A DNA stretch of 64,000 nucleotides from Paracoccus onchidii (GTDB lineage: Bacteria; Pseudomonadota; Alphaproteobacteria; Rhodobacterales; Rhodobacteraceae), in assembly GCF_028294535.1 (NCBI RefSeq), contig NZ_JAQBIE010000001.1, positions 62,001 through 126,000 of the forward strand, read 5' to 3'. The position numbers and the translations under genes are program-made. Shown here piece after piece: positions 1-64,000 of the stretch (position 1 is the stretch's first letter; each line of letters starts with the position of its first letter). The notes below the pieces were generated by a model that was given only the letters and a program-made list of their open reading frames with translations, searched no databases and was not told the DNA's origin.

Positions 1-606
1 GGCCAGTGTCATCGCCTCAAGCTGGTCATGCGTCACATAAAGCGACGTGGTGCGCAGCCGTTTTTGCAGCTCCTTGATTTCCAGCCGCATCGCGACGCGC
101 AGCTTGGCATCAAGGTTGGACAGCGGTTCGTCAAAAAGGAACGCGGCCGGCTCGCGCACGATGGCGCGGCCCATCGCCACACGCTGGCGTTGTCCACCGG
201 ACAGGGCGCGGGGCTTGCGGTCAAGGAATTGGCCGATTTGCAGAATCTCGGCGGCTTCGTTCACGCGCCGGTCGATTTCGGCCTTCGGGGTGCGCCGGTT
301 CTTCAGCCCATAGGCCAGATTCTGGCGCACCGACATATGCGGATAAAGCGCATAGTTCTGGAAAACCATGGCAATGTCGCGGTCGGCCGGTTCGACCTGA
401 TTGACGACGCGTTCGCCGATACGCACTTCGCCATCGGTGATGTTTTCCAGTCCGGCAACCATGCGCAGCAATGTCGATTTGCCACAACCCGACGGGCCAA
501 CCAGAACGATGAATTCGCCATCGGCGATATCGATATTCACATCTCCGACCGCGCGCGTCCCGCCCGGATAGACCTTGCCGAGATTGTTGAGTGTAATTGA
601 GGCCAC
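1..606 (-). CDS. ugpC: sn-glycerol-3-phosphate-type ABC importer, ATP-binding subunit (3' end outside window)
   Basis: This is the ATPase of an ABC sugar-phosphate importer and powers the UgpA/UgpE permease at the inner membrane. In the 202 visible residues I see the Walker [10 protein letters not shown] (37-45), the Q-loop glutamine (83), the signature LSGGQ (135-139), Walker B FLFDEP (156-161) and the H-loop histidine (193). The C-terminal regulatory OB domain lies beyond base 1. The start is GTG at 606-604, chosen because GGAG precedes it at good spacing and it begins one base after the ugpE stop, so the two are co-translated. MalK/ThuK-type sugar ATPases share these motifs. The ugp name rests on the whole operon and the exact substrate is inferred. 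Confidence 0.85.
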
Positions 607-607
607 G

Positions 608-1456
608 TTATTTCTCCGTCTCGACAAGACCTTTGACGAACAGCTTTTGCATGCCGATGACAACCGCAACAGGCGGCAACATCGCCAGCACGGCCGTCGC
701 CATGACCAGATGCCATTGGGGCAAACCATCTACCGCATCGGCCATGCGTTTGATGCCCGCCACGATGGTGTAATATTGCGCGTCAGTGGTGACGAGCAGC
801 GGCCAGAGATACTGGTTCCAGCCATAGATGAACAGAATGACGAACAGTGCCGCCATATTGGTGCGCGACAATGGCAGCAGGATGTCGCGGAAGAACTTCA
901 TGGGACCGGCGCCGTCGATGCGCGCGGCCTCGACCAGTTCGTCCGGCATGGTCAGGAATACCTGCCGAAACAGGAAGGTCGCCGTCGCACTGGCGATCAG
1001 CGGGATCGACAGACCGGCATAGCTGTTCAGCAGGCCCAACCCGGCAACGACCTGAAAGGTCGGCACGATCCGCACCTCGACCGGCAACATCAGCGTGATG
1101 AAGATGCACCAGAAAGCCAGGCCACGGAAAGGAAAGCGAAAATAGACGATCGCAAAGGCCGACAGGATCGAGATGGCGATCTTGCCGACCGCAATGGCAA
1201 GGGCCATGATCAGACTGTTCAGCATCATCCGCGCAACAGGCGGGGTGCCGCTGGTCGAGACACCGCTATCCAGCATCTTGCTGTAGTTTTCGACCAGATG
1301 GGGGCCGGGCCACATTGGGACCGTGCCCGACATGAAATCGGTGGCACTGTGGGTCGAGGCGACAAAGGCCACCCAGACCGGCAGCGCAACAACGACCACG
1401 CCAAGCACAAGGACCAGATGGGCCAGCAGGTTCAGACCGGGGCGGTTTTCGATCAT
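608..1456 (-). CDS. ugpE: sn-glycerol-3-phosphate-type ABC importer, permease UgpE
   Basis: One of two inner-membrane permeases of the importer, 282 aa, about the family length. It has a strongly hydrophobic helical pattern from the N-terminus onward. The EAA loop, which docks on the ATPase, reads [14 protein letters not shown] in the second half of the protein. The ATG overlaps the ugpA stop as TGATG, so translation is coupled, and ugpC follows after one base. The family imports glycerol-3-phosphate or glycerophosphodiesters, and other carbohydrate substrates cannot be excluded from sequence alone. Confidence 0.85.
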
Positions 1457-2334
1457 CAGTATTCGACCTTCTTTTCGACCCAGCGGAACTGGATGACCGT
1501 CAGCGTGACGACCAGCAGCATCAGAACAACCGATTGCGCAGCCGAGCTGCCGATGTTCTGGCCGACGAAGCCGTCGAAATAGACCTTGTAGACCATGATA
1601 TTGGTTGCCTGCGCCGGACCGCCTTCGGTCGTGGCATCGATCACCCCGAAAGTGTCGAACATCGCATAGACGATATTCACGACCAGCAGGAAGAAGGTCG
1701 TGGGCGACAGTAGCGGAAAGGTGATGTCAAAGAAGCGCCGCACCGGACCCGCGCCGTCGATCGCCGCAGCCTCGCGAAGGCTGGCGGGAACGGCTTGAAG
1801 GCCCGCGACAAAGAACAGGAAATTGTAGCTGATCTGCTTCCACGCGCTGGCGACCACCACAAGGATCATCGCGTCGGTCTTGGAACTGATATGGTTCCAG
1901 TCATAGCCGATCACGTTCAGCACATAGGGCATCACGCCGATGGTCGGGTTGAAGATGAACCACCACAGGATACCTGCCACCGCCGGGGCCACCGCATAAG
2001 GCCAGACCAGCAAGGTTGTATATAGCCGCGTCGACCGGATCATGCGGTCGACAGCAACGGCCAGCAATAGCGACAGGCCCATCGACAGTGCTGTGACCAG
2101 AACGGCGAAAACGGCCGTGACCTGAAGCGAATTCATGTATTCCGGGCTGTCCAGAAGGGCGCGAAAATTTGCCAGCCCGACAAAGCTGGAATTGATGCCG
2201 AACGCGTCTTCGCGAAGGAAGCTCTGCTTGATTGCCTGACCGGCGGGCCAGAGAAAGAAGATGAAGGTGATGGCCAGCTGTGGTGCCAGCAAAAGCCAGG
2301 GCAGCAGCTGATTGTTGAAGATTGTGCGCTTCAT
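1456..2334 (-). CDS. ugpA: sn-glycerol-3-phosphate-type ABC importer, permease UgpA
   Basis: Partner permease of UgpE, 292 aa, with about six predicted membrane segments. The first lies near residues 12-32 and the EAA loop reads [15 protein letters not shown]. It is encoded 66 bases downstream of ugpB and overlaps ugpE by one base. The gene order binding protein, permease, permease, ATPase is the usual ugpBAEC order. I did not see a glycerophosphodiesterase (ugpQ) in the window. Confidence 0.85.
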
Positions 2335-2400
2335 CGGGGATCCGGTCAGAAAATGGAACAGGGGGCGCGAAGATGCGCGCCCCCCGGGATTGTAGCAGGC

Positions 2401-3720
2401 TTACTGGTTCTGGGCCTGGAATTCCTCGATCAGCTTGTTGCCGCGCTCGACAACGCTGTCCAATGCGCCTTGTGCATCCTTCGAACCGTTCAGCAATTGC
2501 TCGAACTCTTCGTCGATGACGCCACGGATCTGGACGTAGTTTCCGAACCGCAGACCTTTCGAGTTCTCGGTCGGCTCGTTCAGCGTGATCTGTTGCAACC
2601 CGACCTCGGAACCCGGGTTTTCGGAATAATAGTTCTGTTCCTTGCCCAGATCATAGGCCGCCTGCGTGATCGGCAGGTAGCCCGAGAACTGGTGCCAGTC
2701 GGCCTGAACCTCGGGGCTGGACAGATATTCGAAGAACTTGGCTGCACCGGCATATTCTTCGTCGGGGCGACCAGACAGAACCCACAGGGTCGCGCCGCCG
2801 ATGATGCTGTTCTGAGGGGCGCCCTCGACATCGTCGTAATAGGGCAGCATGCCGTAGCCCAGCTCAAAATCGGTCGCATTGGCGATGACCCCGGCGCGGC
2901 TGGCCGAGCTGTTCATGATCATCGCGCATTCCTGCGAATAGAACATCGGCGGGGCGTTGTCGCCGCCAACCGGGCCGCCATATTTGAAGACGCCTTCATC
3001 GGCCCATTTCTTCATGTTGCCCCAGTGCTTGACCTGCGCCGGGCCGTTCACGGTCAGGCGCGCCTCAAGGCCGCCAAATCCGTTCTGCTCGGTGCCGATC
3101 GGCTGGTTATGCCAGGCGCTGAAATTCTCGGTCTGGATCCAGCTGACCCAACCGGTGGTGAACCCGCAGCTGGCCGCGCCGCTTTCCATGATCTGTTTGG
3201 AAAACTGTTCCATCTCGCCCCAGGTCTTCGGGGGTTGCTCGGGATCGAGACCGGCCTTTTCGAACACGTCCTTGTTGTAATACAGGATCGGGGTCGAGCT
3301 GTTGAACGGCATCGACAGCATGTTGCCATCGGTGTCGGTGTAATAGCCCACGACGGCGGGCAGAAAGGCGTTCTGGTCGAACTGGACGTCGTTGTCCTGC
3401 ATCAGCTGATAGACCGGAACAATGGCGCCCTCGGCGGCCATCATGGTGCCGGTGCCGACCTCGAAGACCTGCACGATGGCGGGCTGTTCCTTGGCGCGGA
3501 ATGCCGCGATCGCCGCGGTCATGGTTTCAGGATAGGTGCCCTTGTAGGACGGGATGACGTTGTATTCATCCTGGCTGTCATTGAAGCCCTGGACGATTTC
3601 TTCCAGCTTGGCGCCCAGTTCGCCGCCCATGGCGTGCCACCATTGAATATCGGTCTGCGCATTCGCAGCCGACATGGACGCGATCAGCGCAAAGGCCGAT
3701 ACGGTAAAGGTACGAGACAT
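2401..3720 (-). CDS. ugpB: sn-glycerol-3-phosphate-type ABC importer, periplasmic binding protein
   Basis: Extracellular solute-binding protein, family 1, 439 aa. An N-terminal export signal (about residues 1-21, ending SAANA-Q) is followed by a mature start DIQWWHAMGGE, which is typical of UgpB. The ATG at 3720 has a strong GGGAGG ribosome site six bases upstream. It is the first gene of the ugpBAEC operon, so its upstream region carries the operon promoter. The family captures sn-glycerol-3-phosphate in the periplasm. The ligand here is inferred from family resemblance and operon content. Confidence 0.87.
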   Translation of the reverse strand: MSRTFTVSAFALIASMSAANAQTDIQWWHAMGGELGAKLEEIVQGFNDSQDEYNVIPSYKGTYPETMTAAIAAFRAKEQPAIVQVFEVGTGTMMAAEGAIVPVYQLMQDNDVQFDQNAFLPAVVGYYTDTDGNMLSMPFNSSTPILYYNKDVFEKAGLDPEQPPKTWGEMEQFSKQIMESGAASCGFTTGWVSWIQTENFSAWHNQPIGTEQNGFGGLEARLTVNGPAQVKHWGNMKKWADEGVFKYGGPVGGDNAPPMFYSQECAMIMNSSASRAGVIANATDFELGYGMLPYYDDVEGAPQNSIIGGATLWVLSGRPDEEYAGAAKFFEYLSSPEVQADWHQFSGYLPITQAAYDLGKEQNYYSENPGSEVGLQQITLNEPTENSKGLRFGNYVQIRGVIDEEFEQLLNGSKDAQGALDSVVERGNKLIEEFQAQNQ

Positions 3721-3899
3721 GTTTTCCTCCCAGTGGAGTTGCGGTTCGTCGTCGGCCTAGTGGCGTTTGATGACGAACACGCAACGTTATTATGAAGGAA
3801 ATGTGACAGTGTTTGTCCGAACGGTCAATATTCGGTTTTTTTCGACTTTGTTGTTTGATTTTCTATGTTTGTCGACAACGTTCGGTTGTGATCCTTGTG
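3721..3899 (-). promoter_or_regulatory. ugp operon control region
   Basis: These 179 bases lie between the DUF808 gene end and ugpB. They are markedly more AT-rich than the surroundings and carry repeated TTCGGTT / CGAACG-like elements around 3815-3890, in both orientations. Short TTCG-type repeats are typical of DeoR/GlpR-family or LacI-family operators of carbohydrate operons. I assign the region as the operon promoter/operator zone but not a specific regulator. Confidence 0.35.
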
Positions 3900-4904
3900 T
3901 CAGTTTTCGCTTTTTGCACCGAATAATGACCGCAGCCGCGCAGCTGCCGGAATCACTGTCGCCTGCAACATCGGGTTGATGATGCGGGTTGCGAGGGGAA
4001 TAAGCAGCAACCCCAATATCAGCCCGGCGATCCCGTCAAAAAACGCTGTTGTCGCCCAACTGGCCGCGCCGGAAAAGCGGGTGATCATGTGGCCGACGGC
4101 CTCGGCCTGATGGTGGATCCAGTCATAGGGCGCGTGCCACCCCAGATCGGCCAGCCCGTGAATGACGATATTCCCGCCAACCCACAACATTGCCGCGGTG
4201 CCGATTATGGTCAGGGCAGTCATCAGGCCGGGCATGACCTTGACGATACCACGCCCCAGTGCGGCAACCGCACCACGCCCCTGTGTCGCCAGATGAACCC
4301 CCACATCGTCTGCCTTGACGATCAATGCGACCGCGCCATAGACGGCTACGGTGATGCCGATTGCGACAACCAGAAGGATCACCCCTTTCATCCAAAGCGA
4401 ATCCTCGGCGGGAATCGTGGACAGGGCGATGGTCATGATCTCGGCTGACAGGATGAAGTCTGTCTTGATCGCCCCGGCAACGCGCTGTTCCTCCAATGCG
4501 GCACCGTCACCTTTGGGATGTGTGTGCTTTTCGCTGTCATGGCGGTCGGAATGCACGAAAAGATGTGCGATTTTCTCGGCGCCTTCGAAACACAGATACG
4601 AGCCGCCGATCATCAGAAGGGGGGTGATCAGCCAGGGTGCGAATACCGACAGCAACAGGGCCACGGGCAGCAGGATCACCAGCTTGTTGAAGAATGACCC
4701 CTTGGCGATTTTCCAGACGATCGGCAACTCGCGGCTGGCGTGAAAGCCCTGAACGTATTTCGGCGTGACTGCCGCGTCATCGATCAGGGCGCCTGCGGCC
4801 TTGGCCCCGGCCTTTGCCGCCTGTCCGGCCACATCGTCGATTGATGCCGCGGCGACCTTTGAAATCGCAGCTACGTCATCCAAAAGCGCTATCAGCCCGC
4901 TCAT
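3900..4904 (-). CDS. DUF808 (YedI-like) integral membrane protein
   Basis: 334 aa, matching the usual length of the DUF808/YedI family of inner-membrane proteins of unknown function. The N-terminus MSGLIALLDDVAAISKVAA is the family hallmark. Several hydrophobic stretches follow (near 68-100, 150-190, 215-245 and 290-315). A charged, His-rich loop (HSDRHDSEKHTHPKGD) sits after the first pair of helices. The gene stands alone: ugpB lies downstream in the same direction after 179 bases, and the fasciclin gene upstream ends in its own terminator. No function can be given from sequence. Confidence 0.85.
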   Translation of the reverse strand: MSGLIALLDDVAAISKVAAASIDDVAGQAAKAGAKAAGALIDDAAVTPKYVQGFHASRELPIVWKIAKGSFFNKLVILLPVALLLSVFAPWLITPLLMIGGSYLCFEGAEKIAHLFVHSDRHDSEKHTHPKGDGAALEEQRVAGAIKTDFILSAEIMTIALSTIPAEDSLWMKGVILLVVAIGITVAVYGAVALIVKADDVGVHLATQGRGAVAALGRGIVKVMPGLMTALTIIGTAAMLWVGGNIVIHGLADLGWHAPYDWIHHQAEAVGHMITRFSGAASWATTAFFDGIAGLILGLLLIPLATRIINPMLQATVIPAAARLRSLFGAKSEN

Positions 4905-4950
4905 GCCTTGTCCGATCCTGTCCTGTTCGTCACACTGAAACTGAAAGCAC

Positions 4951-4984
4951 TGGGCGCGGGTTGCAACCCCGCATGCGGCGCCCA
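4951..4984. repeat. Nested perfect palindrome in the DUF808 leader
   Basis: TGGGCGC at 4951-4957 pairs with GCGCCCA at 4978-4984. Inside it lie the perfect 12-base palindrome GGGTTGCAACCC (4958-4969) and CGCATGCG (4970-4977). It sits 47 bases before the DUF808 start and just past the fasciclin terminator. It could be an operator or an RNA hairpin and has no T-tract on either side. Confidence 0.5.
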
Positions 4985-5010
4985 GGGCAGGATTTGGTCA
5001 TGGCGCTCAA

Positions 5011-5045
5011 CACAAAAGGCCCGTGCGGTAGGGATCGCACGGGCC
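5011..5045 (-). terminator. Intrinsic terminator of the fasciclin gene
   Basis: A perfect 10-base stem GGCCCGTGCG (5018-5027) / CGCACGGGCC (5036-5045) with an 8-base loop. On the minus strand it is followed directly by TTTTGTG (5017-5011). It lies 44 bases after the fasciclin stop codon and would separate that gene from DUF808. Confidence 0.85.
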
Positions 5046-5088
5046 AGTCCGCCGGCCCGGAACCGGGCGCGGGCAGAGCGCTATATCT

Positions 5089-5646
5089 TTACATCTTGGG
5101 GGTCATGACAGTGTCGATGACATGAATGACGCCATTGGACTGATCCACATCCGGGAGCGTCACGGTGGCAACGGCACCGTTCTCGTCAGTCAGTTGCAGC
5201 GCGTTGTTGTCGGGGTTGATCGATGCCGTCAAGGTGCAGCCGCCAAGGGTCGGGACCGGATGCGCACCGCCATCATCCGCGATCATCTTGCCGATGGCGG
5301 GCGACATCGCGTCGGCGGCAACAACATGGCATTTCAGAACCGTCGCAAGGGTTTCCTTGTTCTCGGGTTTCATCAGGTCCTTGACGGCCTCGGGCGGAAG
5401 CTTGGCAAAGGCCGAATTGGTCGGGGCAAAGACCGTGAACGGTCCGGGGCCCATCAGGGTATCGGCCAGGCCGGCGGCTTTCACGGCTTCGACCAGGGTG
5501 GTGTGATCCGCCGAATTCACGGCGTTTTCGACGATGTTCTTGTCGGCAAACATCTCGGCGCCCCCAACCATCGTATTTGCGGCCCAGGCACCCCCGGCCA
5601 GCGCGGTCATGGCGGTTGCAATGAAGACGGTTTTGATGCGGGTCAT
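5089..5646 (-). CDS. Secreted fasciclin (FAS1) domain protein
   Basis: 185 aa: a signal peptide (about 1-22, cut after GGAWA) and a single FAS1 domain filling the rest. The conserved H1 region reads GPFTVFAPTNSAFAKLP and the H2 region GVIHVIDTVMTPKM. FAS1 domains act in surface adhesion or cell-envelope interactions. The gene has an AAGGAGG ribosome site and is followed by a strong terminator. It lies 101 bases downstream of an anti-sigma/sigma pair in the same direction. This repeats the mycobacterial arrangement in which SigK/RskA control FAS1 proteins MPT70/MPT83, so control by the neighbouring ECF factor is likely but inferred. Confidence 0.9.
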   Translation of the reverse strand: MTRIKTVFIATAMTALAGGAWAANTMVGGAEMFADKNIVENAVNSADHTTLVEAVKAAGLADTLMGPGPFTVFAPTNSAFAKLPPEAVKDLMKPENKETLATVLKCHVVAADAMSPAIGKMIADDGGAHPVPTLGGCTLTASINPDNNALQLTDENGAVATVTLPDVDQSNGVIHVIDTVMTPKM

Positions 5647-5700
5647 GGTGTTCCTCCTTGAAGTCCAGAACGAGGTTTTCTCGTCCTTCTGACCACAACC

Positions 5701-5723
5701 ACGAAGAGGAGCGGGAAAAGTTG
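5701..5723 (-). promoter_or_regulatory. Candidate ECF-type promoter of the fasciclin gene
   Basis: On the minus strand the gap between the anti-sigma and fasciclin genes contains CAACTT (from 5723) and, 14 bases later, CGTGG (from 5703). This is an AAC / CGT pair of the kind recognised by many ECF sigma factors. Match to the cognate factor is inferred only. Confidence 0.3.
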
Positions 5724-5747
5724 CGCAGAGCGATGCGTTTTAAGAGA

Positions 5748-6458
5748 TCACGACCGCGTGAGTGGTGAAATCGCGACCACCGGGCCAGTGGCCTGACCTG
5801 TCGGAGAGCCGCCTTCGGGTTCGTCGGACAGGGCAATCTGAATATCTTCGGACGGGTCCAGCCCATCCGGCAAGGTCATGCGCAACGTTCCTTCGCGGGG
5901 CACCAGCCCGATGGAAATCGGGGCCGAGCCATCGGCTTTGATCCACCAGATCTCGTAGTCGCGCCCTTCGGCGGCGGCACCACTTTCCAGTGCAATCTCC
6001 ATGTCGCGTCCATCGACCCGGGCCGCAACGCGCAGCGATGCATCTTCGGTCACAAGTTCGGCCGCATAATCGGCCGATGCAGCGGGACGATCGGTTTGTT
6101 GCGGTATCCACAGGAACAATGCGACAGCGGCCGCCGACGCCAGACCCAGAACCGCAGCAAATCTGCGCCGCCACCAGGGGATGGACGCGTCAAGTTCCTC
6201 GGCCAGCGGCGCCTGACCATGCCCCAATCTTTCACGAATGCCCTGACGCGCGCGGGCGGGGGCCATGACCGGGGTCAGCCCCTCAGCCATTGCGGACAGG
6301 CGTTCCTGCCAGTCTAGGACCGATTGCGCAAAAGCGGGGTCGTCGGACAGGCGGGCGACGGTTGCGGCGGCTTCATCCCCTTCCAGCAGACCCAGCGCCA
6401 GTTCTGCGGCCAGGGCCTCGTCTTCTTCTTGCGGGGTGAGGGGGGCGTCATCTGTCAT
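5748..6458 (-). CDS. Anti-sigma factor, RskA-like
   Basis: 236 aa, single-pass inner-membrane regulator. Order of parts: a cytoplasmic N-terminus (1-95, acidic, with PLTPQEEDEALAAELALGLL typical of anti-sigma-K domains), one membrane helix (about 99-118), and a periplasmic RskA C-terminal domain with the DYEIWWIKADGSAPISIGLV-type signature. The ATG at 6458 overlaps the sigma stop as ATGA. A longer reading upstream lies inside the sigma gene and is unlikely. It should hold the ECF factor inactive until an envelope signal triggers proteolysis. No zinc-binding HxxxCxxC motif was seen. Confidence 0.85.
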   Translation of the reverse strand: MTDDAPLTPQEEDEALAAELALGLLEGDEAAATVARLSDDPAFAQSVLDWQERLSAMAEGLTPVMAPARARQGIRERLGHGQAPLAEELDASIPWWRRRFAAVLGLASAAAVALFLWIPQQTDRPAASADYAAELVTEDASLRVAARVDGRDMEIALESGAAAEGRDYEIWWIKADGSAPISIGLVPREGTLRMTLPDGLDPSEDIQIALSDEPEGGSPTGQATGPVVAISPLTRS

Positions 6459-7009
6459 TGGCTGACACAATCTTTCAGGCGCAACAGACTGCGGCGCAAC
6501 CAACTGCGGACGGTATTGATCGGCTTGCCCTCTCGTTCGGCCAGATCGGCATAGGTGGCACCTTCCAGATAGACGGCGCGGACCGCCCCCGCCTGCTGGT
6601 CGGCCAGCAGCGCCAGACACTCATCCAGCAGTCGACGTTCCTGAGCGCGAATCGCAGCCGATTCCGGCCCCGGCTCGGAGGACGCGACCGTTGCCGCGAT
6701 ATCGGCGGTGTCAGAGGTCGGGCGGGACTTGCGGGCCCGCAATTTATCAATGGATCGGTTGCGGGCGATGGTGATCAGCCACGTCATCGGTGACAGCCCG
6801 TTTGACGCATAGCGCGACGCGTTCTGCCAGATCTTGATATAGACGTCCTGCAGGGTTTCCTCTGCTTCGGGGCGATCCTTCAAGACGGCCAGGCAGACTG
6901 CGTGCAGTTTGGGGGAGGTTGCATCATAAAGCGCATCAAACGCCGAGCGGTCGCCCAGGGCGACCCGTGCGATCATTTCTTCAAGCTGAAGTCGGCGCGC
7001 ATCCTGCAA
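6455..7009 (-). CDS. ECF RNA polymerase sigma factor (SigK-type)
   Basis: 184 aa, typical ECF length. Region 2 is visible as [20 protein letters not shown] followed by [19 protein letters not shown], and region 4 as [33 protein letters not shown]. The start is taken as TTG at 7009 because the frame is closed by a stop at 7024-7022 just upstream and the first internal ATG would cut region 2. It is read together with the anti-sigma gene (ATGA overlap). It is divergent from cobS with 132 bases between. The predicted target is its own operon and the fasciclin gene. Confidence 0.88.
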
Positions 7010-7141
7010 ACCGGGCCTCGGTCATGGGTTTCCGTTCGGCGCAACCTTATGGGCGCAGTCGGGGGGCGTCAACGCGAGCGTGGCTTGCACAGTTGCCACG
7101 AATGCGCGATCAAGGCGCGGATGCGAGGAAAGGGCCCAAGG

Positions 7142-8113
7142 ATGCTGGACGCGAACGCCAAACCAACCGAAGAGATCGACCTGCGCGAAGTGTTCGGTCT
7201 GGACAGTGATATGAAGGTAAAGGGATTTGCCGAGCGCACTGACCGCGTGCCCGAGATCGACAGCACCTACAAGTTCGACCCTGATACGACGATGGCGATC
7301 CTTGCGGGCTTTGCCTATAACCGCCGGGTGATGATCCAGGGCTATCACGGCACCGGCAAATCGACCCATATCGAACAGGTTGCCGCCCGCCTGAACTGGC
7401 CCTGCGTACGCGTGAACCTGGATAGTCATGTCAGCCGGATCGACCTGATCGGCAAGGATGCAATCAAGCTGGTCGACGGCAAACAGGTCACGGTGTTCCA
7501 TGAAGGCATCCTGCCTTGGGCGCTGCGCAACCAGACGGCCATTGTCTTTGATGAATATGACGCCGGTCGCGCCGACGTGATGTTCGTGATCCAGCGGGTT
7601 CTGGAAGCAGACGGCAAGCTGACCTTGCTGGACCAGAACGAGGTGATCACGCCCAATCCGTATTTCCGTCTGTTCGCCACCTCGAACACGGTGGGCCTGG
7701 GTGACACGACCGGCCTGTATCACGGCACGCAACAGATCAACCAGGGCCAGATGGACCGTTGGTCGCTGGTCTCGACGCTGAACTATCTGTCCCATGACGC
7801 AGAGGCGGCGATCGTGCTGGCCAAGAACCCCAATTACAACAATGAAAAGGGGCGCAAGGTCATCAGTCAGATGGTCAGCCTGGCCGACCTGACCCGCACG
7901 GCATTCATGCAGGGCGATTTGTCCACTGTCATGTCGCCGCGAACGGTGATCAGCTGGGCGCAGAATGCGCGTATCTTCGACAATGTCGGCTATGCCTTCC
8001 GCCTGACATTCCTGAACAAATGCGACGAGCTTGAACGTCAGACCGTGGCCGAGTTCTATCAGCGGCTGTTTGACGAAGAATTGCCTGAAAGTGCTGCGGC
8101 GAAGGCGCTGTGA
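7142..8113 (+). CDS. cobS: Aerobic cobaltochelatase, CobS subunit (AAA+ ATPase)
   Basis: 323 aa, the standard CobS length. CobS and CobT form the AAA+ motor that, with CobN, inserts Co2+ into hydrogenobyrinate a,c-diamide in aerobic cobalamin synthesis. Walker [10 protein letters not shown] is at 67-75 and Walker B IVFDEYD at about 134-140. The start is ATG at 7142, matching the family N-terminus [19 protein letters not shown]. The stop TGA overlaps the GTG start of the next gene. CobN and the rest of the cobalamin pathway are not in this window. The window also encodes the B12-dependent methionine synthase MetH. Confidence 0.95.
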
Positions 8114-8760
8114 GGCCGGGTTTCGCGGGGTGGCTGGCTTGCGGGTTTGCGCTTGTCGCAACCCGTATCGGGGCCGAGCCGGTTCTTTCTGCTGAAGAAC
8201 GCGCCATTCTTCCGCGTGTGCTTCAGGCGGTTCACGTTGACATATCGCAAGAACATATCGGCGCAGAGCGGGCAGTTCTGCTGGCCAGTCGGAACCCGGA
8301 TGCGGCCAAGGCCGATCTGGTGATCCTGGCTGGGGAACCCGACGATAATGCCGGGCAACCCCTGGCAATCGGGCGCGATCTGGTCTGGATGGGTCTGATG
8401 GCGGGGCAGGTGCCCCGCCTGGATGTGACCGAAAGCGGTGGCCTCAGGCTGCATGCCGAACAGATCGGCATCGGTCGTTCCCCTTGGGAAGAGACGCTGA
8501 CCCTGGCCGAGCGTGAAGGACAGATCCGGATTGCAGGCTATACCCTGAAACAGTGGGATCGTCTGACGGCGGCCTCTGCGACCTGTGACTGGAACCTTTT
8601 GACGGGCAATTGGGTGCAGGACGTCACCATGCCTGCCGAGAGCGATCTGCCCCCCATTCATCACGAGGGAAACCGCCCCGCGCATTACCTGTTGTCGGAC
8701 TGGAACGGCGAAGATCATGGCTGGCCCGATTTCTGCATGGTCGATCTGACTGCGTTCTAG
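8110..8760 (+). CDS. Exported protein of unknown function between cobS and cobT
   Basis: 216 aa with a signal peptide (about 1-22, [17 protein letters not shown]). The mature part is rich in charged residues and contains two cysteines (TCDWN and DFCMVD) that could form a disulfide. I recognise no domain. It starts with GTG at 8110, overlapping the cobS stop (GTGA), and ends 38 bases before cobT, so it is co-expressed with the chelatase subunits. A periplasmic protein between two cytosolic chelatase subunits is unusual. A role in cobalt handling would be a guess. Confidence 0.75.
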
Positions 8761-8798
8761 GGGGCTTGCCCCTTGCGACAGGCTGCACGTGGTGGTCT

Positions 8799-10679
8799 AT
8801 GGAAGACATGAAGAATTCTGACAACCCCGCCGACCCGTTCAAGAAGGCTCTGACCGAGGCCACCCGCGCGATGGCCGACGAGCGAGAGTTGAACGTGACC
8901 TTTAGCGCCGATCCTTCCGGGGTGGCGGGTGATACGATGCGGCTGCCCCAGGTCAGCCGCCGAATGTCGCGCGAGGAAATCCTGCTTGCACGTGGCACGG
9001 CCGATGCTTTTGCCATGCGATTGCGGCATCACGACACGGGCACGCACAACAAGTTTGCCCCCAGCGGTCCGATGGCGCGTGAATTGTATGAAGCCATGGA
9101 AACCGCGCGTTGCGAGGCGCTGGGCGCGCGCGACATGCCGGGCGCATTGTCGAATATCGATGCCAAGATCGGGGCGGATGCCGACAAGAAGGGTTATGGC
9201 CAAATCAACCAGCCCGCCGATGCGCCATTGTCGGTTGCGGCGGGTTACATTCTGCGTCAGGCAGCGACGGGGCGCGATTTGCCGCCTGCTGCGCAGAATG
9301 TCGCAGATCTCTGGCGTCCGTTCGTCGAACAGCAGGCCGGCGATGCGATCGCGGATGTGAACGCGGTATTGCACGATCAAGCGGCATTCGCCCGCCTGTC
9401 GCGGCGTGTCATAAGCGATCTGGGCTATGGCGATCAGCTGGGTGATGACCCTGACCAACCCGAAGATGACGAGGGCGACGAAAACGCCGAACAGGAAGAA
9501 GAGGCCGGCGACAACCAGTCGCGCGATCAGGATGACAGCGAGGAATCGGACGCTTCGGCCGAGCAATCGCAGGAACAGCAGCAGGATGAACGTCAGGCGC
9601 AGGTCAGCATGGATGACCAGTCCGATGATCAACTGGCGGATGAAGCGGAGATGCCCGAGGCTGAATCGCCGCCCGATCTGCCGCCTCCGGTCAGCGAGGC
9701 TTCGGCTGAATATACTGTCTATAGTCAGGAATGGGACGAAGAAATCCGGGCCGAAGACCTGGCCGACCCCGCCGAGCTTGAACGTCTGCGCGCCTATCTG
9801 GACAAGCAGCTGGAACCGTTGCGCGGGGCGGTCAGTCGTCTGGCCAATAAACTGCAGCGCCGATTGCAGGCACAGCAGAATCGCAGCTGGGAATTTGACA
9901 AGGAAGAAGGCGTCCTTGACGCAGGCCGTCTTGCGCGTGTGGTCGCGAACCCGACCACGCCGCTCAGCTTCAAGGTCGAGAAGGACACCGAATTCCGCGA
10001 CACGGTCGTGACGCTGCTGATCGACAATTCGGGGTCAATGCGGGGCAGGCCGATCTCCATTGCGGCAATCTGCGCGGATGTTCTGGCCCGCACGCTGGAA
10101 CGTTGCAGCGTCAAGGTCGAAATTCTGGGCTTTACCACCCGCGCGTGGAAGGGCGGACAGGCGCGCGAAGCGTGGCTTCAGGACGGTCGTCCGGCGCAAC
10201 CCGGTCGCCTGAATGATCTGCGCCACATCATCTACAAGCCCGCAGATGCCCCGTGGCGGCGGGTCCGACCGAATCTGGGTCTGATGATGAAGGAAGGTCT
10301 GCTCAAGGAAAATATCGACGGCGAGGCGCTGGAATGGGCGCATAAGCGCCTGTCCCGGCGCGCCGAAGCACGCAAGATCCTGATGGTGATTTCAGATGGT
10401 GCGCCCGTCGATGACTCCACGCTGTCGGTCAATCCGGCCAATTTCCTTGAAAAGCATCTGCGCGATGTCATCGCCATGGTCGAACGCAAGAAAGCGGTCG
10501 AGTTGCTGGCCATTGGTATCGGCCATGATGTGACGCGCTACTATGAACGCGCGGTCACGATCACCGACGCCGAGCAACTGGCCGGGGCGATTACCGAACA
10601 ATTGGCCGCATTGTTTGACAGCGATCCGCGCAAGCGCGCCCGCGTCATGGGAATGGCGGCTGCGCGTCGCGCTCTGTAA
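8799..10679 (+). CDS. cobT: Aerobic cobaltochelatase, CobT subunit
   Basis: 626 aa, partner of CobS in the cobalt insertion complex. An N-terminal domain is followed by a long Asp/Glu/Gln-rich linker (about 215-310). A C-terminal von Willebrand A domain carries the metal-ion-dependent adhesion motif DNSGS at about 409-413. The start could be ATG 8799 (MEDMKNSD) or ATG 8808 (MKNSDNP). Neither has a clear ribosome site and the first is given. This is CobT of the chelatase, not the phosphoribosyltransferase with the same name. Confidence 0.93.
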
Positions 10680-10696
10680 GAATCATGCCAATTCAG

Positions 10697-10718
10697 GCCG
10701 GGCGGCGATCCGCCCGGC
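10697..10718 (+). terminator. Hairpin after cobT
   Basis: A 9-base GC-rich stem GCCGGGCGG (10697-10705) / CCGCCCGGC (10710-10718) around a CGAT loop lies 18 bases after the cobT stop. There is no T-tract, so it is a weak or Rho-assisted terminator candidate. Confidence 0.45.
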
Positions 10719-10787
10719 ACGATGGCGCGGCGCAATGCGCATGACGCCGCGATTACGGGCCGGAAAACAGTAGTTTATTGGCAAAAA

Positions 10788-10863
<76 letters not shown>

Positions 10864-10875
10864 CCGGCCGCGCTT

Positions 10876-11481
10876 TTAGCCCGCGTGTCGGGGGGAATCC
10901 AGCCCTCTTGCGGCCTGATTGCAAGTTTTTCTCAGCACGCTGTGGCTCCGGTCGCGGATGGCGTGCACGACGCCCTGTTCGACTGGCAGGTCATTGATCC
11001 GCGTCGCTGGCCAATCCATCGCAATCACGCGCAGCATCCTGAGTGTGATGCCGTGGGTCACGATCAGCGCCGGTCCGGCCAGATCAGCCAGAAATTCCCG
11101 GCATCTGTCGTGTAACTGGCTGAAATGTTCGCCCGAAGGGGTCATGTCATACCAATCGATACCGCCCGATTCGAAGATCTTTGGATGGGATTTCTGCAAG
11201 TCGGACAGGCAATGCCCGGTGAAGTCCCCGACATCAATTTCGGCCAGCCGCGCGTCGATGCGAAAGCTGTTATCGCTAAAGGCGATCCGTGCTGTTTCCA
11301 TAGCACGCCCCTGTGGGCTGCTGAATCGATCGGCTTGTATCGGTGCAATGATCCGGGCGAGATCGGCGGCCTGTGATTTGCCCTGATCCGTCAGGTTAGA
11401 ATCCAGACGTCCTTGCAGGCGCCCCTGCAGGTTCCACATGGTCTGTCCATGTCGCATCAGGAAAATATCGGGACAGGTCAT
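10876..11481 (-). CDS. Histidine phosphatase family protein (GpmB/CobC-like)
   Basis: 201 aa. The catalytic phosphohistidine motif LMRHGQT is at residues 8-14, and the second histidine is in IVTHGITLRML near residue 145. The Glu of the core is in LAEIDVGDFTG. Members remove phosphate from small metabolites. Some act as alpha-ribazole-phosphatase in cobalamin synthesis, and the nearness of cobS/cobT makes that possible, but it lies on the opposite strand with a tRNA between. The substrate is unknown. Confidence 0.8.
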   Translation of the reverse strand: MTCPDIFLMRHGQTMWNLQGRLQGRLDSNLTDQGKSQAADLARIIAPIQADRFSSPQGRAMETARIAFSDNSFRIDARLAEIDVGDFTGHCLSDLQKSHPKIFESGGIDWYDMTPSGEHFSQLHDRCREFLADLAGPALIVTHGITLRMLRVIAMDWPATRINDLPVEQGVVHAIRDRSHSVLRKTCNQAARGLDSPRHAG

Positions 11482-11592
11482 GATCGCCTTGGGTTGCTTA
11501 TTGCCCGCCGGTTCTAGCCGATCCTGACAATGCCCGGAAAGCGCTGTGTCCGGATCCTTCGCAAAATCGGCGACAGACCGGGCACCAACGCG

Positions 11593-12564
11593 TCAGGACC
11601 AGTAGGAGGCGACCAGAAAGTCCCGCTTCGTCAATCCGGCATCCAGCAGATGCCGTCGCGCCGCGCGGGCAAGGTCAGCATGGGCGGCAAACCAGACGAA
11701 CTCGTCTTTTGCGAAATGGGCGTCGGACAATCGCCCGATCAGGTCGTCGGTGCACGACACGCGGGGATCACCCGACAATCCGGTCAGGTCATGCGGTGCA
11801 CAGGCGATATGTGCCGTCACGTCGCCGCGGCTCTCTGCAAGAATGCGGGTCATCGCGGGCAGGGCGGTTTGGTCTCCGAACAGATGCAGGCGGTCCCCGT
11901 CAGGGCATCCGCCGCCGCCCGGCCCCATGATGCCGACCGTCTCTCCGATTGGTTCTTTCAGAACCCAGTCCATGGTCGGGCTGTTGGCGTGCCGGAAAAT
12001 GTCGAATTCCACCCAATCCGGTCCCAAATCCGAAACCGTGAAGACCGGACGATGCAGCGCGTCTTCCCCGTCCGGCCAGCGGACCCGGCCCGAACTGGCC
12101 ACCCGCGGCCAAATCGGTTGGCGTCCCGGAGCCGGCAACAGCAGGCGAAAGTGATAACCGCCATGCGCGAAACGTGCCGCATCTGATCCGGTCAGGCGAA
12201 CACGTATGAAATTCCGGGAGATATGGCTGACATCCTGAACCCGCATCAGGGACAGGCCGGGCGCCAGTTCGCCGGTGTTTACATGATCCCATGTGATGTC
12301 CAGCCCGATTTCGGCGAACAGTTCCGAAGCATTGTCCCGGAGGTTGCCGATCAGCCTTTGTTCCGGCGCGGCAAGGTCAATGGTCATGCTGTCTGGCTGC
12401 GGTGTCAGGCGCAGCTCACAGCCCCAGACGCTTATTGACAGATAGTCGCCGGTCTCGGTCAGGGGCACGTCCCACGCCGCCGCGCGCGCCTTGAGTGCCG
12501 CCACCGCGGCGCCTGCCGGGCGGCATACGGTTCCAGTGCTGCGATAGGTCCGAAGATGTGACAT
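11593..12564 (-). CDS. Siderophore-interacting protein (NAD(P)H-dependent ferric-siderophore reductase)
   Basis: 323 aa. The N-terminus (1-90) resembles the DUF2218 domain often fused to these enzymes. An FAD-binding ferredoxin-reductase-like barrel follows (FIRVRLTG, then HFRLLLPAP and RPVFTVSDL), and the C-terminal SIP domain contains LHLFGDQTALPAMTRIL. It should release iron from imported siderophore by reduction in the cytoplasm. ATG 12564 was chosen over an upstream TTG because GGGCGGAC precedes it and the family begins near here. It is divergent from the receptor gene across 199 bases. Confidence 0.87.
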   Translation of the reverse strand: MSHLRTYRSTGTVCRPAGAAVAALKARAAAWDVPLTETGDYLSISVWGCELRLTPQPDSMTIDLAAPEQRLIGNLRDNASELFAEIGLDITWDHVNTGELAPGLSLMRVQDVSHISRNFIRVRLTGSDAARFAHGGYHFRLLLPAPGRQPIWPRVASSGRVRWPDGEDALHRPVFTVSDLGPDWVEFDIFRHANSPTMDWVLKEPIGETVGIMGPGGGGCPDGDRLHLFGDQTALPAMTRILAESRGDVTAHIACAPHDLTGLSGDPRVSCTDDLIGRLSDAHFAKDEFVWFAAHADLARAARRHLLDAGLTKRDFLVASYWS

Positions 12565-12763
12565 GTGTCCGCCCCGTCCGGTTGCATGATCGGCTGATAC
12601 CAAAGTTTTTTACTTGGTTAATTGACATATCCGACTATTTCAATCAGTTCCTAGCCGCAATTTTGCGTGTGCCTGTCCCGGGCCCGCCGAGCGCCCCCCC
12701 GGCCACCACGATCCTTGCCGGTCTGCCGGGTAGGCACGAAGATAGGAAAGGTCGAAACCGACA
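12565..12763. promoter_or_regulatory. Divergent iron-uptake promoter region
   Basis: This intergenic region separates the reductase gene (minus) and the receptor gene (plus). Bases 12603-12655 are AT-rich against a GC-rich background and contain a -35-like TTGACA near 12621. I looked for a Fur, RirA or Irr box and could not assign one with confidence. Iron control is inferred from gene content. Confidence 0.4.
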
Positions 12764-14821
12764 ATGAAACGCCCTCTGATCGCCTGCCTCTTGACCCAGG
12801 CTGCAATCTTGCCCGCCGCTGCGCAGGAAACCAGTTTTGTGCTGCCCGAAATCACACTGGAAGCCGAAAGCAATACAACACTTGTTCAGGACGGGTATGT
12901 GGCCCAGTCCAGCCGCGAGGCGACCAAGCTGGACACACCGATCGGGCGTATCCCGCAAGCTGTCTCGATCATCACCCAGGATCAGGTCGAAGATCAGGCC
13001 CCGCGGACACTGAACGAGGCCCTGGGATACACATCCGGGGCCAATCCGAACAATTTCGGTTTTGACACCCGCTTTGATGCGTTTTTCCTGCGTGGATTTC
13101 CGGCCTATTACAATGGCTTTTTCCGGGATGGCCTGCGCCAGTACAACGCGCCGACCGCATGGTTCAAGACCGAGCCATACGGGCTGGAAGGGATTGCGGT
13201 TCTGAAAGGGCCGAACTCTTCCCTCTATGGTGTCAGCGGTCCGGGCGGCATCGTGAATCTGGTGACCAAGCGCCCCAAGGATGAGCCATATCACGAAATT
13301 CAGGCGACAACCGGCGACAATGACCGCGCCCAGATCGCGGCCGATATTTCGGGGCCGTTGGGTGAAGGCAGCGATTTCAGCTATCGCCTGACCGGGCTGG
13401 TCCGTGATTCCAATACCGATCTGGCAGGATACAAGGATGACAAGACCTATATCGCCCCGGCTTTGTCCTGGGATAACGGTCAAACCCGTTTTACCGTTCT
13501 GGGTGAATGGTCCAAATCCCTGACAGGAGGCACGGCGGCCTTTTACAACCCTGCTTACGGCGAGGTCTCGGATCTGTATGAAGGCGATCCGGACTATAAT
13601 GATTTCGACCAGACGCAGTGGCGGCTGGGATATGAGGTCGAGCATGACCTGACCGACAACCTGACCTTTCGTCAGTCGTTCCGCGCGGCGCATGTCGATA
13701 TAGACCTTGAATATAGCGGGCATTATCCGGTCGGCGCGGATCTGGCGCGATATTGGGGGCATTACCTCGAAGAACTGGACACACAGACAGTGGACACGGG
13801 GTTGCGCTGGAATGTCTCGACCGGAAATGTCGATCACGAGATCCTGGCCGGTATCGATGTGACCCATTCCGATTACGACAGCAACAGCCTGGTCGGTTAT
13901 GTTTCGGCGGCCGATACCGCAGCGCAGGATGTGCCCTTTGCCGGTGCGCAAGATACCGATCAGACCGGCATCTACCTGCATGACCAGATGAGCTGGGGAA
14001 ACTGGCAGGTCTTTGCCAGCGCGCGCTGGGATCAGGTTGATACCAGTTCGAAGGCGGCGGACGGGACGCTCAGCAGCCAATCCGATGATGGCCGTTCGGG
14101 ACGTCTGGCGGTCAGCTATGACTGGTCGAACGGAGTCATGGCCTATGCCAGCCTGTCGACTTCGTTCTCGCCCAATCTTGGCTTTGTCTATGACGGCGCA
14201 ACCGATACAACCGGAAGTCCCGCCGATCCGACCCAATCGACGCAACGCGAAATCGGGATGAAATATGCACCCCAGGGCACGAACCTTCTGCTGTCGGCGG
14301 CGTTGTTTGACATCGATCAGCGCGACGGCGTGGTTCTGGATGCGTCGACCGGCATCAACCGCCAGCGCCAGCTGGACCTGAACAGCCGCGGACTGGAACT
14401 TGAAGCGCAGGCCAACTGGGACAATGGTTGGGGGCTGATCGCCAGCTATGCCCATCAGCGGGTCGAGATCGAAAAGGGCGCAACCGGAACCGAAGGTAAC
14501 GAGTTGTCCGCCACCCCCAATGACACCCTGTCGCTTTGGGCCAAATACGATGTTCAGGCCGGCCCGTTGCAAGGCGTCGGGTTGGGCGCGGGCCTGCGCT
14601 ATGTCGGCGAAAGCTATGGAGATGACACCAACACCATCACAAACGATGCGCGCACCTTTGTAGATCTGGGGGTCAGCTATGATGTGCCGCAGGTTCCCGG
14701 CGTGCGGATGCAGTTGAACGTCAAGAACGTCTTCAATCAGGAAAAGCAGACCTGCACCGCAGGATATTGCTACCGTGATGAGGGCCGCACCTGGACCGCA
14801 AGCGTCAGCCGGCGCTTCTGA
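12764..14821 (+). CDS. TonB-dependent ferric-siderophore receptor
   Basis: 685 aa outer-membrane receptor. It has a signal peptide (1-20), a short TonB-box region, a plug domain (about 55-160, with [18 protein letters not shown] and [17 protein letters not shown]) and a 22-strand barrel ending in an aromatic C-terminus SVSRRF, required for barrel assembly. Length and plug signatures match hydroxamate-type receptors of the FhuA/RhtA group. Directly downstream, after two bases, is an RhtX/FptX-type permease, and upstream is a divergent reductase. Together they form a complete uptake route without any siderophore synthesis gene in view, so it probably takes up a siderophore made elsewhere. Confidence 0.92.
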
Positions 14822-14823
14822 GC

Positions 14824-16071
14824 ATGCGCACGGGGCCGTCAAAGGGGTCATTCGCGATCCTGTCCGGGCTATGGGCTGCCTATGTGGCGCAAAGCGTCAT
14901 TGGCGGCCTGACATGGGGCGGTTTGCCCGCCGTCCTGCGCGATCAGGGATTGCCGTTGGATCATATCGGGCTGTTGTCCTTGCTGATCGCCCCGTGGGCG
15001 CTGAAATTCTTGTGGGCCCCGCAGGTCGAACGTTGGCGTCTGACGCCCGGCGCTGCGCCGCGCAGCGCGGTCATCGTGCTGATCGCGGGCGCAGTTTCGG
15101 TGGCCGGACTGGCATTGACGGCGATGTTGGGGTTGAACCCGCTGCTTCCCGCACTTGCCTGTCTGATGCTGGTCGCGATTGCGACATCCACGGCGGATAT
15201 TGCCGTGGATGGGCATGCGGTTGGCGTTCTGTCGCGCGCACAGCTTGGCTGGGGAAATGCGGCACAGGTCGGGGGTGCCTATGTCGGCTCGGCGATTGGG
15301 GGCGGTTTGCTTCTGGTGCTGGTCTCGGCAATGGGGTGGCGATTGGCGGTCTTGACGCTGGCGATCTTGGTTGCAGGGCTGCTTGGCTGGTTTGCGTGGT
15401 CTGCGCGCAGTGCGGACAGGGTTGCCGAAACCGCGCCTGAACCCAGCCTGCACAAGGCACTTGCGCGCCGGGACATCAGGCGCGGCATGGTCCTGACCGC
15501 AGCCTTTGTGATTGCGCAGAAATCCGCCCTGGGAATGTTGGGACCATTTCTGATCGACCTGGGGTTGCCTTTGGGCGTCGTGGGCTTGCTGAATGGTTTT
15601 GGTAGCCTGGTGTTAGGCCTGGTCGGGGCCGTTGCCGGAGGGATTTGCGTGCGCCGTTTCGGGATCGCGACGACGATGGTGCTTGCGCTTGGATTGCAGG
15701 CAGTGCTGATGGCCACCCTGGCATGTGGGGCAATGGGCATGGCGATGCCGCAGCCGGTGTTGATCGGCACGGCGCTTGGCGCGGGATCCGCGCTGCTGGC
15801 ATTCGGGTTCACCGCACTTTATGCCCAGTTCATGCGTTGGTCCGACGCGTCGCAGGGCGGCGTGGATTTCACCCTGTTCCAATGTCTGGATGGCGGGCTG
15901 AGCATGGTGCTGGGCATGGCGGCCGGAGCCATCGCGCAATGGGCAGGGTTTGGCACTTTCTTTGCCATCTGCGCGGGATTGGCACTGTTGGTGGGGATGG
16001 CGGTCCTGTTTTGTCTGGTCCTCAATGCAGGCGGGGGGCACCGAGAGGCAAAGGGCCGTGTCGTGCCTTGA
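14824..16071 (+). CDS. RhtX/FptX-type siderophore permease (MFS)
   Basis: 415 aa, about 12 membrane helices. The N-terminus ([21 protein letters not shown], then [14 protein letters not shown]) is characteristic of the single-protein siderophore permeases RhtX (rhizobactin 1021) and FptX (pyochelin), which replace an ABC importer at the inner membrane. The start is two bases after the receptor stop, so both are one transcript. The short tail ([13 protein letters not shown]) is hydrophilic. Confidence 0.88.
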
Positions 16072-16191
16072 CCCTGACCCTCGGCTTTAGTATCAGCGCG
16101 CGGTGCCCGTTCCGGGTGCACTGATTCAACCAAGAAATGCCGCGTCCGTCCTGTATCGCTTCGGGGATGTGTCCGGCCAAGGAGAAGCGAT

Positions 16192-16668
16192 ATGAAACTG
16201 CATGAAATCCGCGACAATGAAGGCGCGAACCGGACGAAGAAACGCGTTGCCCGTGGTCCCGGTTCGGGCAAGGGTAAGACCGCTGGCCGTGGTATCAAGG
16301 GTCAGAAGTCGCGTTCGGGTGTTGCGCTGAACGGTTACGAAGGCGGCCAGATGCCGCTGTATCGCCGCCTGCCCAAGCGCGGCTTTACCGCACCGAACGC
16401 CAAGAAATTCGCCGTCGTCAACCTCGGTCAGCTGCAGTCGTTCATCGACGCGGGCAAGCTGGACGCCAAAGCTGACGTCACCGAAGACGCGCTGGTCGCA
16501 TCGGGCGTTGTGCGCCGCAAGCTGGATGGCATCCGCCTGCTGGGCAAGGGTGAGCTGAAGGCAAAGCTGAACATCGCCGTCACCGGCGCATCGACATCGG
16601 CGGTCGAAGCCGTCGAGAAAGCAGGTGGCAAGGTCACTCTGCCCGCCAAGACCGAGGCGGCGGAATAA
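16192..16668 (+). CDS. rplO: 50S ribosomal protein L15
   Basis: 158 aa. The N-terminal signature [20 protein letters not shown] and the glycine/lysine-rich [20 protein letters not shown] stretch identify L15. AAGGAGA precedes the ATG. In most bacteria rplO follows rpsE-rpmD in the spc operon. Here the siderophore permease lies 120 bases upstream instead, so rplO must have its own promoter or be read from upstream genes. Confidence 0.97.
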
Positions 16669-16677
16669 GCTGTTGAA

Positions 16678-16695
16678 TGGGGCCGCTTGGCCCCA
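16678..16695 (+). repeat. Hairpin after rplO
   Basis: Perfect stem TGGGGCC / GGCCCCA (7 bases each) around a GCTT loop, ten bases after the rplO stop. It has no T-tract and is a possible processing or attenuation element. Confidence 0.4.
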
Positions 16696-16718
16696 TAGAT
16701 AGCAAACAGGTTTTCCTG

Positions 16719-16752
16719 GCGCCGCCGGTCCCCGGAAACGGGTCGGCGGCGC
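16719..16752 (+). promoter_or_regulatory. Long GC hairpin in the secY leader
   Basis: GCGCCGCCG (16719-16727) pairs perfectly with CGGCGGCGC (16744-16752). The loop can pair further (CCCC...GGG). It ends 24 bases before the secY ATG and lacks a T-tract. It may damp read-through or translation of secY relative to the ribosomal protein genes. Confidence 0.4.
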
Positions 16753-16776
16753 TGTCATGACACGGGACGGATACAC

Positions 16777-18147
<1,371 letters not shown>

Positions 18148-18186
18148 GATCAACGGCGGTGAAATGCCGCCGAAGGGGACAGAGAT

Positions 18187-18771
18187 ATGACCATCAATAT
18201 TATTCTTCTGGGGCCTCCCGGCGCCGGCAAGGGCACTCAGGCCGGAAATCTTGTTCGGGATCGCGGCATGGTGCAGCTGTCGACCGGAGACATGCTGCGG
18301 GCCGCCCGCAGCTCGGGCACGGAAATGGGCAATCGCGTTGCCGAGGTCATGGATCGCGGCGAGCTGGTTACCGATGAGATCGTGATCGGCCTGATCCGTG
18401 AAAAGCTGGAAGAGGGCGGAAACGGCTTTATCTTTGACGGCTTTCCACGCACGCTTGCGCAGGCCGATGCGCTAGGCGATCTGCTGGCCGAGATGGACAT
18501 GAAGCTGGACGCGGTGATCGAACTGAAGGTCGATGATGAGGCGCTGGTGGCGCGCATCGTCAAGCGTGCCGAAGATTCGCGTGCGGCCGGCCAGCCGGTG
18601 CGCAAGGACGACACCCCCGAGGTGTTCGCCGATCGTCTGCGCGAGTACTATAAAAAGACCGCGCCGCTGCTTGGCTATTATCATGCCAAGGGCGAGTTGC
18701 GTCAGGTTGATGGCATGGCTTCGATGGACGAGGTCGCGGCACAGATCGACAAGGTACTGTCCGACGCCTGA
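18187..18771 (+). CDS. adk: Adenylate kinase
   Basis: 194 aa short-type adenylate kinase, interconverting ATP + AMP and 2 ADP. P-loop [10 protein letters not shown] is at about 8-17, the AMP-binding part STGDMLRAA follows, then [16 protein letters not shown] and a short lid lacking the zinc/long-lid insertion. It starts after AAGGGGACAG and is co-directional with secY 39 bases upstream. Confidence 0.97.
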
Positions 18772-18807
18772 CGACCCGGTGAATCCGCATTTGTCAACAG
18801 AATTTAA

Positions 18808-18840
18808 CCCACACCCTTGACGGGGTGTGGGTCTGCCTTT
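18808..18840 (+). terminator. Terminator-like hairpin after adk
   Basis: CCCACACCC (18808-18816) and GGGTGTGGG (18823-18831) form a 9-base stem with a small loop, followed by TCTGCCTTT. It probably reduces read-through from adk into the alpha operon. Confidence 0.6.
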
Positions 18841-18894
18841 AGATCACAATTTCTCGAAAGAGAATCGCCCGTGAGTACGGGTGAGGCATAGACT

Positions 18895-18919
18895 GGCCCG
18901 AAGGCATGGCTTTCGGGCC
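18895..18919 (+). promoter_or_regulatory. Hairpin in the rpsM leader
   Basis: GGCCCGAA (18895-18902) / TTCGGGCC (18912-18919) forms a perfect stem 56 bases before rpsM. It may be a leader structure for ribosomal-protein autoregulation or simply a second terminator arm, with a TTATG run after it. Confidence 0.4.
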
Positions 18920-18975
18920 TTATGTTGTGAAAAAAGGTTCCGGGGTTACGGAACCGCAACCGAAAAGGAAAACGC

Positions 18976-19344
18976 GTGGCTCGTATTGCTGGCGTCAACA
19001 TTCCGACGGGGAAACGTGTCCCCATCGCACTGACCTATATCCATGGTATCGGCTCGATGTATGCCGATCAGATCTGTGAATCTGTCGGCATCGACCGCAC
19101 GCGTCGCGTGAATGAACTGTCCGACGCGGAAGTTCTGCAGATCCGTGAATACATCGACGCGAATCTGACCGTCGAAGGCGACCTTCGCCGCGAAGTTCAG
19201 ATGAACGTCAAGCGCCTGATGGATCTGGGTTCCTATCGCGGTCTGCGTCACCGCCGCGGCCTTCCGGTCCGTGGTCAGCGCACCCATACCAATGCCCGTA
19301 CCCGCAAGGGCCCGGCGAAGCCCATCGCCGGCAAGAAGAAGTAA
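18976..19344 (+). CDS. rpsM: 30S ribosomal protein S13
   Basis: 122 aa. It begins [19 protein letters not shown] and ends with the basic tail containing [19 protein letters not shown], both diagnostic of S13 in the 30S head. The GTG at 18976 is the start codon. It is the first gene of the alpha operon and is followed by rpsK after 12 bases. Confidence 0.97.
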
Positions 19345-19356
19345 GGGGGAACGGAT

Positions 19357-19746
19357 ATGGCACGCGATAAGACTCGTATGAAGCGCAAAGAGCGCAAGAA
19401 CATCGCCACCGGTGTTGCTCATGTGAACTCCAGCTTCAACAACACCAAGATCCTGATCTCGGACGTTCAGGGCAATGCAATCTCGTGGTCGTCGGCCGGC
19501 ACGATGGGCTTCAAGGGTTCGCGCAAATCGACCCCTTACGCCGCTCAGATGGCTGCCGAAGACGCAGGTCGCAAGGCGCAGGAACACGGCGTGAAAACGT
19601 TGGAAGTCGAAGTTCAGGGCCCGGGCTCGGGCCGTGAATCGGCGCTGCGCGCGCTGGCTGCTGTCGGCTTCAACATCACGGCGATCCGTGACGTGACGCC
19701 GATCGCGCATAACGGCTGCCGCCCGCCAAAGCGCCGCCGCGTCTGA
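19357..19746 (+). CDS. rpsK: 30S ribosomal protein S11
   Basis: 129 aa. The conserved [20 protein letters not shown] and the C-terminal [19 protein letters not shown] are S11 hallmarks on the 30S platform. It is read with rpsM (12-base gap) and precedes rpoA. Confidence 0.97.
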
Positions 19747-19763
19747 TCCTGGATCATCAACGA

Positions 19764-19791
19764 CCGGGCCGCGTGGTTTCGCGCGGCCCGG
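19764..19791 (+). promoter_or_regulatory. Hairpin between rpsK and rpoA
   Basis: A perfect 10-base GC stem CCGGGCCGCG (19764-19773) / CGCGGCCCGG (19782-19791) with an 8-base loop. It has no T-tract. It may tune rpoA expression relative to the ribosomal genes. Confidence 0.45.
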
Positions 19792-19860
19792 ACTGTCGCA
19801 TTTAACCTCGGGCGTTTCCGGTCTTGGTCATGAGCCGGGAACAAGTATGGAGGAAAATCC

Positions 19861-20877
19861 ATGATCCACAAGAATTGGGCAGAGCTGATCAAGCCGACGC
19901 AACTGGTCGTCAAGCCGGGTGCTGATGCGACCCGCACGGCCACCGTGGTTGCCGAACCGCTTGAGCGTGGCTTTGGCCTGACGCTTGGCAACGCACTGCG
20001 CCGTGTGCTGCTGTCGTCTCTGCAAGGTGCGGCGATCACTTCGGTTCAGATCGACAATGTCCTGCATGAGTTCAGCAGCGTTGCCGGCGTGCGTGAGGAT
20101 GTCACCGATATCGTCCTGAATCTGAAGGGTGTGACCCTGAAGATGGACGTCGAAGGCCCCAAGCGCCTGACCCTGACCGCCAAGGGCCCGGGTGAGGTCA
20201 AGGCCAGCGCCATTCAGGAAACGGCTGGTATCACCATCCTGAACCGCGATCACGTGATCTGCCATCTGGATGACGGTGCCGATCTGAACATGGAACTGAC
20301 CGTTGCGACGGGCAAGGGCTATGTTGCCGCCGACAAGAACCGTCCCGAGGACGCGCCGATCGGCCTGATCCCGATCGATGCCATCTTCTCGCCCGTCAAG
20401 CGTGTCAGCTATGAAGTCACGCCGACCCGCGAAGGTCAGGTGCTGGACTATGACAAGCTGACCATGAAGATCGAAACCGACGGTTCGCTGACCCCGGAAG
20501 ATGCCGTCGCTTATGCGGCCCGCATCGTTCAGGACCAGCTGTCGGTCTTCGTGAACTTCGACGAGCCGGAATCGGCAAGCCGTCAGGACAATGACGACGG
20601 TCTGGAATTCGATCCGCGCCTGCTGAAAAAGGTCGACGAGCTGGAACTGTCGGTCCGTTCGGCAAACTGCCTGAAGAACGACAATATCGTCTATATCGGC
20701 GATTTGATCCAGAAAACCGAAGCCGAGATGCTGCGCACCCCGAACTTCGGCCGCAAGTCGCTGAACGAGATCAAGGAAGTCCTGTCGGGCATGGGCCTGC
20801 ATCTGGGCATGGATGTCGTCGACTGGCCGCCGGAAAACATCGAGGATCTGGCCAAGCGTTTCGACGACCAGTTCTAA
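19861..20877 (+). CDS. rpoA: DNA-directed RNA polymerase subunit alpha
   Basis: 338 aa. The N-terminal assembly domain ([23 protein letters not shown]) is followed by a linker and the C-terminal helix-hairpin-helix domain ([17 protein letters not shown] and [20 protein letters not shown]) that contacts UP elements and activators. GGAGG precedes the ATG. It has the usual alpha operon position between rpsK and rplQ. rpsD is absent here. Confidence 0.98.
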
Positions 20878-20988
20878 GAATTCGGTCGGGGGCTTCGGCC
20901 CCCGCCACACCGGGCATTCCGCCCCAAGGAGAGCGGTCCGCACGCATGGGCCGCCAGACAAAGCAAAAGACGTCAAAGGAGAAACATC

Positions 20989-21402
20989 ATGCGTCACGCA
21001 CGTGGCTATCGCCGCCTCAACCGTACCCACGAACACCGCAAGGCCCTGTTCGCCAACATGGCCGGCTCGCTGATCGAGCATGAGCAGATCAAGACGACCC
21101 TGCCCAAGGCGAAAGAACTGCGTCCGATCGTCGAAAAGCTGATCACCCTGGCAAAACGCGGCGATCTGCACGCCCGTCGTCAGGCTGCCTCTCAGCTGAA
21201 GCAGGACCAGCATGTCGCCAAACTGTTCGACGTTCTGGGAGAGCGTTTCAAGGATCGTCAGGGCGGCTATGTGCGCGTTCTGAAAGCCGGCTTCCGCTAT
21301 GGCGACATGGCGCCGATGGCGATCATCGAATTCGTGGATCGCGATGCGTCGGCCAAAGGCGCCGCTGATCGCGCCCGCCTCGAGGCAGAAGCCGAAGAGT
21401 GA
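20989..21402 (+). CDS. rplQ: 50S ribosomal protein L17
   Basis: 137 aa. [20 protein letters not shown] at the N-terminus and [18 protein letters not shown] are typical of L17. AAAGGAGA precedes the start. It is the last gene of the alpha operon and is followed by an intrinsic terminator. Confidence 0.97.
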
Positions 21403-21441
21403 TTCTGTCATAGTCCTGGCGCACAGGGCCAGACACGCGAA

Positions 21442-21645
21442 TCAGACGCCCCGTGACGGAAGTTGCGGGGCGTTTTTCTGTGTTGATATGGGCTTATGGC
21501 AAATTGCAGGCTGTGAAAGTCGATGCAAAAGCGCAGTTTCGACCTCGAGAAGCTCTTTTTTGTTCAATTGGCCGGAATTGGCAAGAGCTTGTAATTGTTC
21601 GGCAATATCATCCGGCAGGCGCCAAGGCTCGACCAAATGCAACAT
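21442..21645 (-). CDS. Possible small protein convergent with rplQ
   Basis: 67 aa if read from ATG 21645, which has a TGAGG ribosome site eight bases upstream. A GTG three codons earlier is an alternative. The product would be helical and charged (WRLPDDIAEQLQALANSGQL) with no recognised domain. The DNA is more AT-rich than its neighbours. The 3' end overlaps the rplQ terminator stem, which argues against it. It is divergent from luxR. Confidence 0.35.
   Translation of the reverse strand: MLHLVEPWRLPDDIAEQLQALANSGQLNKKELLEVETALLHRLSQPAICHKPISTQKNAPQLPSRGV
21446..21478 (+). terminator. Intrinsic terminator of the alpha operon
   Basis: Stem ACGCCCCG (21446-21453) / CGGGGCGT (21466-21473) with a 12-base loop, ending in TTTTTCT. 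It lies 44 bases after the rplQ stop and marks the end of the ribosomal transcription unit. Confidence 0.88.
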
Positions 21646-21740
21646 TACATGCACCTCAAGCGGTTAATAGACTAGCAACTAAATTGGTCCATGATTATTT
21701 TGAACGTTGACGGTAACCAATGCAATTTGTCTAAAAAGTC

Positions 21741-22352
21741 ATGTCATCACGCGCAGACATAAACGCAGCATTGCGAAAACTGGGCAGCCTTGCCCCATCA
21801 GGCTATTTCGTTGGCCTGCACATCCGCTTTGCCGCACCATTGATGCAGTTTCAGACCTATCCTGAAGACTGGTCGGAATTCTATTCCGAGAATGGCTATG
21901 CCTTGCGGGATCCGACGATTGCTTGGGGGTTTTCCACAACGGGAGCATGCAGATGGTCCAGCCTGCCCATTCCAGATCCGTTCAACATTCTGAAGGACGC
22001 GGCCGATCATGGCCTGACTTTTGGTCTGACAGTATCACACGGTCCAATTGCATCCCGAACCATCGCGAGCTTTGGCCGTGATGATCGAGAATTTACAGAT
22101 GACGAGATCGTCGAGATCTCGACAACGGTTCGACGGCTCCACGAAATCACAGAGCCGCCGGCGAGCCTTACAAAGGCTCAGAAAGAAGCCCTTCGTTGCA
22201 TCGCGGAGGGCGATCGTCATGCGGCAGCGGCAGCCAAACTTGGCATTACCGAAAGCGCGTTTAAGGCAAGACTGATCTCGGTCCGTGAAAGACTGAAGGC
22301 CCGGACCACTGCCGAAGCGTTGCAACGGGCCAAGGAATACCGACTGTTATAG
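21741..22352 (+). CDS. LuxR-family quorum-sensing regulator (autoinducer-binding)
   Basis: 203 aa, somewhat shorter than the usual 230-250. The N-terminal acyl-homoserine-lactone pocket is recognisable by EDWSEFYSENGYALRDPTIAW, which carries the conserved Tyr/Asp-Pro/Trp set, and by GLTFGLTVSHGP. The C-terminal LuxR helix-turn-helix begins LTKAQKEALRCIAEGDRH and includes AAKLGITESAFKARL. It is followed 64 bases later by the cognate synthase gene. From memory this order after rplQ matches pdnR-pdnI of Paracoccus denitrificans. Confidence 0.9.
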   Translation: MSSRADINAALRKLGSLAPSGYFVGLHIRFAAPLMQFQTYPEDWSEFYSENGYALRDPTIAWGFSTTGACRWSSLPIPDPFNILKDAADHGLTFGLTVSHGPIASRTIASFGRDDREFTDDEIVEISTTVRRLHEITEPPASLTKAQKEALRCIAEGDRHAAAAAKLGITESAFKARLISVRERLKARTTAEALQRAKEYRLL

Positions 22353-22380
22353 GCGTTCGCCCAGGGGAACCGTGAGGCGG

Positions 22381-22397
22381 TGAGGGGTATCCTCACA
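22381..22397 (+). promoter_or_regulatory. Inverted repeat before luxI
   Basis: GTGAGG (22381-22386), a 5-base spacer, then CCTCAC (22392-22397), ending five bases before the AGGAG ribosome site of the synthase gene. It is either the operator for the neighbouring LuxR protein or a small hairpin that affects translation. It is shorter than a classical 18-20 base lux box. Confidence 0.45.
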
Positions 22398-22416
22398 CCC
22401 CAGGAGTACGTTTAAA

Positions 22417-23007
22417 ATGCAGACGACCACGCTTTCATTCTCGAACCTTCACAACCACGGCGAACTGTTCGCCAACCTGTTCCGCGCCCGCAAGCAGAGC
22501 TTCATCATCCAGAAGAACTGGGATCTGCCCGAAGCGGATGACATGGAATTCGATCAATACGATACTCCGCAAAGCCGGTGGATCGCGATCCATGACAAGG
22601 GCGATGTTCTGGCCGGTATCCGCCTGACGCCGACAACCGCACGTTGCGGGATCTACAGCTATATGATCCGTGACGCCCAGGAAGGCATTCTTGGCGGTTC
22701 GATCCCCCAGGATCTTCTTGATGAAAAGGCGCCGGTCGAAGAGCAGACTTGGGAATGTTCGCGTGTTTTCGTGAACCACGCCATTCCGCAAAGCCTGCGC
22801 CGCCGTGTCCACTTCAAGATGGTTGACGCCATGACTGGTGCCGCCCGCGAACTGGGCGCGACCCGCCTGATCGCGTTGACCGGTTCCAGCTGGCCCCGCT
22901 GGTATGGCCGCTGCGGACTGGAAGCGCATGCAATGGGCCGCAAGATGTGGATCGACGATGGCGAGTTCCAATGCGTGTCGATCGATCTGTCGGGCAAGAT
23001 GCATTAA
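22417..23007 (+). CDS. Acyl-homoserine-lactone synthase (LuxI family)
   Basis: 196 aa. The conserved LuxI residues are present: R25, F29 and W35 in the RKQSFIIQKNW segment, D46 and D49, R69, and the E113-x-S-R116 motif (WECSRVF). It makes an acyl-homoserine lactone from S-adenosylmethionine and an acyl carrier protein thioester. AGGAG lies nine bases before the ATG. The related P. denitrificans enzyme is reported to make a long-chain C16 signal. Chain length here cannot be read from the sequence. Confidence 0.94.
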   Translation: MQTTTLSFSNLHNHGELFANLFRARKQSFIIQKNWDLPEADDMEFDQYDTPQSRWIAIHDKGDVLAGIRLTPTTARCGIYSYMIRDAQEGILGGSIPQDLLDEKAPVEEQTWECSRVFVNHAIPQSLRRRVHFKMVDAMTGAARELGATRLIALTGSSWPRWYGRCGLEAHAMGRKMWIDDGEFQCVSIDLSGKMH

Positions 23008-23068
23008 ACATCCGCCGCGAAGCAAGGGAGTGTTGGTTATTTGATCTGCGCCATATTATGTGATGGCC

Positions 23069-24388
23069 ATGGCAGATTTATTCGACAACTCTCCCGAGAC
23101 ACCGACAGTGCCGCCCAAGGTTGCGGCAAGGCCCTTGGCCGATCGCATTCGCCCGGTGCGCATGAGCGATGTGATCGGTCAGGAAAAGGTCCTTGGCCCG
23201 GATGGGCCGCTTGGGTCGATGCTGTCTTCCGGCAGCCTGTCCTCATTGATCCTGTGGGGGCCGCCGGGCGTAGGTAAGACCACGATTGCCCGTCTTCTCG
23301 CGGATGAAACCGACCTGAAATTCGTGCAGATCAGCGCTATTTTCACAGGTGTGCCCGATCTTCGCAAAGTGTTCGAGTCTGCGCGCCTGCGGCGGGAACA
23401 AGGCCACGGCACGTTGCTGTTCGTGGACGAAATCCATCGTTTCAACAAGGCGCAGCAAGACAGCTTTCTTCCACATATGGAAGACGGCACCATTCTTCTT
23501 GTCGGGGCGACCACGGAAAACCCCTCGTTCGAGTTGAACGCTGCCGTCATGTCGCGCGCCCAGGTCATCGTGCTTGAGCGGTTGTCCTTGGGCGAACTGG
23601 AACGGTTGGCGCAACGTGCGGAATCCGAACTCGGGCGCAAGCTGCCGCTGACCCCGGACGCCCGCAGTAACCTGCTCGAGATGGCGGATGGTGATGGTCG
23701 CGCCGCGCTGAACCTGATTGAACAGGTTGCCGCATGGAACACTGACGCACCGCTTGACCAGCAGGCGATGGCGCAGCGTTTGATGCGCCGCGCGGCCAAA
23801 TACGACAAGTCCGGCGATGAGCATTACAACCTGATTTCGGCCCTGCACAAATCAGTTCGTGGCAGTGATCCGGACGCTGCCCTTTACTGGTTCGGGCGGA
23901 TGCTCGAAGGGGGCGAGGATCCGCGCTATCTGGCCCGCCGGATCGCGCGCATGGCTGTCGAGGATATCGGTCTGGCTGATCCCGCTGCGGCCCGGCAATG
24001 CCTGGACGCCTGGGCCATGTATGAACGATTGGGCAGCCCCGAGGGCGAGTTGGCCCTGGCGCAGGCAGTGATCTATCTGGCCCTCGCGCCGAAATCCAAT
24101 GCCGGATATGTCGCCTATAAGGGCGCGCGTGCCGAGGCGCGCCGCACCGGCAGCCTGATGCCGCCGGCCCATATCCTGAACGCTCCGACAAAGATGATGA
24201 AGGAACAGGGCTACGGCCTGGGCTATGCCTATGATCACGATGCAGAAGACGGGTTTTCGGGGCAGAATTATTTCCCCGATGGCATGAAACGCCCGGTGCT
24301 TTACACGCCGGTCGAGCGCGGCTTTGAAAGGGAGTTGAAGAAGAGACTTGACTGGTTTGTGTCCCGGCGTTTGAAGCGCGGCGGTTGA
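23069..24388 (+). CDS. rarA: Replication-associated recombination protein RarA (MgsA) AAA ATPase
   Basis: 439 aa. The clamp-loader-like AAA+ protein acts at stalled replication forks. Walker A GPPGVGKTT is at 64-72 and Walker B LFVDEIHRF near 114-122. Sensor 1 GATTENPSFELN and the C-terminal MgsA domain (YHL-type core, then APKSNAGYVAYKGARAEAR) follow. ATG 23069 (MADLFDN) fits the family start. ATG 23063 and GTG 23060 in frame are less likely. It begins 61 bases after luxI. Confidence 0.94.
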   Translation: MADLFDNSPETPTVPPKVAARPLADRIRPVRMSDVIGQEKVLGPDGPLGSMLSSGSLSSLILWGPPGVGKTTIARLLADETDLKFVQISAIFTGVPDLRKVFESARLRREQGHGTLLFVDEIHRFNKAQQDSFLPHMEDGTILLVGATTENPSFELNAAVMSRAQVIVLERLSLGELERLAQRAESELGRKLPLTPDARSNLLEMADGDGRAALNLIEQVAAWNTDAPLDQQAMAQRLMRRAAKYDKSGDEHYNLISALHKSVRGSDPDAALYWFGRMLEGGEDPRYLARRIARMAVEDIGLADPAAARQCLDAWAMYERLGSPEGELALAQAVIYLALAPKSNAGYVAYKGARAEARRTGSLMPPAHILNAPTKMMKEQGYGLGYAYDHDAEDGFSGQNYFPDGMKRPVLYTPVERGFERELKKRLDWFVSRRLKRGG

Positions 24389-24419
24389 CTTTGATCGCGC
24401 ATCGTCACAGGACCACGCC

Positions 24420-24794
24420 ATGATGAACCCGTTTCTCCAGGTTGCTATTGGCGGTGCGATGGGCGCCACGGCGCGTTATGGCGTGTATCGGTGTATTGCC
24501 TGGCACGGGCCGGGCTTTCCCGTCGCGACGGTCGCAGTGAACGTGCTGGGTAGCCTGGCCATGGGAGTGTTGGCAATCCTGCTGGCGCATCGGCTTGGCA
24601 ACCATTATGCACCTCTTTTGTTGACAGGAATGCTGGGCGGTTTCACGACGTTTTCGGCATTCTCGCTGGATGCGCTGACGTTGTGGGAACGCGGACAAAC
24701 CGGTGCGGCAATGATTTATGTGTTCGGTTCCGTGATCCTGTCGCTGCTGGCGGTGATTGCGGGGTTGGCGATTGGCAGAGGGTTCTGGTCATGA
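24420..24794 (+). CDS. crcB: Fluoride ion channel CrcB/FluC
   Basis: 124 aa with four membrane helices, the size of Fluc channels that export fluoride. The signature GGFTTFSAFSLDAL (third helix break with the Phe box) is at about 74-87, and VAVNVLGSLAMG carries the conserved Asn. The stop overlaps the rluC start (ATGA). I saw no fluoride riboswitch in the short 31-base leader. Confidence 0.93.
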   Translation: MMNPFLQVAIGGAMGATARYGVYRCIAWHGPGFPVATVAVNVLGSLAMGVLAILLAHRLGNHYAPLLLTGMLGGFTTFSAFSLDALTLWERGQTGAAMIYVFGSVILSLLAVIAGLAIGRGFWS

Positions 24795-25840
24795 GCAAGG
24801 TTCAGACCATTCGCATCACCGAGGATGACGATGGGCAACGGTTGGATCGCTGGCTTAAGAAGCGATTTCCCCAGCTAAGTCAGGGCGCAGTCGAGAAGAT
24901 GTGCCGAACGGGGCAGCTGCGGGTGGACGGGGGGCGCGTCAAGGCAGCGGCGCGGGTCGAGACCGGACAGGATATTCGTGTGCCGCCACTGCCGGACGCA
25001 CGTCCCGCAGCGCCAGGGCCTGCGGGGCCGCGCATCGCCCCGTCTGATGAACAGATGATCCAGGCCGCGGTGTTGTGGAAGGATCAGCACGTCATCGCAT
25101 TGAACAAGCCGGCCGGTCTGCCAAGCCAGGGCGGAAGCGGCCAGGGGAACCGGCATGTCGATGGTTTGGCCGCGGCCCTGATGTTTGGATACAAGGATCG
25201 TCCGAAGCTGGTTCACCGGCTGGACAAGGACACCTCGGGTGTCTTGCTTCTGGCGCGAACGGATCGGGTTGCGCGCGCGCTGTCCGAGGCATTTCGCGCC
25301 CGCACCACCCGCAAGATCTATTGGGCGGCTGTGGCTGGCGTTCCGGCGCCGCGTATGGGCACCGTGCGCTATGGTCTGGTCAAGGCGAGCGGGCATGGCC
25401 GGGGTGGCGAAGGTGAAAAGATGCGCGCCGTGATGCCACGCGACATTGCCTCGACCGAGGGCGCCAAGCGGGCCACGACTGACTATGCGGTGCTTGACGC
25501 GCTGGGAACACGCACCAGTTGGTGCGCCTTGGTGCCGATAACGGGGCGCACGCATCAGTTGCGTGCGCATATGGCGGAACTTGGCCACCCGATCGTGGGG
25601 GACGGAAAATACGGCGGCTCGGGTCAGGAAAACCTGGGTGATGGCTGGGGTGCGCAACTGGGTGGCGAAATCAGTCGCAAACTGCATCTTCACGCCCGAA
25701 GCATCAGTTTTGACCACCCGATTACGGGCAAGCGCCTGACGCTGGTCGCACCACTGCCCGACCATATGTCACGCACCTGGAAAACGCTTGGATGGCATGA
25801 GGGTGACGTCCCCGATGACCCCTTTCAGGAGGGGGAATGA
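24791..25840 (+). CDS. rluC: Ribosomal large subunit pseudouridine synthase (RluC/RluA family)
   Basis: 349 aa. An N-terminal S4 RNA-binding domain (RLDRWLKKRFPQLSQGAVEK) precedes the catalytic domain with HRLDKDTSGVLLLAR, where D135 is the nucleophile. ITGRTHQLRAHMAELGHPIVG is the second family motif. It isomerises specific uridines in 23S rRNA. It overlaps crcB upstream and the HAD gene downstream by four bases each (ATGA), so the four genes from crcB to atp12 form one coupled operon. Confidence 0.92.
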   Translation: MSKVQTIRITEDDDGQRLDRWLKKRFPQLSQGAVEKMCRTGQLRVDGGRVKAAARVETGQDIRVPPLPDARPAAPGPAGPRIAPSDEQMIQAAVLWKDQHVIALNKPAGLPSQGGSGQGNRHVDGLAAALMFGYKDRPKLVHRLDKDTSGVLLLARTDRVARALSEAFRARTTRKIYWAAVAGVPAPRMGTVRYGLVKASGHGRGGEGEKMRAVMPRDIASTEGAKRATTDYAVLDALGTRTSWCALVPITGRTHQLRAHMAELGHPIVGDGKYGGSGQENLGDGWGAQLGGEISRKLHLHARSISFDHPITGKRLTLVAPLPDHMSRTWKTLGWHEGDVPDDPFQEGE

Positions 25841-26493
25841 GGCTGATCGTATTCGATGTGGATGGGACGCTGGTCGACAGTCAGCATCACATCCACGGCG
25901 CCATGTCACGCGCGCTGGAATTTGCCGGGCTGGAACCTGTTTCCCGCCCACGAATCCTGGGAACGGTCGGATTGTCCCTGCCTGCGGCAATTGCCCAGAT
26001 CGCGCCCGAAGCCGATGCGCCAACGCAGGCGCGGATCCTGTCCTGCTACAAGGCGGCCTATCTGCAGGCGCGCTTGGCGAAGGATGCGCCGCTTTACCCT
26101 GGTGCGCTGGCTTGTCTGGGACGTCTGGGTGCGCGGGACGACGTATTGCTGGCGGTTGCCACCGGAAAGTCGCGCCGGGGATTGTCGGCGCTGCTCGAGG
26201 CGCATGGCCTGACGAACCGGTTCGTATCACTTCAGACGGCGGATGATCATCCCTCGAAGCCGAACCCGGAAATGCTGGTGGCCGCCATGGCTGAATCCGG
26301 CGCGGCGGTGACCGAGACGGTGATGGTTGGCGACACGACATTTGACATGGAAATGGCACGGGGGGCCGGGGTTGCAGCACTGGGTGTGGCATGGGGCTAT
26401 CACCCCGATGCGGCTCTGACGCAGGCAGGAGCCAGTGCGGTCGCGCGGGATTTTTCCATGTTGGAAGACTTGATCGAAGAGTGGATGGCATGA
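25837..26493 (+). CDS. HAD-family hydrolase (phosphoglycolate-phosphatase-like)
   Basis: 218 aa. HAD motif I is FDVDGT (6-11, nucleophile D7). The motif II region is AVATGKS, motif III is K141 in SKPNPEM, and motif IV is GDTTFD (165-170). A helical cap lies between motifs I and II. The family removes phosphate from small metabolites such as 2-phosphoglycolate. The exact substrate is not known. It is fused into the coupled run between rluC and atp12. Confidence 0.88.
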   Translation: MRLIVFDVDGTLVDSQHHIHGAMSRALEFAGLEPVSRPRILGTVGLSLPAAIAQIAPEADAPTQARILSCYKAAYLQARLAKDAPLYPGALACLGRLGARDDVLLAVATGKSRRGLSALLEAHGLTNRFVSLQTADDHPSKPNPEMLVAAMAESGAAVTETVMVGDTTFDMEMARGAGVAALGVAWGYHPDAALTQAGASAVARDFSMLEDLIEEWMA

Positions 26494-27203
26494 ACGAATG
26501 GAAGGCCCGGAAGTTCTGGGATGAAATTGCGGTGCGGGAATGCGAAGGCGGGCACGAGATCCTGCTGGATGATCGCGTCTTGCGGACCCCGGGCAAAAAG
26601 GGGCTGGTGCTGCCGACCCGTGGGCTTGCCGACGCCATCGCCAGCGAATGGCAGGCGCAGGCGGACGTGATCGATCCGGGCAGCATGCCGCTGACGCGGG
26701 CTGCGAACTCGGCCATCGAAAAGGTCACGCCGCAATTTGCCGATGTCGCCGACATGCTGGCCGAATATGGGGGCACTGATCTGATCTGCTATCGCGCGGA
26801 TCATCCGGATGATCTGGTTGCGCAGCAATCGCTGGCCTGGGAGCCCCTGATCGAATGGGCTGCGGATGATCTGGGTGCACGGTTGAACCCGACGCAAGGG
26901 GTGATTCCCATCGCGCAGGATCCGGCGTCATTGCGCGCCTTGCGGCAAGCGGTTCACGCGGTGGATGTATTCGGGCTGACCGCCCTGCATGATCTGGTCA
27001 CGCTACCGGGGTCGTTGGTCATCGGGCTTGCCGTGACCCGTGGGCATCTGGACGCGGATGAGGCGCACCGAGTGTCGCGGATCGACGAAGCCTATCAGAA
27101 CAGTCAGTGGGGGCAGGACGAAGAAGCCGCGACGGCGGCCGAAAACAGATTGGCCGGGATACGCGCGGCTGCACGGTTCTGGGATCTGTCTCGCACAGGT
27201 TGA
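26490..27203 (+). CDS. ATP12-type F1-ATPase assembly chaperone
   Basis: 237 aa. The N-terminus MNEWKARKFWDEIAVRECEGG followed by LDDRVLRTPGKKGLVLPT is typical of the ATP12 family, which chaperones the F1 alpha subunit during ATP synthase assembly in mitochondria and alphaproteobacteria. It overlaps the HAD gene (ATGA). In related genomes this gene commonly follows the same phosphatase and pseudouridine synthase, which supports the assignment. Confidence 0.9.
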   Translation: MNEWKARKFWDEIAVRECEGGHEILLDDRVLRTPGKKGLVLPTRGLADAIASEWQAQADVIDPGSMPLTRAANSAIEKVTPQFADVADMLAEYGGTDLICYRADHPDDLVAQQSLAWEPLIEWAADDLGARLNPTQGVIPIAQDPASLRALRQAVHAVDVFGLTALHDLVTLPGSLVIGLAVTRGHLDADEAHRVSRIDEAYQNSQWGQDEEAATAAENRLAGIRAAARFWDLSRTG

Positions 27204-27217
27204 AAACGCAGTTTCGG

Positions 27218-27249
27218 CGATACGTCGCTTGACCTAAAGGGGCGTATCG
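27218..27249. repeat. Inverted repeat upstream of the amino-acid binding protein gene
   Basis: CGATACG (27218-27224) and CGTATCG (27243-27249) flank 18 bases that include TTGACC. It lies 117 bases upstream of the aapJ-like gene and 15 bases after atp12, so it may be an operator or a terminator arm. Confidence 0.35.
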
Positions 27250-27365
27250 GCAAAATACTGCCTGATCCAAATCGCGTCGCTTTGCGATGATTTCCGATTG
27301 AGGACAGGCATAATCGCAACGAGGCAAGACCGGCACGTGGTGCCTGCAAACCCGTTAAAGGGGCA

Positions 27366-28385
27366 ATGATGATCAAACGGGCATTTCTGGGGGCAGCAGC
27401 CGCAGGCACATTCTGGGCAGGGGCGGCATCGGCCGATCTGCTGGACGATATTATCGCGCGGGACGAGCTGACTTGCGGGGTCAATCCCGGTCTGGCTGGT
27501 TTCGCATCGCCTGATGCGAACGGGAACTGGACGGGATTTGACGTGGCTTTCTGCAAGGCGGTCGCTGCTGCGGTGCTGAAGGATCCCTCGAAGGTTCGTT
27601 TCGTGCCGCTGGATCTGGAAAGCCGTTTCACCAAGCTTGCGGAAGGCGAAGTTGACCTTCTGGCGCGAAACTCGACCTGGACCTTCTCGCGCGATGTCGA
27701 GCTGGAACTGGAATTCGCCGGCGTAAATTATTATGATGGTCAAGGCTTTATGGTTCGCAAGGAACTGGGCGTGACCTCGGTCAAGGAACTGGACAGCGTG
27801 TCCATATGCGTTCAGCGCGGTTCGACCAGCGCACAGAACCTGGCCGATTATTTCAAGATCAACGGGATGACGCTGGATCAGGTCGATGTGTCCAGTGATG
27901 CCGAAGGTGAACAAAGCTATACCTCGGGCGAATGCGATGCCTATACGACCGATGCTTCGGGGCTGGCGGCCACGCGGGCGGCATTTGCCGATCCAGAAAA
28001 CCATATCGTCCTGCCGGAAATCATCTCGAAGGAACCGCTTGGCCCGATCGTCCGCCAGGCCGATGGCCGTTGGGCTGATGTCGTTCGGTGGACATTGTAT
28101 GCCTTGGTCGCCGCCGAAGAATTTGGCGTGACCTCGAAAAATATCGAGGAGTTGATCAAGGCCTCGACCAATCCCGAAGTTCGGCGCCTTCTGGGTGTGG
28201 AAGGAGATTTGGGTGCAAAGCTTGGCCTGGACAATGAATGGGCCAAGCGGGCCGTGCAGGCGCGCGGAAATTACGGCGAAATCTTTGCCGCCAATATCGG
28301 TGAACAGACCCCGATTGGCCTTGCGCGGGGCCTGAACGCGCAATGGACACAAGGCGGGCTGCTATACGCGCCGCCGTTTCGCTAG
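27366..28385 (+). CDS. General L-amino acid ABC transporter substrate-binding protein (AapJ/BztA-like)
   Basis: 339 aa. A signal peptide (about 1-23) is followed by a family 3 solute-binding domain: RDELTCGVNPGLAGF, FDVAFCKAVAAAV, and LARNSTWTFSRDVELELEF. These are specific to the AapJ/BztA branch that binds glutamate, glutamine and other L-amino acids. The start is one of two adjacent ATGs (27366 or 27369). The permease and ATPase genes that normally follow (aapQMP/bztBCD) are absent: 54 bases downstream lies an unrelated convergent gene. It may serve a transporter encoded elsewhere or be a duplicate. Confidence 0.88.
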   Translation: MMIKRAFLGAAAAGTFWAGAASADLLDDIIARDELTCGVNPGLAGFASPDANGNWTGFDVAFCKAVAAAVLKDPSKVRFVPLDLESRFTKLAEGEVDLLARNSTWTFSRDVELELEFAGVNYYDGQGFMVRKELGVTSVKELDSVSICVQRGSTSAQNLADYFKINGMTLDQVDVSSDAEGEQSYTSGECDAYTTDASGLAATRAAFADPENHIVLPEIISKEPLGPIVRQADGRWADVVRWTLYALVAAEEFGVTSKNIEELIKASTNPEVRRLLGVEGDLGAKLGLDNEWAKRAVQARGNYGEIFAANIGEQTPIGLARGLNAQWTQGGLLYAPPFR

Positions 28386-28439
28386 GCCCGATTCTTCAGG
28401 CCCGGCGAAACGCCATAGCGGATGAGAGGGGCGCTGCGG

Positions 28440-28958
28440 CTAGCGACGCCCGTCCAGCCTGACAAAGTCCATCACACTGCCCAACCCCGGCTGAACGTCG
28501 GCCCAACTGTCCACCTGGAAATCGACGACCAGCGTCGCGGCGGTTGGATATCTGCGAAAATCGGGGTCCAGCGGCGGGCGGGCCGGCAACAATGCCGCGA
28601 ATTCCGATATGCCCGGATTATGCCCGATCATCATGACGGTGGGATGGCTGGCGGTGCGCAGCATTGCCAGCATTTTCTCGGGGCCGGCATGGTATAATCC
28701 GGGTTCCAGCCGCAGCAAGGGGCGCACCTCCAGCGGGGCACCTGCAACCATTGCCCATGTTTCCTGCGTACGTTTTGCCGTGGAACACAGGATCTCTTCC
28801 GGTTCGTATCCGCGACTGGCCATCCAGTCCCCCAACGCCAATGCTGAGCGACGTCCACGGTCGTTCAGCGGCCGATCATGATCCGCCAGGGTGGGATCAT
28901 CCCATGCCGATTTGGCATGGCGCGTCAGGATCAATCTCTTGTGTCCGATCGGTGTCAT
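28440..28958 (-). CDS. SixA-like phosphohistidine phosphatase
   Basis: 172 aa. Catalytic motif LTRHAKSAWDD near residues 11-21 and second histidine in MMIGHNPGISEFA. The length and the RHAKS form match the SixA branch, which removes phosphate from histidine-containing phosphotransfer proteins, although other roles are possible. It starts with ATG overlapping the stop of the ferredoxin-like gene (ATGA) and is the last gene of the rpmH-to-argB block. Confidence 0.85.
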   Translation of the reverse strand: MTPIGHKRLILTRHAKSAWDDPTLADHDRPLNDRGRRSALALGDWMASRGYEPEEILCSTAKRTQETWAMVAGAPLEVRPLLRLEPGLYHAGPEKMLAMLRTASHPTVMMIGHNPGISEFAALLPARPPLDPDFRRYPTAATLVVDFQVDSWADVQPGLGSVMDFVRLDGRR

Positions 28959-29569
28959 CTATGGAACTGCCTCATATGCCATGCAGATTGTTCAGGCAGC
29001 CTGCCACAGCCTTTGCCAATCGGGCAAGCACGTCTGACACGACAACCGGCATTCATGCACTCGTCGCCGGCGGGACTATCCAGAAAATCATGGCACCGGC
29101 TGGCGTCATAGCTGCCCTGAAATGCGTCGGCGGGACAAGCCGTCAGGCAAGGGGCGTGGCAGGATATGCAGGGCGATGTTGATTGGGGTGGGGCCGGTAG
29201 CGGATGTTCCAGGATGATTGCTGCGCGAAAGCTGATGAACAACCCCATCTCGTGATGCACCAGCATACCGACGGGCGAAGCCCAGCATGTCCCGCTGGCG
29301 CGGGCCCAATCCAGAAAGGACGCATAGGGCGGACCATCGGACGGAAATACCGCTTTGGCCGCCCACCCGGCCGCCCATTGCGTGACCACGCGGCGCGACC
29401 AACGATCCATGGGATCGGGTTGTCCGTCCAGAAATTCCGTCGAGCGGCAGAATATTGTCCAGAAGCTCGGTTCGTCAGGGGCCAGCAATATGACCGCGCC
29501 TTCCGCACAGGGCGCATATCCCGCGATCCGCAGCCCGTCGGGCGGCGTGGGAAGGTCGTCAGAGACCAT
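28955..29569 (-). CDS. Ferredoxin-like 4Fe-4S protein of unknown function
   Basis: 204 aa. The C-terminal half carries clustered cysteines, [17 protein letters not shown] and later [19 protein letters not shown], enough for one or two iron-sulfur clusters arranged as in QueG-like ferredoxin domains. The N-terminal half is not recognisable. Its start overlaps the argB end by 11 bases (GTG 29575 is an alternative start) and it is coupled to the sixA-like gene. It may supply electrons to an unidentified reductase. No direct link to arginine synthesis is visible. Confidence 0.75.
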
Positions 29570-30458
29570 CCTCACCCTGCCGGAGGCCGCGCGGTGTGAC
29601 GCGTGGTTCGGTCGAACGGATCAGGCTGCCCGCGCCATGTTCGGTGAACAGCTCAAGCAGGCAGGCATTGGGGACGCGCCCGTCCAGAATAACCACGGCA
29701 CGCACCCCGTCTTGCAGGGCCTTCAGCGCGGTTTCGGTTTTGGGAATCATGCCGCCGGCGATCTGGCCGTCGGCGATCATGTCACGCACCTGATCGGGGT
29801 GCAGCTGCGTGACGACCTCGCCCGACGCATCCTTGACGCCTGCGACATCCGTCAGCAACAGCAGCCGGTCCGCCTTCAGCGCGCCGGCGATCGCGCCTGC
29901 AGCGGTGTCGCCATTGACGTTGAAGGTTTCGTTGTCCGCCATGCCTGTCGCGACTGGTGCGATGACCGGGATCATGCCCGCGCCATAAAGGTCGCGAATG
30001 ATCTGGACGTTCATTTCGATCGGGCGGCCAACAAAACCCAGTTCCGGGTCGTCGGCGTCACAGACCATCATGTCGTCATCCTTGCCGCTGATGCCAACGG
30101 CGCGACCGCCCGCGTCGTTGATCGCCTGAACGATCCGCTTGTTGACCAGGCCGGACAAGACCATTTCCACAACTTCGACGGTTTCCTTGGTGGTCACGCG
30201 TTTGCCCCGGACAAACTTGCTTTCGATGCCCAGCTTGCCCAGCAGGTCATTGATCATCGGTCCGCCGCCGTGACACACGATCGGGTTCATGCCGACCTGC
30301 TTCATCAACACGATATCGCGTGCGAATTCTGCCATCGCTTCGTCATCGCCCATGGCGTTGCCGCCGAATTTGACCACGACTACCGCGCCTGAATAGCGTT
30401 GCAGATAGGGCAGGGCCTCGGACAGGGTGCGGGCGGTTGCGATCCAGTCACGGTTCAT
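29559..30458 (-). CDS. argB: Acetylglutamate kinase
   Basis: 299 aa from ATG 30458, with ATG 30473 an alternative five codons upstream. It phosphorylates N-acetyl-L-glutamate in arginine synthesis. Family motifs: [42 protein letters not shown] and LTDVAGVKD. The N-terminal helix [19 protein letters not shown] marks the arginine-inhibitable hexameric type, so feedback inhibition by arginine is likely. Confidence 0.95.
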
Positions 30459-30522
30459 TTTCTGCGTTCTCATCTTTCGTGGCCCCTATACAACGACGCG
30501 GACCCTAGAACCCTCGTTACGG

Positions 30523-31173
30523 TCAGTCCAGCCCGGCGATGATCGCGCGAAGCGTTGCGATGCCCGCGCCCTTTTCGGAAGACGTGACGACCAGTTCTGG
30601 GAATGCGGCCGGATGCTTTTGCAGCTCTGCTTCGACCTGGGCCAGCACCGGTTTGATGGCATTCGGGCCCAACTTGTCTGCCTTGGTCAGCACGACCTGA
30701 AAGGGAACGGCCGATTTGTCCAGCAGCTGCATGATCTCATGATCGACGGGTTTGACCCCGTGCCTGGCATCGATCAGGCAAAAGGCCCGCCGCAATGTCT
30801 GCCGCCCGGCCAGATAGCTTTTCAGCAAAGCCTGCCATTTCGCCACGATGGCGACCGGAGCCTTGGCAAAGCCATATCCCGGCAAATCGACCAGATAGGC
30901 TTGCTGTCCCAGCGTGAAATAGTTGATCTCTTGTGTCCGGCCGGGCGTGTTCGATGCGCGGGCGATGCCCTTTCTTCCGGTCAGTGCGTTGATCAGGCTT
31001 GATTTTCCGACGTTGCTGCGGCCAGCGAAACACACTTCGGGGCGATCTGCCGGTGGCAGACCGTCCATCGCCACGACACCCTTCAGGAAATCGACCGGGC
31101 CCGCAAAGAGTTGCCGGGCTTGTTCAGCGACATGATGTTCCGGCTCGGACGCGACGGGGAAAGATACTTTCAT
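30523..31173 (-). CDS. engB: Ribosome biogenesis GTPase EngB (YihA/YsxC)
   Basis: 216 aa. G1 GRSNVGKSS at 51-59, G3 DLPGYGFA, G4 TKADK and the G5 region TSSEKGAG are all present. It acts in assembly of the large ribosomal subunit and is usually essential. The ATG overlaps the stop of the MOSC gene (ATGA). Confidence 0.94.
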   Translation of the reverse strand: MKVSFPVASEPEHHVAEQARQLFAGPVDFLKGVVAMDGLPPADRPEVCFAGRSNVGKSSLINALTGRKGIARASNTPGRTQEINYFTLGQQAYLVDLPGYGFAKAPVAIVAKWQALLKSYLAGRQTLRRAFCLIDARHGVKPVDHEIMQLLDKSAVPFQVVLTKADKLGPNAIKPVLAQVEAELQKHPAAFPELVVTSSEKGAGIATLRAIIAGLD

Positions 31174-31931
31174 TGCGCGACCTCATCTCCAACAGTGATT
31201 GTTCCACCTGTGACGACTTCGGCGAAGATCCCGAAATCGGTATGTCCATATAATTGGGCCAGCATGTCCACCATATCGATATCCGGGGCCCCTGTCGTGG
31301 TATCGACATTTGTCGCAGCACATCGGCCGATATGATCGGTTACGCGCAGTTCGGTTTCGCCGATCCGGATGACTTGGCCGACCAGTTCTCTTTCCTGGAA
31401 TGGTTGCAAACCTTCGATCCAAAGATTCCCGCGCCAGCGATCCGTCCCCAGTTTCTTTCCGGTTTTTTGCTCAAGTTCGGTCAGGCTGTCTTGGGACAGG
31501 ATCGAAATCCAAGGCCATTTCGAATCGGTCCAGATTGCCGCGCCCTTGATCAGCCGGGTCGGTCGCGGGGCCTTTGCAGGCCACAGGGGGCCAAGCCATT
31601 CGACCAGCCGCTCTTCTTCAAGCTGGGGGTCGAAGGTCAGATCCGGCCGTTCGGGGTGGGTCAGGGCGATCTTCTGCCCTCGCCAACCTCCGCGGACTGC
31701 CTGAAGTGGCGGCGCAGAGACCCCGCGCAGGAAGCAGGATTTCGGCAGCCAGCGATCCGGCTGCCCGTCGGACTGGCTGATTTGGGCGTGGCGTTCACCG
31801 GCTTCGGTCAGCACGGCCCATTCCCGGTCGCCGGGTATTCGGCGACCGGCCTGAAGACTGACCCGATCCAGAACCTCATGCCCGAGCGTTTTGATCGGAT
31901 GGCGCTGAATCCGGGTCAGCGTGGCGATCAC
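31170..31931 (-). CDS. MOSC domain protein
   Basis: 253 aa. An N-terminal beta-barrel (IQRHPIKTLGHEVLDRVSL, GDREWAVL) is followed by a MOSC domain with GRCAATNVDTTTGAPD near 220. The cysteine in this motif is expected to handle sulfur or molybdenum cofactor. It is coupled by ATGA overlaps to yidC upstream and engB downstream, a linkage common in Rhodobacteraceae. The substrate is unknown. Confidence 0.88.
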   Translation of the reverse strand: MIATLTRIQRHPIKTLGHEVLDRVSLQAGRRIPGDREWAVLTEAGERHAQISQSDGQPDRWLPKSCFLRGVSAPPLQAVRGGWRGQKIALTHPERPDLTFDPQLEEERLVEWLGPLWPAKAPRPTRLIKGAAIWTDSKWPWISILSQDSLTELEQKTGKKLGTDRWRGNLWIEGLQPFQERELVGQVIRIGETELRVTDHIGRCAATNVDTTTGAPDIDMVDMLAQLYGHTDFGIFAEVVTGGTITVGDEVAQ

Positions 31932-33787
31932 TTGCCGCTATCCTTGCCGTCCTGCTTGGATTTCCTTCCCGGCATCGAGGCCATGATGTTTCCAAACAGG
32001 TCGGGGCGATGGCCATGCATCGACATGATCGAATATTGTTGGATGATCGTGATCGTGTTGTTCGTGATCCAGTACAGGACCAGACCCGAGGCAAAGCCGC
32101 CCAGCATGAACATGAAGATCCACGGCATCCAGGCAAAGATCATCTTTTGCGCCGGATCGGTCGGGGTCGGGTTCAGCCGCTGTTGCATCCACATGCTGAT
32201 ACCCAGGGCGATCGCCAGCGCGGGCAGCGACAGCGAATGCAGCAGCGTGCCTTGGGCGGGCGGGGCGAAGGGCAGCAGGCCAAAGATGTTCAGCAGGCTG
32301 GAGGGATCGGGTGCCGAAAGGTCGCGGATCCAGCCGATCCAGGGGGCGTGGCGCAGTTCGATCGTGACAAAGATCACCTTGTAAAGCGAGAAGAAGATCG
32401 GGATCTGCAACAGCACCGGCAGGCAGCCCGCGGCGGGGTTGACCTTTTGGGTCTTGTACAGCTCCATCACTTCTTTCTGATACTTCATCCGGTCGTCGCC
32501 GGTGCGCTCTTTGATGGCCTCCATTTGCGGCTGCAATTCCTTCATCTTCGCCATCGAGATGTAGGATTTGCGTGCAAGCGGAAAGACCAGCAGTTTCAGA
32601 ATGAAGGTCAGTGCGATGATCGACCAACCCATGTTGCCGATCAGGCCATGCAACCAATGCAGCAGCTGGAAGATCGGCTTGGTCAGAAAGTAGAACCAGC
32701 CCCAGTCAATTGAATCGACGAAGCGGTCGATCCCGGGCGTCTGCTCGTATCCCTTGATGACCTCCCAGACCTTCGCGCCCGCAAACAGATACCCCTGTGC
32801 GGTTGCCTCGGTCCCCGGCTGCACGGTTTGCATCGGGTAGCGGGCTTCGGTCTGATAGATGTCGGCGCCATCGGCATATTTGACGACTGCCGTGAATGCC
32901 TGGCCGGGGGCAGGGGCGAGGGTGGTCATCCAGTATTTGTCGGTAAAGCCGACCCAGCCGTTTTCTTCGACCTGAACGACATCGGCGCGACCTTCGCGGG
33001 CAACGGGGTCGAGATCGACGATTTTCTTGTATTTCAGTTCGCGCAACTCGCCGTCGAACATGCCGACCGCGCCTTCATGAAGCACGAAGAAGTTTTGCGT
33101 ATCGGGACGGCCGTGGCGGGCGATGATGCCATAGGGCGCGGCACTGAATGCCGCATCCGAATTGTTCTGCAGCGATTGCGACACGGTGAACAGGTAGTTG
33201 TCATCCAACTCGAATGTCCGGCGAAAGACCTGTCCGGCGCCATTGTCCCAGACCAAGGTTACCGGTTGTCCCGGCGCCAGCGCATCGCCGGATTCGACCT
33301 GCCATATCGTCGAAGGGCCGGGCACCAGCGCAGGGTCCGTGCCTGCTCCGGGGGTCCAGCCATATACCGCGTAATACGGTTTCGAGCCGGTGGTGTCGAT
33401 CGCCGGATCGGCTGTCGCCGACGATGGCGCAAGCAGGCGCACATCGGGCGAACCCGCGTCGAGCGTTTCCTGATATTTGGTCAATTGCAGGTCGTCGATG
33501 CGTCCACCGGCAAGCGAAATCGACCCTTCGAGCGAGGGAGAGGCGATTTCGATGCGCCCGGCCTGAGCCTCGGTCGCCGTTGCGCCCAGATCGGCGCCCA
33601 GATCAGCGGTCGTGGTGCCGGTCGGTGAGGCAGGTGTCACGGCGTTGCTGTCGGCGCTTTGCGCGGCGACGGCCGGCTGGTCCGTCTGTTCGACCGGTGG
33701 TTCCGGCGCGAAGACGGTGTACCATATCAGGATCACCACAAACGACAGCACGGTCGCCAGGATCAGATTGCGGTTGTTGTCTTCCAT
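31928..33787 (-). CDS. yidC: Membrane protein insertase YidC
   Basis: 619 aa, Gram-negative type. An N-terminal membrane anchor (NLILATVLSFVVILIWYTVF) leads to a large periplasmic beta domain (about 60-350). The conserved insertase core of five helices follows, with NMGWSIIALTFILKLLVFPLA and the cytosolic loop MAKMKELQPQMEAIKERTGD. It inserts inner-membrane proteins alone or with SecYEG. The usual neighbours rnpA-yidD lie upstream, here separated by ttcA and an EAL-domain gene. Confidence 0.96.
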   Translation of the reverse strand: MEDNNRNLILATVLSFVVILIWYTVFAPEPPVEQTDQPAVAAQSADSNAVTPASPTGTTTADLGADLGATATEAQAGRIEIASPSLEGSISLAGGRIDDLQLTKYQETLDAGSPDVRLLAPSSATADPAIDTTGSKPYYAVYGWTPGAGTDPALVPGPSTIWQVESGDALAPGQPVTLVWDNGAGQVFRRTFELDDNYLFTVSQSLQNNSDAAFSAAPYGIIARHGRPDTQNFFVLHEGAVGMFDGELRELKYKKIVDLDPVAREGRADVVQVEENGWVGFTDKYWMTTLAPAPGQAFTAVVKYADGADIYQTEARYPMQTVQPGTEATAQGYLFAGAKVWEVIKGYEQTPGIDRFVDSIDWGWFYFLTKPIFQLLHWLHGLIGNMGWSIIALTFILKLLVFPLARKSYISMAKMKELQPQMEAIKERTGDDRMKYQKEVMELYKTQKVNPAAGCLPVLLQIPIFFSLYKVIFVTIELRHAPWIGWIRDLSAPDPSSLLNIFGLLPFAPPAQGTLLHSLSLPALAIALGISMWMQQRLNPTPTDPAQKMIFAWMPWIFMFMLGGFASGLVLYWITNNTITIIQQYSIMSMHGHRPDLFGNIMASMPGRKSKQDGKDSGK

Positions 33788-33917
33788 TCCGTCACCACTG
33801 TCATCGCGTCAGTCGCGCCGGTTCAACAGAAGGGGGGATGAAAGGTCAAGCGCATTTGCCCGGCTTGCCTGCATTCCAAGGGAAAATCGCCGCAAATTTA
33901 TTGGCAGACAGGTCTTT

Positions 33918-35210
33918 CTAACCGAAATCACGCTTGATGAATGAAGGAAGCTGGTCGATGCGCGCAAGATGTCCATCAAGGAAATCCTGCGTTTCGTGAA
34001 GTGGCATGGGGCGTGCGATGGCGTAGCCCTGAACCTCGTCACAACCCATTTGCGCAAGGAATGTGTGTTCGTCGAGGCTTTCGACACCTTCGGCCAATGT
34101 CGAAATTCCCAATCGTTCGGCAAGGGCGAGGATGGCCAGAATCATGCGCTGCTGCCCTGCGTCGACATCGCAGCCAAGCACGAAGCTGCGGTCGATCTTG
34201 ATGCGGTTGACCCCAAATTGCCGGATGGCGTCAAGGCTGGCATAGCCGGTGCCGAAGTCATCCAGATCAAGGCGACATCCGGCCTCGGAAAGGCGGGAAA
34301 GATTCTCGCGTGCAGCAGGCGAACTGGTCACGGGGGCAACGCTTTCGAGAACCTCCAGAACAAGGCGGCCTGGCCGAATATCCTGACGATCCAACTCCCA
34401 CAGCAGGCCGGTGGCGAAGCTGGGGTCCGACAGCTCGCAATTCGAAATGTTGACCGAGACGGTGGGCACCTGCCGCCCGTCCCTATCCCATTGTTTCAAT
34501 GCTGAAATCGATTGGCGCAGGATGGTCCGGGTCAGATCATGATGGTCCTGTTCCGTCATCCCGGGCATGAAGGATCCCGGTGCCAAGGTTCCGCGCGAGG
34601 GGTGGTGCCAGCGTGCCAGAGCCTCGAACCCGGTGACCATACCGGTATGGCAGCTGATCTGAGGTTGGAAATATGCGGAAATCTGATTGTCGGCGACCGC
34701 CTGGCTTACGCTGGCGGGCAGTCCAGGGCTGCACAGCGCCGGATCGTGGTCGAACAGCGTGATCGTCCCGATCTTGTGAGCGGGCAATGAATCCAGGCGA
34801 AAACAGGCGTTCTGGGACATTTCGGGTAGTGAAGGAGCGTCGGCGGCGCGCGGATGGATCATGACTCCGCTGAAAACCGGGGTGATGGCCTGACCATCAA
34901 GATTCACCGGATGCTGAGCGTCCCGTTGCAGGCGCAGCGCAATGCGCATCGCCTCGGCTTCGGCACGGTTCAGCAATGTCACGGCGAACAGGCCGGGCGC
35001 CACGATTCGAACCGGATCTTCGGTGCGGATTGCGCTGCTCAGGCGCATCGACAGGCTGACGAGCAGCTGTCCGAACGCCGCACTGCCCAGATGACGTTGC
35101 AGATCGTCGCAGTTTTCAAGCCGCAACATTAACAGGCCGCGATTTCCGCCCTTTGCCGCCGCCAGACGCCCCAGCGCATATTGTCCGGATCGCTTCAGCC
35201 AAGTCCACAT
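33918..35210 (-). CDS. EAL-domain c-di-GMP phosphodiesterase with degenerate GGDEF part
   Basis: 430 aa. Residues about 20-165 resemble a GGDEF domain whose catalytic motif is lost (VRIVAPGLFAVTL where GGDEF is expected). Residues 170-420 are a full EAL domain: E196 in GFEALARW, N254, E286, D317-D318 in DLDDFGTGYAS, K338, E374 in AEGVES, and Q394. All catalytic residues are kept, so it should hydrolyse cyclic di-GMP. No membrane segment or signal peptide is seen, so it is cytosolic. It sits in the conserved rpmH-to-argB block between ttcA and yidC, which is unusual. Confidence 0.92.
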   Translation of the reverse strand: MWTWLKRSGQYALGRLAAAKGGNRGLLMLRLENCDDLQRHLGSAAFGQLLVSLSMRLSSAIRTEDPVRIVAPGLFAVTLLNRAEAEAMRIALRLQRDAQHPVNLDGQAITPVFSGVMIHPRAADAPSLPEMSQNACFRLDSLPAHKIGTITLFDHDPALCSPGLPASVSQAVADNQISAYFQPQISCHTGMVTGFEALARWHHPSRGTLAPGSFMPGMTEQDHHDLTRTILRQSISALKQWDRDGRQVPTVSVNISNCELSDPSFATGLLWELDRQDIRPGRLVLEVLESVAPVTSSPAARENLSRLSEAGCRLDLDDFGTGYASLDAIRQFGVNRIKIDRSFVLGCDVDAGQQRMILAILALAERLGISTLAEGVESLDEHTFLAQMGCDEVQGYAIARPMPLHETQDFLDGHLARIDQLPSFIKRDFG

Positions 35211-35270
35211 TTCAACCCCTTTCCCGCATCGGATCGAAAGCAGGTATAGGATGAAATGCTTTTTGTTCCG

Positions 35271-36143
35271 TTAATGTTCCAGATTGGGAGGCAGATCTGC
35301 TGAGGACGCGGATCCGTCCGGGAACAGGTTGACGAAATCAAACAGTTTCGGGTCCAGCATATGCGAGGGCCTGATATTCATCAGGGCGCGAAACATGACT
35401 TGCCTGCGGCCGGGGCTTCGCTTTTCCCATTCATCCAGGATCCGCTTGACCTGAACGCGCTGCAAACCCTCTTGGCTGCCGCAGAGATCGCAGGGAATGA
35501 TAGGATAGTTCATCGCCCGGGCAAAGCGATCACAATCATCTTCGGCGACATAGGCAAGGGGGCGCAGAACAGTCAGATCCCCTTGTTCATTCAACAGTTT
35601 CGGCGGCATCGTCGCCAGGCGCCCACCGTGAAACAGATTCATGAAAAACGTTTCCAGAATGTCGTCGCGATGGTGGCCAAGAACAACGGCCGAGCAGCCT
35701 TCCTCGCGGGCGATTCGATACAGGTTGCCGCGCCGCAATCGCGAGCAGAGCGCGCAATAGGTGCGGCCCTCGGGGACCTTGTCGGTCACGATAGAGTAGG
35801 TGTCCTGATATTCGATACGGTGTGCGACCTGACGTTTGCTCAGGAATTCGGGCAGGACCGTGGCTGGAAAGCCGGGCTGACCTTGATCCAGATTGCAGGC
35901 CAGCAGGTCGACAGGCAGAAATCCGCGCCATTTCAGTTCGTGCAGGATTGCCAGCAATGTATAGCTGTCTTTTCCGCCGGACAGGCAGACAAGCCAACGA
36001 TCGCCGGGCCGTGCCATTCCATAGTCATCGATTGCGTTGCGCGTCTCGCGGACCAAACGTTTGCGCAGCTTGCGAAACTCGGTCGAAGAGGGCGCGCCGG
36101 CAAACAGCGGATGAATGTCGGTGGTGTCGCTATCGTCCAGCAT
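35271..36143 (-). CDS. ttcA: tRNA 2-thiocytidine biosynthesis protein TtcA
   Basis: 290 aa. The PP-loop SGGKDS at 55-60 binds ATP. The CALC pair and a later CDLC pair hold the iron-sulfur cluster of TtcA, which thiolates cytidine 32 of certain tRNAs. ATG 36143 has an AAAGG site and fits the family start ([14 protein letters not shown]). In-frame ATGs at 36173 and 36176 would extend it. Its start overlaps the yidD end by 14 bases. Confidence 0.92.
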
Positions 36144-36408
36144 TGTCGCGCCTTTCAGTATCGCTTTCGCCATCATGGGAAGGATCCGTGCCCGGAACCG
36201 GATCATAACCTTGCCCCCCCCAAGGGTGGCACCGGCAGACACGACGGCAGGTCAGCCAGCCACCCTTCACGGCGCCATGGGTCTCAAGCGCCTGAAGCGC
36301 ATAGGCCGAGCATGTGGGTTGAAACCGGCAGCCATTGCCAACCCAGGGCGACGCGATCAACCGATACGCGCGCACGGGCAGGGCAAACAGGGCCGCAAGC
36401 GGTGTCAT
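36130..36408 (-). CDS. yidD: Membrane protein insertion efficiency factor YidD
   Basis: 92 aa. The short conserved core reads [23 protein letters not shown], with two cysteines, then [28 protein letters not shown] (given here only as a landmark split by its own cysteines). YidD assists YidC at the inner membrane. ATG 36408 overlaps the rnpA stop (ATGA). Confidence 0.92.
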
Positions 36409-36770
36409 CGGTGCACCTTGCGCAATGCGCGCAAAGCTTCTTCGCAAAGCGCGGCGAAATCGCGTTCGGCCGTGGCCCTGGGGCGACCAATCAGCACATA
36501 ATCCCAGCCCGGCCTGAGATGGGGTGCCATACTCAGCCGCGCCACCTCGCGCAGGCGGCGTTTGGCACGGTTACGCGCAACCGAATTGCCGACCTTCTTC
36601 GAGCAGGTATAGCCGATTCGCGCAGGGCCATCGTCTTTCCGGTCCCGGGCTTGCAGCAGGAAACCGGGCATACCCTGTCGATGCGCACGCGCTGCGGCCA
36701 GGAAGTCGGCGCGCTTGGTCAGCACGGGGGGGCTTGGCCGGTGGGTCATGTTCATGCGAAATGCCGCCAT
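36405..36770 (-). CDS. rnpA: Ribonuclease P protein component
   Basis: 121 aa from ATG 36770; ATG 36749 ([10 protein letters not shown]) is also plausible. The RNase P motif [20 protein letters not shown] binds the RNA subunit for tRNA 5' maturation, and [17 protein letters not shown] is the usual N-terminal part. It overlaps yidD and lies 91 bases after rpmH. Confidence 0.93.
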
Positions 36771-36861
36771 GCCGTTTCCACTTTGCTGTTTTGCAGCATC
36801 GGGATCAGGCAAGGGCGGCATATCCAAGGCCATGTTCGGCAGGAAATCCTGCCGGACGGGG

Positions 36862-36996
36862 TCAAGCCGACAGGTTCTTGCGGCCTTTGGCGCGGCGGGC
36901 ATTCAGCACACGACGACCGCCTTTGGTGGCCATGCGAGCGCGAAAACCGTGGCGGCGCGCACGAACGAGGTTCGAGGGTTGAAAAGTGCGCTTCAT
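36862..36996 (-). CDS. rpmH: 50S ribosomal protein L34
   Basis: 44 aa, too short to be listed by many gene finders. The translation begins [20 protein letters not shown] and continues with the basic [22 protein letters not shown], the complete L34. GGAGA lies just before the ATG. It is the first gene of the minus-strand block rpmH-rnpA-yidD-ttcA and is divergent from the histidine kinase gene. Confidence 0.97.
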
Positions 36997-37247
36997 GGTT
37001 GTTCTCCGGATCGAGTCTTGCGGGTGGCGTCAGCTAAGGGCAAGACAAGATGTCACAGCCCCGCGCTGTAGGCGCCGGTTGTTCGAAGCCCGCTGGATAG
37101 TGCAGACTGGGGGTGGCGTCAACCTTCAAGAGCTGCCTTTATATGTCGAAGTTTTCGTGGCAGGCCCGGAACCATGATGCGATCACTTTCGTTTGAACTG
37201 CAATTGCCGCCTTGCCCGGCAAACGCCAAGCCCTAGATCCGGACAAG

Positions 37248-38633
37248 ATGCGATTGAACACGATTTCCGGCCGATTCGCAGCGTTGACGATTATCTTCGT
37301 CGTGATGGCCGAACTTTTTATTCTGCTTCCCGCTCTGGCTGGTTTCCGGCTGGACTATCTCGAATCGCGCTTGGAACGGGCGCAGATTGCCAGCCTTGCC
37401 CTGTTGGCGACCGACGAATCACTGGCCAGCGATCTTGAATCGGAACTGTTGCAGAATGCCGGCGTGTTCAACGTCGTCCTCCGGCGCGACGACGTTCGCC
37501 AACTTGTCCTGTCGTCGACCATTCCGGGGCCCGTCACCGCAACCTACGACCTGCGCGATGAGGATGTGGCCCAGACGATCGACGACGCGGTAGGCACCCT
37601 GCTCAACCGCAAGGATGAGGTGGTGCGGGTGATCGGGTCTCCGGTCAACCAGGCTGGTCAATTGATCGAGATCACGATGCCGACCATGCCCCTGCGTATT
37701 GCAATGCTGGATTACGGGCTTCGCCTGCTGTTGGTATCGGCGGCATTCTCGATCTTGACTGCGGTTTTGCTGAACCTCGCGGCCCAACGTCTGATTCTGG
37801 TGCCGATCCGGCGGGTGATCACCCACATGACGGGCTATGCGGGCGCGCCGGAAGATCCGCGCCATATCATTCGTCCGAATGCGCGGCTGGCCGAGCTGCG
37901 CGACGCCGAAACCGCGCTTGAGGCCATGCAAAAGACGGTGACGTCGTCGCTGAAACAGAAAGAGCGGATGGCCCAGCTGGGCGAGGCGGTTGCCAAGATC
38001 AGCCATGACTTGCGCAACATCCTGACCACGGCGCAGATATTTGCCGACCGACTGGAAGAAAGCGCCGACCCCAAGGTGACGCGCGCTGCTCCGAAATTGC
38101 TGAACTCGATTACCCGAGCGGTAACGCTTTGTGAAACGACCTTGGCGTTTGGCAAGGCTGAAGAACCAGCCCCCACGTTGTCGCGTTTCAATCTGGCGCA
38201 GCTTGTCGCAGAGCTGGTCGAAGCCGAGACCCTGGCAGCGGGGGCCGCCGGACATGTCGAGTTCTTGTCCGATATTCCGGCCAGCCTGACCATTCGCGCC
38301 GATCGCGATCAGTTGTATCGTGTTCTGTCCAATCTGGCGCGAAATGCCCGGCAGGCGATCGAAGGCACGGGCGAAGGCGGTACAGTGGAAATCGGCGCGG
38401 GCGAGACAGACCAGGGTTGGTGGATTCGCGTGGGCGACACCGGACCGGGCTTGCCGGACAAGGCGCGGGAATATCTGTTCAAGCCGTTTTCAGGCAGTCA
38501 GCGCAAGGGCGGAACAGGGCTGGGTCTGACCATCGCCGCCGATCTGATCCGTGGCCATGGCGGCCAGGTTGACCTTGTTCGCAGTGATGAACAGGGCAGT
38601 GAATTCATGATTCACCTGCCACGCGCACTCTAG
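37248..38633 (+). CDS. Orphan membrane sensor histidine kinase
   Basis: 461 aa. Order of parts: membrane helix (about 10-33), periplasmic sensor (34-148), membrane helix (about 150-175), HAMP-like linker, dimerisation/phosphoacceptor ISHDLRN with H253, and an ATPase domain with N box NLARNARQAIE, G1 DTGPGLP and G2 GGTGLGL. ATG 37248 (MRLNTISGRF) is chosen as the start; an upstream ATG at 37212 adds 12 residues. No response regulator is adjacent, and a tRNA-Arg follows. The signal and partner are unknown. Confidence 0.88.
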   Translation: MRLNTISGRFAALTIIFVVMAELFILLPALAGFRLDYLESRLERAQIASLALLATDESLASDLESELLQNAGVFNVVLRRDDVRQLVLSSTIPGPVTATYDLRDEDVAQTIDDAVGTLLNRKDEVVRVIGSPVNQAGQLIEITMPTMPLRIAMLDYGLRLLLVSAAFSILTAVLLNLAAQRLILVPIRRVITHMTGYAGAPEDPRHIIRPNARLAELRDAETALEAMQKTVTSSLKQKERMAQLGEAVAKISHDLRNILTTAQIFADRLEESADPKVTRAAPKLLNSITRAVTLCETTLAFGKAEEPAPTLSRFNLAQLVAELVEAETLAAGAAGHVEFLSDIPASLTIRADRDQLYRVLSNLARNARQAIEGTGEGGTVEIGAGETDQGWWIRVGDTGPGLPDKAREYLFKPFSGSQRKGGTGLGLTIAADLIRGHGGQVDLVRSDEQGSEFMIHLPRAL

Positions 38634-38743
38634 CCGCGGGGCGGTCAAAAGCCGCCTCGAAGGTTTTTTACCTTTATGGTCATTTTTTCTGCGAATTGCC
38701 CTTGCACCCCCCGAAACAGATCGATAGATGATCGCCTCAAGAC

Positions 38744-38820
38744 GGACCCGTAGCTCAGCTGGATAGAGCACCAGACTACGAATCTGGGGGTCGGGCGTTC
38801 GAATCGCTCCGGGTCCGCCA
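38744..38820 (+). tRNA. tRNA-Arg (anticodon ACG)
   Basis: Full cloverleaf: acceptor GGACCCG / CGGGTCC, D arm TAGCTCAGCTGGATAGAGCA, anticodon stem CCAGA / TCTGG with loop CTACGAA, T arm GGGCG-TTCGAAT-CGCTC, and encoded CCA at 38818-38820. The accessory region begins directly after it. Confidence 0.96.
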
Positions 38821-39118
38821 TTCATCATATGTAGAACGTCAGACGAAATTGGCTTTTACGTCATAAACTGACCCAATCACCGCGAACCGGATGATTGTGG
38901 GCAAACCGCGAGCATCCGGTTCGCCCCCTCCCTGACGTGATGCTTCGCTATATCTTTAGAACGCCAATGCACGGAAAGCGCCTATTCTATTCTGGGATGG
39001 CGGCAGGACCGGTTAAGTAACAAACGGCCCTCTCCGGACTCTGGCGAATTACTCAAATGCTGCGACGCAACTTCCCCAGAGCGGACACTCTGGTAAGAAC
39101 TCTGTGACACAGACAAGA
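38821..39118. other. Non-coding stretch after tRNA-Arg
   Basis: No convincing gene on either strand. The stretch is less GC-rich than the core and contains one strong 12-base inverted repeat (listed separately). I saw no repeat of the tRNA 3' end further along the window, so an intact attachment-site pair is not shown. Confidence 0.5.
38882..38924. repeat. 12-base perfect inverted repeat near tRNA-Arg
   Basis: GCGAACCGGATG (38882-38893) and CATCCGGTTCGC (38913-38924), separated by 19 bases and 62 bases past the tRNA. It has no T-tract, so it is not an ordinary terminator. It may be a recombination site, a mobile-element end or a protein-binding site. Confidence 0.6.
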
Positions 39119-39433
39119 TCAAGAATACCGGTGTTCCCAGAAGGAACGCTCAATCCTTCGACACAATGTCAAAAACGAGCTTGTTGTAGTTTGACGCTTT
39201 GGCGAAGTAGCCCATCCGCTGTCCTGCGACAAATCTGCCTCGACGATCTGGGATATGGTCCGCCAGTAATTGATTTTCCGGTAGACACTGTTCCTGCATC
39301 TCGACGAGGCGCAGGATTTGACGCGGTTCCAAACCGAGAACCAGCGACGATCCGTGGTGAACACGTTGAAGTCGCTGATGGAGAACAGCCGCTTGCCGGT
39401 GGGGCTGATCCTGTCGGGTATCATCAGTTGCAT
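39119..39433 (-). pseudogene. Frameshifted remnant of a small unknown gene
   Basis: From ATG 39433, with GAGG five bases upstream, the frame reads MQLMIPDRISPTGKRLFSIS and continues to about FTTDRRW. The protein-like reading then moves to another frame (LGLEPRQILRLVEMQEQCL, later GQRMGYFAKASNYNKLVFD) ending at 39150. Either frame alone gives a less natural protein. I do not recognise the family. It lies downstream of the helicase remnant in the same direction and could be part of the same lost operon. Confidence 0.4.
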
Positions 39434-39564
39434 GTTGACCTCATATCAAAGTTCTTCGTTGTACGCGGCACACAGCCGCCAGTAGGCCATCAGAATATTG
39501 CGTGTTCGGATCCTTCGTATCGGTCCCTCGTAGGGCGGGGCAGCAAAAATGGGGCAAGTTTGGT

Positions 39565-40326
39565 TTATTCGATGGGGATCAGTAGAACGTAGATGTCGTC
39601 GCTGGGCGTCATGATCGTCGTACGCGCCTTCGCGCGGGTCACACTGACGCGAAAATTCTACCCGACCTGCGTCATCGCATCTGAATTGATATTGCCGCGG
39701 ACAATACGATCCGGGTTGCCGACGATTTTCCCCTTCACTCGCTTTGGCCAGCCTTCGAAGATGATGACTTTGTCGAATTGTTTCCCCTTAGCCTTATGCA
39801 TGTTCATAACGTTGACCCCAGACCCGGGCTTGTGCGACATGGCGAAATGCTCTTGGATGAAAGCTTGTCGCATCACGGTAAGCGCATTTTTGTAGCCACG
39901 GTTGTCGCGCCAATCCTGTGAAAGGCTTTGACGTAACTGCGTGCCGGGTTCGAGAAGACGAACATTGCGGACTTCCTGCGCCACTTCGACCAGCCGCTTG
40001 CAAGCGGCGGTCTCGAGGACAGTTCGAACGGCCGTACAGTCGGCATCAGGTTGTCCAGTCAAGGCAATCGCCGTTGCAGCCCAGTAAACGTCAAATGTGG
40101 CTTGGAAAACACTTTCCGTGGCGGTGCCTTGCCCTTGGTGAGGCATTCTTCCATTTTTTCAGCGCGGCCTTGTAACGTGCTGCTTCAGCCAGATGGCTCT
40201 TCGTTGGTGCGGTGCCGCCGCGTCCCGCGAAAAAGCTACAAGGTGCATCGACAAATTCATCGAAACCGCTACCGCCCCCTGCGCTGTTGCAAAAGGAAGG
40301 TGATCACTTCTGCAGCAAGGATCGGT
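39565..40326 (-). pseudogene. Broken UvrD/Rep-like DNA helicase (C-terminal part)
   Basis: Three frames together spell the end of a UvrD-like helicase. The parts are AEAARYKAALKKWKNAS (about 40150-40200), then a long piece 40146-39658 with QEVRNVRLLEPGTQLRQSLS, MNMHKAKGKQFDKVIIFEGW and GKIVGNPDRIVRGN. The last piece, NFRVSVTRAKARTTIMTPSD, ends at a stop at 39567-39565 and is helicase motif VI. At least two frameshifts are needed. The N-terminal ATPase half is missing at the IS3 fragment. Helicases of this type often pair with an OLD-family nuclease in Gabija-like defence loci; no such partner remains here, so this is only a relic. Confidence 0.72.
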
Positions 40327-40343
40327 GAGTTGCCTCTAGTTTC

Positions 40344-40440
40344 CTAAACACCTGCCTCGTTCAGTTTCTGCTGTCTGATCTCGAGATCAACGGGCGACAG
40401 CATGCCGTTGCTCGTGTGCTTGCGCTTCGGGTGGGCGCAC
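40344..40440 (-). mobile_element. IS3-family transposase orfB, C-terminal fragment
   Basis: The minus strand reads HPKRKHTSNGMLSPVDLEI then RQQKLNEAGV and a stop (TAG at 40346-40344). This is the usual end of IS3-group integrases. About 30 codons remain. The element's terminal sequence continues to about 40327, where the helicase remnant begins. The upstream part has been replaced by the IS256 fragment. Confidence 0.75.
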
Positions 40441-40925
40441 GTGTCCTGCGGTCAGCACACCGTTGTCGCTGCGGCGATATGGCAGGCCTTCAACCAGCCA
40501 GACCGCGCACATGTCAGCGAAACGTGGCGTAAGGTGGCCGCTCAACTGCGGCCCCGCTGGCCCACACTCGCCGAGCTGATGGACGTAAGCGAACACGATG
40601 TCCCGGCCTACATGTCCTTCCCTCGTCAGCACCGGACGAAGCTTCATACGACCAATCCCATTGAAAGGTTGAACAAGGAGGCGAAGCGTCGCGCAGATCT
40701 CGTCGGGATCTTCCCCAACGAGGCATCCATCATGCGCCTAATCGGCGCCGTTCTCTTCGAGCAGAACGACGAATGGCAGACCGTCAGCCGCTACATGATG
40801 GTCGAAGCCTTCGCCCAGATCGACAATGAGGAGATCGACCCCATTCTTCGCAATCCAACGAAACCCGCCTGATCATGACCTCAGGCCATCCGGGAAATTA
40901 CACCTACTTGACGGACACGACCAGA
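40441..40925 (+). mobile_element. IS256-family transposase, C-terminal fragment and right end
   Basis: The frame 40441-40872 encodes the last ~143 residues of a mutator-type transposase: RKVAAQLRPRWPTLAELMDV, HRTKLHTTNPIERLNKEAKR and GIFPNEASIMRLIGAVLFEQ. The N-terminal two thirds are gone. Downstream, AAATTACACCTACTTGACGG-ACACGACC (40902-40929) resembles an IS256 terminal repeat. It is not functional as it stands. Confidence 0.8.
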
Positions 40926-41194
40926 TTGCAACGTCGCTTGCGGTTGAGTTCTCGTCCGATCCGCGCCCGAATGGATGCGCTTGGCACTTGCTTGTGCGTT
41001 GCATAGGTGCGCACCGCCGACGGCCGGTTGTCGGTCTTGCAAGGGCGGTCGCTTCGATTTCTTTTTGGCAATCGAGGAACACGCCATGGATGCGCGGGCT
41101 TTTACGGGCTGTGTGCCGAATTTCTCACCCAACGGTATCAGCATCCGTTTGTATTCATGTCGAGTCGCTGCGGATCAGGGCATTGGCGTTGCCG
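40926..41194. other. Gene-free stretch between IS256 fragment and the GAK cluster
   Basis: Several short open frames exist on both strands but none has a good ribosome site or a recognisable product. It is likely residue from insertion and deletion events. No terminator for the CofD-like gene was obvious here. Confidence 0.45.
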
Positions 41195-42376
41195 TCAGTC
41201 CAGTGAAACCAGTATTCGGGCGATCTTGACGGGGTCGTATTTCGGTTCATTTTTCTGACGCAGCGGCAGGCGCAGGCAGGGGATTTCGTGCAGCCTGGCC
41301 ACCCTTGCGCATTCCTCCTTGGGGACAGAGGTGTCGCAAAGGATATGGGTCATGAAATCGGTCGGGCTTGCGTCTGGACCTGCGTCAGCGCGCAGTGGCG
41401 CAAGGATGGCGGCCACCTGATCTGCAAGATCAAGTCCCAGGGCCTCGGGGTCTTGGCCAAGGCTGGGAAGATATGCTTTGGGAACGTGGCGGGCGGCGAT
41501 TGCGGTGCCGACGCCTGCCGGCAAAAGGTTGGCAATGACGCTGGAATAGAGGCTGCCCGGCGGGTAGCAGATCGCGTCGCTTTGCTCGATCAGTTTTCGG
41601 TTGCGTTTGGGCAGGGGCACGTCGGCGGGCAGGATCTCTTGGGTGCCGTCGCTGAGGAAGCAGCGCGTGATCGGGCTGTCGATGGGCGGGGATTCCTTCC
41701 CGCTGATCAATCGCTGGCTGACGATACGCCGGCCATCCGCCAGATCGACGCCCAGATGGAGGTTCGCGTCCACGATCGCCCGCACGGTTCCGCGAACATC
41801 GACCATCTTGGACATCAGAAACAGCACGGGCTCCAGCTCTCTGCCGTGGCCAAGATAGCCGCCTGCAAGGATCAGGTTTCCAATGCTGGCATTGCGATAG
41901 TCGAAATCCGCAGGCACCTGCGCGGCGAAATCGCCAAGCAAGGTCAGGATCAGCGTGCGCATCGGCTTGGCGATTGCTGAGACAAGCGGATGTTTGCCCG
42001 AGATGATCCTTGACACTTCGGCGCCGAGCTTCTTGCACGAGGCATCTTTTGGCAGGCGATGGCTGAACAGGGCGTAGACATCTGGCTGGCCCAGAACGGT
42101 TTCATCCGCCAAGGCCATCAAGCGGCTGCGCAGATCTCCGACTGCGGGCATGTCAAATGCCAGGCGCAGGGTCTGGGAACTGCCGCCGCTGTCGAACGGT
42201 GTGATCAGATGCATCGAGTTGAACGTATATTGCTTCAACTGGCGCGAAATGCCGTTCAGGGCGCTGCCGCCGCTGAAGAACAGGATCCGGGGGCCATGAT
42301 GGGGCGCTGCATGGGATCGGGCGACGCGCAGATCGTCAGGCAGGCGCAATTCACGCTGGACACGCATGATTGTCAT
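41195..42376 (-). CDS. GAK system CofD-like protein
   Basis: 393 aa. The N-terminal nucleotide-binding motif ILFFSGGSALNGISRQLK (31-48) and the following PFDSGGSSQTLR (60-71) place it in the CofD/YvcK superfamily. CofD itself transfers a phosphoryl-lactyl group to a deazaflavin and YvcK binds UDP-sugars. A separate subfamily is named for the GAK system in TIGRFAMs (from memory). ATG 42376 has GGAG eleven bases upstream and fits this family; longer readings run into the divergent gene. It is transcribed away from the other cluster genes across an 80-base shared promoter gap. Reaction unknown. Confidence 0.85.
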   Translation of the reverse strand: MTIMRVQRELRLPDDLRVARSHAAPHHGPRILFFSGGSALNGISRQLKQYTFNSMHLITPFDSGGSSQTLRLAFDMPAVGDLRSRLMALADETVLGQPDVYALFSHRLPKDASCKKLGAEVSRIISGKHPLVSAIAKPMRTLILTLLGDFAAQVPADFDYRNASIGNLILAGGYLGHGRELEPVLFLMSKMVDVRGTVRAIVDANLHLGVDLADGRRIVSQRLISGKESPPIDSPITRCFLSDGTQEILPADVPLPKRNRKLIEQSDAICYPPGSLYSSVIANLLPAGVGTAIAARHVPKAYLPSLGQDPEALGLDLADQVAAILAPLRADAGPDASPTDFMTHILCDTSVPKEECARVARLHEIPCLRLPLRQKNEPKYDPVKIARILVSLD

Positions 42377-42456
42377 GAAAATTTCATCTCCGGCGGCTGA
42401 TTGGCGAGGGATTGGCGCTTGGATTTTCCGGCTTTCGGGGCGCATAAGAAGATATG
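42377..42456. promoter_or_regulatory. Divergent promoter of the GAK cluster
   Basis: This 80-base gap between the CofD-like gene (minus) and the NUDIX gene (plus) must hold both promoters. It contains GGAG for the minus gene and AAGAAG (42446-42451) for the plus gene. No clear operator was seen. A shared control region implies that the two arms are co-regulated. Confidence 0.5.
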
Positions 42457-42909
42457 ATGTCCGAGGAATACATACGCCCAACCGTACGCGCTGTCATCCG
42501 CAAGGGTGAACTGGTTCTGGTTCAGGTCAAGAAGGGGGCGAAGGGGCAGCAATACCTGACATTGCCGGGCGGACGCCAGGAACACGGGGAAACCATGCAG
42601 GAATGTCTTGGCCGCGAATGCCTGGAGGAAATCGGGATTGCGCCGGGGATCGGCGAATTGCTGCATGTGGCAGATGTGTTTCGCCAGCGGTCTGGCAAGC
42701 CGCGCCATCTGGTCGAGATGCTGTTCGCCTGCACGGTGCCGGACACCTATGTCGCAGCCATGGGATGCAAACCCGACAAGCGCCAGATCGCGACGAAATG
42801 GGTGGATCTGTCCAGGGATGGTGCTTTGTTCCGGCCACGTTACGATCAGGCGCTGACGCGGAAAGATCGCCTGATCTATCTGGGAAGGCTTGTGCATGGC
42901 ACGCCCTGA
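42457..42909 (+). CDS. NUDIX hydrolase of the GAK cluster
   Basis: 150 aa. A complete NUDIX box is present, GGRQEHGETMQECLGREC-LEEIGI (residues about 28-51). It has G-x5-E-x7-RE and the EE pair that binds Mg2+. The family cleaves nucleoside diphosphates linked to another moiety. ATG 42457 has better spacing from AAGAAG than ATG 42454. It is the first gene of the plus-strand arm and overlaps the kinase gene by 14 bases. Whether it is a fixed GAK component or a local addition is unknown. Confidence 0.88.
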   Translation: MSEEYIRPTVRAVIRKGELVLVQVKKGAKGQQYLTLPGGRQEHGETMQECLGRECLEEIGIAPGIGELLHVADVFRQRSGKPRHLVEMLFACTVPDTYVAAMGCKPDKRQIATKWVDLSRDGALFRPRYDQALTRKDRLIYLGRLVHGTP

Positions 42910-44527
42910 CGCTGTTGGCGAAAACATGTCGTTCCTGCTGGCCGAGCTTGACGGCCAACTGACCCGGCTGGTGTCCTATATGCAGGATCCGGGGGCGGAA
43001 ACGGCGATGCAACTGGTACAGCGGGCGGGGTATTCCAACAATCTGTCGGCCCGCGTCCGCAAGGCTTGCTTGGCCGGCATGATGCGATCCAAACAACCCG
43101 AGGCCGCTCGGTTGCGATTGCAGGGAATTGACACGATTGCCCGCAATCTCGACCTGATCTCGCGGTTGGGGCGGCGGGCAGTGGAACATGCCGAACGCGC
43201 GGAGCGTCAGAAGCTGTTGCGCACCGATACCTATGTCGCCCCGGTCAAGCTGGTGCGCAAGACAATCGCGCGAATCCCCGAGGCGATGGAAACGAGTGAC
43301 AGCAAGCTGGCTGTCGAGATCGGGAAATCGCGCGGTCAGCTGGGCGTGTTTCACGATCGGCTGTTTCGCACCTATACACGTGACATGCAGGGCACCAAAC
43401 ATGTCGAGGATCTTGCCCATGGCCTGCTGACCCTGAACGAGGTTTTCCGCATGGGCGAGGCGCTTTCGGGCATCAGCGAAGCCTTGTTGTCGATCAATAT
43501 CGGGCAGGTGGTTCAGTTCGACCGCTATTTCACCTTGCGCAGCGTTCTTGGGGGTGGAAAACGCGATGAAGAGGTCAGGTTGCAACCTCTGGCCGAAACC
43601 CGGTCGGGCAGCGCGATTTCCAGCGTCAACCTGCGCAATGCCAAGGGTGAAACCGTTGCTGCGGTGTTCAAGGATGGCGACCGGCGCAAGGTCAAGCAGG
43701 AGCGCGTGGGCGTCAAAAGCTGGAATTCGGTTTATCCCGGCCTTGCCCCCGAGATCCTGTCCTATGAACGGCATGGGAAATCGGCGGCGTTGCTGATCGA
43801 GCATCTCGAAGGGGAGACCTTTGAAGACATCGTGCTTGGCGGCAGCGATGATGCTTTGGCCAGGGCCCAGAAGGCGCTGCACAAGACGGTTGGCGACATC
43901 TGGCGCCAAACCCGAACGGACGAACCCTCTGAAATGAAATCGATGGCGCAATTGTCCGGACGGATGAAGGATGTCTATCGGCTTCATCACCGGTTCGCGC
44001 AGGGCCGCAAATCTGTCAACGGGACGAAGATTCCGTCCTTTGATGATCTGATCGCGATGGCTGCACGACGCGAAGAAAAGATCATCGCGCCATTTTCGGT
44101 CTATATCCACGGTGATTTCAATCTGGACAACGTGATCTATGACGCTGTCGGTAAAAAGATTCGGTTCATCGATCTGCACCGGTCCCGCTATATGGATTAC
44201 GTTCAGGACGTTTCGGTGTTCATGGTGTCAAACTATCGGCTGCAGGTGCTGGACCGGGGCACTCGTGCGCGGATTTCAAGGGTTGCAACCGACATGCATG
44301 CCATGGCGGGAAAATTCGCCAGGCGACACAAGGACCCGACATTTGAATACCGGCTGGCGCTGGGACTGGCGCGATCGTTTGCCAGTTCGACCCGCTTTGT
44401 CGTCGACAAGGGGCATGCGCGCCGGATGATCCTGCGCGCGCGCTTTATTCTGGAATCGGCGCTTGCTGTCCCCGAGGGCAAGGAGGCGCGTTTCAAACTG
44501 CCTATGGGGATGCTGTTCAGTGACTAG
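42896..44527 (+). CDS. Two-domain protein: PhoU-like helical N-terminus and APH-type kinase
   Basis: 543 aa. Residues about 10-215 are almost entirely helical and resemble PhoU-type bundles (for example QGIDTIARNLDLISRLGRRA). Residues 250-470 form an aminoglycoside-phosphotransferase-like kinase. It has K259 in AAVFKDG, the Brenner motif H405-G-D-F-N-L-D-N412, and the metal-binding D426 in FIDLHRS. The tail to 543 is helical. It should phosphorylate a small molecule or a protein. ATG 42896 lies 7-8 bases after GGGAAGG inside the NUDIX gene. It ends overlapping the ATP-grasp gene by 8 bases. Confidence 0.82.
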   Translation: MARPDAVGENMSFLLAELDGQLTRLVSYMQDPGAETAMQLVQRAGYSNNLSARVRKACLAGMMRSKQPEAARLRLQGIDTIARNLDLISRLGRRAVEHAERAERQKLLRTDTYVAPVKLVRKTIARIPEAMETSDSKLAVEIGKSRGQLGVFHDRLFRTYTRDMQGTKHVEDLAHGLLTLNEVFRMGEALSGISEALLSINIGQVVQFDRYFTLRSVLGGGKRDEEVRLQPLAETRSGSAISSVNLRNAKGETVAAVFKDGDRRKVKQERVGVKSWNSVYPGLAPEILSYERHGKSAALLIEHLEGETFEDIVLGGSDDALARAQKALHKTVGDIWRQTRTDEPSEMKSMAQLSGRMKDVYRLHHRFAQGRKSVNGTKIPSFDDLIAMAARREEKIIAPFSVYIHGDFNLDNVIYDAVGKKIRFIDLHRSRYMDYVQDVSVFMVSNYRLQVLDRGTRARISRVATDMHAMAGKFARRHKDPTFEYRLALGLARSFASSTRFVVDKGHARRMILRARFILESALAVPEGKEARFKLPMGMLFSD

Positions 44528-45401
44528 GAAAATCGGGGTGATTGGGACCCCAGGGAAATGGTCCACCGAGGCGTTGGCCGATGCGTTGGAAAAGCGCACG
44601 GGTTTCCGGCAGGTGATCGACATGTCACAGGCGGTCCTGGACCTCGAGGCGGGAACGCTGTGCTGCGGAGATGTCGATTTGTGTCAGCTGGATGGCCTGA
44701 TCCTGAAGAAGATCGCGGAAGATTACAGCCCGGATGCCCTGGACCGGCTGGAAATGTTGCGAATGGCGCAGTTCGCGGGGGTCCGTATCTTCAGCCCCGC
44801 CGTGAATGTTCTGCGCCTCATGGATCGCCTTGCCTGCACGATGACGCTGCGCAGCGCGGCAATTCCCATGCCTGCCACGACCATAACCGAATCGGAACAT
44901 GTGGCGCATGAAACATTGGACAGATATGGCGCCGCCGTATTCAAGCCGCTGTTTTCCACCAAGGCCCGCGGCATGCTTTTGCTGGAAAGCGGGGCGGAGG
45001 ATGCCAGCCAGCAGATCGCCATGTTCAGGAAGGCCAATCCGGTCATGTATATCCAGAAGAAGCTGGACCTGTCCGGCGAGGATCTGGGAATGGTTTTTCT
45101 GAATGGCGAATATCTCTGCACCTATGCGCGGGTAAGCCAGAATGACAGCTGGAACACGACGATCCATTCCGGCGGAAAATATGCGCCATATGATCCCGCG
45201 CCCGAATTGATCGAACTGGGACGCCGCGCACAGGCGCCTTTCGGGCTGACCTTTACCACCGTGGACATCGCCCTGACGGCAGATGGTCCCATTGTTTTCG
45301 AGGTCTCGGCCTTTGGTGGGTATTCGGGTGCCCAGAAGGGATGTGGAATCGACGCCGCGGCGCTGGTCGTGGATCATGTGCTGAACGAGGTGTCGCGATG
45401 A
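44520..45401 (+). CDS. GAK system ATP-grasp enzyme (RimK-like)
   Basis: 293 aa. The fold landmarks are FKPLFSTKARGM (141-152, the ATP-binding lysine and glycine-rich loop), IQKKLDLSGEDLGMVFLNGE, VDIAL (about 238-242) and FEVSAFGGYSG (250-260, metal-binding end). ATP-grasp enzymes of this group ligate a carboxylate through an acyl-phosphate to an amine, often an amino acid, as RimK does. The start is GTG at 44520 (GTGACTAGGAAA), eight bases inside the kinase gene. It overlaps the HprK-like gene by four bases (ATGA). Substrate unknown. Confidence 0.87.
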   Translation: MTRKIGVIGTPGKWSTEALADALEKRTGFRQVIDMSQAVLDLEAGTLCCGDVDLCQLDGLILKKIAEDYSPDALDRLEMLRMAQFAGVRIFSPAVNVLRLMDRLACTMTLRSAAIPMPATTITESEHVAHETLDRYGAAVFKPLFSTKARGMLLLESGAEDASQQIAMFRKANPVMYIQKKLDLSGEDLGMVFLNGEYLCTYARVSQNDSWNTTIHSGGKYAPYDPAPELIELGRRAQAPFGLTFTTVDIALTADGPIVFEVSAFGGYSGAQKGCGIDAAALVVDHVLNEVSR

Positions 45402-46474
45402 ACTCGGTTCACGAGGTTTTGGAAAATCTGGATCTCGGTCAGGCCATGTCGGCCGATGCGTTCCACATGCAGGTCGGCCATATTGGCCTGACCGTGCATT
45501 GCCCAGAGCCGTTGCGCAGCGAACTGATGGAATATTTCGACGGTAATCTGTCTCAGCAGCCGGGTCAGATCACCGTGCATCTGCTGCCCGGACAGCAACT
45601 CGATCAGCCGGTCGCGTGGATCGACTGGCAGCGAGAGCCGGGCAAGGCAGGTCGCAAGGATGCGATCCTTGATCTGGATGACGGACGGCTGATCAAGAAG
45701 CTGCGCAGTGGCGTGACGTTCTTGCAGGCGCGCGATTGGGCGATAGCGTTCGGCCCGCTGACACAGAATGTCAGCACGGTGATCAATTTCATCAACACTC
45801 AGATCCTGTCGGCATGTCTTCGCGAGGGCTGGCAGCTTTGTCATGCCGCTGGCGCGACGCGACAGGGGCGGACATTGGCGATTTCGGGTTTGTCGGGCGG
45901 CGGAAAGTCCACGTCTATACTGCGCATGATGGATATGGACGGCATGCAGTTCCTCAGCAACGATCGCATCCTTGTGCATCCGGGTAACCCGGCGCGGGCG
46001 CTGGGTATTCCGAAATACCCACGTATCAATCCGGGCACGATTCTCGGGAATCCGCGCCTGCATGGCCTGTTGTCCGCCGGACGCCGGGCCGAGTTGTCGC
46101 ATATGCCGCCGGATGAATTATGGCAGCTGGAAGAAAAACATGACCTGATCGTGCCAGACATCTATGGACCTGATCGCATCTGCCTGGCAGCGCCCCTGAC
46201 GGATTTCTGGGTGCTGAACTGGGGGCATGACCAGCAGGGCGATACGCGGATTCTGCCCGTGTCACTTGATGGGCGTCCGGACCTGTTGGCGGCGATGATG
46301 AAAAGCGCCGGCCCGTTTCATCAGTATCGGAACGGCCATTTTGAAGCCAACGGAGTCGAGCCGGATCCGATGCCGTATCTTCAGGCATTGCGACATGTTC
46401 GTGTTCGCGAGGTGTCGGGGCGGATAGATTTCGACAAGCTGGCTGATGAAGGGCGACGGCTTTTCGATGGCTGA
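45398..46474 (+). CDS. HprK-related kinase B of the GAK system
   Basis: 358 aa. The P-loop GLSGGGKST (164-172) is preceded by WQLCHAAGA, as in HPr kinase/phosphorylase, and followed by FLSNDRILV, which corresponds to the metal-binding acidic motif. The N-terminal 130 residues are specific to this subfamily. True HprK phosphorylates serine 46 of HPr, but no HPr or PTS gene is near, so the target is something else. It is translationally coupled to the ATP-grasp gene and overlaps the phosphatase gene by eight bases. Confidence 0.87.
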   Translation: MNSVHEVLENLDLGQAMSADAFHMQVGHIGLTVHCPEPLRSELMEYFDGNLSQQPGQITVHLLPGQQLDQPVAWIDWQREPGKAGRKDAILDLDDGRLIKKLRSGVTFLQARDWAIAFGPLTQNVSTVINFINTQILSACLREGWQLCHAAGATRQGRTLAISGLSGGGKSTSILRMMDMDGMQFLSNDRILVHPGNPARALGIPKYPRINPGTILGNPRLHGLLSAGRRAELSHMPPDELWQLEEKHDLIVPDIYGPDRICLAAPLTDFWVLNWGHDQQGDTRILPVSLDGRPDLLAAMMKSAGPFHQYRNGHFEANGVEPDPMPYLQALRHVRVREVSGRIDFDKLADEGRRLFDG

Positions 46475-47153
46475 GCTAGGTTATTTCGCATTCTTGCGTC
46501 ATGGGGAATATCATCAACGCGCCGACGCGCCTTCGGCCAGGCAACCATTTGCGCTGACACCCCAAGGGGGCAGGCAGGCCCGGTTGGGCGCGGATCAGCT
46601 GTTGGGGATGATGGTGCAGCATGACCTGCGCCCTGCAAGGCTGATACATTCATCGCGCCAGCTTCGGGCATGGCAAACCGCGCGCGAACTGCAGATGCGC
46701 CTGTGCGACAACGGATACGACATCGATGATATTGCCCAAAGCTCGGGGCTGGCGGAGCGCGGGCTTGGTTCGGCGGCGAATCTGACGGTTGGCGAAATCG
46801 AAGCGGTGCTGGCCGCCGATCCGCGATATGGTGCCCCGCCGACAGGATGGAAGTCCGACAGCGATTACTGCCTGCCGCTGGAAGGGGCGGAAAGCCTGGC
46901 CGATGCCGGCCGACGGGTCGCGGAACATATCCGGCGGATCGTGCAACCTGGGCTGTTGACCATCATGGTCGGGCATGGGGCGTCCTTTCGCCACGCCTGC
47001 CACGAGCTGGGTCTTTTGCGGCGCGACGAAATTGCCCGGCTTTCGATGTTTCACGCCCGGCCGTTACTATTTTGTCACGATGCCCGTGGTAGTTGGCGGC
47101 ACTTGGCCGGGGAATGGAAGATCAGGACCCAACATGAGGTTTCGATCGACTAG
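46467..47153 (+). CDS. Histidine phosphatase family protein of the GAK cluster
   Basis: 228 aa from ATG 46467; ATG 46446 is an alternative. The phosphohistidine motif AFLRHGEYHQ lies near residues 8-17, and the second histidine in MVGHGASFRHACHELGLL near 167. A SixA/GpmB-like fold is expected. It may reverse one of the phosphorylations made by the two kinases in the cluster. The last codons precede a TAG that closes 27 bases before the metallophosphoesterase start. Confidence 0.82.
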   Translation: MAELGYFAFLRHGEYHQRADAPSARQPFALTPQGGRQARLGADQLLGMMVQHDLRPARLIHSSRQLRAWQTARELQMRLCDNGYDIDDIAQSSGLAERGLGSAANLTVGEIEAVLAADPRYGAPPTGWKSDSDYCLPLEGAESLADAGRRVAEHIRRIVQPGLLTIMVGHGASFRHACHELGLLRRDEIARLSMFHARPLLFCHDARGSWRHLAGEWKIRTQHEVSID

Positions 47154-47180
47154 GAGCCGGCCGCATGGAAGGGCCTGAAC

Positions 47181-48485
47181 TTGGACTATGCGACTGATCA
47201 CCGCCAACCGGTTTCACGATTGTTGCCTCCGGTTTTCGATGCCGAGGCATTGCTTGGCGATCTGCCCCGCGAGATCCAGCCTTGGCCCGAGGCTGTCAGC
47301 CAGCCCCAGATTTCAGCCTGTCTTGCGCGGGTGCGCGAACATGGCGGATGGAACTGGCCCGACAGACCGGTGATTTTCGTCTCTGACCCGCATGCCGATG
47401 CCGAAGGCTTTCTGCGATCCCTGTCCGCGGCGGGGGTGATCCGGCGCAATGGCTTGCAGATTGCCCTGACCAGCTTTGGGCGAAAGGCGCGCATCGTTCT
47501 GGGTGGGGATGCGCTGGACAAGGGGCCAAGCAATCTTGCGTTGCTTGATGCATTGGCCGCGCTGCGCGAGGCGGGTGCGGATCTGCATATTCTGGCGGGT
47601 AATCACGACCTGCGCATGCGGATGGCCATCGCGGCATTGCGGGGACCTCGCGATGCCTTGACCGAGCATTTGTTCGTGCGGATGGGGCGCAAGATACTGC
47701 CAGCCCTGCGCGAGGTTCTGTGTCGCTTTGTCACCCCGTCGGACATTGCGGCATTGCCCACCGAGGATGCCTGCCGTGCCGCGTTGATGCCGGGGCCGGA
47801 TTGGCCGCAGCGTTTTGGCCAAGCCGCCCGCCACGAGCTGCGCGCCACGGTGATCGCCAAAGAAACCGGCAAGCTGAATGAGAAACTGCTGAAATTTGAT
47901 CGCGAATGCGCGCGATCCGGCATGTCCTATCGTCAGATTTTGGCGTCTGCGTTGAAATGTCATGAGATTTTTTTCGAGCCGAGCGGCATCTATGCATGGT
48001 TCTATGATCACATGGATGTCGTCGCGCGTGCGGGATCGATCCTGTTCGTGCATGCGGGCCTGTGTGACGACATGTGCGAAATGCTGGTCGGGCAGGGTGC
48101 CGAAGCCGTGAACGCCCGATACCGTTCCGAGGCCGAGCGCGCTTCGCTCGGTTTCTATTTCGGTCCCGTCGCCAATCTCGTGCGGACGAAATACCGTGCG
48201 TCTGACTGCGAGCTGACCGATCGCGGTGTGACGGCATTGCATGGTGGCGGGATTCACATGGTGGTTCAGGGCCATGTGAACAATCATCAGGGGCAGCGCC
48301 TGCTGGCCAAGCGCGGCCTGTTGCATCTGGAAGGTGACGTGACGCTGGATCGCGCTTCGCGTCGATCCGAGGGGTTGGACGGGATTGGTGCCGGTGCGAC
48401 CTTGATTTTTCCAAGCGGCGATGTGATCGGTCTTAGTCGGGATTATCCATGGGCCAAACATTTTGCCCCGGAACGCATGACATGA
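47181..48485 (+). CDS. Calcineurin-like (PPP-family) metallophosphoesterase of the GAK cluster
   Basis: 434 aa. Metal-binding motifs of serine/threonine-type phosphoesterases are complete: DPHAD (69-73), GGDALDKG (108-115), GNHD (140-143), and VHAG and GHVNNH in the C-terminal half. About 100 extra residues lie between GNHD and VHAG. It starts with TTG at 47181, the only good start: GGAAGGG sits six bases upstream and the frame is closed by the previous gene's TAG. The substrate could be a phosphoprotein or dinucleotide. The specific target is unknown. Confidence 0.83.
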   Translation: MDYATDHRQPVSRLLPPVFDAEALLGDLPREIQPWPEAVSQPQISACLARVREHGGWNWPDRPVIFVSDPHADAEGFLRSLSAAGVIRRNGLQIALTSFGRKARIVLGGDALDKGPSNLALLDALAALREAGADLHILAGNHDLRMRMAIAALRGPRDALTEHLFVRMGRKILPALREVLCRFVTPSDIAALPTEDACRAALMPGPDWPQRFGQAARHELRATVIAKETGKLNEKLLKFDRECARSGMSYRQILASALKCHEIFFEPSGIYAWFYDHMDVVARAGSILFVHAGLCDDMCEMLVGQGAEAVNARYRSEAERASLGFYFGPVANLVRTKYRASDCELTDRGVTALHGGGIHMVVQGHVNNHQGQRLLAKRGLLHLEGDVTLDRASRRSEGLDGIGAGATLIFPSGDVIGLSRDYPWAKHFAPERMT

Positions 48486-48501
48486 AAATCAAAGGTGTCC
48501 A

Positions 48502-48774
48502 ATGAGTGATTCGAACAAACGCTTTACGCACGAATCGCTTGCCGACCCCAAGACGATCAAGACTCTGCTGTCATCTTTGGCAAAGGGCTTTTCCAAGGGG
48601 CAGATGACCCTTGGGGATGACAAGGATGAACTGGTCCTGAAAACTGCGGGCCTGATGAATGTGCGTATCAAGGCCGAACGCGAGGACGGGCAGTGTGAAG
48701 TCAGTCTTCGGGTGTCCTGGTCGGACCCCTCCACGCCCGCGCAGCGCAAGGGTTCGCCGCGTATCGAAAGCTGA
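48502..48774 (+). CDS. Amphi-Trp domain protein of the GAK system
   Basis: 90 aa. It matches the amphi-Trp domain, named for alternating amphipathic strands and a conserved tryptophan: VRIKAERED, then CEVSLRVSW with W73. The N-terminal half is basic and helical. It starts 16 bases after the phosphoesterase gene with an AGGTG site and ends the operon. A small, non-enzymatic member among enzymes makes it a good candidate for the modified protein or carrier, which is my inference. Confidence 0.8.
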   Translation: MSDSNKRFTHESLADPKTIKTLLSSLAKGFSKGQMTLGDDKDELVLKTAGLMNVRIKAEREDGQCEVSLRVSWSDPSTPAQRKGSPRIES

Positions 48775-48969
48775 TTGCCGGTTCGGGCGATTGCCGGTGG
48801 CTGGCGTCGTGCAAATATCTGATGGCGGGGCGGCGTGCGGCGGTCGCGGCCAAACTATTGGATTGGCAGTTTAATCAAACGGGACTTGCGCCAAGGGCCG
48901 GTTCGCGGCGATACCGAATGTTTGACCCTGTCATGCGCCTGTCGGCCCGATGCATCCCGGAGGATATTC

Positions 48970-50271
48970 ATGGAGCGCTTTTTCAAGCTAAGTCAGAACG
49001 GCAGCAATGTCCGGACCGAACTGGTCGCGGGCTTCACGACCTTTCTGACGATGGCCTATATCATCTTCGTCAACCCCGAGATCCTGTCGACGACGGGCAT
49101 GGATCGCGATGCGGTCTTCGTCGCGACCTGCCTGGCCGCCGCGCTTGGGTCGGCGATCATGGGGCTGTGGGCCAACTGGCCGATTGGCATGGCCCCTGGC
49201 ATGGGGCTGAATGCCTTTTTTGCCTTTTCCGTCGTCGGGGCGATGGGCTTTACTTGGCAACAGGCACTTGGTGCGGTGTTCATCTCGGGCCTCATCTTCC
49301 TGTTCCTCTCGGTGACCGGCATTCGGCGATGGCTGATCAGCGGTATTCCCGCCTCGATGCGCAGCGCGATTGCGGCGGGCATCGGGCTGTTCCTGGCAAT
49401 CATCGCGATGAAGTCTTCGGGGCTTGTTGTTGCCAGCCCCGCAACATTCGTCACACTGGGTGATCTGACCCAGACCGGCACATTGCTGACCATCGGCGGT
49501 TTCTTTGTGATCGCGGCGCTTGATGCGCTGGATGTGAAAGGATCGATCCTGATCGGTATTCTGGTCGTGACGGTGGCCTCTATCGCGTTGGGCGTGTCGG
49601 AATTCGGTGGCATCATGTCCGCCCCTCCGTCGGTGGCGCCGACCTTCCTTCAGCTCGATCTGCTTGGCGCGCTGAGCTTTGGGATCTTTCATGTCATTCT
49701 GGTGTTGGTGCTGGTCGAAGTCTTTGATGCAACCGGTACGCTGATCGGGGTGGCAAAACGCGCCGGGCTGCTGACCGAAGGACCAACCCATCAGAACAAG
49801 AATCTTGGGCGTGCCTTGATGGCGGATTCGACGGCGATTCTGGCTGGCTCGGCCTTTGGCACATCTTCGACCACGGCTTATGTCGAAAGTGCGTCCGGTG
49901 TGCAGGCGGGCGGGCGCACCGGTTTGACCGCGCTTGTGGTTGCGGTCCTGTTCCTGCTGGCGATGTTCTTTGCGCCATTGGCGGGGTCGGTGCCGGCCTA
50001 TGCGACGGCGCCGGCTTTGCTGTATGTTGCGGCACTGATGCTGCGCGAGATCGCAGACATCGACTGGCAGGATGTAACGGAATCGACCCCTGCGGTTCTG
50101 ACCGCGATTGCCATGCCATTCACCTATTCGATCGCGAACGGCCTGGCATTCGGATTTGTCAGTTATTGCGCGTTGAAGCTGCTGACGGGGCGCGCCCGCG
50201 AGGTGCATTTGGCAACGTGGATTATTGCTGCGTTGTTTGTTATCCGCTTCGCATTCTTCCCCGAGGGCTGA
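48970..50271 (+). CDS. NCS2-family purine permease (AzgA/PbuG-like)
   Basis: 433 aa with about 12-14 membrane helices. The N-terminus FKLSQNGSNVRTELVAGFTTFLTMAYIIFVNP and the motifs GMGLNAFFAF and STTAYVESASGVQAGGRTG mark the guanine/hypoxanthine/adenine permease branch rather than the uracil or xanthine branch. GGAGG lies six bases before ATG 48970. The 195-base leader has no recognisable purine riboswitch. The hairpin after the gene may terminate it. Confidence 0.92.
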   Translation: MERFFKLSQNGSNVRTELVAGFTTFLTMAYIIFVNPEILSTTGMDRDAVFVATCLAAALGSAIMGLWANWPIGMAPGMGLNAFFAFSVVGAMGFTWQQALGAVFISGLIFLFLSVTGIRRWLISGIPASMRSAIAAGIGLFLAIIAMKSSGLVVASPATFVTLGDLTQTGTLLTIGGFFVIAALDALDVKGSILIGILVVTVASIALGVSEFGGIMSAPPSVAPTFLQLDLLGALSFGIFHVILVLVLVEVFDATGTLIGVAKRAGLLTEGPTHQNKNLGRALMADSTAILAGSAFGTSSTTAYVESASGVQAGGRTGLTALVVAVLFLLAMFFAPLAGSVPAYATAPALLYVAALMLREIADIDWQDVTESTPAVLTAIAMPFTYSIANGLAFGFVSYCALKLLTGRAREVHLATWIIAALFVIRFAFFPEG

Positions 50272-50274
50272 GTC

Positions 50275-50308
50275 TTTGCGCCCTTGCCGGTCAGGTGCGG
50301 GGCGCAAA
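50275..50308 (+). terminator. Hairpin after the purine permease gene
   Basis: TTTGCGCCC (50275-50283) / GGGCGCAAA (50300-50308) forms a 9-base stem with a 16-base loop, three bases after the stop. The following TTC is weak as a T-tract. Confidence 0.5.
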
Positions 50309-50332
50309 TTCAGTTGACCCGGCGAGGGGACG

Positions 50333-51541
50333 ATGACGACCAGCCTATCCAGACGCAGCTTGCGGGCCTTGGGTCCTGCAATACCTGTCGGTTCGTTCAA
50401 AGAGGCCATGCGCGCGGGGGGCGGCGCACTTGTGGGGATCGGCGTTGCCGCATTGGTGGTGATGCTTCCGGCAATCCCCGCCAAGCTGGGGCTTTACCTG
50501 ATTGCGCCCTTCGGGGCGACATCTGTTCTGCTCTTTGCCGTGCCAAGCAGCCCGCTGGCACAGCCTTGGTCTGCGGTGGTCGGCAATGCTTCTTCGGCCA
50601 TGGTCGCGGTGATCGTTTGTCAGTTCGTGGACGATCCGGGGCTGCGCATCGCCTTGGCCGTCGGTCTGTCGATCACGGCCATGATCCTTTTGCGGGCCTT
50701 GCATCCCCCCGGGGGCGCGGTTGCGATGACGGCCGCCTTGAACGTGGATGACATCCGCGAGCTTGGTTTGTGGTTTGCGCTGTCTCCGGTGGCCCTGGGA
50801 ACGATTTTGCTGGTGGTGGTGGCGGTGATCTATGCACGCGCGACCGGACGGCACTATCCGTTCCGCCAGTTTGATGCCCCGAACAGCCATGGAACCGACG
50901 ATCCCGAGCCGGCCGAACGACTGGGGCTCAGCGAAGCAGAACTGACTGACATTCTGACCAGCTATCGGCAGTCGTTGAATTTGGGTGTCGAGGATCTGGC
51001 GCGCTTGGTCGCGGCGGCCGAGATGCAGGCAGCCAGTCATCGCACCGGGCCATTGACCGCGGCTGACATCATGTCATCGGATCTGGTGACGGTGTCGCCG
51101 GACGCGACATTGGGGATGGTGGCAGATCTGTTTCGTGACCACGCCTTTACCTCTTTGCCGGTGACCGGGCAGGGTGATGCGTATCTGGGTGTGATTTTCC
51201 AGATGCACCTGATCCGGCGTGCACGACGTGATGCTTTTGCCTCGGGCAAGCGGTTTGGATCGGCGATGGCCGTTCTGCTTGAACATGACGCGGAATTCGG
51301 GCTGCGGGCCGAGCATATCATGGAAACCGAGGCCCCGGTGATCGCGCCGGATGATCCGGTGGCCGGGTTGCTGCCCAAGATGGCCGACGGCAAACATGAT
51401 GCAGTTCCGGTTCTGGACAACGGGCGCATCGTCGGAATTGTCACCCGCACCGATTTGATTGCCGCACTGGCGCGTCAGAGCCTGAACCTGAAGGCTACCC
51501 CCCAAGGTCTTGGGTCAGATCCCCTGCCACCGCGGCCGTGA
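50333..51541 (+). CDS. HPP-family membrane protein with two CBS domains
   Basis: 402 aa. Four membrane helices (about 25-165) carry the HPP motif LHPPGGA at 123-129. A cytosolic linker leads to paired CBS domains (about 245-395; ADIMSSDLVTVSPDATLG and EHIMETEAPVIAPDDPVAG). HPP proteins are linked to nitrite transport in some phototrophs, and CBS pairs bind adenine nucleotides as energy sensors. Its 3' end overlaps the convergent IclR gene by 47 bases. Confidence 0.88.
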   Translation: MTTSLSRRSLRALGPAIPVGSFKEAMRAGGGALVGIGVAALVVMLPAIPAKLGLYLIAPFGATSVLLFAVPSSPLAQPWSAVVGNASSAMVAVIVCQFVDDPGLRIALAVGLSITAMILLRALHPPGGAVAMTAALNVDDIRELGLWFALSPVALGTILLVVVAVIYARATGRHYPFRQFDAPNSHGTDDPEPAERLGLSEAELTDILTSYRQSLNLGVEDLARLVAAAEMQAASHRTGPLTAADIMSSDLVTVSPDATLGMVADLFRDHAFTSLPVTGQGDAYLGVIFQMHLIRRARRDAFASGKRFGSAMAVLLEHDAEFGLRAEHIMETEAPVIAPDDPVAGLLPKMADGKHDAVPVLDNGRIVGIVTRTDLIAALARQSLNLKATPQGLGSDPLPPRP

Positions 51542-52277
51542 TTGCGCCAAGCGTCTTGACATGTTCATGGCCGATCCGCTGGACCGGTCCACTGATCGAC
51601 AATCCGGCGATCACCTTGCCGGAATGGTCGAAAACGGGTGCCGCGATGGCGCGCATGCCCTTGGTGCGTTCTTCGTCGTCGAAGGCAAATCCCCGTGCGC
51701 GAATGCGGGCCAAGTCCCCGGCCAATTCGTCCGGCGTGATCAGGGTCTTGTCGGTCAGGCGGGGCAGGGTGTCCGGAACGGGAACCACCTCAAATGCCAG
51801 AAAGATCTTGCCGATCGCCGATGCATGCAGCGGCAGGCGTGATCCGGGTGCAAAGCTGGCGCGAATGGTTTCATGGGTTTCGACCTGTTCAATGAACAGC
51901 GCGGCACCGGGCTCGGCGATGCCCAGATTCGCCGTTTCGCCCGTATGTTCGACCAGGGCACGCAGAAAGGGGCGCGCGCGTTCGATCAGGCCTGAACGGC
52001 GCATGAACGCGGCACCCAGGCGGAAGGTCGCGGGCCCGATATGCCATGTCTGCGTGGCCGGATCGCTTTGGGCGATGTCGCGCGTGGCCAATGTGTGCAG
52101 AACCCGGTGCACGGTCGAGGGCGACTGGTCCATCTGCTCGGCGATCTCGGAAAGGGTCAGACCGGGGCGTGCCGCCAACAGGTCCAGCATATCCAGCGCG
52201 CGATCCAGGGCCTGAATGGTCCCGGGCGTGTCAGTTGTGCTGCGCGGACGTCCGCGGCGACGGGTCGGTTCGGCCAT
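51495..52277 (-). CDS. IclR-family transcriptional regulator
   Basis: 260 aa from ATG 52277. The N-terminal winged helix (QALDRALDMLDLLAARPGLT, then STVHRVLHTLATRD) is followed by the IclR ligand-binding domain (GETANLGIAEPGAALF, ASAIGKIFLAF, ERTKGMRAIAAPVFD). It is divergent from the DUF2946-like gene by 184 bases. Its target is not visible; glyoxylate/aromatic pathways are common for the family. Confidence 0.9.
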   Translation of the reverse strand: MAEPTRRRGRPRSTTDTPGTIQALDRALDMLDLLAARPGLTLSEIAEQMDQSPSTVHRVLHTLATRDIAQSDPATQTWHIGPATFRLGAAFMRRSGLIERARPFLRALVEHTGETANLGIAEPGAALFIEQVETHETIRASFAPGSRLPLHASAIGKIFLAFEVVPVPDTLPRLTDKTLITPDELAGDLARIRARGFAFDDEERTKGMRAIAAPVFDHSGKVIAGLSISGPVQRIGHEHVKTLGAITAAVAGDLTQDLGG

Positions 52278-52461
52278 GTTCAATTCCCGATAGGCTTGGC
52301 TGTCGTGCAGCGCGCAGTTTGTCCGTCTGCGGGGCGGAAATGCAATATGTAGCTTTTGAATTCGTCGTTCCCGCCATGCCGCAACCATGGAAACGGAGAA
52401 AAACCGCTCAGGGTGGGAATTCAACTTATCGAAATTGGGTTTTCACGGTATCCGGAGCGGG

Positions 52462-52821
52462 ATGTTACAGCGAATCGTTCAACTTACCCTGATTCTCGGG
52501 GTTATTCTGGGCCTGCTGCTGCCGAAAACTTCGGCGGCGCTGTCCGAGCTTGGGTTGATCAATAGTCGCACGGTCGTCATCTGCACCGGTGCGGGATTGC
52601 AGGAAATCACGCTTTCCGAGGCCGGCGAACCGGTTCAACCATCTGCGTCCGATCACGACGCAGATTGCCTGCTTGTGCATGGGCTGGACCGTTTGACTCC
52701 GCCGGAACCGCCGGTCTGGGTTGCATTGGCGATGGCGTTGCAGCCTATGACGATGGCCCATTTGCACGATGACGTGCGTGTTCCGGCATCACATTTCGCA
52801 CGGGCCCCGCCGTACGCCTGA
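52462..52821 (+). CDS. Small exported DUF2946-like protein
   Basis: 119 aa from ATG 52462, with GGAG just upstream. It has one hydrophobic N-terminal segment (LTLILGVILGLLLPKTSAA), then TVVICTGAGLQEITL and DCLLVH cysteine/histidine positions, a second hydrophobic stretch (VWVALAMALQPMTMAHLHDD) and the tail RAPP. These features match DUF2946 proteins, which are often linked to metal uptake. It precedes the PepSY gene by 130 bases and probably shares its transcript. Confidence 0.65.
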   Translation: MLQRIVQLTLILGVILGLLLPKTSAALSELGLINSRTVVICTGAGLQEITLSEAGEPVQPSASDHDADCLLVHGLDRLTPPEPPVWVALAMALQPMTMAHLHDDVRVPASHFARAPPYA

Positions 52822-52951
52822 TCGCGTCCGCTTCCCAATCGAATATGTGAACCCGCGATCTGACCGCGCCAAGGCGCGCAGGTCGCAACCGGAGTTATGA
52901 CTTTGACATTTCATGCCCCCATTCAGGCCCAAGGCCGGATCCGAGGTCATC

Positions 52952-54355
52952 ATGGCCATCACTGACAACCAGTTCTCGGCTGCGGAGGCCGAAGACAGCA
53001 GCCGTTTCACCAAGCTATATCGCGCAGCGTGGCGGTGGCATTTCTATGCCGGGATCTTTGTCGTTCCCTTCTTCATGATTCTGGCTGTGACAGGCCTGAT
53101 GATGTTGTGGATCGCCTGGATCGACGGGCGCGATGGCGAAAAGACCGCCGTGGTGCCCAACGGAGCCATTCAAGCCGTGTCCGTTCAGGCCGATGCCGCG
53201 CTGGCGGCTGTGCCGGATGGCAGGCTGGTGCAATATGTCGCGCCGCGCAACGAGGCGCTGGCGTCGATCTTTCGCGTCGACAATGCGGACGGCGCGCAGA
53301 TGGTTGTCGTCGATCCCTATAACGCCACAGTGCTGGAACAGTTTGACCGGCGCAACGGGCTGTATGACTGGGCCGACACAATGCATGGCGAATTGCGGAT
53401 CGGCGTGACCGGCGATCGCATGGTCGAGATTGCCGCTTCATTGGGAATCGTGCTGTTGGCGACCGGCCTGTTTCTGGCCTGGCCCCGCAATGGCGGCGTG
53501 TCGCGCGCGTTCATTCCCGACCTCCGTGCAAAGGGCCGTGCATTGTTCAAGACGCTTCATGCCTCGATCGGTGCGTGGATCGCGATCTTCCTGTTGTTCT
53601 TCCTGATTTCCGGCCTGTCGTGGTCCGGGGTCTGGGGCGAAAAGATGGTGCAGGCCTGGAGCAGCTTTCCACCTGGAAAATACGGCGATATTCCCCTGTC
53701 CGACGATATTCACGCCAGTATGAATCATGGCCCCAAGGAGGTTCCCTGGGCCATCGAACAGACACCTATGCCGGCTTCGGGGTCGCAAAAGGGGATGGAC
53801 GGAATTGACGGGGCGGTCGATATTGACAGCGTTGACGATCTTGCCCGTCAGATTGGATATGAGGGCCGCTATCAGCTGAACCTGCCTTCGGGCGAAGACG
53901 GCGTATGGACCCTTAGCCGCGATTCCATGAGCACCGACAGCGTGGATCCCACCAGTGACCGGGTGGTTCATGTCGATCAGTATTCGGGCAAGATTCTGGC
54001 CGATATCCGGTTCGCTGATTATTCTTGGATGGGCAAGGCAATGGCCGTGGGCATTGCGCTGCACATGGGAACGCTGGGATTGTGGAGCGTGCTTGCCAAT
54101 ACATTGTTCTGCCTGTCAGTGATCTTTCTGTGCGTGTCCGGGGTCGTCATGTGGTGGAAGCGGCGCCCATCCGGACAGTTGCGTCTTGCCGCTCCGCCTT
54201 TGCCGGCGGATATGCCGCTGTGGCAGGGGGCGGTTGTCGTGGGGCTGATCGTGTCGCTGGCGTTCCCGATGGCTGGCCTGACGATTGCCACCGCGCTTTT
54301 GCTCGACTGGCTGATCCTGTCACGGGTGCCGGCGCTGAAACACGCCTTCGGCTAG
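52952..54355 (+). CDS. PepSY-associated membrane protein (possible ferric reductase-like component)
   Basis: 467 aa with four to five membrane helices and two periplasmic PepSY-like regions. Landmarks: YRAAWRWHFYAGIFVVPFFMILAVTGLMML at the N-terminus (split family signature), LHASIGAWIAIFLLFFLISG in the middle and ALHMGTLGLWSVLANTLF. Conserved histidines in the helices may bind heme. Family members often sit with TonB receptors for iron or copper. GAGG lies six bases before ATG 52952. Confidence 0.85.
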   Translation: MAITDNQFSAAEAEDSSRFTKLYRAAWRWHFYAGIFVVPFFMILAVTGLMMLWIAWIDGRDGEKTAVVPNGAIQAVSVQADAALAAVPDGRLVQYVAPRNEALASIFRVDNADGAQMVVVDPYNATVLEQFDRRNGLYDWADTMHGELRIGVTGDRMVEIAASLGIVLLATGLFLAWPRNGGVSRAFIPDLRAKGRALFKTLHASIGAWIAIFLLFFLISGLSWSGVWGEKMVQAWSSFPPGKYGDIPLSDDIHASMNHGPKEVPWAIEQTPMPASGSQKGMDGIDGAVDIDSVDDLARQIGYEGRYQLNLPSGEDGVWTLSRDSMSTDSVDPTSDRVVHVDQYSGKILADIRFADYSWMGKAMAVGIALHMGTLGLWSVLANTLFCLSVIFLCVSGVVMWWKRRPSGQLRLAAPPLPADMPLWQGAVVVGLIVSLAFPMAGLTIATALLLDWLILSRVPALKHAFG

Positions 54356-54390
54356 CCCGGCAGGGCGATCACCTGAATTGAAATCGGAAC

Positions 54391-54423
54391 GGGGCGGGCC
54401 TGTCGGCAGGTCGCGCCCCTTTT
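54391..54423 (+). terminator. Intrinsic terminator after the PepSY gene
   Basis: GGGGCG (54391-54396) pairs with CGCCCC (54414-54419) around an inner CCTG/CAGG arm, followed by TTTT. It lies 35 bases after the stop. Confidence 0.75.
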
Positions 54424-54465
54424 CCTTGGCTTGCCGCGTTTCCGGGCATGGATGCGCATTCACTT

Positions 54466-54497
54466 TGATTTATTGGACGGATTGGTCTATTAAATCA
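54466..54497 (+). promoter_or_regulatory. Candidate AcuR operator/promoter
   Basis: TGATTTA (54466-54472) and TAAATCA (54491-54497) flank TTGGACGGATTGGTCTAT (54473-54490). The inner element is like the TAGACC-N4-GGTCTA site of NemR-type TetR repressors, with a perfect GGTCTA half. It ends one base before the acuR ATG, so binding would block transcription of acuRI. Confidence 0.55.
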
Positions 54498-54498
54498 T

Positions 54499-55179
54499 AT
54501 GCCACAACGAATCGACACGTCCGCATCTCAGCCACCACGTCGCAGGGGCCGCCCCCGGCGCGATCCGGCCGAAGCACATGTGCGCCAAAGGCTTATTCGT
54601 AGTGGGCTGATATATCTGACGGAAAAAGGTTATGGTGCGACGGGGGTCGATGAAATCCTGGCCCATGCCGAACTGCCCAAGGGCAGTTTCTATCACTATT
54701 TCCGCAACAAGGAGGCGTTCGGCCTGGCTCTGGTCGATGCCTATCAAGCCTATTTTGCCGGACTTCTGGACCGCGCGTTCAACGCCCCTGACCTGCCGCC
54801 CTTGCAGCGCCTGCGGTCATTCACGCGGATTGCCGAAAAGGGCATGGAGAAACATGCATTCAGCCGCGGCTGCCTGGTGGGGAATCTGGGGCAGGAAATG
54901 GGCGCGCTGCCCGAACCGTTCCGCGATGCGCTGCAAGGCGTTCTGCTGGATTGGCAGGCCCGCACGGCGCAATGCCTTCTTGTCGCCCGGCATGCCGGCG
55001 AGCTTGGCGCTGACATCGATTGCGATGAACTTGCCGCGTTTTTCTGGACCGGCTGGGAGGGGGCGGTTCTGCGCGCCAAGCTGGACCGGAACCCGGCGCC
55101 GCTGCGCCAGTTCGCCGATATGTTCTTCAACCTTGTCCAAAGCAGGAGTGTTCCCGATGACCGACGCAATTCTGATTGA
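54499..55179 (+). CDS. acuR: TetR-family regulator AcuR
   Basis: 226 aa. A basic N-terminal arm ([12 protein letters not shown]) precedes the TetR helix-turn-helix ([20 protein letters not shown], then [16 protein letters not shown]) and a ligand domain with [18 protein letters not shown]. Coupling to acuI identifies it as AcuR, the acrylate-responsive repressor known from Rhodobacter sphaeroides. NemR is a close relative. Its end overlaps the acuI start by 23 bases. Confidence 0.87.
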
Positions 55180-56149
55180 GAAAACCGACGATGCCCAGAC
55201 CGTTTCGATCCACACAATTGATGATTCGGACCTGCCTGAAGGCGATGTTCTGGTCGATGTCGCTTGGTCGACGCTGAACTACAAGGACGCATTGGCGATC
55301 ACCGGCAAGGCACCGGTCGTGCGCAAGTTTCCGATGGTTCCGGGGATCGATTTTTCGGGGGGCGTGGCGGAAAGCAGTCATCCTGATTTCAAGCCGGGCG
55401 ACAAGGTCGTGCTGAACGGCTGGGGCGTGGGGGAAGGGCATTGGGGCGGCCTTGCCGGGCGGGCACGTGTCAAGGGTGACTGGCTGGTCCCGCTGCCTGA
55501 CGGGCTTTCTGCACGTCAGGCCATGGTGATCGGCACGGCGGGGTATACCGCGATGCTTTGCGTTATGGCGCTGGAACGGCAAGGGGTTCGCCCCACTGAC
55601 GGCCCGGTTGTCGTCAGCGGTGCCGCCGGTGGAGTCGGTAGCGTGGCGACCATGTTGCTGTCGGCGCGCGGGTATGAGGTTGCGGCCATCACCGGACGTC
55701 CCAGTGAAGGCGACTACCTGAAGAAGCTGGGGGCCAGCACCATCGTCGAGCGCAGTCAGCTTGAAGGTAAGGTCCGGCCCTTGGGCAAGGAATTGTGGGC
55801 GGCGGGTATCGATGTTGCCGGCAGCACTGTTCTGGCAAATATGTTGGCATCGATCCGATATCGCGGTTCGGTGGCCTGTTGTGGTCTGGCGGCCGGGATG
55901 GACCTGCCTTCGAGCGTGGCGCCGTTCATCCTGCGCGGGGTGTCGCTGATTGGCGTCGACAGCGTCATGTGCCCCCTGCAAGAACGTCGCGAAGCCTGGA
56001 AACGGCTTGCACAAGAACTGGATCTGACCCTGCTGGATTCGATCAGCACTGAAATCGGCTTTGAAGACGTGATCGGCGTCGCGCCCCGGTTCCTGGCGGG
56101 CGAGGTTCGCGGGCGGATTGTGGTGCCGGTGAATCCGTCTTTGGCTTGA
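55157..56149 (+). CDS. acuI: Acrylyl-CoA reductase AcuI (YhdH family)
   Basis: 330 aa zinc-independent medium-chain reductase that reduces acryloyl-CoA to propionyl-CoA with NADPH, detoxifying acrylate from DMSP and other sources. Landmarks: [30 protein letters not shown], the nucleotide-binding [18 protein letters not shown] and [25 protein letters not shown] lies eight bases before the ATG inside acuR. No DMSP lyase (dddL) follows; the next gene is manC. Confidence 0.9.
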
Positions 56150-56373
56150 CGGAACATCGCGCCTTGCGACCTGCGCCGCCCTGCGGGGTGGCCGCGGGAA
56201 AGTGAAAATCCTTCAAAGCGATGACTTGGCGGATAGTTGTGCATCGGCTATCCGTTTCCCAACGGCTTTCCTTGGTGTACGTTTTTGACGTCCGAAAGTC
56301 GGATTGAGGTCGGGCGCCCCGTGCGCGATGCAGATTGAAGGTGCGGGTGCAGCGAACCGCGCAGGAGTGTTGG

Positions 56374-57807
56374 ATGAGTATGATTACCCCAGTGTTGATG
56401 GCAGGCGGTTCGGGCACGCGGCTTTGGCCGGTTTCTCGCAAGGCATTTCCGAAGCAGTTTGCCCCATTGATCGGGGATGAAACGCTGTTTCAGGCTTCGG
56501 CGCGGCGCTTGTCGGGGCCCTGCTATGGCGACCCTGTGGTCATGACCAATTCGGATTTCCGTTTCATCGTGGCCGAGCAACTGGAACAGGTCGGCATCGG
56601 GCACGAAGCGATCGTGATCGAACCTGTCGGTCGCAATACCGCGCCAGCCGTGCTGGCTGCTGCATTGATGGCCGCAACCCAAGATCCGGATCGTCTGTTG
56701 CTGGTGGCTCCTTCGGATCACGTGATTCCAGATTCCGAGGCATTTACCCGCGCGGTTGAGCAGGGGATCGGCCCGGCGCAGGCGGGGCGGATCGTGACCT
56801 TCGGCATCACGCCCGATCGGCCCGAGACGGGATATGGCTATCTGGAACTTGCCGGGCAGGGCGAAGGCCCGCAGCCCCTGACACGCTTTGTCGAAAAACC
56901 CGAGGCCGCGCGCGCCGCTGAAATGCTGGCCGCTGGTAATTTCCTGTGGAATGCCGGGATCTTTCTGTTCAGTGCGCGCACGATGATCGACGCATTCCGC
57001 GCGCATGCCCCGGGTTTTCTTGAACCGGTTCAGAAATCGGTGGACGAAGCGCAGACCGATATCGGGTTTCTGCGCCTTGCCAAGGGCCCGTGGGAAGGAC
57101 TGGCCGATGAATCCATAGACTACGCCGTCATGGAAAAGGCCGACAATCTGACGGTTGTGCGTTTTTCCGAGCGATGGTCCGACCTTGGCGGTTGGGATGC
57201 CATCTGGCGCGAAACGCTGGACGCTGAGCCTTCGGAAAACGGTGTTGCGCTGGACGGTCCGGCGACGGCGATCGATTGTCAGGATGTTCTGTTGCGTTCC
57301 GACAATGAAGATCTGGATGTGGTCGGGATCGGACTGCGCGACATGCTGGTCGTGGCCACCAGTGATGCGGTGCTGGTCGCGGATAAATCACGCGCCCAGG
57401 ACGTGAAACAGGCCGTCACGGCGCTGCGCAAGAAAAACCGTAAACAGGCAGAGGCTTTCCCGCGCGATCACCGGCCTTGGGGATGGTTCGAAACCCTTGC
57501 GCTGGCCGACAGATTTCAGGTGAAGCGTATCGTGGTCAAGCCCGGAGCGGCGTTGTCCCTGCAAAGCCATGTTCACCGTTCCGAGCATTGGATCGTGGTG
57601 TCGGGCACCGCGAAGGTAACGGTGGATGAGACCGTCACCCTCGTGACGGAAAACCAGTCGATCTATGTTCCGCTGGGTGCGGTTCACCGGATGGAGAACC
57701 CGGGAAAGGTTCCGATGGTCCTGATCGAGGTCCAGACGGGATCGTATCTTGGGGAAGATGACATCATTCGCTATGAAGATGTCTATGCCCGCAACAGCGA
57801 CGACTGA
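56374..57807 (+). CDS. manC: Mannose-1-phosphate guanylyltransferase / mannose-6-phosphate isomerase
   Basis: 477 aa bifunctional enzyme making GDP-mannose for exopolysaccharide or LPS. The nucleotidyltransferase domain begins PVLMAGGSGTRLWPVSR (6-22) and includes FVEKP and NAGIFLF. The C-terminal cupin (about 350-470) is the type II isomerase, with RPWGWFETL, LSLQSHVHRSEHWIVV and PLGAVHRMENPG. AGGAG lies seven bases before ATG 56374. It stands alone; no other capsule gene is nearby. Confidence 0.93.
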   Translation: MSMITPVLMAGGSGTRLWPVSRKAFPKQFAPLIGDETLFQASARRLSGPCYGDPVVMTNSDFRFIVAEQLEQVGIGHEAIVIEPVGRNTAPAVLAAALMAATQDPDRLLLVAPSDHVIPDSEAFTRAVEQGIGPAQAGRIVTFGITPDRPETGYGYLELAGQGEGPQPLTRFVEKPEAARAAEMLAAGNFLWNAGIFLFSARTMIDAFRAHAPGFLEPVQKSVDEAQTDIGFLRLAKGPWEGLADESIDYAVMEKADNLTVVRFSERWSDLGGWDAIWRETLDAEPSENGVALDGPATAIDCQDVLLRSDNEDLDVVGIGLRDMLVVATSDAVLVADKSRAQDVKQAVTALRKKNRKQAEAFPRDHRPWGWFETLALADRFQVKRIVVKPGAALSLQSHVHRSEHWIVVSGTAKVTVDETVTLVTENQSIYVPLGAVHRMENPGKVPMVLIEVQTGSYLGEDDIIRYEDVYARNSDD

Positions 57808-57837
57808 TCTGCGATTGGCGGGCTGATGAAGCGACGG

Positions 57838-57866
57838 GGGCGACCAGCGATGGTCGCCCTGTTTTC
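57838..57866 (+). terminator. Intrinsic terminator after manC
   Basis: GGGCGACC (57838-57845) / GGTCGCCC (57852-57859) with a 6-base loop, followed by TGTTTTC. It ends transcription toward the convergent metH gene. Confidence 0.82.
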
Positions 57867-57898
57867 ATTTCCGGTCGGGCCCCATATCAGCCCCCAGA

Positions 57899-60611
<2,713 letters not shown>

Positions 60612-60619
<8 letters not shown>

Positions 60620-61655
60620 ATTCGGGCACCTTTCGCGGGCTGAACTGGGCCACGGCCTCGGCAATGGCGCGGATATGGTCGGGCGTGGTGCCGCAGCAGC
60701 CGCCCACGACATTCACCAGCCCCTCGCGGGCAAATTCGGCGACCTGCCGGGCGGTGTCGTCGGGGCCTTCGTCATATTCACCAAAGGCGTTGGGCAGACC
60801 TGCATTGGGATAGGCGCAGATCAGCGTGTCGGCCACGCCCGCCATTTCGGCCAGATGCGGGCGCATCGCCTCGGCGCCAAGGGCGCAGTTCAGGCCAACG
60901 GTCCAGGGGTTCGCATGCCGGACCGAATGCCAGAACGCGGTCGGCGTCTGCCCCGACAGGGTCCGCCCCGAGGCATCGGTGATCGTGCCCGAAATCATCA
61001 GCGGCAGCGCGCGACCATGCGCCTCCATCGCCTCGATACAGGCAAAGATCGCGGCCTTGGCGTTCAGCGTGTCGAAGATTGTTTCGATCAGCAGGATGTC
61101 GGCCCCACCTGCGATCAGGCCTGTGGCCTGCTGCAGATAGGCGACGCGCAGTTCCTCGAAGGTGACGGCGCGAAAGCCCGGATTGTTCACGTCCGGGCTG
61201 ATCGAGGCCGTGCGGTTCGTCGGCCCCAGCGCGCCCGCAACCCAACGCGGCTTGCCATCCTGCGCGGTCGCGCGGTCCAGCGCCCGGCGCACGACGCGCG
61301 CGCCCTCGACGTTCAGGTCATGGACGGCGGCTTCCAGCGCGTAATCGGCCTGCGCGATGGTGGTCGAGGAAAACGTGTTGGTTTCCACGATATCGGCACC
61401 CGCCATGGCATAGCGGTAATGGATCTCTTCGACCGCTTCGGGCTGGGTCAGGATCAGAAGGTCGTTGTTGCCCTTCTGCGGATGGTCCGAGTGGTGGCGG
61501 CAGACATGACCCGAGCCGTGGCCGGTATAGTCGTCCTCGCCCAGGCCAAGGTTCTGAATTTGCGTGCCCATCGCGCCGTCAAGGATCAGGATCCGTTCCG
61601 CAGCGGCGCGGTTCAGTGCCTCGAATGCGGGCGAGGGGGGAAGTCTGCCGGTCAT
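60612..61655 (-). CDS. Methionine synthase, homocysteine S-methyltransferase subunit
   Basis: 347 aa, corresponding to the N-terminal module of ordinary MetH. It begins [17 protein letters not shown]; the zinc-binding cysteines are in [13 protein letters not shown] and [13 protein letters not shown]. It activates homocysteine to accept the methyl group from methylcobalamin on the partner protein. The overlap with the metH C-terminal gene ensures equal synthesis. Split MetH has been described in other Rhodobacterales. Confidence 0.92.
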
Positions 61656-61713
61656 GTTCGTGCCTTTGTCAGGAAGCCGGCAACATAGGCACAGTTCATC
61701 CCGGCGGCAAATT

Positions 61714-61735
61714 CATAATATTCCAGAAGATTATG
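61714..61735. promoter_or_regulatory. AT-rich inverted repeat upstream of metH
   Basis: CATAAT (61714-61719) and ATTATG (61730-61735), spaced by ten bases, 59 bases before the homocysteine methyltransferase start. The site could serve the adjacent Lrp-type regulator or a methionine regulator. It does not match the SAH or cobalamin riboswitch folds I know. Confidence 0.4.
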
Positions 61736-61750
61736 AGTCAGATCGATGAT

Positions 61751-62212
61751 TCAGGCTACCGGCACACCTTGTTCGTCTTTCAGGGTCTTTAGCACAATCT
61801 CCGAACGCACTTGCGCCACCTGCGGGTGGGGCAGCAGGTGGCGATGGACGAAATCGGCAAAGGCGTCCAGATCACGCGCCCGCACATCCAGCACGTAATC
61901 GGCATCGCCAGATACCGAATATGCCGAACGGATCAAGGGCTGCGCGGCGACAAAACGCGAAAAATCGCTGTCTTTCCCCGGCCCGTGGCTGGACAGGTTC
62001 ACCCGGATGACCGCCCGCAATCCATAGCCCAGCTGAGCCGCGCTGAGTCGTGCGCAATATCCCTCGATGACACCGGATTGTTCCAGGGCGGCCCGCCGGC
62101 GCGAACATTGCGAAGGCGAAAGATTGACCACCCCGGCCAATGCGGCATTGGTCATCGCGCCATCCTTCTGCAATGCAGCCAGAAGCGCAATATCGTAGCC
62201 GTCAAGTTCCAT
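61751..62212 (-). CDS. Lrp/AsnC-family transcriptional regulator
   Basis: 153 aa. The N-terminal helix-turn-helix reads LDGYDIALLAALQKDGAMTN then ALAGVVNLSPSQCSRRRAAL. The C-terminal amino-acid-binding RAM domain includes VSGDADYVLDVRARDLDAF. It is divergent from hppD across 134 bases and upstream of metH in the same direction. The linkage to hppD is common and suggests control of tyrosine breakdown. Confidence 0.92.
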   Translation of the reverse strand: MELDGYDIALLAALQKDGAMTNAALAGVVNLSPSQCSRRRAALEQSGVIEGYCARLSAAQLGYGLRAVIRVNLSSHGPGKDSDFSRFVAAQPLIRSAYSVSGDADYVLDVRARDLDAFADFVHRHLLPHPQVAQVRSEIVLKTLKDEQGVPVA

Positions 62213-62346
62213 ATCGTGCGCATCCTTATGCCTTTATGCGTCTTTCGTGCAATAATGAGGGATGCCCGGGCCGCTTCGCAAGGTTCATGCGCGGTCTATA
62301 TGGAATAATGGTGCCAACATGCTGACATATCGAACAGGAGCATCCC
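62213..62346. promoter_or_regulatory. Divergent lrp / hppD control region
   Basis: 134 bases with AT-rich half-sites: TTATGC (62226-62231) and GCAATAA (62249-62255), and outer GCATCC / GGATGC arms. This spacing is in the range used by Lrp-type dimers. No further element could be fixed. Confidence 0.45.
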
Positions 62347-63459
62347 ATGGGTCCCTTTCCTCATAACGCCCCCAAGGCGACGATCAGTGCCGCGAACCCG
62401 GCCGGCACCGATGGATTCGAGTTTGTGGAATTTGCGCATCCCCAGCCTGAAATTCTGGCGCAGATCTTTGAGCAGATGGGTTTCACGCCGGTTGCAAGAC
62501 ATCGCACCAAGAATATCACGCTCTATCGGCAGGGTGATATCAACTATCTGCTGAATGCCGAGGCAGATAGCCATGCGGCGGAATTCGTCCGTGACCACGG
62601 CCCATGTGCACCTTCGATGGCGTGGCGGGTCGTCGATGCCAAGGCCGCATTGCAGCGTGCGCTGGATCTGGGCGCGACCGAGTACACGGGCGACGGAAAA
62701 TCGCTGGATGTGCCGGCCGTTTACGGAATCGGTGGCTCACTTCTGTATTTCGTGGATGTCTATGGCGATGCTGGCAGCGTCTATGAAGCGAATTTCGATT
62801 GGCTGGACGAGGTGAACCCCACCCCGGAAGGGTTTGGTTTCTACTATCTGGATCACCTGACCCATAACGTCATCCGCGGCAACATGGACACGTGGTACAA
62901 GTTCTATCACGACACGTTCAATTTCCGCGAAATCAAGTTCTTTGATATCAAGGGAAAGCAAACCGGGCTTGTCAGCCGTGCGCTGACATCGCCGGACGGC
63001 AAGATCCGCATCCCGATCAACGAATCCACCGACGATCACAGCCAGATCGAGGAGTATCTGCGTGAATACAAGGGCGAGGGGATCCAGCACATCGCCATCG
63101 CATCCGAAGACATCTATGCCGGAACCGAACAGATCGCCGATGCCGGCATGGAATTCATGCCCGGACCGCCGGATACCTATTACGAAATGTCGCACAAGCG
63201 CGTGAAAGGTCATCAAGAGCCGATCGATCGCATGAAAGAGCGCGGCATTCTGATCGATGGTGAAGGCGTCGTCGGGGGGGGCGAAACGCGTATTCTGTTG
63301 CAGATCTTTTCCAAGACGGTCATCGGCCCGATCTTTTTCGAGTTCATCCAGCGCAAGGGCGATGACGGCTTTGGGGAAGGAAATTTCCGCGCGCTGTTCG
63401 AATCCATCGAAGAGGATCAGATCCGGCGTGGCGTTCTGGACGCGGCGTCGAGCGATTGA
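62347..63459 (+). CDS. hppD: 4-hydroxyphenylpyruvate dioxygenase
   Basis: 370 aa. It converts 4-hydroxyphenylpyruvate to homogentisate in tyrosine degradation. The iron ligands are H170 (YYLDHLTHNV), H248 (GIQHIAIAS) and E332 (IGPIFFEFIQRKGD). The length matches the family. It is transcribed divergently from the Lrp regulator and followed after 40 bases by a Rieske protein. No hmgA or fahA lies in the window. Confidence 0.96.
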   Translation: MGPFPHNAPKATISAANPAGTDGFEFVEFAHPQPEILAQIFEQMGFTPVARHRTKNITLYRQGDINYLLNAEADSHAAEFVRDHGPCAPSMAWRVVDAKAALQRALDLGATEYTGDGKSLDVPAVYGIGGSLLYFVDVYGDAGSVYEANFDWLDEVNPTPEGFGFYYLDHLTHNVIRGNMDTWYKFYHDTFNFREIKFFDIKGKQTGLVSRALTSPDGKIRIPINESTDDHSQIEEYLREYKGEGIQHIAIASEDIYAGTEQIADAGMEFMPGPPDTYYEMSHKRVKGHQEPIDRMKERGILIDGEGVVGGGETRILLQIFSKTVIGPIFFEFIQRKGDDGFGEGNFRALFESIEEDQIRRGVLDAASSD

Positions 63460-63499
63460 CACCAATGGCAGCTTTCATCTGCTGTGAGGGCCTGTCGCG

Positions 63500-63865
63500 A
63501 TGAGCTGGACCGATTATGCAGCCGCCCCCGCGCCAGGCACCAGGATCTGCGATGCAGCCGGTATCACCACGCCGATTGCGATGGAGGTGACCACCGGGAA
63601 GGGGAAATTCCCGCTATTGGTGATGCGTGTCGGGCTGGGATTCCGGGCCTATGTGAATGCTTGCCCGCACCAGTTTCTGCCGCTGAACTATCGGGCCGAA
63701 CGTATCATGTCGGCGGACGGAACCAAGTTGCTCTGCACGGCGCATGGCGCGCGTTTCGACATGGCGACAGGGGCGGTGGTCGACGGCGCGGATTGCGGGT
63801 TGGAGCCCGTGCCGCTTGAACTGATTGATGGTTTCCTGCATATCGCGCCGCCGCCAGCCGGGTGA
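63500..63865 (+). CDS. Rieske [2Fe-2S] protein
   Basis: 121 aa. Single Rieske domain with C55-P-H57 and C79-T-A-H82 as cluster ligands. It resembles ferredoxin components of dioxygenases but no partner reductase is adjacent. Its position right after hppD suggests it accompanies tyrosine catabolism; direct evidence is absent. Confidence 0.85.
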   Translation: MSWTDYAAAPAPGTRICDAAGITTPIAMEVTTGKGKFPLLVMRVGLGFRAYVNACPHQFLPLNYRAERIMSADGTKLLCTAHGARFDMATGAVVDGADCGLEPVPLELIDGFLHIAPPPAG

Positions 63866-63901
63866 TCCCCTCCCTGAGATGGGGCTGTTGTCGGGCACGA
63901 A

Positions 63902-63928
63902 AAAGGCCGGGGATATTCCCCGGCCTTT
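63902..63928. terminator. Bidirectional intrinsic terminator
   Basis: AAAGGCCGGGGA (63902-63913) / TCCCCGGCCTTT (63917-63928) with a 3-base loop TAT. T-runs on both strands let it end both the Rieske gene and the convergent gene that enters from the right. Confidence 0.9.
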
Positions 63929-63949
63929 CCAGAAATGTTGGCTGGTCGA

Positions 63950-64000
63950 TTAGAATCCGGCCTTGATTTTCTCGAATTCGGCCAATTGCCTTTCGCGCTG
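63950..64000 (-). CDS. C-terminal end of an unidentified protein (continues beyond the window)
   Basis: The last 16 codons are visible, QRERQLAEFEKIKAGF, and end with TAA at 63952-63950. The sequence is helical. Too little is present for identification. The bidirectional terminator lies 22 bases downstream. Confidence 0.6.
   Translation of the reverse strand, partial: QRERQLAEFEKIKAGF

Follow-up and report, generated by a model that had tools for sequence, protein, structure and literature searches.

The window, by which we mean the whole stretch of 64,000 nucleotides that was analysed, carries a real and intact copy of GAK, a gene cluster that is widespread and apparently unstudied; our literature searches returned no text on GAK or amphi-Trp and no paper describing a function. 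In the loci examined, GAK consists of four invariant genes accompanied by optional others and not of a fixed set of eight. Our preferred reading, put forward tentatively, is that GAK is a self-contained, sporadically inherited phosphate-handling module that acts under phosphate starvation and works with polyphosphate. This link would be the first concrete function of GAK that is open to test.

Layout and conservation of the cluster

Positions 41195-48774 contain eight uninterrupted reading frames, one on the minus strand (the CofD-like gene) and seven on the plus strand. The initial annotation had described eight adjacent genes here, with the plus-strand seven overlapping or nearly touching, and the reading frames bear this out: all eight are intact, and the plus-strand seven overlap or almost abut as described. 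It had also placed the cluster next to a tRNA-Arg gene; this gene is present, but is not in direct contact, being separated by a gap of about 2.4 kb with mobile-element relics. The features are as follows, with bit scores for the GAK families given against their NCBIfam cut-offs.

38744..38820, plus strand: tRNA-Arg, anticodon acg (ARAGORN, Rfam); context only, about 2.4 kb off the cluster
39658..40146, minus strand: weak UvrD-type helicase C-terminus-like fragment (PF13361, E 0.0017, under cut-off)
40402..40872, plus strand: C-terminal fragment of a Mutator-family transposase (PF00872, 2.5e-27, profile positions 262-378 of 379)
41195..42376, minus strand: GAK CofD-like gene (TIGR04357, 478 bits against 340; frame open to 42481)
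42370..42387, plus strand: PhoB-box-like leader sequence (score 11 of 14; not significant in the window)
42454..42909, plus strand: NUDIX hydrolase with a canonical Nudix box (PF00293, 6e-13)
42890..44527, plus strand: PhoU-like domain fused to an APH-type kinase (PF01636, 1.5e-10)
44520..45401, plus strand: GAK ATP-grasp ligase, RimK/MptN-like (TIGR04356, 436 bits against 300)
45398..46474, plus strand: HprK-related kinase B, HprK-B (TIGR04355, 286 bits against 200)
46446..47153, plus strand: histidine phosphatase, branch 1 (PF00300, 7e-13; RHG and GHG motifs kept)
47181..48485, plus strand: PPP/metallophosphoesterase-type phosphatase (PF00149, 8e-5; SDxHAD, GGDxxDKG and GNHDxR kept)
48502..48774, plus strand: amphi-Trp protein, 90 aa (TIGR04354, 59 bits against 31)

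On a reading of the sequence, the probable starts are GTG 44520 (in place of 44463) for the ATP-grasp gene, ATG 45398 for HprK-B and a site near ATG 42376 for the CofD-like gene. The UvrD-like fragment might, on a weak match, be a mobile-element relic between the tRNA gene and the cluster. A clean insertion at the tRNA was considered and rejected, because the left-hand histidine kinase gene and the right-hand permease gene do not adjoin each other in relatives. In the nine further genomes of the genus where a single contig holds the two, at least 0.3 Mb separates them, so that an empty site cannot be demonstrated.

Four products had earlier been assigned to GAK families, and an HMM search now places all of them above the cut-offs of TIGR04354-TIGR04357. 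Linkage of the genes across genomes also holds, since a neighbourhood comparison of 80 named loci among 493 relatives, several of the 80 being truncated by contig ends, finds the same neighbourhood recurring, indicating that the cluster is more than chance. Conservation was counted in 76 well-flanked loci of 92 related loci. The PhoU-APH kinase, ATP-grasp ligase, HprK-B and amphi-Trp (K-G-H-A) are present in 76 of 76, whereas the CofD-like gene is found in 42 and the NUDIX gene in 46, leaving 34 and 30 loci without them, and the earlier notion of a complete eight-gene set is not supported. In seven loci the two phosphatase genes have been lost or have decayed. At the level of whole genomes, ATP-grasp scores above cut-off in 12 of 299, all 12 of which have HprK-B above cut-off and 11 of which have amphi-Trp (in the exception, G156, the contig ends inside the cluster); the CofD-like protein reaches its cut-off in only five of these, with no match over cut-off in the other seven. 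Phosphatases, NUDIX enzymes and the YvcK-like protein are exchangeable additions to the core. Distance matrices of the eight families correlate with one another (r 0.74 to 0.90), a descriptive measure that is uncorrected for species kinship.

A SixA-NUDIX fusion, present in 38 of 93 loci, is reported here for the first time as an optional ninth member. It occurs in six of the seven loci without phosphatases, and as these loci are related, replacement of the lost phosphatases by SixA-NUDIX cannot be firmly derived. We also sought a connection to polyphosphate by way of stand-alone SixA and NUDIX homologues located elsewhere than in GAK, and set it aside as the two neighbourhoods inspected (L127, L130) were uninformative.

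The cluster is sporadic, being found in one of 27 genomes of the genus, and GAK relatives occur in five plasmid records. This distribution could fit a role in antibiotic resistance or phage defence, as could the RefSeq label 'aminoglycoside phosphotransferase family protein' on the PhoU-APH kinase of Tritonibacter mobilis, yet such a role is scarcely credible. APH models score far under their cut-offs (29 vs 205 bits), PADLOC has no matching model for seven of the eight proteins and gives a generic candidate for the NUDIX protein, and in a single scan of viral contigs with ATP-grasp the 30 viral stretches that matched included no relative. The label may mislead resistance surveys.

Enzymes of the cluster and the amphi-Trp protein

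The motifs for phosphoryl transfer or phosphate removal that the initial annotation had read from the products are kept in the family alignments. In the PhoU-APH kinase these are HGDFNxDN and IDL, which contain residues invariant in the family. Its PhoU domain (PF01895) is marginally sub-threshold in the window (22.1 bits against 23.5), and the family profile matches the solved PhoU structure 4q25 (2.9e-9) as well as 4feu (2.2e-5). The ATP-grasp ligase matches 5zct (9.3e-19) and carries R204, D249, E261 and S263 in 93 of 93 sequences. The PPP-type phosphatase has a weak match to ApaH (2dfj, 9.8e-4).

The CofD-like protein belongs to the CofD Pfam family (PF01933, 1e-33), and the ATP-grasp ligase is related to MptN (131 bits) and weakly to CofF, which could point to the building of an F420-like cofactor in which the CofD-like protein transfers a nucleotide-activated phospho-acid and the ATP-grasp ligase adds amino acids. 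We regard this as highly improbable, given the many loci and genomes cited above that do without the CofD-like protein and its occurrence in genome G006 without GAK. Moreover, its nearest solved structures (2ppv, 1.5e-32; 2o2z, 4.8e-31) are of the YvcK/GlmR group, none of its five PDB matches, which include YvcK 2o2z and UPF0052 entries, is named CofD, and the only NCBIfam models of the CofD superfamily among its listed matches are TIGR04357 and TIGR01826 (YvcK). These comparisons set it nearer to YvcK/GlmR than to CofD, the F420 enzyme. Of the nucleotide-activated intermediate proposed in the initial annotation, an F420-type compound is consequently unlikely; a link to nucleotide sugars may exist, because GlmR is described as a uridyltransferase (PMC10128056).

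The predicted model of HprK-B (pLDDT 94.9) resembles ATP-dependent PEP carboxykinase (PEPCK) along the whole chain, with a Z of 15.8 over 296 aligned residues of 2pc9_B (rmsd 4.8, VIA-align). As identity is 12% and hhalign aligns just 32 columns, we take the modelled likeness as a resemblance of fold and not as family membership. Equating N-terminal residues of HprK-B with the PEPCK active site was rejected on the same 32 columns, the proposed equivalences deriving from spacing. Profile comparison shows HprK-B to be related to HprK (93% profile-profile similarity, E 3e-7) while leaving it outside that family: the canonical HprK model TIGR00679 is not among the window matches at E 0.01, and a search for a solved HprK at low E gave 1jb1 at E 0.56.

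For amphi-Trp, the model (pLDDT 86.6) predicts one helix and four strands. Comparison of this fold with the PDB gave no match (Foldseek best E 0.64; VIA-align best Z 2.2), which for a predicted model does not establish a new fold. An H-x-S motif precedes the single helix, with H10 in 84 and S12 in 83 of 85 sequences. This raises the possibility of a protein phospho-relay, in which HprK-B, and perhaps the APH kinase, would phosphorylate amphi-Trp as HprK does HPr/Crh, the ATP-grasp ligase would add an amino acid, the phosphatases would reset the system and the YvcK-like protein would sense nucleotide sugars. Amphi-Trp is indeed kept in every well-flanked locus, even where the phosphatases are missing. 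RimK modifies a protein, and the Bacillus subtilis gene yvcI is presumably of the NUDIX family. HprK-like kinases are described as phosphorylating lasso peptides (PMC8498205), and an operon common to yvcI, glmR and crh is reported in B. subtilis (PMC6171935). We nevertheless consider the relay doubtful: S12 is alanine in two of 85 sequences, the C-terminus of amphi-Trp is variable, unlike a RimK target, its model is unlike HPr, and HprK-B resembles PEPCK along its whole chain and not HprK alone. Furthermore, seven of the 19 genomes that carry amphi-Trp lack GAK, and genome G140, which is 87% complete, has HprK-B, SixA-NUDIX and both phosphatases with no amphi-Trp match.

Guilt by association outside GAK was tried at seven amphi-Trp loci and abandoned, as inspection found no consistent partner; the gene is marked by profile in three of the seven and the neighbours differ. 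Those named by reading were tsaD with gpsA at two loci, a Ppx/GppA-like gene at one and pntAB-like genes at another.

Phosphate starvation and polyphosphate

Among 91 loci, six of ten sites with the repeat TGTCA-N6-TGTCA fall in GAK leaders, where 0.16 would be expected, compared with one of 29 sites for nine other TGTCA spacings. Scores tell the same way: Pho boxes of at least 11 occur in 14 of 77 GAK leaders against 20 of 535 other upstream regions (p 1.4e-5), with a weaker excess at 12 and above (6 of 77 against 10 of 535, p 0.009). PhoB-box-like repeats are therefore concentrated in the GAK leaders of some lineages, a new observation here, the strong boxes occurring in a minority of leaders and partly in related pairs (L115 and L116 are of the same genus). 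The window's own candidate at 42370-42387 is not significant because seven sites score 11 or more across the 64 kb.

A second new association is a CHAD-ParA pair. In 10 of 94 loci a CHAD homologue (PF05235, 4e-41) lies beside or inside the GAK cluster, nine of them with ParA next to it; CHAD domains are described as binding polyphosphate (PMC6537752). The pair accompanies GAK in alphaproteobacteria and other classes, with CHAD upstream in the same orientation (L119, L044), between the PPP and amphi-Trp genes (L121) or beside the CofD-like gene on the other strand (L090, L049, L034, L095, L111). In the window's own genome a CHAD-ParA copy is located on another contig, adjoining a CYTH gene, and the sequence upstream of its CHAD gene has no PhoB box (best score 8). 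CHAD proteins of this class, defined by a 280-bit line that was set after the scores were seen, occur in six of 299 genomes: four of 15 with GAK genes or fragments, including the window's own, and two of 284 others (Fisher p 5.9e-5). Excluding the two genomes used to build the profile leaves two of 13 against two of 284 (p 0.010), and the class is absent from most of the 15 GAK genomes. Outside the alphaproteobacteria, eight loci have homologues of the Na/Pi cotransporter (PF02690) close to GAK. The PhoU domain of the core kinase likewise counts in favour of a phosphate link.

Since both associations occur in a minority of loci, they might be lineage-specific side stories to a small-molecule pathway without any special link to phosphate storage; APH kinase, PEPCK-like kinase, amide ligase, NUDIX and phosphatases would all suit ordinary metabolite chemistry. 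We think this unlikely, as CHAD-ParA joins GAK in several arrangements and in distant classes, and only at the PhoB-box spacing is the repeat enriched.

According to the preferred phosphate-handling reading, scarcity of phosphate would lead PhoB to turn on the GAK operon. The writers would be the two kinases together with the amide ligase, which would phosphorylate one target and attach to it an amino acid or a comparable group. This target would most likely be a small phosphorylated compound that is either stored at polyphosphate bodies or used together with them. The histidine phosphatase, PPP phosphatase, NUDIX and SixA-NUDIX would act as erasers that remove phosphate. Amphi-Trp may serve, as carrier, coat or reader, as a non-catalytic partner that the system cannot do without, CHAD may tether the system to polyphosphate, and ParA may position or partition the polyphosphate bodies. 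A bolder version, which we rate as rather improbable, is that GAK is an unrecognised phosphate-storage system: the kinases and amide ligase would produce a compound, phosphorylated and containing an amide, to be deposited together with polyphosphate in bodies that are coated or read by amphi-Trp, tethered by CHAD, partitioned by ParA, controlled by PhoB and mobilised by the phosphatases. The initial annotation had allowed for either a small molecule or a protein as the substrate, and its proposals contained no link to phosphate starvation or polyphosphate.

Comparison with known systems

Genes of polyphosphate metabolism and the Pho regulon (CHAD, CYTH, PhoU, Na/Pi cotransporter) are recurrent neighbours of GAK, and PhoB-box-like leaders are a further likeness, but no core GAK enzyme is a known polyphosphate enzyme. 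Compared with YvcK/GlmR, the CofD-like protein keeps the first Asp of GlmR D40-D41 (D97, 53 of 53) and, by alignment reading, N198 (N318, 50 of 52), whereas Ser takes the place of the second Asp in 53 of 53 and TIGR01826, the YvcK model, gives a score of 87 where its cut-off is 196. The ATP-grasp ligase is a sequence relative of the RimK-type ligases (RimK, MptN, LysX) in which the usual metal motif ExN is replaced by ExS in 93 of 93. With HprK, the HprK-B model has the C-terminal domain fold in common (1kkl_C, Z 13.4, 136 aligned, rmsd 2.6), and the Walker A and the catalytic-region His and Asp align by profile; in contrast, the first Asp of the HprK DD is Asn in 87 of 89 HprK-B sequences, and HprK-B differs from both HprK and the HprK-like peptide kinases in aligning to PEPCK over its whole chain. 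The window agrees with the GAK system of TIGR04354-TIGR04357 in that all four models match within one cluster. Our comparison departs from the system as named by identifying a minimal four-gene core, to which the PhoU-APH kinase belongs despite bearing no GAK name and in which the CofD-like protein is optional, and by adding two optional associates that the earlier naming omitted, SixA-NUDIX and CHAD-ParA.

The GAK cluster of the window

Inspection of the reading frames of the window confirmed the eight adjacent genes reported in the initial annotation at 41195-48774, with the CofD-like gene on the minus strand and the other seven on the plus strand. Four of the products had been assigned to GAK families, and an NCBIfam HMM search bore this out, with all four scoring above the model cut-offs:

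Minus strand: CofD-like protein (TIGR04357), 478 bits against a cut-off of 340
Plus strand: ATP-grasp ligase (TIGR04356), 436 bits against 300
Plus strand: HprK-related kinase B (HprK-B; TIGR04355), 286 bits against 200
Plus strand: amphi-Trp protein (TIGR04354), 59 bits against 31

The remaining four products matched general families only (NUDIX, APH kinase, histidine phosphatase and metallophosphoesterase), and the N-terminal half of the PhoU-APH kinase is PhoU-like (4q25, 2.9e-9). The cluster had also been placed next to tRNA-Arg; this tRNA gene was found but lies 2.4 kb away, and the interval holds a fragment of a Mutator transposase and another with weak likeness to a helicase. Full-text literature searches found no paper using GAK, amphi-Trp or HprK-related kinase as names, and the titles and opening lines of the listed abstracts on combinations of these enzyme kinds apparently contained nothing about the cluster. 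The GAK cluster is a named but uncharacterised kind, to which the window copy adds a member. At a locus on a Tritonibacter mobilis F1926 plasmid (L114, 12359-14008), the PhoU-APH kinase is labelled 'aminoglycoside phosphotransferase family protein' in RefSeq; on a GAK kinase, this label is a possible false lead for resistance surveys.

Constant and variable members

We compared 92 loci, 80 of them drawn from a set of 493 or more ATP-grasp relatives, plus 12 further loci. Of the 92, 76 are well flanked, with no less than 4.5 kb of sequence before the ATP-grasp gene and 6 kb after it. Each of the genes for the PhoU-APH kinase, the ATP-grasp, HprK-B and amphi-Trp was present in 76/76 well-flanked loci, the PPP phosphatase in 73 (four of them fragments), the histidine phosphatase in 69 (one a fragment), NUDIX in 46 and CofD-like in 42. 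The proposal of an eight-gene set thus holds for four constant genes across these 76 loci but not for NUDIX, CofD-like and the two phosphatases, which vary. Seven loci (L052, L053, L058, L061, L066, L070 and L082) keep the four core genes although each of the two phosphatases has been deleted or has decayed, and in five of them PPP remnants lie directly before amphi-Trp. This constancy of the core implies that selection keeps these four genes as a unit, rather than all eight. The seven loci come from related marine Rhodobacterales and form a natural deletion series; at L115, the histidine phosphatase alone is missing.

An optional ninth member, SixA-NUDIX, is a protein of about 320 residues in which a SixA-like histidine phosphatase is fused to a NUDIX domain. 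It spans >80% of its model in 38/93 loci, and its gene either separates HprK-B from the histidine phosphatase or lies beyond CofD-like. In some members the SixA half has lost the RHG motif. Among 48 genomes tested, two-domain matches occurred in three, all GAK-bearing; a fourth GAK-bearing genome (G156) gave a partial match, and the 35 GAK-less genomes gave single-domain matches only. The window also contains a related gene, some 12 kb to the left of the cluster:

28448-28936, minus strand: SixA-like histidine phosphatase, sharing 31% identity with the SixA part of SixA-NUDIX

The cluster occurs in 1/27 genomes of the genus and is plasmid-borne in five records, which points to a mobile or easily lost trait. 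Among 299 genomes of the phylum, ATP-grasp exceeded the cut-off in 12, all of them also positive for HprK-B, which was found in 13; in the extra genome (G140) the cluster is interrupted by a contig end. CofD-like exceeded its cut-off in six genomes, only five of them among the 12; it is distant from the cluster in two of those five (G158, G142), and G006 carries it without other GAK genes. Amphi-Trp exceeded its cut-off in 19 genomes, 12 of the 15 with GAK genes or fragments plus seven others. The profile search of genomes gave no amphi-Trp match in G140 (87% complete), G156 or G033, and in the visible sequence of G140 the gene is not downstream of the phosphatase. At two loci (L154, L156), amphi-Trp without GAK genes directly follows a gpsA-like gene, itself preceded by a tsaD-like gene, names that we assigned by reading the sequence.

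Candidate PhoB boxes and neighbouring genes

Because the kinase carries a PhoU domain, we scanned the leaders, the regions upstream of the GAK genes, for PhoB boxes, the sole named motif tried, and also tabulated common 8-mers. Leaders were scored against the PhoB-box consensus CTGTCAT-N4-CTGTCAT (maximum 14). Scores of at least 11/14 were reached in 14/77 non-redundant leaders versus 20/535 upstream regions elsewhere in these loci (Fisher p 1.4e-5) and 19/770 shuffles, and scores of at least 12 in 6/77 versus 10/535 (p 0.009). The exact sequence TGTCA-N6-TGTCA occurred at 10 sites in 91 loci, six of them in 300-base leaders versus 0.16 expected (Poisson 1.8e-8); nine control spacings gave 29 sites in these loci, one of them in a leader (TGTCA-N8-TGTCA, L054, 7874). 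The six sites span five loci (L060, L105, L115, L116 twice and L117), L115 and L116 being of one genus, and two more precede genes directly upstream of the kinase (L119, L093). The PhoB half-site is documented for E. coli (PMC4415409). Two sequences of this type were noted in the window:

42370-42387: best candidate box, indistinguishable from background (seven sites of that score in the 64 kb)
48928: PhoB-box-like sequence scoring 12, in the start region of a permease frame to the right of the cluster

A protein with the polyphosphate-binding CHAD domain (PF05235, 4e-41) is encoded at 10/94 loci, adjoined in nine by a ParA-type ATPase:

L034, L044, L047, L049, L090: classed as alphaproteobacteria by titles and similarity
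L109, L111: titled gammaproteobacteria
L119, L121: another class
L095: titled Halobacteria archaeon (haloarchaeal MAG), ATP-grasp 62% identical to that of the window

L034 bears an actinobacterial name, Enemella evansiae, and its ATP-grasp is 78% identical to that of the window; this record and L095 are probably misnamed or misbinned. Across the 946 genes neighbouring the clusters, CHAD and ParA were the sole recurrent families well represented in both alphaproteobacteria and other classes. The order is CHAD-ParA-kinase on one strand at L119 and L044, and ParA-CHAD-CofD-like on the other strand at L090, L049, L034, L095 and L111; at L121 CHAD-ParA is inserted between PPP and amphi-Trp. Such differing arrangements indicate repeated independent joining, the behaviour of functional partners. 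This CHAD class exceeded 280 bits in six of the 299 genomes, four with GAK (G116, G156, G140 and G000, the window's own genome) and two without (G102, G212), that is 4/15 GAK genomes versus 2/284 others (p 5.9e-5), or 2/13 versus 2/284 (p 0.010) once the two genomes contributing rows to the profile are left out; CHAD domains of any kind occur in 100/299. In the window's genome CHAD-ParA lies on a separate contig, adjoining a CYTH gene. CHAD domains are described as binding polyphosphate specifically (PMC6537752), and CHAD proteins as localising to polyphosphate granules (PMC9239181). Outside the alphaproteobacteria, a Na/Pi cotransporter homologue (PF02690, 1.2e-45 for the L109 gene) and a CNNM-type transporter each lie near the cluster at eight loci.

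Candidate function and related enzymes

The PhoB boxes, CHAD-ParA and the two transporter neighbours point to phosphate starvation and polyphosphate, and we tentatively read GAK as a possible phosphate or polyphosphate module. In the main rival reading the same parts form a protein relay with amphi-Trp as substrate, for which its constant presence speaks; however, S12 of amphi-Trp is alanine in two cases, its C-terminus is variable and HprK-B is PEPCK-like, and we consider this relay unlikely. In a phosphate or polyphosphate module, two kinases and one ligase would act as writers, up to four exchangeable hydrolases as erasers, and amphi-Trp would be the obligate small protein. The predicted fold of amphi-Trp comprises a single helix together with four strands (pLDDT 86.6, pTM 0.66), and structure searches gave no PDB match.

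Family alignments showed conservation of the APH motifs HGDFNxDN and IDL, the histidine phosphatase motifs RHG and GHG, and the PPP metal motifs. In HprK-B, H149, K170, S171, T172, D189 and R190 are kept in 89/89 aligned rows, whereas N188 (87/89) occupies the place of the first Asp in the DD of HprK. The whole chain of its predicted structure (pLDDT 94.9) aligns with ATP-dependent PEP carboxykinase (2pc9_B; Z 15.8, 296 residues, rmsd 4.8), whereas only the C-terminal domain aligns with HprK (1kkl_C; Z 13.4, 136 residues, rmsd 2.6). This modelled likeness speaks for a small-molecule kinase rather than a strict HPr-type protein kinase. It falls short of proof, because some HprK-like kinases are known to have peptide substrates (PMC8498205).

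The GAK ATP-grasp is nearest to RimK (5zct, 9.3e-19) and has ExS where ExN is usual (93/93); it keeps an Arg that we equate with the one described as conserved in amide-forming ATP-grasps (PMC4431377). The nearest structures to the CofD-like protein are those of YvcK/GlmR. Listeria GlmR is reported to form UDP-GlcNAc from UTP and GlcNAc-1-phosphate and to require D40, D41 and N198 (PMC10128056); in the GAK protein the first Asp is kept and the Asn probably so, whereas the second Asp is replaced by Ser in 53/53.
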